Source: a virus
DNA length: 28,076 nt
IMG/VR virus record: IMGVR_UViG_3300048029_000289
Span: 1 to 28,076 of that record
Strand: one strand, 5' to 3'
Under the pieces are notes generated by a model. The model saw nothing but the letters and a program-made list of their open reading frames with translations. It had not been told where the DNA came from and made no database searches. Below, in pieces: positions 1 to 28,076 of the stretch; within the stretch, counting starts at the first letter, position 1; each line of letters starts with the position of its first letter. Both the position numbers and the translations under genes were made by a program.

Positions 1-292
1 TGCACTCCCATCTATTTTTTTTATTTTTAAACCAGCCATGCACAATGATTCTCCACCCTGCACCCAGAACTAACGGGTAGTTATCAGATTCACTAATCTT
101 TTTAATTCTGCTGCTCATGTTGCTTTTTGAAGTAACTTGCACAGCAAGGGTCTCGTCCTTGCTAATCGCCACCACGTCGATAAACCCAAACAAATCATTT
201 TTTCTCTTAGTGAAATAGTTATACTTTTCAACGTTTTCACAAAGATATCCTTGTTCTCTCAGTTTCAGAGTTGTTCGATTGGTCAGATTCAC
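1..292 (-). CDS. Nuclease-like protein, 3' end cut by window edge
   Basis: About 97 codons are visible; the C-terminus lies beyond the left edge. The start is a GTG at 292-290, chosen because GGAG lies 8 bases upstream on the minus strand and the frame stays open to base 1. The visible protein contains LREQGY, then DLFGFIDVVAI, an acidic turn, LAVQVTS, and later GWRIIVHGW. This order resembles small phage proteins of the restriction-endonuclease-like (PD-D/ExK, VRR-NUC or resolvase-like) fold, where D of FID and Q of VQ occupy the D...(E/Q)xK positions. The assignment is from memory of the family and is tentative. The gene overlaps the 3' end of the Cro-like gene by 56 bases, so the two are probably translated from one leftward message. 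A role in processing or resolving recombination intermediates would fit but is inference. Confidence 0.72.
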   Translation of the reverse strand, partial: MNLTNRTTLKLREQGYLCENVEKYNYFTKRKNDLFGFIDVVAISKDETLAVQVTSKSNMSSRIKKISESDNYPLVLGAGWRIIVHGWFKNKKNRWEC

Positions 293-482
293 GCAGCACG
301 CTCCATTCCACTTGCGGATTTAAGGTTTCACACGGGATTCCAGTTACTCTTTCGATTGTTGGGCAAAAACGTGCTGGAATAACATTTCCCCACTGTCCTA
401 CAGCCGATTTTGAAATATTGCAGATTTTTGCGAGTTTCGTCTTGGTTTTGGTATGTTTTAAAACTAGATTTAGTGTATTCAT
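237..482 (-). CDS. Cro/YdaS-like HTH transcriptional regulator
   Basis: This 81-residue protein has a helix-turn-helix at about residues 15-45 (KLAKICNISKSAVGQWG, then IPARFCPTIERVTG). That pattern is typical of the YdaS/Cro family of lambdoid-like phages, in which residues 'IPA..C..IE..TG' follow the recognition helix. It is divergent from the repressor gene at 754 and heads the leftward unit, the usual position of Cro. The expected role is to bind the shared operators and favour lytic development. The start ATG at 482-480 lies only six bases after a perfect TATAAT on the same strand, so the mRNA may be leaderless. The last third (after about residue 60) is polar and unlike the family core; it overlaps the start of the nuclease-like gene. 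Confidence 0.85.
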   Translation of the reverse strand: MNTLNLVLKHTKTKTKLAKICNISKSAVGQWGNVIPARFCPTIERVTGIPCETLNPQVEWSVLRESDQSNNSETERTRISL

Positions 483-488
483 ACCTAT

Positions 489-494
489 ATTATA
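489..494 (-). promoter_or_regulatory. -10 box of leftward (cro) promoter
   Basis: On the minus strand TATAAT is followed by six bases and then the ATG of the Cro-like gene. Transcription would start at or within a base or two of that ATG. No good -35 box is seen at 16-18 bases; only weak candidates lie around 512-519. The box abuts the palindrome at 494-510, so a repressor bound there would block it. Confidence 0.5.
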
Positions 495-510
495 AAGTAA
501 ACATTACTTT
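494..510. promoter_or_regulatory. Operator 1, palindrome AAAGTAA-ACA-TTACTTT
   Basis: A perfect 7-3-7 inverted repeat overlaps the cro -10 box. Its half-site shares the core ACTTT/AAAGT with the palindromes at 565-585 and 1473-1492. The position suits a CI/Cro operator controlling the leftward promoter. Confidence 0.55.
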
Positions 511-564
511 TTTATACAGTTTCCTTAATTTTTTTAAATATTATTTTAAGGTAAAGAAAACTAG

Positions 565-585
565 ACTTTATTAAATAAATAAAGT
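565..585. promoter_or_regulatory. Operator 2, palindrome ACTTTAT-n7-ATAAAGT
   Basis: Perfect 7-base arms are separated by seven bases of A/T. The half-site is the same as that of the operator in the recombination promoter (1473-1492). It lies between the divergent cro and repressor genes, about 40 bases upstream of the TATAAT at 625, and is a probable second repressor/Cro site. The AT-rich composition makes palindromes common, but sharing of the same half-site argues against chance. Confidence 0.5.
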
Positions 586-624
586 AATCTGGACTTTCAA
601 ACTGCGACCGGAGTAATTTTTTTT

Positions 625-630
625 TATAAT
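625..630 (+). promoter_or_regulatory. -10 box of repressor promoter
   Basis: Perfect TATAAT, 17 bases upstream of the leader ATG at 648 and 123 bases upstream of the repressor ATG. A matching -35 is poor (TGCGAC at 603-608 with 16-base spacing), so the promoter may need activation by a bound regulator, as with a maintenance promoter. The start point would fall close to the GGAGA at 636-640. Confidence 0.4.
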
Positions 631-647
631 AATACGGAGATTTTTTT

Positions 648-812
648 ATGCACGTTAACACAATTCAATTCAATTCAATTCAATTCAATTCAATTCAATT
701 CAATTCAATTCAATTCAATTCAATTCAATTCAATTCAATTCAAAGGGTAAAACATGGATATCGACTCGTGGGTAGTATTTTGTCGAAAAAAACTAAAATG
801 GACTCAGGATGA
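648..812 (+). CDS. Leader peptide read through the CAATT repeat
   Basis: A 54-codon frame starts at ATG 648, with GGAGA at 636-640 and a 7-base spacer, which is a strong ribosome binding site. The peptide begins MHVNT, then reads IQFNS five times across the pentanucleotide tract, and stops at TGA 810-812, 56 bases inside the repressor gene in another frame. CAATT repeats have no stop in any plus-strand frame, but do on the minus strand (AAT TGA). If the copy number changed by +1 or -2, the same leader would stop at the TAA at 748-750, three bases before the repressor ATG. With one copy fewer (or two more) it would stop at TAG 773-775. The product itself probably has no function; a regulatory role in repressor translation is inference. 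It is not a recognised family. Confidence 0.5.
   Translation: MHVNTIQFNSIQFNSIQFNSIQFNSIQFNSIQRVKHGYRLVGSILSKKTKMDSG
661..743 (+). repeat. Pentanucleotide microsatellite (CAATT)16 plus CAA
   Basis: Sixteen uninterrupted copies of CAATT span 661-740, followed by a partial copy CAA. The tract starts inside a leader reading frame and ends directly against the repressor's ribosome binding site (AAAGGG, 742-747). Since 5 is not a multiple of 3, each gain or loss of a unit changes the downstream reading frame. Perfect tracts of this length are a hallmark of slipped-strand phase variation. The copy number in the assembled sequence may not be exact. Confidence 0.97.
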
Positions 813-1323
813 ACTTTCAATAAAACTAGGTGTTTCAAAGGCAACAATTTCTAGTTGGGAGACCGGCAAATATATTCCTAAAATGCAGAGCATTATTACA
901 CTAGCTGCTTTTGCAAACGAAAAGTTACCTGCGAAACTTAATTATGAAACCGCTGAATTTTATGCAACTTCATCAGCAAAAATTTTTTACAAAGATGTTT
1001 ATTTACAACCAACGGAGGATACATTGATTGTTGATGTTCATTTAAAAGATTGTTTTGCCTGGAGAGTCCTCGACACCTCTCTTGAGAAAGTTTTTAGAAA
1101 GGACGATGTTGTAATTGTAGAACCGAACGTCGAATTTAAACCGACAGATTATGTTTTAATCCGCGCAAATAAAACTATCTACGTTCGTAAAATTAAAATT
1201 ATTGATTACAGCACGGATCATTTTCAGTTTTTGCCTGAAAACGAATTGTTTCCCACGCTCGACAATAAAGTTCAAGATATAGAAATTATAGGGGTTTGCA
1301 AAGAAGTTAGGAGGACTTTGTAG
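754..1323 (+). CDS. CI-type phage repressor, HTH plus S24-like domain
   Basis: This 189-residue protein is the probable lysogeny repressor. Residues 5-55 form an HTH_3/Xre domain (WTQDELSIKLGVSKATISSWE). Residues about 80-185 look like an S24/LexA-type dimerisation and autoproteolysis domain: LDTSLEKVFRKDDVVIVEP matches the family pattern 'GDSMxPxxxxGDxVxV', and YVRKIKII matches 'xVKRL'. Ser109 sits where the catalytic serine is expected, but the lysine position reads Arg145, with Lys146 next to it. No Ala-Gly or Cys-Gly cleavage pair is visible in the linker. Cleavage under SOS is therefore doubtful. The start ATG has AAAGGG six bases upstream and directly follows the CAATT tract. The gene is divergent from the Cro-like gene and is followed by a terminator at 1405. 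Confidence 0.88.
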   Translation: MDIDSWVVFCRKKLKWTQDELSIKLGVSKATISSWETGKYIPKMQSIITLAAFANEKLPAKLNYETAEFYATSSAKIFYKDVYLQPTEDTLIVDVHLKDCFAWRVLDTSLEKVFRKDDVVIVEPNVEFKPTDYVLIRANKTIYVRKIKIIDYSTDHFQFLPENELFPTLDNKVQDIEIIGVCKEVRRTL

Positions 1324-1347
1324 AGACAACTTACCCCAAGCCTTAAA

Positions 1348-1378
1348 TGTCTTTTTTTAAAAGATGCTAAAAAAGACA
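1348..1378. terminator. Inverted repeat TGTCTTTTTT...AAAAAAGACA after repressor
   Basis: A perfect 10-base inverted repeat with an 11-base loop lies 25 bases after the repressor stop. The stem is A/T-rich and lacks a following T-run on the plus strand beyond its own sequence, so it may be an auxiliary terminator or simply RNA structure. Confidence 0.35.
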
Positions 1379-1404
1379 GATGCTTAATTAACATAATCTT
1401 TAAT

Positions 1405-1431
1405 GCCCACTTAATAGGTGGGTTTTTTTTT
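1405..1431 (+). terminator. Rho-independent terminator of repressor gene
   Basis: CCCAC (1406-1410) pairs with GTGGG (1418-1422) around an A/T-rich loop and is followed by nine T residues (1423-1431). It separates the repressor transcript from the recombination operon promoter 30 bases downstream. Confidence 0.85.
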
Positions 1432-1461
1432 GCCTTTAAATATAGGAAACTGGTTGCATTG

Positions 1462-1490
1462 TTGTCAAGTTTACTTTATATTAGTATAAA
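1462..1490 (+). promoter_or_regulatory. Promoter of recombination/integration operon
   Basis: TTGTCA (1462-1467) and TATAAA (1485-1490) are separated by exactly 17 bases, close to the sigma-70 consensus. The ERF start codon follows at 1531. This argues against using the in-frame upstream ATG at 1459, which would put the promoter inside the gene. A palindromic operator (1473-1492) covers the spacer and -10 box. Confidence 0.75.
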
Positions 1491-1492
1491 GT
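1473..1492. promoter_or_regulatory. Operator 3, palindrome ACTTTATA-TTAG-TATAAAGT
   Basis: A perfect 8-4-8 inverted repeat lies across the spacer and -10 box of the operon promoter. Its half-site repeats that of the palindrome at 565-585. A direct repeat AAGTTTACT (1467-1475 and 1489-1497) overlaps it. Binding here would exclude RNA polymerase, so the recombination and integrase operon is probably repressor- or Cro-controlled. Confidence 0.65.
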
Positions 1493-1530
1493 TTACTGAA
1501 CAAATTCTAATTAAGGTTACTGGAGGAAAA

Positions 1531-2061
1531 ATGAATGTAATAAATTTGAAAGTACATCAGATACTAGCAAATATAAGGCAAAAGTTAGTTGAGTTAAACC
1601 CAAAACAAACTGGCAGTAATAAATTTCAAAACTTCGAATATTACCAATTAGCCGATTTTTTGCCTTTTGTAATTAAATTGGCTAATGCGCATAACTTGTC
1701 TTATCAAGAAACGTTTGGGAAAGAGGAGGCAAGTCTTACCCTCATAGATACAAACAGCGGTAGTTCAGTTACATTTTCTATACCAATTGATTATTCGGTG
1801 TTAAAGGGTGGTTCCCCAATGCAATCAATAGGAGCCTCTGTAACGTATGCGCGACGATATCTTTGGGTAAGTGCTTTAGGTTTAACTGACCATGATTTGT
1901 TAGATCAAATGAATTTAGATCAACCAATTACTCAACAAACAAAAAACACAACAAAAGACATCATCAGCAAAGCGCAAGCCAGAAAAAATACAATTGCTGA
2001 TCAACACAAAACTTTAAAGAAAAAAGAGGTTGTTCAAAATTCTACTGAGAGGACTTTTTGA
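1531..2061 (+). CDS. erf: ERF-family single-strand annealing protein
   Basis: The start at ATG 1531 is preceded by GGAGG (1522-1526) and lies downstream of the promoter, giving 176 residues. The ERF signature is visible at residues about 30-125: an N-terminal NFEYY..ADFLP segment, a beta-rich stretch (SLTLIDTNSGSSV), then GASVTYARRYLWVSALGL followed by acidic residues. ERF proteins (P22 Erf type) anneal complementary DNA strands during phage recombination and genome circularisation, usually with a partner exonuclease. That partner is the next gene, whose ATG shares one base with this gene's stop (TGATG). The C-terminal 45 residues are lysine-rich and polar, probably a flexible tail. Confidence 0.9.
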   Translation: MNVINLKVHQILANIRQKLVELNPKQTGSNKFQNFEYYQLADFLPFVIKLANAHNLSYQETFGKEEASLTLIDTNSGSSVTFSIPIDYSVLKGGSPMQSIGASVTYARRYLWVSALGLTDHDLLDQMNLDQPITQQTKNTTKDIISKAQARKNTIADQHKTLKKKEVVQNSTERTF

Positions 2062-2708
2062 TGGAGCCTACAAAAAAACCAATTGCAGAATCCATCCAGA
2101 GAACATCAGAATGGCATGAGCAACGCTTGGGCAAAGGAACTGCATCTAAGGCAAATGATATGCGTTCAAAAACGGGAGTAAAACGTAAAAACTATGCGAT
2201 TAGGTTGGTAACTGAAAGACGTACAAAAACGCCCGTAGATACTTTTGTTTCACCGGCTATGGAATGGGGAACAGAAAACGAACACTTTGGAAGAATGGCT
2301 TATCAAATTAAAAACAAAGATCGTGGAGTAGCAGAAGTTGGCTTTATGCTCCACCCTACCATCAAAAATTTCGGTGCATCGCCAGATGGTTTCGTTGAAA
2401 AAGACGGGCTACTAGAAATTAAATGTCCAAACTCTACAACTCATATTGAGTGGTTGCTTGCAGGCAAAGTCCCTTCAACTCACAAAAATCAAATGATTGC
2501 ACAGCTTGTTTGTACGGGTAGGAAATGGTGCGACTTTGTAAGTTTCGACCCTCGTGTTGGAGAAGATATTGAACTCTTTGTAGTGCGCTTTGAGCCAACA
2601 GATAAAGAGCGTAAGGAGTTGGAAAAAGATGTAACGGAGTTTCTAGAGGAGGTCGATGATATGGAAAAACAACTTTGCGACAATATTGAAGGAGGTATTT
2701 ATGGTTGA
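2061..2708 (+). CDS. YqaJ-type recombination exonuclease
   Basis: This 215-residue protein (ATG 2061, AGAGGA upstream) has the YqaJ/lambda-Exo order of motifs: RTSEWHEQRLGKGTASKAND near the N-terminus, ExxGTENE at about 68-74, then GASPDG with Asp109 and LLEIKCP with Glu119 and Lys121. This is the PD-(D/E)xK catalytic core. A conserved QMIAQL..TGRKWCDFVSFDP segment follows. The expected role is 5'-3' resection of double-stranded DNA to supply single strands to the ERF annealing protein just upstream. The length agrees with the family. The stop overlaps the start of the next gene by eight bases. Confidence 0.92.
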   Translation: MEPTKKPIAESIQRTSEWHEQRLGKGTASKANDMRSKTGVKRKNYAIRLVTERRTKTPVDTFVSPAMEWGTENEHFGRMAYQIKNKDRGVAEVGFMLHPTIKNFGASPDGFVEKDGLLEIKCPNSTTHIEWLLAGKVPSTHKNQMIAQLVCTGRKWCDFVSFDPRVGEDIELFVVRFEPTDKERKELEKDVTEFLEEVDDMEKQLCDNIEGGIYG

Positions 2709-3126
2709 GCTTGAATACGTTTTACAAGGAACGCCTAAAGAGATCACTGAACAACTTCTTTTGCGCCATGCCGATGAGGTTTACTATAACCCAGAATCTT
2801 TAAGTTTGAATGAAAAAAAAGTTATTGAGGATTGTTTAGTTTTTCATAAAAAAAACCCAATTGTATGGAAAACATTTTATAACCTTGCGTATCAAGTTTT
2901 TACAAAGCAAAAACGTTTTGGTGTAGCTGCGATCTGGGAACGAATGCGATGGGATTTACATTTCACTTTAAACTCAGATTTAGCCTACAAACTCAACAAT
3001 GACTACAAGGCTTTTTATTCCCGACTTTTTAATGAAGTAATTCAAGCAGATTTTTTTACGATGAGGGGCTCACTTTTTGATGAGGTCTTTTTTGAAATCT
3101 TAGCCGAGGAAGCAAAGTGTTTGTAA
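2701..3126 (+). CDS. Conserved phage protein of unknown function
   Basis: The start at ATG 2701 is chosen because AAGGAGGT lies five bases upstream; an earlier in-frame ATG at 2656 lacks this and would overlap the exonuclease deeply. The product has 141 residues. It has a segment NPIVWKTFYNLAYQVFTKQK, then a WERMRWD helix, KLNNDYKAFYSRLF and FFTMRG. I recall this pattern (AxxxRxRW, then a KxNNxxxxxYxRxF motif) from small unannotated phage proteins near replication and recombination genes. No catalytic motif is evident and no transmembrane segment is present. It overlaps the next gene by ten bases, so it belongs to the ERF-integrase operon. Confidence 0.82.
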   Translation: MVELEYVLQGTPKEITEQLLLRHADEVYYNPESLSLNEKKVIEDCLVFHKKNPIVWKTFYNLAYQVFTKQKRFGVAAIWERMRWDLHFTLNSDLAYKLNNDYKAFYSRLFNEVIQADFFTMRGSLFDEVFFEILAEEAKCL

Positions 3127-3350
3127 AAGCCTTAATTTTTATCGCTGGAGGGGGAGTTGTTTGGTGGTTTCAGTACATGAATTTAAACGAAACACATAGT
3201 TTGTGGAAAATTGCCTACGCGGCAGGTTACGCAAATGCTACTGAGTTTTATGAAGGTTTATTAGAAATTGAGAGAAGCGACAGCGTTGTAGATGCAAAAT
3301 GTTTGTTTCGGAATTTTGAATGGAAAGAATTAAATAATCGAGGAGAATAA
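3117..3350 (+). CDS. Small membrane-anchored protein
   Basis: A GTG start at 3117 with GAGGA about six bases upstream gives 77 residues. Residues 4-20 (KALIFIAGGGVVWWFQY) form one hydrophobic segment; the remainder is soluble and acidic, with two cysteine/aromatic-rich stretches. It is embedded in the recombination operon and overlaps the preceding gene by ten bases. I do not recognise a family. A membrane-associated role, such as superinfection exclusion or host interference, is possible but unsupported beyond topology. Confidence 0.65.
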   Translation: MFVKALIFIAGGGVVWWFQYMNLNETHSLWKIAYAAGYANATEFYEGLLEIERSDSVVDAKCLFRNFEWKELNNRGE

Positions 3351-3351
3351 T

Positions 3352-3609
3352 ATGGGTGTGAAATATGATGTGGTTGCCGTAACAGGAACATACCAAGATC
3401 CAGAGACAGGCCAAAAAAAAAATAAATACGTTACTTGCGGAAGGGTAATTGAAAACGATAATGGGTTTAGTTTAAAACTCGATGTTGTCCCTATAAGTGG
3501 TGAAGGTTGGTTTAATCTATGGGAGCCAAAAAAGAAAAATAATGGCGAAAGTTTTAAAAGAAATAACAATTATACTTCTACAAAACTTGACGATGAGCCT
3601 CCGTTTTAA
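3352..3609 (+). CDS. Conserved beta-rich hypothetical protein
   Basis: This 85-residue protein starts at ATG 3352 after GAGGAGAAT. The pattern KYDVVAVTGTYQDPETGQKK, then KYVTCGRVIEND, FSLKLDVVP and GWFNLWEPK suggests a compact beta-strand fold. Similar small proteins occur in many phages and mobile elements. The fold outline and the position beside ERF and exonuclease would suit a single-strand DNA-binding role, but no known SSB signature is present and this is inference. The C-terminus is polar and ends in DDEPPF, an acidic-aromatic tail that recalls the DDxxPF tip used by SSB proteins to bind partners. Confidence 0.75.
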   Translation: MGVKYDVVAVTGTYQDPETGQKKNKYVTCGRVIENDNGFSLKLDVVPISGEGWFNLWEPKKKNNGESFKRNNNYTSTKLDDEPPF

Positions 3610-3611
3610 CA

Positions 3612-3842
3612 ATGGATTGCCCAACTTGTACCGCTAAAAGTGAAACACTTGATACACGCACTTCACCTGGTGTTGTAAGGAGAAGAAGGCGGTGCAAAAA
3701 ATGTGGAATTATTTTTAAGACAGAAGAACGAGCAGTTAAAAAAGTTGTAAAAATTAAACAAGAAAAAACAAAAGTTGATGAGCCTTTTTATGATGACAGT
3801 TGGGATCATGTTCCATCTGGAGGTTACGATAAATGGGAATAA
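3612..3842 (+). CDS. Zinc-ribbon protein related to NrdR N-terminus
   Basis: This 76-residue protein has CxxC pairs at Cys3/Cys6 and Cys28/Cys31. The spacing and the run VVRRRRRCKKCG, then FKTEER, closely match the N-terminal zinc ribbon of the ribonucleotide reductase repressor NrdR. The ATP-cone that makes up the rest of NrdR is absent; the remainder is a lysine-rich stretch and an acidic aromatic tail. It is likely a small nucleic-acid binding protein. It follows the previous gene by two bases and overlaps a short frame at 3833. Confidence 0.78.
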   Translation: MDCPTCTAKSETLDTRTSPGVVRRRRRCKKCGIIFKTEERAVKKVVKIKQEKTKVDEPFYDDSWDHVPSGGYDKWE

Positions 3843-3979
3843 AAGATATTTTTGATTTAAAACTTGTGAAAGAAAATTTAACTGTTGCAGAGCGACAAAA
3901 ACTGCCACTAATCAAAATTAAAGATAAAATTTATTTATGTAGGAAGAAGAAAAATGGTAAAAACACCGCAGGACACTAG
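3833..3979 (+). CDS. Short basic hypothetical ORF
   Basis: A 48-codon frame starts at an ATG whose bases overlap the end of the zinc-ribbon gene (ATGGGAATAA) and stops at TAG 3977-3979, 26 bases inside the HTH gene. It fills the otherwise empty 111 bases between these genes. The product starts MGIKDIFDLKLVKENL and is rich in lysine. Overlapped start and end, and even spacing in a compact operon, favour a real gene; the lack of a recognisable family and of a clear SD keeps confidence modest. Confidence 0.45.
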   Translation: MGIKDIFDLKLVKENLTVAERQKLPLIKIKDKIYLCRKKKNGKNTAGH

Positions 3980-4229
3980 CCTAACTCTTTCTGAGGCCGC
4001 AGAGTTTTTGAGATGTTCGCCCAATACCTTGCGTTCCTTAGCACGTCAGGGTAAGGTGGGTTTTAAGGTTGGAAAAGAATATGGGTTTTTGGTTTCTCAA
4101 CTTGTGGAGTATGCAAATTTATGCACTTGTATCAACGAAATGGCATCTGGTGGCTCTCAGTTTTCTATCGCCAAGAAAAGATTAGAAAAAGTCTTGGAAC
4201 AAAGTCCAAACGCAAAGCCGCTCAATTAG
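3954..4229 (+). CDS. Excisionase-like HTH_17 DNA-binding protein
   Basis: The start at ATG 3954 follows AGGAAGAAG. Residues about 9-54 form a complete MerR/excisionase-type winged helix (LTLSEAAEFLRCSPNTLRSL, then GKVGFKVGKEYGFLVSQLVEY). The family includes recombination directionality factors. The domain ends at the base where the integrase ATG begins (4121); the remaining 35 residues are read from DNA that also encodes the integrase in the -1 frame and have no recognisable fold. AAATTTA at 4115-4121 is positioned so that a -1 slip would fuse this HTH directly to the integrase. As an independent protein it would be an Xis-like regulator of excision. Confidence 0.8.
   Translation: MVKTPQDTSLTLSEAAEFLRCSPNTLRSLARQGKVGFKVGKEYGFLVSQLVEYANLCTCINEMASGGSQFSIAKKRLEKVLEQSPNAKPLN
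4115..4121 (+). promoter_or_regulatory. Candidate -1 frameshift site AAATTTA
   Basis: In the HTH frame the codons are AAT TTA preceded by A, which fits X XXY YYZ exactly and is the same heptamer used by Rous sarcoma virus gag-pol. After a -1 slip the next codon is 4121-4123, the integrase ATG. A GGAG (4106-4109) lies five bases upstream and could act as integrase SD or as a frameshift stimulator. No strong downstream hairpin was seen by eye. Confidence 0.4.
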
Positions 4230-5212
4230 CGACTCAGTTTTTACAAGAATTAGAAGAGTTAAGCAGTGCAAAGCGCACTTTATTTGCTTGTCTTTCTGAT
4301 TGGTATGAAATGCGGCAAATCAAGGCAAAAAGAATTGATACTGATCGTGCTATTGTCCAGAAGTTTCTAAACTCGTACAAAGACGTCCCAGTTCACGAGG
4401 TAAACAATAAATACCTGGAGGAACATTTAAAAGTAAGTAATCCCACGTTTAATCGATATGTAACCGTGGTAATGGCTGCTGCTCGTTTATCTGCCCAGAA
4501 ATATAAGAATCCGCTACCCATTTTATATAAGAAACCGATACAGCAAACCCGTATGAGGTTCTTGTCGCAAAGTGAATGGTTACGATTAGAAAAGGTATTA
4601 CCAGATTATTTGAAGCCAGCAGTGGCGTTCTCACTAGCTACTGGATTAAGAAGAAATAACGTTTTAAATTTAAAGTGGAGTGAGGTTAACAAACAATCAA
4701 AAAATGTTGTTGTTTGGTCTGATGAGAGCAAGAATAAAAAACAACTCATTATTCCGCTTAGTGATTGGGCATTAGAAATCTTAAAAGAATGTTCTGGCAA
4801 AGGTGAAGTATATTGTTTTCCACAGGTCTCAGGAAAGCCAATAATTAATCCAAAAAGGCCGTTTCAAAAGGCTCTTGATAAAGCAGGAATAAAAGAGTTT
4901 CGGTGGCACGATCTGCGCCATACCTTTGCAAGTTGGGGTTTACAAAATGGTATGTCTTTAGCTGAATTAAAGGAACTCGGAGGATGGTCTAGTTTGACGA
5001 TGGTTATGCGCTACGCACACCTTGCCCCATCGAGATTAAGAGAGGCTACGAACCGTTTGAAAAAACCAACTGGTTCGGACACAATCGAGGCACAATCTGT
5101 AAATAGTGCCGAAAGATGGCGTCCCCAAGGGGATTCGAACCCCTGTACCCACCGTGAAAGTTCTAAAGGACTATATTTAGTAAAAAATAATCCAAAAAAA
5201 TCAGACACTTAA
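4121..5212 (+). CDS. int: Tyrosine recombinase (phage integrase)
   Basis: The 363-residue protein starts MHLYQRNGIWWLSV, a typical integrase arm-binding N-terminus. A core-binding domain follows at about 50-135 and a catalytic domain at about 145-310. Catalytic residues are visible: Arg177 (TGLRRNNVLNL), His263 and Arg266 (HDLRH), Trp289 (GGWSS, in the His/Trp position) and the nucleophile Tyr298 (MRYAHL). The last 30 residues, from about residue 333, are read from the tRNA-derived attP core and beyond (WRPQGDSNPC), so they are not part of the conserved enzyme and would change on integration. It overlaps the HTH gene by 109 bases. It catalyses site-specific insertion into, and with an excisionase removal from, a tRNA-Glu gene. 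Confidence 0.96.
   Translation: MHLYQRNGIWWLSVFYRQEKIRKSLGTKSKRKAAQLATQFLQELEELSSAKRTLFACLSDWYEMRQIKAKRIDTDRAIVQKFLNSYKDVPVHEVNNKYLEEHLKVSNPTFNRYVTVVMAAARLSAQKYKNPLPILYKKPIQQTRMRFLSQSEWLRLEKVLPDYLKPAVAFSLATGLRRNNVLNLKWSEVNKQSKNVVVWSDESKNKKQLIIPLSDWALEILKECSGKGEVYCFPQVSGKPIINPKRPFQKALDKAGIKEFRWHDLRHTFASWGLQNGMSLAELKELGGWSSLTMVMRYAHLAPSRLREATNRLKKPTGSDTIEAQSVNSAERWRPQGDSNPCTHRESSKGLYLVKNNPKKSDT
5078..5096 (+). repeat. Left pair of GRCACAAT repeats (arm-type site?)
   Basis: GACACAAT (5078-5085) and GGCACAAT (5089-5096) are spaced 11 bases apart, 20 bases before the attP core. The same pair recurs on the other side at 5266-5285. Paired direct repeats flanking a tRNA-derived core are typical of integrase arm-type sites. 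Confidence 0.5.
5117..5160 (-). other. attP core: 3' part of tRNA-Glu (TTC)
   Basis: Read on the minus strand this is the tRNA-Glu sequence from the anticodon loop (CTTTCAC, anticodon TTC) through the T arm (AGGGG TTCGAAT CCCCT), the acceptor 3' strand, discriminator G and encoded CCA (5119-5117). The 5' half of a tRNA is absent: bases after 5160 do not pair with the anticodon stem. It is therefore not a tRNA gene but the phage copy of the attachment sequence. It lies within the integrase coding region. Integration would place the integrase side of the core next to the host's tRNA 5' half and so restore a complete tRNA-Glu gene. Confidence 0.88.
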
Positions 5213-5247
5213 ATGAAAGGTTTTTTTTAATTAACGCTCATTTAAGT
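5207..5247. repeat. Inverted repeat ACTTAAATGA around integrase stop
   Basis: A perfect 10-base inverted repeat (5207-5216 and 5238-5247) encloses a 21-base loop with eight T residues. The first arm contains the integrase stop codon. It lies between convergent transcripts and next to the attP core. It may serve as a weak terminator or as a protein-binding site; sequence alone does not decide. Confidence 0.5.
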
Positions 5248-5265
5248 ACAGTATACACTCATTGA

Positions 5266-5285
5266 GACACAATTTCGGGCACAAT
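5266..5285 (+). repeat. Right pair of GRCACAAT repeats (arm-type site?)
   Basis: GACACAAT (5266-5273) and GGCACAAT (5278-5285) are spaced 12 bases apart and match the pair at 5078-5096. They lie about 105 bases beyond the attP core, in the short gap between integrase and endolysin genes, ending at the endolysin stop. Confidence 0.5.
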
Positions 5286-5668
5286 TAATAAGACCAAATT
5301 GTTGGTCTTGGTCTTTCTGGTGAATGTTCTATTGTGTCTAAATGAATAAACCGACCTAAGTTTTTTTGTTGTATTCCTACACCTGTGAACCCCTTGCTTA
5401 AAGCTATTCTTAATAAATGAAAAGCATCTTGTCTTGATACCGCTATATCAGCAGCTTGGCCCGTGGTATGAGCTCCTGGAGTTTTTTTCTTTCGTTCAAT
5501 CGGATGGGTTGTGTGTCTATACCCAGATGTAATTTTCATAGGTTTTCCAAATGCAGTACGCAACTCATTTAATTTGCGGATAAACTCAGGGTCCATGTCG
5601 CATTGACCTGTATGACTGCATTTAAACTCGTACTGAGTAAAATAGGTACTTAAATTCCAATCCATCAT
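5285..5668 (-). CDS. Endolysin, peptidase M15_3 family
   Basis: This 127-residue protein has the M15 zinc-peptidase signature. SGYR (48-51) is followed by PGAHTTGQAADI, with His67 and Asp74 as zinc ligands, then GVGI and FIHLD, with His109 as the third ligand and Asp111 beside it, and a C-terminal RPTIWSY typical of Peptidase_M15_3. These enzymes cut peptide crosslinks in peptidoglycan, and in phages they act as endolysins. There is no signal peptide, so it would need the adjacent holin to reach the wall. Its ATG overlaps the holin stop (ATGA). It is the last gene of the minus-strand late block. A hairpin (5290-5309, AAGACCAA with TTGGTCTT) lies in its last codons. Confidence 0.93.
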   Translation of the reverse strand: MMDWNLSTYFTQYEFKCSHTGQCDMDPEFIRKLNELRTAFGKPMKITSGYRHTTHPIERKKKTPGAHTTGQAADIAVSRQDAFHLLRIALSKGFTGVGIQQKNLGRFIHLDTIEHSPERPRPTIWSY

Positions 5669-6102
5669 TTTTTCATTAACCCTTTAATTTCTTCCGTTTT
5701 GTCTTTACTACCTACAGAAGAGCCGAAATAATATGAGCAAACCAGGCCTACTAAGGTTGTTAAATTTCCTAGGAGGAAAATTAAAATATCTTTATTTGCA
5801 GGAGTCACCTCAAGAAATAAAATGACTGCAAATAAAGAAAAAGCAAGTCCTACAATCCCAAGGGCGAGTAAACTGGTTATAATCTTATTTAACCAAGGAC
5901 TATGTTCGCTGGTAGAGATAGTCATTTCACGTTGCCTAGCACTATCTTTATCAGCAAACTCAGCTTCTATCTTTTTAAGGCTCCCATCTTGTTCCATCTG
6001 TTTTAGTTGTTGAAGAGCCTTTGCCTGTGCTTGTTTATCTGGAATTAGGCGTTCCACAAGCTTTTCGCCTATTGGTAATAAACCTGTTAATAAATTTAAC
6101 AT
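5665..6102 (-). CDS. Holin, GTA-type 3TM family
   Basis: This 145-residue protein has an amphipathic N-terminus (GEKLVERLIPDK), a charged helical region to residue 65, and two clear hydrophobic segments at about 72-97 and 104-127, followed by a lysine-rich tail. The N-terminal motif and layout match the 'holin of 3TMs, for gene-transfer release' family, in which the first helix counts as a weak third segment. It sits immediately upstream of the M15 endolysin with a four-base overlap, the standard lysis cassette order. It would form membrane lesions that release the endolysin. Confidence 0.85.
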   Translation of the reverse strand: MLNLLTGLLPIGEKLVERLIPDKQAQAKALQQLKQMEQDGSLKKIEAEFADKDSARQREMTISTSEHSPWLNKIITSLLALGIVGLAFSLFAVILFLEVTPANKDILIFLLGNLTTLVGLVCSYYFGSSVGSKDKTEEIKGLMKK

Positions 6103-6620
6103 TACTTACTCGCTTCCATAATTGCAGTCCATAAAAAATTCAACAACCATAATAAAATTAGTACAAGGGTTCCAATTGCCACACCCATTTTGGTGTTATA
6201 TATAAAAGCCTTCCTTCTTCGCATCTGATCATATATTTGAGCCTTGCGTTTGGCTCTGATCTCGCGACGTATCTTGATGAGGGCCTGATACCCATAAGGC
6301 CCTTCCATGCCCAAATGATGCAATTTTCCCCAGGTAAATTCATGACGGATTGCATCTTCCATCTCTTTAATTTTCTTTTTTGCAATCAGTTCATCAAATG
6401 CCTCTGCGGTTTCGCTTTTGTCCCACGTTAATTTTTGCCATAAAGTAGGTTTCTTAAACTTTCTTTCCTGACCCATCCATTCTTGTAAATCAGAAACATG
6501 GCTGCTCCAAGTCGATAACTGTTGAAAAATGTCTTCTAGGTCTCTGCCTACCTGAATAGCTTTTTTGACACCAGTAAATGCTAAATTTGCTGCGGTCAAT
6601 GCAGATATTGGATCTATCAT
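6102..6620 (-). CDS. Marine phage membrane-tethered protein, lysis region
   Basis: This 172-residue protein starts MIDPISALTAANLAFTGVKK, continues with an amphipathic helical region, then FTWGKLHHLGM, a strongly basic stretch (RREIRAKRKAQIYDQMRRRK) and one hydrophobic segment at about 148-167. I recall close relatives in marine T4-like and T7-like phages, usually unannotated. The N-terminal helix and C-terminal anchor, and its place between a small TM protein and the holin, suggest a role in lysis or membrane association; no spanin lipobox is present. Its stop and the holin ATG overlap (TAATG). Confidence 0.82.
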   Translation of the reverse strand: MIDPISALTAANLAFTGVKKAIQVGRDLEDIFQQLSTWSSHVSDLQEWMGQERKFKKPTLWQKLTWDKSETAEAFDELIAKKKIKEMEDAIRHEFTWGKLHHLGMEGPYGYQALIKIRREIRAKRKAQIYDQMRRRKAFIYNTKMGVAIGTLVLILLWLLNFLWTAIMEASK

Positions 6621-6632
6621 TTGAAAAAACCA

Positions 6633-6797
6633 TCATTGTAATTTAAAAATAATTGTTAATAAAATCATTATTATTGAGCCAAATGCACCAATAAGTATCA
6701 TCTCAAGTCTGCGTACCCTTGAAAGTATTTCTAACCAACGCTCTGAACAAACTGCTTCGTGTGTAGATATTCTTTTATCTAATTCGTTTATATCCAT
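6633..6797 (-). CDS. Small bitopic membrane protein
   Basis: A 54-residue frame starts MDINELDKRISTHEAVCSER and ends in one hydrophobic segment (about 32-51, MILIGAFGSIIMILLTIIF). Its ATG overlaps the stop of the preceding gene (TGATG), which suggests translational coupling. Short proteins with an N-terminal coiled or charged helix and a C-terminal anchor (haemolysin XhlA-like layout) are common in phage lysis regions. It fills the only gap between the genes at 6620 and 6797. Function is likely accessory to holin action, by position only. Confidence 0.72.
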   Translation of the reverse strand: MDINELDKRISTHEAVCSERWLEILSRVRRLEMILIGAFGSIIMILLTIIFKLQ

Positions 6798-7174
6798 CAG
6801 CCACCCGCACTAGCACCACTTAAATTAATCCATGTTTGATTGTCTTCGTCCCAGTTATACATACCTCCATCAGTAGGCATTGCAGATGGTGCTTGCCATG
6901 TTGCATCAGCAGTAGACATAGACCAACTATTATATGGTTTAGGTGACATAAATAAGTCTTGGTCTGCAAAGTAAGTATAACCTTTACCTGCATAGTTACC
7001 TCTTATATTACCGTTGTAAGAAGTTTGTTTCCATGTGCCACCTAGTACCTTCTCAAGATGTGCTTGACCAATGTATTCTTTTTCAACACCATTTACATCT
7101 GCGGTATCTTTGTTTTCTACTACGGTAACTCTCAATACTTCGTTTGCACTATTTAACTCTGCAAAGTGTGCCAT
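6797..7174 (-). CDS. Conserved marine phage protein, structural?
   Basis: This 125-residue protein starts MAHFAELNSANEVLRVTVVE and has the pattern GTWKQTSYNGNIRGNYAGKG, YTYFADQDLFMSPKPYNSW, then MPTDGGMYNWDEDNQTW. I associate this pattern with a widespread protein of marine T4-like and T7-like phages. It is beta-rich, aromatic-rich and lies at the distal end of the tail-fibre region. A virion or tail-fibre accessory role is inferred. It is separated from the oxygenase gene by one base. Confidence 0.82.
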   Translation of the reverse strand: MAHFAELNSANEVLRVTVVENKDTADVNGVEKEYIGQAHLEKVLGGTWKQTSYNGNIRGNYAGKGYTYFADQDLFMSPKPYNSWSMSTADATWQAPSAMPTDGGMYNWDEDNQTWINLSGASAGG

Positions 7175-7175
7175 C

Positions 7176-7775
7176 TTATGCTCCTATATGTAATCCTGTT
7201 AATTCTAAATCTTCACCTATGTAACCTTTTAAGAATGTATTAAAAGATAAACTTATTCTTTCTTTGCCTACTACCTTTTCAACCATGTGAGTTAAGCTAG
7301 AAGGAAAGATAACTAAATCATTTGTGCCTGTTTCAAACCACCAACTCTCACTATTAAAAAGGTTGTATTCTTTAGCAGGTATTTTTATTTGTTTGTATTC
7401 TTCTTTAAAAAAATAAATTTTATCTTTTGTTTTATCAGCTTGTACATAAAACACACCAGATATAAAACTGTTAGGGTGTGCGTGTTTATGATGAAACTGA
7501 CCTTCTTTTGTATAGTTGCACCATGACTGAGTTATATAAGGCTCAACATTATTTTTAGGTTGATATATATTTTTAAAATATTCTTTTACAGACTTTTCTA
7601 TAAATTGTTTTAGTTTTTTCATTTCTTTATTATTTAAAATATTATTATCAATTGATGTTGTATTACCTGTATTACCTCTTGTCTTTTGTTCAGTTACAAA
7701 CTTTATTTCTTTTTCTGTTATTCCTTTATATTGAAAAAATGTAACCGCAGTTGGAAATAAGGAATGAGTTATCAA
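7176..7775 (-). CDS. 2OG-Fe(II) oxygenase (TIGR02466-like)
   Basis: This 199-residue protein fits the putative 2-oxoglutarate and iron-dependent oxygenase family found in many marine phages. Residues 95-110 (HHKHAHPNSFISGVFY) carry the HxHxNSxxSGVxY motif with the first iron ligands. FPSSLTHMVEKV gives the distal histidine (His163), and KERISLSFNTF gives Arg173, which would bind 2-oxoglutarate. Substrates in phages are unknown; hydroxylation of a protein side chain, perhaps on the neighbouring tail-fibre proteins, is an inference from position. The start overlaps the 3' end of the preceding gene by four bases. Confidence 0.85.
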   Translation of the reverse strand: MITHSLFPTAVTFFQYKGITEKEIKFVTEQKTRGNTGNTTSIDNNILNNKEMKKLKQFIEKSVKEYFKNIYQPKNNVEPYITQSWCNYTKEGQFHHKHAHPNSFISGVFYVQADKTKDKIYFFKEEYKQIKIPAKEYNLFNSESWWFETGTNDLVIFPSSLTHMVEKVVGKERISLSFNTFLKGYIGEDLELTGLHIGA

Positions 7776-8038
7776 TTCAATACACCACCAATTTTTCCTT
7801 GCATTTCTAGTATTTTATTTTCTTGGTCTTTCGTCCAAACAGTATTTATAGAATCTTCAAACTCTTGTGCTTTACGTTGTGCATCTCTAACTTCTTGCAT
7901 AGAAGGACATGGCCTATCGTCTTCCCATCTAGTAAATGTAGAATTAGATATTTCCCATTTAGCACCAGGTCTTAATAACTCCATAGCACTATCAATTCCA
8001 GTAAGTCTATAAATTTTATCTTTTGGTTTTATTTCCAT
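7772..8038 (-). CDS. Small conserved tail-region protein
   Basis: This 88-residue protein has the pattern YRLTGIDSAMELLRPGAKWE, then FTRWEDDRPCPSMQEVRDAQ and FEDSINTVW. I recall this RPGAKWE...FTRW..DRP.P pattern from small proteins next to fibre genes in marine phages. The second half is helical and charged. No enzymatic motif is visible. It may be a chaperone or assembly factor for the glycine-rich tail protein just upstream (gap eight bases). Confidence 0.78.
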   Translation of the reverse strand: MEIKPKDKIYRLTGIDSAMELLRPGAKWEISNSTFTRWEDDRPCPSMQEVRDAQRKAQEFEDSINTVWTKDQENKILEMQGKIGGVLN

Positions 8039-8046
8039 TTATACTC

Positions 8047-9708
8047 CTATGCGTTCATAGTTATTACAACAATTCCAGAGCCACCGTTCCCACCTCTTCC
8101 AGGGGAAATACTATTTCCTTGACCGCCACCACCGCCACCAGTGCTAGCAGTCCCATTTACTCCTTGGTATGGTGAAGAATTATTACCTCCTGCACCTCCT
8201 CCTCCTGTTCCACCTGCACCGCCAGGGTCAGAGTTATCAGTTCCACCACCCCCACCACCTGCATAAGATACAGATGCACCAGTAATCGATGATGCTGTTC
8301 CATTACCTCCAGCACCACCACTTGAAGGTTGTGAGTCTTGTCCTGAAGCTCCAGCGCCTCCACCACCTGATGCGTTATCATTTATAGGATTTGCTGGTGA
8401 ATAAGCATCTCCACCATCATTTCCTTGAGATGGTGAAACACTAGGTGTGTTTCCACTACCACCTGTTTGATTTCTTGGTGCACCGCCGCCAGAACCACCA
8501 TTTCTTTTAGTTCCTATATCACTAGATGAATTTCCACCTGCACCTCCACCTGCTGACTCTATTGAAAAAGCAGAAGATATTTCTCCAGCAACGCCAACTC
8601 CGTTGACTGGCCCATTACCAATACCACCTGCACCTACAGTTATGGTGTATTCTGTTCCTGATGTAACACTAAGTCCTGTACCTTGTCTAAAGCCACCTGC
8701 ACCACCGCCCCCACCACGACCATGATCAGCTGTTCCAGTATTACCACCTCCACCACCTCCTGCAACTACTAAGTAATCTACAGAAGATACTCCAACAGGA
8801 GCTTTCCATTTTGTTGTGCCTCTAAATATTAGTGGTGAACTTATAGGTACTGTGTATTTGATAACTACAATTCCTGAACCACCTGCTTTTCCATTTTTAA
8901 AACTATGCGAAGCTCCACCGCCTCCACCACCACCTCCACCAGTGTTAGCTGTGCCTGCTGAACCACCTACACCACTGCCACCTTGTGTTCCACTGCCTCC
9001 ACCACCAGAACCACCAGATGCGTTGCCTGTATCTCCAGCCGCACCCCCGCCACCTGCGTATGTAACAGAAGCACCAGTTATGGTAGATGCTTGACCATTA
9101 CCACCTACACCTCCTACGGCACCACTTCCAGTACCAACATTATTATTGCCTTCTTGACTAGCGCCTCCACCCCCTGCGCCAGCATTATTGGTATTGGAAT
9201 CTCCTCCATCTTTACCTTGAAAAGAAACAGCAGGGGCACCATTTCCCCCATCTGATGAAAGATTAGGTTGATTGCCAAGACCTCCATTATTATTACTGCC
9301 TCCACCACCTCCAGAGCCTCCATTACGACCATCTTGACTACCACCGCCTCCACCACCACCTGCTGTTGAGGTTATGGTAGAAAATACTGAATCATTACCA
9401 TCATTACCAGTAGCATTACCAGAAGCAGATAGAGCAGTAGCACCTGCCCCTACGGTAATTGTATATTCTGTTCCTGCGGTAACAGCTAATGAAGTGCCTG
9501 TTCTAAATCCTCCACCACCTGCTCCACCTCCATTGCCATTTGACCCAGTTCCACCTCCACCGCCTCCTGCAACTACAAGATAATCAACACTTGTAACACC
9601 AACAGGGCAAGTCCATGTGGTATCGCCTAAAAAACTTTCAATAACTACAACTCCACCTACAGAGGCAACAGAAAAATTAGAAAATAATAATTGATGTATT
9701 CCTGTCAT
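8047..9708 (-). CDS. Glycine-rich tail/adhesin protein, duplicated module
   Basis: This 553-residue protein consists of two homologous halves. Each begins with TWTCPVGVTSVDYLVVAGGG or TKWKAPVGVSSVDYLVVAGG, continues through glycine runs and TEYTITVGAG, and ends with SGIVVI. This is the Gly_rich domain architecture found in bacterial surface proteins and marine phage fibre tips. Glycine-rich bundles of this kind (as in T4-like gp38 adhesins) form polyglycine type II helices with receptor-binding loops. It is likely a host-recognition tip. The coding strand is extremely G-rich, giving apparent proline-rich frames on the opposite strand, which are shadows. The ATG overlaps the stop of the upstream gene by one base. 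Confidence 0.85.
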   Translation of the reverse strand: MTGIHQLLFSNFSVASVGGVVVIESFLGDTTWTCPVGVTSVDYLVVAGGGGGGTGSNGNGGGAGGGGFRTGTSLAVTAGTEYTITVGAGATALSASGNATGNDGNDSVFSTITSTAGGGGGGGSQDGRNGGSGGGGGSNNNGGLGNQPNLSSDGGNGAPAVSFQGKDGGDSNTNNAGAGGGGASQEGNNNVGTGSGAVGGVGGNGQASTITGASVTYAGGGGAAGDTGNASGGSGGGGSGTQGGSGVGGSAGTANTGGGGGGGGGASHSFKNGKAGGSGIVVIKYTVPISSPLIFRGTTKWKAPVGVSSVDYLVVAGGGGGGNTGTADHGRGGGGGAGGFRQGTGLSVTSGTEYTITVGAGGIGNGPVNGVGVAGEISSAFSIESAGGGAGGNSSSDIGTKRNGGSGGGAPRNQTGGSGNTPSVSPSQGNDGGDAYSPANPINDNASGGGGAGASGQDSQPSSGGAGGNGTASSITGASVSYAGGGGGGTDNSDPGGAGGTGGGGAGGNNSSPYQGVNGTASTGGGGGGQGNSISPGRGGNGGSGIVVITMNA

Positions 9709-10619
9709 TATGAAATATTCCCAGTAAGTACAGCTAAATTTGCTGAATAACTAAACATAATTGATGCAACTCCATTTGCATCTAAAGTATGTAGAGCCGT
9801 TGCCGCCAAATCTCCTGCTTTAACTGCATTAACAGCAGTACAAGCTATTGAAGCGGTACATCCATTAACAGAAACAAGAGAAACAATATCGCCTACGCCA
9901 AACACGCCTGTGGGAACTGTAACGATTACGTTTGCTGAGTTTATTGTTACTTGATTACCAACGTCACCAATTGCAAGAGTGTAGTTTCCACTCACTTTTG
10001 TGCTTAACGGTATATCTCTTAAATTACCATCTGCATCGCTAATTAACGCAGTAGAATTAACTGTTCCAATATTTAGTTGACCACTAGCACTTGCATTTCC
10101 TGAACCATCAAATCCTGAACCTGCGGACCCTACGGCTCCAAACACTTGCCAGTTACTAGGGTTGCTACTTGGTACGTTGTTTAAATTAGAATCCGTTCTG
10201 GATAAATAACTATTGCTATCGCTTACAAGAAAAACGATATCGTTGGTCTGATATGTGGTTGAAGCATCGTAATTTCCCCGAGGGGTAAATCCTACTGCCG
10301 CAGGAGTCGAACTATTTTCAAACCTACTTACCAAAGCAATCAATCCGCTACCGCTTGCACTTGCGTTTACTTTATCTCCTGCCGCCATATTAATAGGTGC
10401 ATCAAATGCCTTTAAGGTTGTGTCACCAGTAACGGTTTGTGTAAGTAAACTTAGCTCACTAGATGTACCTGAATCAAAATACGATAGTGTTACATTTAAA
10501 TTACCGCCCGTAGGGTTAGCAATTAATAAACTATGCAGCGATGCTTCTAAAGTAGCAGGTACAGTCATTAATGTGGTTGATGCTGTACCGATCGCGATTG
10601 GTTGGCCGACTAATGCCAT
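9708..10619 (-). CDS. Tail fibre-associated protein
   Basis: This 303-residue protein is rich in Ser, Thr, Ala and Gly. A segment in the middle (RGNYDASTTYQTNDIVFL, then SNPSNWQVFG) resembles the carbohydrate-binding 'YxxxxxYxxxDxVxxxxxxYxxxxxxxxxxPxxxxxW' modules found in phage fibres. A collagen-like short GSAGSGFDGSG linker follows, then a beta-rich C-terminus. N-terminal residues 1-110 look like a beta domain. The role is probably virion decoration or fibre extension. It starts four bases after the stop of the large fibre gene. Confidence 0.78.
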   Translation of the reverse strand: MALVGQPIAIGTASTTLMTVPATLEASLHSLLIANPTGGNLNVTLSYFDSGTSSELSLLTQTVTGDTTLKAFDAPINMAAGDKVNASASGSGLIALVSRFENSSTPAAVGFTPRGNYDASTTYQTNDIVFLVSDSNSYLSRTDSNLNNVPSSNPSNWQVFGAVGSAGSGFDGSGNASASGQLNIGTVNSTALISDADGNLRDIPLSTKVSGNYTLAIGDVGNQVTINSANVIVTVPTGVFGVGDIVSLVSVNGCTASIACTAVNAVKAGDLAATALHTLDANGVASIMFSYSANLAVLTGNIS

Positions 10620-10623
10620 GATA

Positions 10624-12108
10624 TTATCCTCCGAAAACTAAAGCCATTGCAACGGCTTGTGTTGTTGATTCGCCTTTCGGCTCGAATGTTGTTGAAGCGA
10701 GTGTTGTGATATTTGCGGTGCTAAGTGTTACTGCTCCAGTTTGTGCCGCCCCACCTTGTATAGCAAAAGATGTTACTGCTGTACCCACATCAAATGCCGC
10801 ATCATTAAAAGAACTGCCAGAAAACACCTTTAATTTATTCTGCGTGGTGTTGAAATAAAGTGTTCCATCAGTTAGCGAGTCCCCATCTAGATCGGTACTG
10901 GGATCGCTCGATGCACTTCCCAGGTAGATATCCTGGAAGCTGTCCAGATGAGCCTCTGCCGCCGATGCTGAGTTTAAGGCATTACTTGCTTGTGTTGTTG
11001 CTACAACTTGAGAAGATGCCGCCGCTAATGCAGATAATTGTGCCGATGCCGCAGATACCGTAGCACTTGCCGCCGCACTTGCCGCATTTGTTCCAGAAGT
11101 TAATATGCCGTCTACATAGGCTTTCGATGTTGCGTGGCTCGATGCCGTTGGAGTTTCGTTTAATCCAGTTATGCGGTTGCCACCCATTGCAATATCTGCC
11201 GCCATTGTGCCACCAGATAAAGAAAGTTTTAACGCATCTTGCGTTTCCATCTGTCCTTTATTAACTACCCCTGATGTTGTCGAGGCTGACGCAATATTTA
11301 ATATCGTATTACCACCCAAAGACAACGTGCCTGTCATGGAGCCACCTGTTAAAGTGAGCTTTGTACCTAGACTACTGGCGATACTTGCGGCAAAATTCGG
11401 ATCGTCCCCTAAAGCGGCGGCGAGTTCATTGAGGGTGTCCAAGGTACCTGGTGCAGAGTCAACAAGATTTGCAATAGATGTGTCCACAAAACCTTTAGTA
11501 GCTGCATCTGTCGAATTTACTGGAGTTGATAAACCCGTAATCGTAGCAGTAGTAGAAGCATCCATATTTAAGGAGCCGTTTATTACCACGTTTGTAAAAC
11601 TAGAAGTACCAGCCGCTGCATTAACGTTACCCGTTAAATCGCCACTATATGTTCCATGAAATGTTCCAAATACATTTCCTGCGCTAATCGTTGTACCTAC
11701 AATAGAATCGGCAGAGACGGGCCCGTTAATTTTAGTCGTTGCAGTAATAATGCTAAATGTACCTGCATTGGGAGAAGAGTTACCAATCACTACATTATTA
11801 AGAGTACCTCCAGTAGCCGTTAATAATGGAGTGGTTACTGCGCTTGGGCTAAATTCTCCCGTAGAAACAAACTGCCCTGCAACACTTAATCCACCCGTTA
11901 ATTCTGCCGACGCTCCTACCGTTAATTTTCCATTAAGGGTAAGGGTGTCCGAACTAGATCCACTTTGGAAGTCTTTTAAGTGGGCCATTAATTCTCTAAT
12001 TGAGTTATTAATTAGAGAGGGTGCCATGCCTTCCGCAAGGTTAATACCATCTATATCCGTATTAGATGAGGCGGTTGCGTTATATTCTGAAATCTTAGTC
12101 TTTGCCAT
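10624..12108 (-). CDS. Tail fibre protein
   Basis: This 494-residue protein begins MAKTKISEYNATASSNTDID, an N-terminal region I associate with fibres of marine podoviruses. Repeats follow: several strands of the form 'ATIxGLxxPxxxxDAATKxFVD' and 'GGNRITGLNETPTASSHATS', which are the phage T7-tail-fibre/phage_fiber repeats. An alanine-rich coiled coil lies at about 340-390, then a short beta module (DGTLYFNTTQNKLKVFSG) and the C-terminal LVFGG. The order (attachment region, beta-helical shaft, coiled coil, short tip) is typical for trimeric fibres. Receptor binding may be shared with the glycine-rich protein downstream. Confidence 0.9.
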   Translation of the reverse strand: MAKTKISEYNATASSNTDIDGINLAEGMAPSLINNSIRELMAHLKDFQSGSSSDTLTLNGKLTVGASAELTGGLSVAGQFVSTGEFSPSAVTTPLLTATGGTLNNVVIGNSSPNAGTFSIITATTKINGPVSADSIVGTTISAGNVFGTFHGTYSGDLTGNVNAAAGTSSFTNVVINGSLNMDASTTATITGLSTPVNSTDAATKGFVDTSIANLVDSAPGTLDTLNELAAALGDDPNFAASIASSLGTKLTLTGGSMTGTLSLGGNTILNIASASTTSGVVNKGQMETQDALKLSLSGGTMAADIAMGGNRITGLNETPTASSHATSKAYVDGILTSGTNAASAAASATVSAASAQLSALAAASSQVVATTQASNALNSASAAEAHLDSFQDIYLGSASSDPSTDLDGDSLTDGTLYFNTTQNKLKVFSGSSFNDAAFDVGTAVTSFAIQGGAAQTGAVTLSTANITTLASTTFEPKGESTTQAVAMALVFGG

Positions 12109-14195
12109 TATTCTTCATCCAAAACTTTTTGGTTAATAAAATTCGCTAACAACTGAGCTGCAAGCGATGAATATTTCATAGTTCCTGGTTTTACTTTTCT
12201 TAACTCTTTCAACTTTTTCATTCCATCTTCTGAAAGAATAGTGTTAGCAACATCTTTTACCCTTAAATCTGCTACAAAATCATCGTAGGCTTGTCCAGTT
12301 TTAGGAAGAATATCTAACGAAAGTTTTTTCAAAGTAGAGCCAATAAAAGTGGGTCTCATTAAAATATCTTGTGCAACTTTATTAAATTGCGTTTTTGATC
12401 CTACCTGCGGAACTCTTCCTGTTGCTTGTAAAAGTGTTGCAAAGTCTTGCAATGCTTCAAACTCTTGTTTATCAAAAGTTTCTTTTAAAACTTTTACAGT
12501 GTTTGAATCTCCTTTTAAAAGATTTCCAAATGTTGCCCCAATACGCAAGTTTTCTGGTCCTTTCGGATTTACCTTCGATGCTTTTTCATAAAATCCTTGC
12601 AACACTCTTCCCTTGATGTTTTTCCATAGAACAGGGTCGGATGATTTTAAAATATTTTTAAGATAGTTAATTTGCTCTGGCTCTGCCTGTAAAACGTATC
12701 GATCAATAAAATTATCAATCGTAGTATCTGGGACTCTTGCCACTCCTCCTAACTTATCTTGAAACTCATCTATTGGAACCGATAACTCTCCAAACCTTTT
12801 ATCAGCTAAAGCCATTTTAGGATTTGTTTGTAAGGCATCTGTTACAGACTTTTTGATCGTTTGTATTTGGCCTTGTACTACTGCATCCAAAGAATCAAAT
12901 GTTTTATCTTTCATTTTAGAATCAATGTAAAACTTTAGATTTTGTACAGCCCCTACCCGATCATCTAAAACATCAGAATCTAATTCTTTTGATAAATTTT
13001 TAATTTGACTTTGAATATCGTCTGCAATTGTTTTTTGATCTTTCTTGTCTGGGTCAAGAGCAGATAAACTTTTATTTAAGGAACGTATATCATTTTTTAA
13101 CTTTTTTGCTTTATCTGGATTTACCTTTTTTAAAGGCTCATAAAACTCATTTTTAAGATTTTGTAAAATTGATCTTTGGTTTCCTTTTGCAGTATCTAAA
13201 AAGTAATCTATTTTTTTTACTGCATCTTCTGTTTCAATAGGAGTTTTTATTTTTTTTGCTTCATCATAAATATTTGATACTTCTGTTTTTCTTTTTGTTT
13301 TTAATTCCTGTAAATAATTGTCTAAATTTGATTGTGCTTTTAAGCCAACTTGATATCTAGATTTAGGCATATCTCTTCCTGCAATTTCTGCAATAACCTT
13401 ATCTATGTTTGGTAAAATTTCTCCAGTTTGTCTATCTCTAATAGACTCTTTCATTATTGTTGAAGTTTGAGGTAAGTTTTCTAATTGATATTGTTGGGCA
13501 ATTAAAGACTCTACATTTGTTTTTTCCGCAGGGGTTAAACGTACATTATATTTATCTGATAAATTATCCAATTTTGTAAGTTGATCACGATTAACAAAAC
13601 GGTCTACATCAGGAGGGACTAACCTTTCATAAACTTTTTTTCCCACAAATGGGACTGTTTGTAAAAGTGAATCTATTGCTCCTGTTCTTGTTGATTGTAA
13701 TAAATCAATTGGCCTGTCTGAATTTAACAAATTTCGCGAGATCGTTTGCCTTGCAGCATCCGAGGCACCTCCTACAAAACCAGTTATAGGAACAGAAAAT
13801 GCAGGACTAAGAGGGGCAGTTGCAATTCCTGCTATTGTAGGCGGTATTGATTCTGCAATATCTGGTAAGTCTCTTAGCAAGGCTTTTAAGGGACTTTCTC
13901 CATAATTAGGCAACAGACTATACTTTCTTCCTTGCTCTCTAAACACTGGTTTTCCACTTTCGTCAAAAAAAACATTTCTTCCAGTTTCTTTCGATAAAAA
14001 GTTTTTTAAATCATCTTTTGTTTGAAAAACCCCTGATCGAAAAATTGTAGATAGATCGGAAATTTGCTTATTTGCATAAGTTGTTTCTTTTGCAGGTATT
14101 GGAGATTTTAAATTTGGTTCTTTAAAAGGTTTTCCAACCTCTCCAAAGCCATACTTATCTAGGAATTTGTTTGCTGTTTCATCATATTTAGCCAT
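12108..14195 (-). CDS. Large helical virion protein, likely ejection protein
   Basis: This 695-residue protein is largely alpha-helical and highly charged, with an extended lysine-rich region (about 270-430) predicted by eye to be coiled coil. A hydrophobic, small-residue patch at about 115-145 (IAGIATAPLSPAFSVPITGF) could insert in a membrane. It lies between the fibre and the other probable internal virion proteins. In podoviruses this position, size and composition fit an internal core or DNA ejection protein that travels into the host envelope with the genome. No lytic transglycosylase motif is apparent. The assignment is by context, not by sequence family. Confidence 0.85.
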   Translation of the reverse strand: MAKYDETANKFLDKYGFGEVGKPFKEPNLKSPIPAKETTYANKQISDLSTIFRSGVFQTKDDLKNFLSKETGRNVFFDESGKPVFREQGRKYSLLPNYGESPLKALLRDLPDIAESIPPTIAGIATAPLSPAFSVPITGFVGGASDAARQTISRNLLNSDRPIDLLQSTRTGAIDSLLQTVPFVGKKVYERLVPPDVDRFVNRDQLTKLDNLSDKYNVRLTPAEKTNVESLIAQQYQLENLPQTSTIMKESIRDRQTGEILPNIDKVIAEIAGRDMPKSRYQVGLKAQSNLDNYLQELKTKRKTEVSNIYDEAKKIKTPIETEDAVKKIDYFLDTAKGNQRSILQNLKNEFYEPLKKVNPDKAKKLKNDIRSLNKSLSALDPDKKDQKTIADDIQSQIKNLSKELDSDVLDDRVGAVQNLKFYIDSKMKDKTFDSLDAVVQGQIQTIKKSVTDALQTNPKMALADKRFGELSVPIDEFQDKLGGVARVPDTTIDNFIDRYVLQAEPEQINYLKNILKSSDPVLWKNIKGRVLQGFYEKASKVNPKGPENLRIGATFGNLLKGDSNTVKVLKETFDKQEFEALQDFATLLQATGRVPQVGSKTQFNKVAQDILMRPTFIGSTLKKLSLDILPKTGQAYDDFVADLRVKDVANTILSEDGMKKLKELRKVKPGTMKYSSLAAQLLANFINQKVLDEE

Positions 14196-14196
14196 A

Positions 14197-15366
14197 TCAC
14201 ATTAATCCAAATAAATTAATATATTCTTGATCAATCTGAAACTCCTGATCAGGAGTTAAATTATTCGCATCAAACGCAACTCCATCTTTCTCGGCTTGTT
14301 TTGCTACGTTTTCTATAATGTTATTAAGTTCTTTTTTCATAACATTTTTTTCAAAAGTATCTAATGGAAGATTTTGAGCAACTTGATTGATGTCATCTTT
14401 ATACTCAAAGCCTTTTGTTAAAATATATCTAGTTCTGGCTTGCGCAAGTTTTAAATTTCTTAATACATCATCCATTTTTGTTTTGAATTCAGTCGGAGAA
14501 TCGTTAAGCGAGGGAACAGTTCCTTCTATTCTTGTTGCTTCTGATGCGGCCATAGCAGCACCAGTAATCTCTTTAATTGTAAGATTTAAGTTTCTCAAAG
14601 TGTTACCTGCTAGTTTTTGCGTTCTTGCAACTAAACTTTGTTGATCAGATGATAAATCCATCCCTAGTTTTTCTTTAAATGCTAAGGCTTTTGCTCCAAA
14701 TTGGTTTCCATACTCTAATAACGAAGGGTCAAATTGTTGCGCAATAGCTGTAATTCTTTGAATTGCATCTCCAGTAGTTACTAACTTATCTTGTAACGTT
14801 CTTTTAATTGTTTTATCTGTCGGAGGTTTACTTAAATCTACTTGAATATTTGTGTCGCCTGTTTTTGATGATACTAAACCCATTAAATTTGGGTCTGACT
14901 GTATTTCATTGAAAGCCTCCGCATTTGATAAATTTTTTAACCGAGGAACATTGTTTTTTATAAAGTCGAATTTTTCTTGTATAGCTGACTTTGAAATAAA
15001 CGGTGTTCCTAAATTTAGTGTAGAGCCATCAGACATTGCTTGCATTAAAACGGGTCCAGATTCAGTATTTAATTTATAAGGAGAGCCGACTCGTTTAGTT
15101 CTCAATTGGTTTTGTAACAATGCTAGTTGCATTTGATCTGAACGATTTTTTCTATCCTGCTCTGCCTTATACATTTGTTGTTGCATAAGATTTTGAAAAC
15201 CTTGCTGTAGGTTTTGTCCAAACGACTGTCTAGGATTTAATAACGCAGAACCAATTGCAAATAATGGATTGCCTAATAATCCCATTGTAGGATTTGTATT
15301 TGAAGGAAGATTTAATAATCCTTGGTTTATTTTGCCTTTTTGCATTTCATCTAATATGCTTGCCAT
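14197..15366 (-). CDS. Probable internal virion/ejection protein
   Basis: This 389-residue protein begins with a glycine/proline/hydrophobic segment (TMGLLGNPLFAIGSALL), then a glutamine-rich helix (QNLQQGFQNLMQQQMYKAEQ) and a long helical, charged body. A similar layout is seen in podovirus ejection proteins, and the neighbouring 280-residue protein has a comparable hydrophobic Gly/Ala segment at its C-terminus. I do not recognise a specific family. Two bases separate it from the start of the 695-residue gene. Confidence 0.82.
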   Translation of the reverse strand: MASILDEMQKGKINQGLLNLPSNTNPTMGLLGNPLFAIGSALLNPRQSFGQNLQQGFQNLMQQQMYKAEQDRKNRSDQMQLALLQNQLRTKRVGSPYKLNTESGPVLMQAMSDGSTLNLGTPFISKSAIQEKFDFIKNNVPRLKNLSNAEAFNEIQSDPNLMGLVSSKTGDTNIQVDLSKPPTDKTIKRTLQDKLVTTGDAIQRITAIAQQFDPSLLEYGNQFGAKALAFKEKLGMDLSSDQQSLVARTQKLAGNTLRNLNLTIKEITGAAMAASEATRIEGTVPSLNDSPTEFKTKMDDVLRNLKLAQARTRYILTKGFEYKDDINQVAQNLPLDTFEKNVMKKELNNIIENVAKQAEKDGVAFDANNLTPDQEFQIDQEYINLFGLM

Positions 15367-15367
15367 G

Positions 15368-16210
15368 TTATAACGCTCCTAAAAGTCCTGCTCCTGCCGC
15401 TATTGGCAGAGCATACGGGCCGAGTGCAGGAATAGAAGATGCTAATGCTCCTCCTGCTAACGCACCACCTAATAAACCTTGCGCCCCTCCTTTTGGAACA
15501 GGCATCGTTGTTTGACTACCTAAAGGCGCACCATAGGCAGCAGATAAAAAGTTTTGTAATTTGTTTTGTGGCATACCTTGTTCAAAATCAAATCGATTGA
15601 TAGAGTCTTGTAATGCTTGTTGCTGATACCCTTCTGTAATGTTTCCAAGTGAGAGCATCCGATCAATATCTGCATAGTCTTGCGCGGCTAATGCTGGTGC
15701 TGCTTGCGATGCCGCTAATTGTCTTGCTCTCTCTTGCGCATAATTATCAAAAGCGAGTCCACCTGCGGTATCTGTTAAAGACTTTGCAAACTGACTTGTT
15801 GCCCGGTCTTGCAATTGACCCATCGCATTAGAGCCATACCGTCCTGCCATCGATGCTTGCGAGTTAATCTGATTCATTGCATCAAAATATCTTTGACTAG
15901 CCGCATCTGCTGCTGTATTAAATCTATTGGCAAAATAGGGATTCGTAGCTGATAAATAATCACCTTCGATTGTCGATTGAAACTGACTTTGTGCAGCAGG
16001 TACTAAGGGATTTCCCTGAATCGCTCTATTTTGTGCCGCAGTTAGTGCAGTTTGTGTTTGATCACTTGGTCCTACAAAAGTTTGCCCTGGAAAGTATACG
16101 GGCGATCCTGACTGATATAAATTTTGTGCCTCTTGTAAACCGTATTCCACAAAAGGTAATTGTGTCGGATTAAGTTCCTGAATTTGGGTGGTCGTTCCGC
16201 CTCCGCTCAT
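15368..16210 (-). CDS. Conserved podovirus virion protein, ejection-like
   Basis: This 280-residue protein starts MSGGGTTTQIQELNPTQLPF and has VEYGLQEAQNLYQSG...YFPGQTFVGPSDQT, a pattern I know from unannotated proteins of many podoviruses, located after tail tube genes. A helical, alanine/glutamine-rich middle (MAGRYGSNAMGQLQDRATSQ) is followed by a glycine/alanine-rich hydrophobic C-terminus at about 235-280. This resembles a membrane-penetrating segment, which supports a role in DNA ejection. It overlaps the preceding gene by four bases. Confidence 0.85.
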   Translation of the reverse strand: MSGGGTTTQIQELNPTQLPFVEYGLQEAQNLYQSGSPVYFPGQTFVGPSDQTQTALTAAQNRAIQGNPLVPAAQSQFQSTIEGDYLSATNPYFANRFNTAADAASQRYFDAMNQINSQASMAGRYGSNAMGQLQDRATSQFAKSLTDTAGGLAFDNYAQERARQLAASQAAPALAAQDYADIDRMLSLGNITEGYQQQALQDSINRFDFEQGMPQNKLQNFLSAAYGAPLGSQTTMPVPKGGAQGLLGGALAGGALASSIPALGPYALPIAAGAGLLGAL

Positions 16211-16611
16211 ACTCGTAACTCCTTAATATATTTTCTGGGAACAAAGCCTAAGCGTTTTGCTTTTTTTGCCCAGCCTTTTCTCCATGATTCAAATGTCATT
16301 CTTTTACACTGTGCTTCAATTGCGATTTCTTCTATCATTTGCCATTTCGTATAATCATCTATGTGTGGATCGCAATAGCCTGCCCATAAATGAAACGTTT
16401 GATTTGCTTGGATTTGACCGACAATAAATGCAATCGGTTTGTCTACATTCAAAGCAATCCAGAGCAAGGAATGTCCGTTGAGAATATCTGCATAGATATC
16501 TTCTGGAATCCATTGTTCAGGACTCTTTTTTAAAATTAATTCTAATTTGGGACGTATATAATCCCAATGCGCCCGTAAATTCTTTGGCGCAACGTATACT
16601 TTTTCTATCAC
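16207..16611 (-). CDS. GNAT-like internal virion protein
   Basis: This 134-residue protein has the outline of a GNAT fold: an N-terminal helical pair, a beta-strand pair (SLLWIALNVDKPIAFIVGQI), a further strand (HLWAGYCDP), the helix WQMIEEIAIEAQ and a final CKRMTFESWRKGWAKKAKRLGFVP, which matches the 'GFxxxR' end of the acetyltransferase fold. The acetyl-CoA loop (Q/RxxGxG/A) is not clear, so activity is uncertain. Such degenerate GNAT proteins are common beside tail genes in podoviruses. It overlaps its neighbours by four bases on both sides. Confidence 0.8.
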   Translation of the reverse strand: MIEKVYVAPKNLRAHWDYIRPKLELILKKSPEQWIPEDIYADILNGHSLLWIALNVDKPIAFIVGQIQANQTFHLWAGYCDPHIDDYTKWQMIEEIAIEAQCKRMTFESWRKGWAKKAKRLGFVPRKYIKELRV

Positions 16612-16922
16612 CCTATAATCGTAAAAGAAAAGGTTGCACTTGCCTGGGTATTAATTGAATGACTAATTACCGCAGATCCAATGTTTCTACTACTAATAAA
16701 CATATCTCCTACAAAACTTGCACTAGCAGTATTTGTTGGCATAAAACTAATGACACTATCTGGGCCAATGCGAGCATCATCTAAATGAGTTTGCGTTGCA
16801 CTTGATGCAGTTAAATTAATGGAGCCCGTATTATTAATTTTTCCTGCCATTGCATTATTTACTACCTCTGATATCTGTCGAGGTTCTGCACCACTATAAG
16901 GAAGAACTCTATATTGGCTCAA
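16608..16922 (-). CDS. Small conserved virion-associated protein
   Basis: This 104-residue, beta-rich protein contains VVNNAMAGKINNTGSINLTA, TQTHLDDARIGPDSVISFMP and a C-terminal SATFSFTIIG. I recall this pattern (GKxNNxG..TLxA...T.L.d..ig..Svi.fmP) from widespread small proteins in phage tail modules. It may be a decoration or tail accessory protein. It overlaps both neighbouring genes by four bases. Confidence 0.82.
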   Translation of the reverse strand: MSQYRVLPYSGAEPRQISEVVNNAMAGKINNTGSINLTASSATQTHLDDARIGPDSVISFMPTNTASASFVGDMFISSRNIGSAVISHSINTQASATFSFTIIG

Positions 16923-18340
16923 CGCATCCCTCCTGCTTTAATATCCAAGTCTACAGAAACTGCACTTGTATAATTACCACTGGGTAGCACTTTGATTCTG
17001 TGATACCTACCATGCGATCTTACAGAACATCTATTTTCTGCATCAGCTTGGGCAACACTTCCAAAAGATATCTCTGAATCTAATCTTGCCCTACTTGCAA
17101 TCGATACATTTGCAGTACCTCCGTCAATCTGTGGCTTTGCTAAAGTAATGATGGAGTTCTGACTAACTAAGTCTCCGGTTACAATTTCTGCTCCAGAGTT
17201 TGCCCCACTAAAAGCGACAATCTTTGCATCCTGTACACCAGCAAGTAATGTATTATCTGCCACCCAAAAACGATCATCTAAACTAATTCCTAGTGCATCA
17301 ATACTAGAAGAATAATTATCCAAACTCTCTAACGTAATTCCTTCTGTCTCAACACTAGAGATAAAATCTGCGGTGGTCTCACCTCTACTCCACTTTTGAA
17401 TCTGCCAATTATAAATAATGATGGATTGCGCAGAAGAGTTATTGGTATACAACCAAAACACACATCTTCTTACAGGGTCTACTGCTACACTCATATTATT
17501 TAAGAGCGCAAGTTCTGCATCATTAAAGAAAAATCGATCTACTTTTTCTGCACCGATGGGAATAACCTTTGTTCCATCGCACATATAAAAACCATCATCA
17601 CTCAAAAAAAATGATAAGTTTCCATATTGCGCAATCGACTTTGGTTCTAAACAACCTAACCCTCTACTAATCGTATCGAACTGAAAATACAAAGGGGCTC
17701 CTGCATAGGTCATCCGAGAAATACTTTTTTGTAAAAAGATTAACCCAAACTCTCCTCCTGTAATTCCCTGAATGTTTCCACCATCTGCTATATCTTGTGT
17801 ATCACTTTGAGAAGTTGCACCAGGCACCCAATCTGTCTCATCATTAATATCTGACCAAAGGACTCTGTTTGGAAACTCATTCGTTCTTCCACAAACCACA
17901 AAGTCTCTAACAACACTTACAAAATGCGCAGTCGGTGCCGCACTTGCTACATCTGCAAAGTTACTACTTGTGCCTAGTGTATAGGCTTGTAGAATCTCTT
18001 CTCCGTTTGCTGCTAATACAACCTTACCAAACTGGGCAGAGGACCATCTACCCGTATCTGATGCGCTGTAATTGCCTGCCTGAGAGATATTTGTAAGGTT
18101 TAAGTTTGATGATGAGTATTCAAAGATTTTTGTACTCGATGTAGCAAAAACTTTCGTAGTACTTCCAAATCTTCCGCTAAATAATCCATTCAAATTATCA
18201 CTAGCATCATTAGAAATATTCGATACCGATGGTAATGGTCCATAGCCGATTTGATTTGGGATTACATTAAAAGCATCTACTAACGCTCCTGCCACTGGAG
18301 GTTGATCGGGTAGCCATTCACCAAAAGAAATCTTTTCCAT
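16919..18340 (-). CDS. Tail stabilisation/needle-hub protein, P22 gp10-like
   Basis: This 473-residue protein has an N-terminal WLPDQPPVAGALVDAFNVIPNQIGYGPLPS, followed by repeated beta blades with RFGSTTKVFATSSTKIFEYS, WSSAQFGKVVLAANGEE, VVRDFVVCGRTNEFPNRVLWSDIND and GFYMCDGTKVIPIG. This seven-bladed-like beta layout and N-terminus are typical of P22 gp10-like stabilisation proteins found between the adaptor and ejection genes. It probably forms the lower tail hub that seals the portal channel. The stop of the adaptor gene overlaps its start by one base. Confidence 0.82.
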   Translation of the reverse strand: MEKISFGEWLPDQPPVAGALVDAFNVIPNQIGYGPLPSVSNISNDASDNLNGLFSGRFGSTTKVFATSSTKIFEYSSSNLNLTNISQAGNYSASDTGRWSSAQFGKVVLAANGEEILQAYTLGTSSNFADVASAAPTAHFVSVVRDFVVCGRTNEFPNRVLWSDINDETDWVPGATSQSDTQDIADGGNIQGITGGEFGLIFLQKSISRMTYAGAPLYFQFDTISRGLGCLEPKSIAQYGNLSFFLSDDGFYMCDGTKVIPIGAEKVDRFFFNDAELALLNNMSVAVDPVRRCVFWLYTNNSSAQSIIIYNWQIQKWSRGETTADFISSVETEGITLESLDNYSSSIDALGISLDDRFWVADNTLLAGVQDAKIVAFSGANSGAEIVTGDLVSQNSIITLAKPQIDGGTANVSIASRARLDSEISFGSVAQADAENRCSVRSHGRYHRIKVLPSGNYTSAVSVDLDIKAGGMR

Positions 18341-18951
18341 TATGTCGATACGCTCATCGTCATTGGGTTACCAGAATATTCAGCCGCATCATCAGAAGCA
18401 GTAAGATTATTCTTTGCCCTGTCATATAACGTTGCCCACACAGCTAATCTTTGATCGTTCATTAAAAACGGTTCTGCTTCACCTAAAGAAGCATACAGAA
18501 GCGCATCGGGTGCAGTAACTAAAAAGGTATTACTCGTATTACTATCAGTTAGAAAATCTGGTGCTGCGTAATATAAAAGTTCTGCGTTATAACTCGTATC
18601 AGGTGATGGTCCAAAGACAAAGTTATCTCCGGTCATTGTAAAAAATACCGGCTGTCCACTTTCTGATGGCCTTCCATTTCTGTAAAAAAATGTTGGTGCT
18701 AAAAAATCAAGTTGGCCTATCGGGGTTGTATCTAAATGCAACTCTCGCAGTTCTAAAAAATCCGATGGCAAAGCAACTGTCTGACTCGATACCGTCAAAG
18801 TTGTCTGCGTTAACATCTGGCGCAAACGCAAATCCCTTCGCAAACGAATCTCACCAAGTTTTATAAAATCTACAATCTGATTCGATAAGTCATCTCTTGC
18901 TAAATAATTAGCTGTAAGAGATTGCAATTCTGCATAGGTTGAAAAAGCCAT
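18340..18951 (-). CDS. Head-tail adaptor protein (P22 gp4/SU10 type)
   Basis: This 203-residue protein begins MAFSTYAELQSLTANYLARD, then IKLGEIRLRRDLRLRQM, LPSDFLELRELHLDT, the FFYRNGRPSESGQP stretch and ALLYASLGEAEPFLMNDQRL. This order is characteristic of the adaptor proteins that form a dodecameric ring under the portal in P22-like and SU10-like phages. It is placed between the capsid and the tail hub, as expected. It overlaps the upstream gene's stop by one base (TAATG). Confidence 0.87.
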   Translation of the reverse strand: MAFSTYAELQSLTANYLARDDLSNQIVDFIKLGEIRLRRDLRLRQMLTQTTLTVSSQTVALPSDFLELRELHLDTTPIGQLDFLAPTFFYRNGRPSESGQPVFFTMTGDNFVFGPSPDTSYNAELLYYAAPDFLTDSNTSNTFLVTAPDALLYASLGEAEPFLMNDQRLAVWATLYDRAKNNLTASDDAAEYSGNPMTMSVST

Positions 18952-19253
18952 TATACTTGTCCGGTTCTAGTTCGAAAGAATCGATTATCTCCATCGTTTA
19001 ACCATGCCTTAAACTTCTTATCATCTATGACACGAAAACCTTGGAGAATCTTTTTTTTATTCAAATCATCAATCACCGCTAAAGGAATTGATGCAATTTT
19101 GTTACCTAATAACTCATCCGACCATCTGGCGCGTTCATCATACAAGTTGTATTCTTTTTTGTTTTTTTCAACAATGTCAGTAACATCTTGCGTTTCAGTA
19201 ATGACAATACCGCCCTCACCGTCGGGGTGATAGGTTGTTTTTTTTATTTCCAT
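18951..19253 (-). CDS. Small conserved protein downstream of capsid gene
   Basis: I place the start at the ATG giving MEIKKTTYHPDGEGGIV (100 residues); a longer frame to 19301 exists, but neither has a clear SD, and the extra 16 residues read over a Shine-Dalgarno-like complement and look unrelated. The protein continues with DIVEKNKKEYNLYDERARWS, ASIPLAVIDDLNKKKILQGF and KAWLNDGDNRFFRTRTG. I know this motif order from unannotated proteins adjacent to phage capsid and adaptor genes. It is probably a virion or head-completion component. Confidence 0.8.
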   Translation of the reverse strand: MEIKKTTYHPDGEGGIVITETQDVTDIVEKNKKEYNLYDERARWSDELLGNKIASIPLAVIDDLNKKKILQGFRVIDDKKFKAWLNDGDNRFFRTRTGQV

Positions 19254-19348
19254 AATTTTTTGTATTACAAGAGGAAAGAGGGGTTCATTCATACCACACA
19301 TCTTTTGGAGTTATATATGAAAACAGAACAAACCCCCCTAATTACAAC

Positions 19349-20305
19349 TTACGCTAAATCAGCAATGATTCCATGCGCACCTTCGTTTAGGACTCCAAGC
19401 GTATATTCAGCAACTAATTGTTGTTTATTAGCTTGATCGCCTGCAACTGCAAGGTCATTCGTTTCAAAAGGACGCAGATAGTTTACCTCCGCGAACTCTG
19501 GATCGAGAACAAGTGCTATATCATCTGCCGAATTACCAGCAAGCATAAACCTATTCGGAACAACGGATATCGTTCCAAAATCAGACATATACACATCTGC
19601 CGCACCTACAATCGTGGTAGGTTGATCAGCAGGAGCCATGTACCTCTGAGCCGCTATGCCTGAAAATGCTGACACAGTTTGCTTATGCGCAGGCGTTACC
19701 ATCAGAACAGATGGATCTCCACCAGACTCATACACTTCTTTTACTACGGTTTTTAAAAGAGTCTCTGTAAAAGTTCTTTCAGCCTCACTTGAGTCTGTTC
19801 TGGCTGTCGTACCTAAAGACCCTGCAACACCAGCGGAGCCAAAATCTCCATTAGTATTTAGCCAAGTTTGCAATCCACCAAGAGTTCTGGCACCTGCTGC
19901 ACTACCTGCATTTGCTACCTGGTTACTTAATAAGATTGCCTCCATATCACGCTTAATCTCTTTGGAAGCCTTAGCAAGTTGATAAGCCTGCTCGCTTTTC
20001 CTGCCAGCTCGATCGACTGCTTCTAATGTTCGCGACACAGAAATCGTCTTTTGCGAGATTTGGCACCGGTTACTAAGACGAGTTGTTGCAGAAAGCGTAG
20101 CTGTAGAAGCATCTGCGCCTTCTATTGCCGCGTTGCTTACATTTACAGAAGCCAAACTATCTGTTTGCCACTCGTGGGTTGTGTTTGTTGCTGTACCTTG
20201 ACCCACACTGTTTAAAAATGGTGTGTCTGTTGGTGAGATGCTGTAGATGAGGTCTTGCAAGTCTTCTCTGCCTCCTACAGCACTATGATTTGTAAATACT
20301 GCCAT
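19349..20305 (-). CDS. Major capsid protein, SU10-like
   Basis: This 318-residue protein starts MAVFTNHSAVGGREDLQDLI and has TPFLNSVGQGTATNTTHEWQ, SNRCQISQKTISVSRTLEAV and YQLAKASKEIKRDMEAILLS. These are the signatures of the SU10 major capsid family (HK97 fold; E-loop in the early region, spine helix at about 110-130). The C-terminal half contains a P-domain sheet (SVVPNRFMLAGNSADDIALV) and ends ADLA. It follows the scaffold gene, with AGGAGA upstream of the ATG. No separate head protease is visible. Confidence 0.94.
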   Translation of the reverse strand: MAVFTNHSAVGGREDLQDLIYSISPTDTPFLNSVGQGTATNTTHEWQTDSLASVNVSNAAIEGADASTATLSATTRLSNRCQISQKTISVSRTLEAVDRAGRKSEQAYQLAKASKEIKRDMEAILLSNQVANAGSAAGARTLGGLQTWLNTNGDFGSAGVAGSLGTTARTDSSEAERTFTETLLKTVVKEVYESGGDPSVLMVTPAHKQTVSAFSGIAAQRYMAPADQPTTIVGAADVYMSDFGTISVVPNRFMLAGNSADDIALVLDPEFAEVNYLRPFETNDLAVAGDQANKQQLVAEYTLGVLNEGAHGIIADLA

Positions 20306-20316
20306 GATTCATTCTC

Positions 20317-21327
20317 CTAAATAATCTGTTCAAATAACCGGGCCGCATCAGCGACTTTGCCGGTTCGCTTTAATTTGTTCTTTAGCCGTTTGGTTTTCTC
20401 AGATTGTATGGAGTCGGATTTTGCAACGCCTGCTTTCATCATCTTTGGAGCAGCCTTTACTTTCTTTTGTACATCTGGTTTTGTTGCCATCAATTTATCG
20501 TACTGGGATGCTTTCCAGATCGTAATAAAATCACTAGCATCTAAAACCCGATTTAACTTTTGCTCCGTATGACCATCAGCCATCGCACTTTTCCACATCT
20601 CTTTTTTCAAATCTGTCGCTTTTTCTTCATTTAGAAGATCAGGTATACGCTCGTGCAATATTTGTTTTTGCACTTCCAGGTGTTTTTCTAAATTGCGTTG
20701 ATGTTCCACTTGTTGCTCTTGAGCAAGGCGTTGTCTCTCTGCTTGAAAAGTCTGGATTTGTTTATCACGCTCCTGGCGTTCTGCTACCTTTACGGCATAA
20801 CTTAAGGGATCACTTTCCTTTAAATGATCGATGTTTTCTGCTTGGTTTTGTTGAGTCAAATGTTGTTCAATTAACTGTAATCTTTGAGCATAAGTATCTC
20901 GTACCTTTTGGGCATCTTCGATTTTTTTACGCTCGCTTTCTAAATTACTTTTAACCTCATCTACACCTTTTTTCTCATGCGCCAAACTTTCTTGTTTCTT
21001 GCGAACATCGCGCTCTAATTGATAAGACTTAATCAGTTCATCGAGGGTAACTTCAACTTCCTCTCCACTTGCCTTAACACGGTAAGTAGGAGTCTCTTCT
21101 TCAAGTGCCTCTTCTTCCTGATGTTCCTCTCCTTCAACTACTGCTTCGGCTTCTACCTCTGCTTGTGCTTCTGGCTCAACGTTTTCTTCTTCTTTTGGTT
21201 CGGCTTTCGGTTGATCGGGTGATGCCTCCTGCTTTTCCATAAGATTTAAAAACGCATTTGCTGCTTGGTTCACATCCATCGATTGTGGACTAGACTCATG
21301 CCCTTCTTGGGTAACGGTCTCGCTCAT
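20317..21327 (-). CDS. Scaffolding protein
   Basis: This 336-residue protein has an acidic, alanine/glutamate-rich N-terminal region (about 40-90), a YRVKASGEEVEVTLDELIKSY motif, a long coiled coil at about 105-235 rich in Glu, Gln and Lys, and a basic C-terminus (KTKRLKNKLKRTGKVADAAR). This arrangement (acidic N-terminus, coiled coil, basic capsid-binding C-terminus) is standard for podovirus scaffolds. It is located between portal and major capsid genes. It would direct procapsid assembly and then leave or be degraded. Confidence 0.9.
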   Translation of the reverse strand: MSETVTQEGHESSPQSMDVNQAANAFLNLMEKQEASPDQPKAEPKEEENVEPEAQAEVEAEAVVEGEEHQEEEALEEETPTYRVKASGEEVEVTLDELIKSYQLERDVRKKQESLAHEKKGVDEVKSNLESERKKIEDAQKVRDTYAQRLQLIEQHLTQQNQAENIDHLKESDPLSYAVKVAERQERDKQIQTFQAERQRLAQEQQVEHQRNLEKHLEVQKQILHERIPDLLNEEKATDLKKEMWKSAMADGHTEQKLNRVLDASDFITIWKASQYDKLMATKPDVQKKVKAAPKMMKAGVAKSDSIQSEKTKRLKNKLKRTGKVADAARLFEQII

Positions 21328-21336
21328 ACTATCTCC

Positions 21337-21567
21337 TTAAAATATTTTCCATCTTTTTTCTTCCATCTTGTCTGCTACTGCAATACATTCAAAATGGGCG
21401 TAAATCTGATCAATTGCCCGTATCATGCGAAACGCATTTTCTCTCACATCAATATCCTCAACGGGAGAATGAACAATTGTCTGTATATAGTTTTGTTTTA
21501 GCTTTTCAATCTCTTCTTTGAAAAACTCGTTTTCTAATAACCTTTTTGCTTTTTCTTCTATGCGCAA
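21337..21567 (-). CDS. Small helical protein between portal and scaffold
   Basis: This 76-residue protein is all alpha-helical by composition (EEKAKRLLENEFFKEEIEKL, then ENAFRMIRAIDQIYAHFECI, then MEEKRWKIF). A small helical protein at this position is common in podoviruses and some encode terminase- or portal-associated factors. I recognise the pattern loosely, in cyanophage-like small ORFs, and cannot assign function. It sits four bases after the stop of the 218-residue gene. Confidence 0.78.
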   Translation of the reverse strand: MRIEEKAKRLLENEFFKEEIEKLKQNYIQTIVHSPVEDIDVRENAFRMIRAIDQIYAHFECIAVADKMEEKRWKIF

Positions 21568-21570
21568 AAT

Positions 21571-22227
21571 TTATAATCCGAATTGATTAATACTTGGTGC
21601 TGGTACATTGTTAGCATCTGGACCTTCTCCAGTATCAAACAAACCTCGCATAAAAATCGGCACCTGCGCAAACTGAGCAGGTACTCCAAACTCAAAGCCA
21701 CTAGGTAACATATCTGTATAACCTCCCACTCCACTTCTAAAGGTAGGAGTCTGTCCAAGGTTATACAATTGTGCTACGTTGTCATTCGCACCGAAAAAAC
21801 CCGTAGGAATGTTTGTTGGTAAAAAGTCTGAGCCTGGTGTAATTTGTCTTAACTGCATTTCACTCGGAAAGTTTAATGCTTGCTCTGCCTCTATCGGCAT
21901 ACTCTGACCTCCTACAAATACTGCATCATCCATCTCAAACTGATTATCAATTGCTTGAGCCTCTGGAGAGTTTGCAATATTCGCAAGTAATGTATCGAGA
22001 GGAACCCCAGACTGAGCCTCTGATAAATAATAGGCCATACCCACATCGGGAGCCAATGTTCTACCTAACTCTTTTTGTGCCTGCTGCTGAATTAAATACT
22101 CAGGTGAGTTCATTAACGTATTTGTAATCGCATCGCTTTGCATACCGCCAAACGATTGTAAGGCAGTAGGATCTGCATCCCTCATAAGCAATTCGTTATA
22201 GAGTTGATTAATAATATCTGGTGTCAT
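21571..22227 (-). CDS. DUF4214-like head/tail-region protein
   Basis: This 218-residue protein begins with a helical LYNELLMRDADPTALQSFGG and ITNTLMNSPEYLIQ, which resembles the DUF4214/phycobilisome-linker-like repeat 'LYxxxLxRxxDxxGxxxWxxxL...FxxSxEY' found in secreted and virion proteins. A second, low-complexity half rich in Pro, Gly, Phe and Asn follows. Being between the portal and the scaffold suggests a virion component. Function unknown. Confidence 0.78.
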   Translation of the reverse strand: MTPDIINQLYNELLMRDADPTALQSFGGMQSDAITNTLMNSPEYLIQQQAQKELGRTLAPDVGMAYYLSEAQSGVPLDTLLANIANSPEAQAIDNQFEMDDAVFVGGQSMPIEAEQALNFPSEMQLRQITPGSDFLPTNIPTGFFGANDNVAQLYNLGQTPTFRSGVGGYTDMLPSGFEFGVPAQFAQVPIFMRGLFDTGEGPDANNVPAPSINQFGL

Positions 22228-22231
22228 TGGT

Positions 22232-24253
22232 TTATCCTACGTTTGGGATTTGTGTATTCGTTGTTGTGCCTGCCGCTAACTTGCTTGCTTTTAATTGGGC
22301 TTCTGCTACAAACTCCTGTTTTTTCAGTTCCATTTCTGCCGCTGCCTCTTCTCTGGCAAGTTGAATGTCTGCCATAGCCTTTTCTCTCTTCAATTGGATT
22401 TCTGCTTCTGCTTTCTTTTTATTAATCTCAATTTGTGCTTGAGCCTGTGCGATTGCCGCCTGGATAGCTGGGTCAGACTTCTGGGGTGATGGCTGGCTCA
22501 AAGCCTGATCAACTTCTGGCGGCACCTCGCGAAAAAATGCTCTCGTATCTTTAAACCCTGCCGCTTCAATAAACTTACCCAAAGTCTCTCTATACTGACC
22601 AACACTTACTAATGGATTGCTAGGGCCATACATCTTTATGATTTCTTCTTGTTTAGCCATAATCATCTGTAGCATTGCCATTTGTTGTTGCTGATCTCCT
22701 GTACCTAAACCAACGTTTATGGTTACGTCATACTGATGGTCCCACTGTCTAGGGTCCATCTGGATATACTTACCTCTCATCCGTATCGTTTTGGGTTTAT
22801 CTTGGAACTTACATACAAGTTGTAAAATCCCCTTCATTAAGGACTTCACTCCTGTTTCAGCAAAGATTCTAGCAATCAACTCTATCTTTCCGCTTGCCGC
22901 AGACTTACTTGCCGCAATCGCTGCCGCAGTAACGTTTTGCAATAAATCAGGAGATAATCCCTGCATTGCATCACTGATTCCCGTTCTCTTGCCATGCACC
23001 TGATCTAGATATTCCAACATTGGAAACGCTTGCGCTCCCACATTTTGTACACTCATCGGCACAATGGCATTAGGGGACTTCATCCTTACAATACCGCCTG
23101 CCTGAACATTCAACAGATCATCTAAATTGACCTGTCCTTCAACTGCTCCGACTCTTGGGCTAATCGATAAATACAAGCCATCTAACATAGAACGAGTAAT
23201 CGCTGTCTTTTGCTCTTGGATATCCGAGCATCTATCTGCTAAGGACTGACCATAAAACTTATGTGGTATGGGAAACGGACAAACACTATGAAACGGTATG
23301 TAATCAGTCTCACCGATATCTAATAGTTCTTCTCCTGCATAGACTGCACGAATGAGTTGCGCAATTCCTGACTCATCTACATCTGCTCGCAAATAACACT
23401 CATAGACTTCAATCTCTTGCATAGCAAGGTCATCGGAGTCCATATCCGTGGGTTGCTCACCCTGGTCATATCTTGCAACTCTCTCTGGTGTATAGGCCAG
23501 AGAATCATAAGCAGGCAGTCCTGCAACCACTTCTGCATCAAAACCAAGGGCTACCAAGTCTGAGCGTGTCATTAACCGCCTATGCGCACAAAAAGGAGAG
23601 GTTTCGATATCTCTTGCCTTTTTACTAATCAAGAATTCTTCTGGCGGCAGATTTTCTACACAAATTTTGCCTACCGAGTTTTTCTTACGAATCCTAACAC
23701 TATGAGAACGGATAACCATCTCATTGCCCATCTGATCCATCTGCATTGACTCTTGGGTGTCTTGTTCAACGATTTCCCTGGAGCCATCTGCCATCAGCAT
23801 TGTTAACTCATCATCAGTAAGGTTTTGATACTCCTCCTTAATGACATCAATCTTGGTTTCATAATACGCTTTAACAATACCTGTCTTTTGTAACAAGGCA
23901 TCTTTGAACATATGATGTAATATCTGAAAGCCATCATTTTCTACATGAAAGATATGATTAATATATTCTGTAGCTTGCGCGGCATATTGTTCACCATTTG
24001 GGTTTTTTGCCTCAAACCGCACCACATCATCACTTGCTGTAAATACACGCATTAACTGCGGTAATGCCCCGTCTACTGCCTCGGCTACCTCACCGGTTAC
24101 AATCTGGCTTCTGCCTTCTTGTTCATTACCGTATGGCTCTCTAAGGTATGCTTTTAGGGCTGCTCTTCTCTCAGATGTGGTATCACTCTCGATGTAACCG
24201 AGAGAGTTATCAATCTCGTTTCGAATTGCGTTTTTTAACTGGTTTTTGTTCAA
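22232..24253 (-). CDS. Portal protein
   Basis: This 673-residue protein has the P22/SU10-type portal signatures: LKAYLREPYGNEQEGRSQIV, GALPQLMRVFTASDDVVRFE, AQATEYINHIF, FQILHHMFKDALLQKTGIVK and DRCSDIQEQKTAITRSMLDG, with a stem region before the C-terminus. The last about 100 residues form a glutamine/lysine-rich coiled coil (AQAQIEINKKKAEAEIQLKR), seen in portal barrels of long podovirus portals. It forms the dodecameric vertex through which DNA enters. It is adjacent to terL and overlaps a 44-residue coiled-coil gene by 44 bases. Confidence 0.94.
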   Translation of the reverse strand: MNKNQLKNAIRNEIDNSLGYIESDTTSERRAALKAYLREPYGNEQEGRSQIVTGEVAEAVDGALPQLMRVFTASDDVVRFEAKNPNGEQYAAQATEYINHIFHVENDGFQILHHMFKDALLQKTGIVKAYYETKIDVIKEEYQNLTDDELTMLMADGSREIVEQDTQESMQMDQMGNEMVIRSHSVRIRKKNSVGKICVENLPPEEFLISKKARDIETSPFCAHRRLMTRSDLVALGFDAEVVAGLPAYDSLAYTPERVARYDQGEQPTDMDSDDLAMQEIEVYECYLRADVDESGIAQLIRAVYAGEELLDIGETDYIPFHSVCPFPIPHKFYGQSLADRCSDIQEQKTAITRSMLDGLYLSISPRVGAVEGQVNLDDLLNVQAGGIVRMKSPNAIVPMSVQNVGAQAFPMLEYLDQVHGKRTGISDAMQGLSPDLLQNVTAAAIAASKSAASGKIELIARIFAETGVKSLMKGILQLVCKFQDKPKTIRMRGKYIQMDPRQWDHQYDVTINVGLGTGDQQQQMAMLQMIMAKQEEIIKMYGPSNPLVSVGQYRETLGKFIEAAGFKDTRAFFREVPPEVDQALSQPSPQKSDPAIQAAIAQAQAQIEINKKKAEAEIQLKREKAMADIQLAREEAAAEMELKKQEFVAEAQLKASKLAAGTTTNTQIPNVG

Positions 24254-24344
24254 TTTTCTTTTCCAATTCGTTTAACCGTTGCTCTAAATCTGCAACCTTT
24301 TTGCGTAAAGTCTCTACACTTTCGCCTTGTTTAAATAGCATCAT
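24210..24344 (-). CDS. Small coiled-coil protein between terL and portal
   Basis: A 44-residue frame begins MMLFKQGESVETLRKKVADL and runs through heptads (VADLEQRLNELEKKIEQK) to a basic tail. It starts a few bases after the terL stop and overlaps the portal start. The heptad pattern and the intact frame exactly filling the 94-base gap support it as real. Its function is unknown; it may bind the portal or terminase. Confidence 0.6.
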   Translation of the reverse strand: MMLFKQGESVETLRKKVADLEQRLNELEKKIEQKPVKKRNSKRD

Positions 24345-24347
24345 GTT

Positions 24348-25598
24348 TTAGATCACCCATTGATTATTTGCCTTTGGTAAGGCTCCCCAGTTTTCATTAC
24401 TCATTAAATCTACTGCGCCAGATAAATACCGAAACGCATCTGCTCCATGACTACTTGCATCATGTAGTGGAGCACCAGGCTCACCTGCTGCGTTCATTGT
24501 TCTTTTATAGCGTTTGAGATGATGGATTAAATCCTTTGCCTCTTCCTTATCAAAGTACGTCCTAGGAAAGACCATCCTTGCCTTGATAATGCCTTGCTCT
24601 ACATCGCCTCTACTTAATACGAATACATCTCTGCCCATCGAGCGCATCATCTCCTCTGTACTTCTGCCGTGTTTAAAGTCTCTATGTGAAGCATCATGCG
24701 GTAGATAATCTGTACCGTAATGATAATCCAACGAATCTATTTCTTTAACGTAGCTTTCAAGCGTTCTATGACTATCTTCAATATATTTAATGATGCGGAT
24801 TTCACTTGCTGCAACCTGACAGAAAATGATCGCCATACTGTCATTCCAGCCGAGATCCCAGCAAGTATGAACTTTGAGACTTGGATCATACGGGACCGTA
24901 CGAATTCTTTTCTCTTTAATCGCTTCCGAAATTTCTGCATGGAAGATTGCACCTTCAACCGTTGGTCTACACTTACCTTCCCATATTGTTTCATAACTAT
25001 TTGGATCTCTTTTCTTCCAATCAATTCTTTCCTTTTCTAACGTATCTGGAAAAAAAGGATTGTCGTTAAAATTAATCTGACATACCCACGCGTTATCTGG
25101 TGCGTTAGTGACAAACCGATCATAAGTTGGATCAGATTCAAGTTCTGGGTTAAATGTTGTCCAGAGTTCTGAGCCTTCTTTTCGTATGGTTGGTATTAAA
25201 ATATCCCAAGATTTCTTAGTACAGACTTGGGCTTCTTCTACCCAACAAATATCGGTACCTTCGTAACTCTTGAGGTTCACAACCCCTTGCTGACGGATGC
25301 CAACAAAAGTAATCTCTGAGCCATTTTTCCCGATGATCTTTTTTTCCTGCACATCGAACAAATGATCTAACTGCATAAGACTGATCTGATCCCTGAGCAA
25401 TCGATGGACACTTTCTTGAATACTCTTTTGTGTCTCCCTTGCGCATAAAATCCTTATCGGTTTTTCTACTGCCTTTGTAATCAATACTCTTGCTACAGAC
25501 CAACTCTTACCCGAGCCCCTTCCTCCATACAATACTTTGAATCTCTTAGGTTGGAAGATCGGTAGAATCTTCTTAGGTAGTTCTAATTTATACTCCAC
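24348..25598 (-). CDS. terL: Terminase large subunit
   Basis: This 416-residue protein carries the ATPase and nuclease of the DNA packaging motor. Walker A is GGRGSGKS (25-32) and Walker B is DICWVEEA (116-123), with the catalytic Glu at 121-122. The nuclease acidic residues are Asp248 in CWDLGWND, Asp302 in HDASHRD and Asp387 in SSHGADAFRY. Length and motifs match Terminase_3/PBSX XtmB. It binds the portal and cuts concatemers or circular genomes. The start overlaps the terS 3' end by 11 bases. Confidence 0.97.
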   Translation of the reverse strand: MEYKLELPKKILPIFQPKRFKVLYGGRGSGKSWSVARVLITKAVEKPIRILCARETQKSIQESVHRLLRDQISLMQLDHLFDVQEKKIIGKNGSEITFVGIRQQGVVNLKSYEGTDICWVEEAQVCTKKSWDILIPTIRKEGSELWTTFNPELESDPTYDRFVTNAPDNAWVCQINFNDNPFFPDTLEKERIDWKKRDPNSYETIWEGKCRPTVEGAIFHAEISEAIKEKRIRTVPYDPSLKVHTCWDLGWNDSMAIIFCQVAASEIRIIKYIEDSHRTLESYVKEIDSLDYHYGTDYLPHDASHRDFKHGRSTEEMMRSMGRDVFVLSRGDVEQGIIKARMVFPRTYFDKEEAKDLIHHLKRYKRTMNAAGEPGAPLHDASSHGADAFRYLSGAVDLMSNENWGALPKANNQWVI

Positions 25599-25902
25599 AA
25601 ATCTTGATGCTCGATACAGTCTCTATTGGATTGCCGTCTGTACCACTCATCTCCACACTATTTAATCTTGGATGGATATACGGAGCAGCATCTTTAGCCG
25701 CTCTCATAGCGCGTTCATAATCTCCTGTATCCATTGCTTCTCTCATAATCTGTAACAGTACCTCTAAAGGCGTTACACCTTCCTGAATGGCTTTATCTGC
25801 AATATCTTTGGTTCTTTTATTGGCTGAGCCTTTTTTTCTACCTGAGCCTTTTCTGGCTCCTCCATGACTAGATTTTTTTTGATAGTTTTCAAGTTTAGGC
25901 AT
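25588..25902 (-). CDS. terS: Terminase small subunit
   Basis: This 104-residue protein has a basic N-terminus GGARKGSGRKKGSANKRTKD, the usual start of short terS proteins, followed by helices (ADKAIQEGVTPLEVLLQIMR, YERAMRAAKDAAPYIHPRLN). It recognises the packaging site and loads TerL. Its ATG lacks a strong SD. The gap upstream (25903-25973) shows no evident gene. Confidence 0.88.
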   Translation of the reverse strand: MPKLENYQKKSSHGGARKGSGRKKGSANKRTKDIADKAIQEGVTPLEVLLQIMREAMDTGDYERAMRAAKDAAPYIHPRLNSVEMSGTDGNPIETVSSIKICGV

Positions 25903-25973
25903 CTTTATTTCACGCTACAGAAAGTAATCCGCTGTTTAAAAAAAACAAAATATCTTAGATAATCTTCCATCTA

Positions 25974-26159
25974 CTACAAACCTCTTAGTGCTTTCCAATT
26001 AAGATGCCCGCTATATTTTGCGTGCATATTCATTCGTCCTTCTGCAAACCTTTGGTTAGCTTCTTTATCACTAATATCTACTGTGGCACGGTTTCCAAAG
26101 CGCATCTCAGTACGATCATTTTTAATATTTTCTAAGGTTTCCCAATCATCTTGTGTCAT
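25974..26159 (-). CDS. Small protein sharing N-terminal motif with neighbour
   Basis: This 61-residue protein begins MTQDDWETLENIKNDRTEMR and is basic and helical. The first 22 residues match those of the next gene upstream (MTREDWETVDNLKNDIDDVR), so they are paralogues or share a domain. There is no known function. Similar short 'DWETxxNxKND' ORFs may be specific to this phage group. Confidence 0.72.
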   Translation of the reverse strand: MTQDDWETLENIKNDRTEMRFGNRATVDISDKEANQRFAEGRMNMHAKYSGHLNWKALRGL

Positions 26160-26160
26160 A

Positions 26161-26442
26161 TCAATCTTCCCATTCCACTAACTTATGTTTTAGGCGTTCT
26201 GATTTTTCATAATCCGTTTTTAACGACGTATTCCATAATGTATCTGGTTTTATAGGTAGTATTTTTTCGTAAGCTTTTTGATCTTGTCTACATAAAAAGC
26301 GAGTATTTTCGTATGTTTTTTTTCTCTCTTTCAGATATTTACTTACAAGGAGTTTTTCATCTCGATCTGCTATCGTGCCAAACCTTACGTCATCTATGTC
26401 GTTTTTTAAATTATCTACAGTTTCCCAGTCTTCTCGTGTCAT
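26161..26442 (-). CDS. Small charged protein, paralogue of neighbour
   Basis: This 93-residue protein shares its N-terminal MTxxDWETxxNxKND with the 61-residue gene, but then continues with a different, lysine-rich C-terminal region (LVSKYLKERKKTYENTRFLC and ETLWN-like WNTSLKTD). Its single cysteine is not part of a metal motif. It starts four bases after the methyltransferase stop region. Function unknown; charged composition suggests nucleic-acid or protein binding. Confidence 0.72.
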   Translation of the reverse strand: MTREDWETVDNLKNDIDDVRFGTIADRDEKLLVSKYLKERKKTYENTRFLCRQDQKAYEKILPIKPDTLWNTSLKTDYEKSERLKHKLVEWED

Positions 26443-26445
26443 GTA

Positions 26446-26979
26446 TTACGCTCCAACTTCGTTACCCCAACAATCCCAACCCTTCGTTTGTTGCCTAGCA
26501 AATAATTCAATTCGAGGTAAATCCCCGCTACAGGTAACAATTAAATTACGAAAAGAAGCGGGTTTTTGAGAATGTAATCTTGGGTTTTTTTCTGCAAACA
26601 TATTTTTTGTCGTTTTATTTTTTACTTTCATTTTGCCTTTTACGCCAAAAATAACGTGTTCTGTACAACCTCTGAAATAATATCCCATGCCCATTTCAGG
26701 AGTTCCATCACGATAAGTTTTGACCCATGTAATTAAAGTTTTGTAGTCAAACCCCCATGCTTTACAAACATTCAGTCCTTCTTGTAAAAATGGGTTTGTT
26801 ACCCACAGATATAAGTGCGCTTGTTTTTCTACAATTGCAGGTACGTTTAAATTATAAATTTCTTCGATATTCATTGTTGAATATGTATGTTCATTCGCAC
26901 CATTGCCCCAATTTTCTTTATATTGCCACGGGGGGTCAGCATAAATAATTTTATATTTTTTGTCTGGCAAAGGTATCAA
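26446..26979 (-). CDS. MT-A70-type DNA adenine methyltransferase
   Basis: This 177-residue protein has YADPPWQY (DPPW at residues 15-18), the catalytic motif of N6-adenine methyltransferases of the MT-A70/Ime4 family, and the downstream SAM-binding TEHVIFGVKG and LPRIELFARQ with KPASFRNLI. The start codon is TTG at 26979-26977, since no ATG precedes the catalytic motif. In phages such enzymes modify DNA to resist restriction or mark packaging. It lies among small genes upstream of terS. Confidence 0.88.
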   Translation of the reverse strand: MIPLPDKKYKIIYADPPWQYKENWGNGANEHTYSTMNIEEIYNLNVPAIVEKQAHLYLWVTNPFLQEGLNVCKAWGFDYKTLITWVKTYRDGTPEMGMGYYFRGCTEHVIFGVKGKMKVKNKTTKNMFAEKNPRLHSQKPASFRNLIVTCSGDLPRIELFARQQTKGWDCWGNEVGA

Positions 26980-26983
26980 CGTA

Positions 26984-27226
26984 TTAACAATCCCATTTTT
27001 TTAACGCTAATGCTTTTCTGGTGGGCTTTCCATTTTTTTTCATTGGTCCCTTAACCCCACTCATCCTGGCACAGAAGGATTTACGCCTAGCCGCTGCCTT
27101 TGGGCTTTTCTTAGCTTGCTTTGCAGATACAGGAGGTTTCAAGTTCGAACCTGTGGCTTTATTTATTGCGCGCCTTCCAGCACGGTTTAATCCTCCGGTT
27201 GGGCTCTGATGTTTTTTCAAAACCAT
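26984..27226 (-). CDS. DUF6321-like small basic protein
   Basis: This 80-residue protein is strongly basic and contains SPTGGLNRAGRRAINKATGS, then ARRKSFCARMSGVKGPMKKN and TRKALALKKWDC. This order is a recurrent small protein in marine T7-like phages (DUF6321). Function unknown; the composition suits nucleic-acid binding. It abuts the methyltransferase gene. Confidence 0.88.
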   Translation of the reverse strand: MVLKKHQSPTGGLNRAGRRAINKATGSNLKPPVSAKQAKKSPKAAARRKSFCARMSGVKGPMKKNGKPTRKALALKKWDC

Positions 27227-27633
27227 TAAAACAAATACCTATATTGCAACTCTAAATAATCTTTAACAGGAATACTTGGCAGTTCGTTTGCTAACATTGC
27301 ATCATTAGGTATTCTGCCAATTGGCATCGCTCTTTTTGGTTGGTAATTGATGCCAAATTGTTGATTTTCTTTTTGTAAAAGGAGCCCAATATTTCTTAAA
27401 TCTGCATCAGAAAACTGCCTTGTAGGAGTATCAACCTTGTACCCACCGCCACTTAAATTAGTAGTTAATAAACCTAATCCGGTAGGTAGTCCGTAATTTA
27501 CACCTCCTCCATACGAATAACCGTCAACATTATCGTTTTTAAAATCTTGAAACGAGCCAAAAAGGTTAAGAGTACCCTCTATACCTAAAGCGTTAATTAG
27601 TTTATTTAAGTCTGTTTTTCTTTCGTTTTCCAT
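27226..27633 (-). CDS. Beta-rich protein with outer-membrane-like C-terminus
   Basis: This 135-residue protein has a short helical N-terminus and then alternating hydrophobic-polar strands (NLFGSFQDFKND, GYSYGGGVNYGLPTG), with the final YLELQYRYLF ending in an aromatic residue, as in bacterial outer-membrane beta barrels. No signal peptide is seen, and the length is too short for a full barrel. It overlaps its neighbours by one base on each side. Function unknown. Confidence 0.7.
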   Translation of the reverse strand: MENERKTDLNKLINALGIEGTLNLFGSFQDFKNDNVDGYSYGGGVNYGLPTGLGLLTTNLSGGGYKVDTPTRQFSDADLRNIGLLLQKENQQFGINYQPKRAMPIGRIPNDAMLANELPSIPVKDYLELQYRYLF

Positions 27634-27869
27634 TATCGAAACCTTTTTACCTTTGCCGCAATCTTTTTAGGCTGCTTTACAAACTGTTTACCTTTTTTGT
27701 TTCCCTCGGCCTTGGCTCTGTTCGTAGCGGCTTTCTCAGAAGCAGACAAACTTTTCCATGCGGCTTTCGGAAGGTATCTTTTTTTTCCCTTAGAAGGTTT
27801 CCCATCAGAGGTTGTCCAATCTTGTTTCGTCCATGTTTTTAATGATTTCTGAGCCTTTTTAAGTGCCAT
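27633..27869 (-). CDS. DUF5872-like small basic protein
   Basis: This 78-residue protein has LKTWTKQDWTTSDGKPS, then KRYLPKAAWKSLSASEKAAT and GKQFVKQPKKIAAKV. I recognise this pattern as a small basic protein found in many marine phages and giant viruses (DUF5872). The composition suggests DNA binding or a packaged protein. It overlaps the next gene's 3' end by 11 bases and is followed by the 135-residue gene. Confidence 0.82.
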   Translation of the reverse strand: MALKKAQKSLKTWTKQDWTTSDGKPSKGKKRYLPKAAWKSLSASEKAATNRAKAEGNKKGKQFVKQPKKIAAKVKRFR

Positions 27870-28071
27870 CTCTCAATCCGTAACTAAACTTTTTTAACCG
27901 AGCCTCACTTAAAGGGAAAGATGGGTACCATGCAACTTGATATTTTTTATTAAACGTTTTTTGTTTTTCTTTTGCTGTTAACGGTTTTGATGGCGTAACT
28001 ACGATAGATGGATCTGGAACTTTAGTAAATTTTTGTGCTAATCGATACGCTGCTCTGTTACTTATTTTCAT
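27859..28071 (-). CDS. Small conserved phage protein
   Basis: This 70-residue protein begins MKISNRAAYRLAQKFTKVPD, with FNKKYQVAWYPSFPLSEARL and an acidic-basic C-terminus. It is the rightmost gene visible. I recall no function. The start is the first ATG, three to five bases from the window edge; an upstream start beyond the edge cannot be excluded. Confidence 0.65.
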   Translation of the reverse strand: MKISNRAAYRLAQKFTKVPDPSIVVTPSKPLTAKEKQKTFNKKYQVAWYPSFPLSEARLKKFSYGLRDGT

Positions 28072-28076
28072 TTATA

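Follow-up and report, generated by a model that had tools for sequence, protein, structure and literature searches.

The architecture of the lambda CI/Cro immunity region serves here as the template for comparison, and the lambda maintenance message is leaderless, whereas the repressor described below is preceded by a leader open reading frame (ORF) led by a Shine-Dalgarno (SD) sequence. Repeat slippage is a familiar cause of phase variation in bacterial surface and restriction genes. The opacity genes of Neisseria, which carry a CTCTT pentamer, are given as an SSR phase-variation locus (PMC3899988). For translational coupling, a review holds that the spacing between stop and start codons exerts strong control, citing one study in which coupling was unchanged from -4 to +25 and lost at -25, together with the coat-lysis pairs of MS2, coupled at -50, and of fr, coupled at -38 (PMC12548453). 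A literature search, with subscription journals largely outside its scope, gave no precedent for a repeat tract within a phage's repressor leader.

Immunity region of the window and its relatives

The window, the whole stretch of DNA analysed (28,076 nt), contains a lambda-like immunity region, that of a tailed phage with a temperate life cycle, with the following features.

237-482, minus strand: Cro/YdaS-like regulator, divergent from the repressor
493-502, plus strand: TAAAGTAAAC, a candidate half-site of an operator ahead of the Cro-like gene, with one-mismatch copies at 552-561 and 580-589
754-1323, plus strand: CI-like repressor of 189 amino acids with HTH_3 and Peptidase_S24 domains
1405-1431, plus strand: intrinsic terminator-like hairpin and T-run, 3' of the repressor
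1469-1496, no strand assigned: candidate operator before the recombination operon, with TAAAGTAAAC on the minus strand (1469-1478) and TAAAGTTTAC on the plus strand (1487-1496)

The gene at 754 had been called a repressor from the letters alone, and this identity was borne out, with the HTH and S24 domains of a CI-like repressor on one strand and a Cro-like gene opposite. Four solved structures match the protein at E <= 0.01, in its HTH part only. After the repressor the plus strand carries ERF, YqaJ exonuclease, HTH_17 and integrase genes; the terminase, portal and major head genes are on the minus strand. The TAAAGTAAAC motif was chosen by eye among repeats, and a further exact copy at 10365-10374 is probably due to chance.

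Relatives were sought in viral_contigs with the repressor, a repressor alignment, the ERF, Cro-like, exonuclease and neighbouring genes and two DNA patterns. Besides the window, five records carry a repressor of the window type (L013, L014, L011, L012 and L020), all of them IMG/VR contigs that we take to be metagenome assemblies. L014 (IMGVR 3300046370_000360) and the window share 99.97-100% identity in two aligned parts of 5976 and 2487 nt, and the two may come from the same population. L013 (IMGVR 3300017776_000575) belongs to a sister phage, with 97.6% identity over 1-1542, including the tract described below, and 93.6% over 2109-5299. The repressors of L011 and L012 are 98% identical to that of the window and follow a GTG-led leader of 40 nt with no tract, and the repressor of L020 (56% identity) follows an ATG-led leader of 34 nt, again with no tract; the repressor ATG is retained in the relatives. 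The leader counts given below exclude L041, in which the repressor is quite different, the more distant L022-L024 and L052-L055, which have other arrangements in the stretches inspected, the short contig L038, which has only 192 nt ahead of its exonuclease match and does not reach the control region, and L021 and L051. The genome contigs contained no match to the repressor, its alignment retrieving only three weak HTH-only matches there. Among annotated phages a single match was obtained, to the CI repressor of an Aeromonas phage (30.5% over 48% of the repressor), and the four annotated portal-relative records have regulators described as Cro-like or left unspecified, with a single gene given as 'Cro/CI family', none being named a CI repressor.

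Several other features of this group were apparent. Within the region of the ERF-type gene (1543-2108), window positions 1528-2061 have no nucleotide match in L013, L011 and L012, which flank the unmatched stretch at 93-98% identity on both sides. The L011 contig has a different short gene in this place; for its homologue in L020 all PHROGs matches are of unknown function, and the comparison of these sequences suggests a cassette swap. The reverse complement of L021 (329-1095) has a Cro-like gene with a different N-terminus and no repressor before the recombination gene, and an integrase-sized ORF was not found after its HTH_17-like gene; by this gene content L021 may be a virulent derivative of the temperate group. 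Given that L014 (2488-6164) bridges the two ends of the window (1 and 28076) through ~3.7 kb missing from it, the genome is probably ~31.8 kb long and the window incomplete. The phage also bears genes for a putative 2OG-Fe(II) oxygenase (7176-7775) and a putative MT-A70 methyltransferase (26446-26979).

The CAATT tract and the leader frame

The leader ORF, which holds a pentanucleotide repeat, runs into the start of the repressor gene. The relevant features are these.

625-630, plus strand: TATAAT, a putative -10-like box just 5' of the leader SD, for which the scan found no matching -35
636-640, plus strand: leader SD, GGAGA, kept in the window, L011 and L020
648-812, plus strand: leader ORF of 54 amino acids, in the +1 frame relative to the repressor, which it overlaps by 59 nt
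661-743, plus strand: perfect (CAATT)16 tract (661-740) followed by CAA (741-743)
742-747, plus strand: weak SD-like AAAGGG of the repressor
748-750, plus strand: TAA, at which 14 or 17 copies would stop the leader ahead of the repressor ATG (spacing +3)
773-775, plus strand: TAG, the expected leader stop at 15 or 18 copies, spacing -22
810-812, plus strand: TGA, the leader stop at 16 or 19 copies, spacing -59, which in the same position also stops the L011 and L020 leaders

The original prediction had named sixteen perfect pentanucleotides between a GGAGA-led ATG at 648 and a repressor ATG at 754 with its own AAAGGG, and each of these elements is present in the sequence. TRF reports the tract as 16.6 copies of 5 bp with 100% matches and a score of 166, the runner-up in the window scoring 47. 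As in SSR phase-variable loci, it is long, perfect and tandem, with a unit that is not a multiple of three. A probe of five CAATT copies was expected 0.00 times (100 shuffles), and a six-copy probe matched two records in viral_contigs, a searched set from which the window's own record is possibly absent, both of them kin of the window phage. A census of perfect 4-6 bp repeats, covering the window and 17 other loci of 3.8-41 kb each, gave a similar picture, with two of the 17 being CAATT carriers (19 and 16 copies) and the other 15 having no more than four copies of any unit.

Because the unit is 5 nt long, the leader frame shifts at every step of gain or loss. The stops proposed for 16 copies, for one more or two fewer and for one fewer were reproduced when we recomputed them across 10-23 copies: the leader ends at 812 (spacing -59) with 10, 13, 16, 19 or 22 copies (1 mod 3), at TAG 773-775 (-22) with 12, 15, 18 or 21 (0 mod 3) and at TAA 748-750 (+3) with 11, 14, 17, 20 or 23 (2 mod 3). 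The last series runs into TAA before ATG 754, so that the tract is not an in-frame switch of the opacity-gene type, and with the same codon in the way the leader cannot extend the repressor N-terminally in frame. A functional leader peptide was likewise rejected, with no PHROGs match at E <= 0.01, a repeat part that is missing from relatives and a C-terminal sequence that is set by the overlapping repressor gene.

Two homopolymer runs, T9 (617-625) and T7 (641-647), lie 5' of the leader. The second sets the distance between SD and start, is T6 in L011 and T4 in L020, and is a second possible length-variable site. Within the repressor, the A7 run at 786-792 (CGA AAA AAA), kept in L020, is a possible -1 slippery site, at which a shift would terminate at TGA 810-812, the same stop as that of the leader.

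Comparison of copy number among relatives, as had been proposed, showed that it is not invariant: the three tract-bearing records have 16 (window), 16 (L014) and 19 (L013) copies, the kind of difference between close relatives that is seen at SSR phase-variable loci. In the window and L013 the tract is the sole difference between positions 471 and 1088, and hence it has changed where substitutions have not. Miscounting of the tract or its length in short-read assembly is an extremely improbable source of the difference; the records are presumed metagenome contigs and tracts of 83-98 bp would be near the read length, but the same tract stands in the same place between identical unique flanks in three records from two clearly different strains. 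The slippage switch that had been predicted thus stands as far as copy-number variation is concerned but not as to a change of phase, all alleles stopping at -59. None of the three tract-bearing records, a small sample, is in a different phase (all 1 mod 3), the alleles differing by three units and therefore sharing one phase.

Conservation of the leader

The six records comprise four distinct leaders, of 34, 40, 106 and 121 nt to the repressor ATG, and all four lengths are 1 mod 3. In each of the four the leader is in the +1 frame and ends at the same stop codon 59 nt into the repressor, the arrangement of a coupled pair, in which the upstream ORF has an SD of its own and reaches past the next start. 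One shared phase in four leaders has a probability of 1 in 27 under equal odds for each phase, and with only four distinct leaders the common frame could be chance; furthermore, the 16- and 19-copy alleles have a common history. The leader SD forms a stronger duplex with the anti-SD than the repressor SD does in each case, at -6.4 to -7.3 compared with -1.7 to -5.0 kcal/mol (repressor SD of the window -4.5, L011 -5.0 and L020, which is nearly without an SD, -1.7 kcal/mol). In a three-sequence alignment GGAGATTTT falls in columns that are invariant within an otherwise poorly conserved stretch.

The overlap with the repressor is also conserved at synonymous sites. Over codons 2-19 the codons of the window and L020 agree for 9 of 10 conserved residues, compared with 51 of 91 elsewhere in the gene (p 0.035), 31 of 67 for the same codons in six control genes (p 0.010) and 3 of 11 in the following 18 repressor codons (p 0.006), in a test that excluded Met and Trp, was run after inspection and concerns ten codons in one pair. 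Eight genes were compared as controls, of which 3954 and the integrase gene were dropped, the L020 stretch having no homologue above 50% identity. The L011-L020 comparison (9/10 against 51/92) is not independent of that between the window and L020.

We also scanned 45 gene starts of the window, picked from the ORF list, for an out-of-frame ORF with an SD duplex of -6.0 or better that starts within 130 nt and overlaps the gene by at least 20 nt; the scan is small and was run after inspection. Such ORFs precede five of the 45, two involving the adjacent called gene or a second ATG of that gene, one being TTG-led and one an 11-codon GTG ORF, so that an independent ATG-led and SD-led ORF overlaps out of frame at one start only, that of the repressor. 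The TTG-led ORF, before 4121, has a shape similar to that of the leader, with an overlap of 65 nt. All five lie in the +1 frame, which indicates that this frame tends to be open in the genome and that 1 in 27 is optimistic.

These results bear on whether the leader matters at all. The tract may have grown by neutral slippage in an unconstrained spacer, with a leader ORF that is non-functional and a shared frame that is coincidental, which would agree with the lack of a tract in the sister phages L011 and L012, with a repressor that has its own ATG in relatives, with flat accessibility of the repressor start at 12-22 copies (see below) and with a coincidence of 1 in 27 at best in a genome whose +1 frame tends to be open. 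We consider this improbable, as the SD and start of the leader have been retained while the remaining leader turned over, synonymous conservation is confined to the overlap and the repressor start of L020 is almost without an SD. Judged from the sequences, one phase with and without the tract looks like conservation of the frame rather than switching.

Repressor translation and known systems

Between 12 and 22 copies the energy predicted for opening the repressor start is constant, at 3.18-3.25 kcal/mol for the ten variants computed, and an action of copy number through RNA folding was rejected for this range. Hence any effect of copy number, as distinct from the presence of the tract, should come via the leader frame and stop. 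Across 1-22 copies the prediction is 2.9-3.6 kcal/mol, compared with 6.5 when the units are removed in silico, 4.5 for L011 and 9.1 for L020. These last values would be expected if the presence of the tract and not its phase counts, an A/U-rich, weakly pairing spacer keeping the start open for its own weak SD. We regard this as very unlikely, given that one copy is as good as 16, so that a long tract is unneeded, and that the shared leader frame and the conservation of the overlap are left unexplained. A structured regulatory leader was rejected, as folding of three stretches (from L020, from L011 and at 736-843 of the window, the last with the tract end only) was no better than that of shuffles (z 0.27 to 1.01). 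Coupling by unfolding is therefore unsupported, although the repressor SD is weak or missing and the L020 start is costly to open.

The explanation that we favour, and to which we would give about an even chance, is that a recent, mutable tract has grown within an older, frame-constrained leader, so that each step moves the stop among -59, -22 and +3 and could reset repressor translation. The promoter scan upstream of the leader found no plus-strand promoter, its sole plus-strand candidate (855-884) lying within the repressor; the TATAAT box ends five bases 5' of the leader SD, and the message may start near that SD. The repressor message would then probably open with a short out-of-frame leader ORF bearing its strongest ribosome-loading site, and ribosomes would load mainly at the leader. 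Within this old leader, held to one frame, the CAATT tract would have expanded in a single branch and would change length by slippage, as the 16 and 19 copies suggest, with pentamer steps shifting the leader stop from the observed -59 to -22 or +3. At +3, termination-reinitiation would raise repressor translation, and at -59 there would be weak coupling or partial interference. By the published spacing guide the observed state would be weakly coupled or uncoupled; the loss of coupling at -25 in one study cited by the review (PMC12548453) implies that -59 may simply be uncoupled. A gain of one unit, to +3, should on the same analysis produce a high-repressor state, and the difference of three units suggests that the genomes recovered are kept at -59.

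Two stronger readings go beyond this favoured one. The tract may be a contingency locus for adaptive phase variation, in which changes of copy number switch repressor translation and populations hold lysogeny-prone and lytic-prone members. A long, perfect and polymorphic tract of 5-nt units within the leader ORF, with three frames that correspond to three stop-start spacings (+3, -22 and -59), is what such a locus would have, but a single phase is represented among the known alleles, relatives with no tract are in it too and the tract is found in one branch only, and we think the reading unlikely. It is also unlikely that conserved leader and slippage together form a three-position dial, single-unit mutations heritably resetting the set point between lysis and lysogeny for some members of the population.

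Gain or loss of repeats could nevertheless reset the amount of repressor, and if this is true phages can bet-hedge lysogeny by mutation, beyond physiology alone. Even without switching, a conserved out-of-frame leader over the start of a CI-like gene suggests that a lambda-type switch has a layer of control in translation, and the polymorphism of the tract makes the question of switching measurable from read data alone.

Two known systems share features with this locus. Like the Neisseria opacity genes, it has pentanucleotide repeats in a 5' region that is read as codons, a frame shift at each step and natural length variation. However, the opacity genes have their tract among signal-peptide codons of their own, where a shift means on or off, whereas the window tract is in a separate overlapping leader; it differs further in belonging to a phage repressor operon and in having been found in one phase. 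As in the coat-lysis pairs of MS2 (-50) and fr (-38), an upstream ORF is out of frame and ends tens of nucleotides inside the next gene (-59). Unlike in those phages, the upstream ORF is a short leader rather than a coat gene, its stop can be moved by repeat slippage, the downstream start shows no folding above shuffles and the coupling of leader to repressor is only putative. The surrounding region is like that of lambda, with a CI-like HTH/S24 repressor from which a Cro-like gene diverges, with genes for recombination and integrase in the direction of the repressor and with operator-like repeats before both lytic operons.
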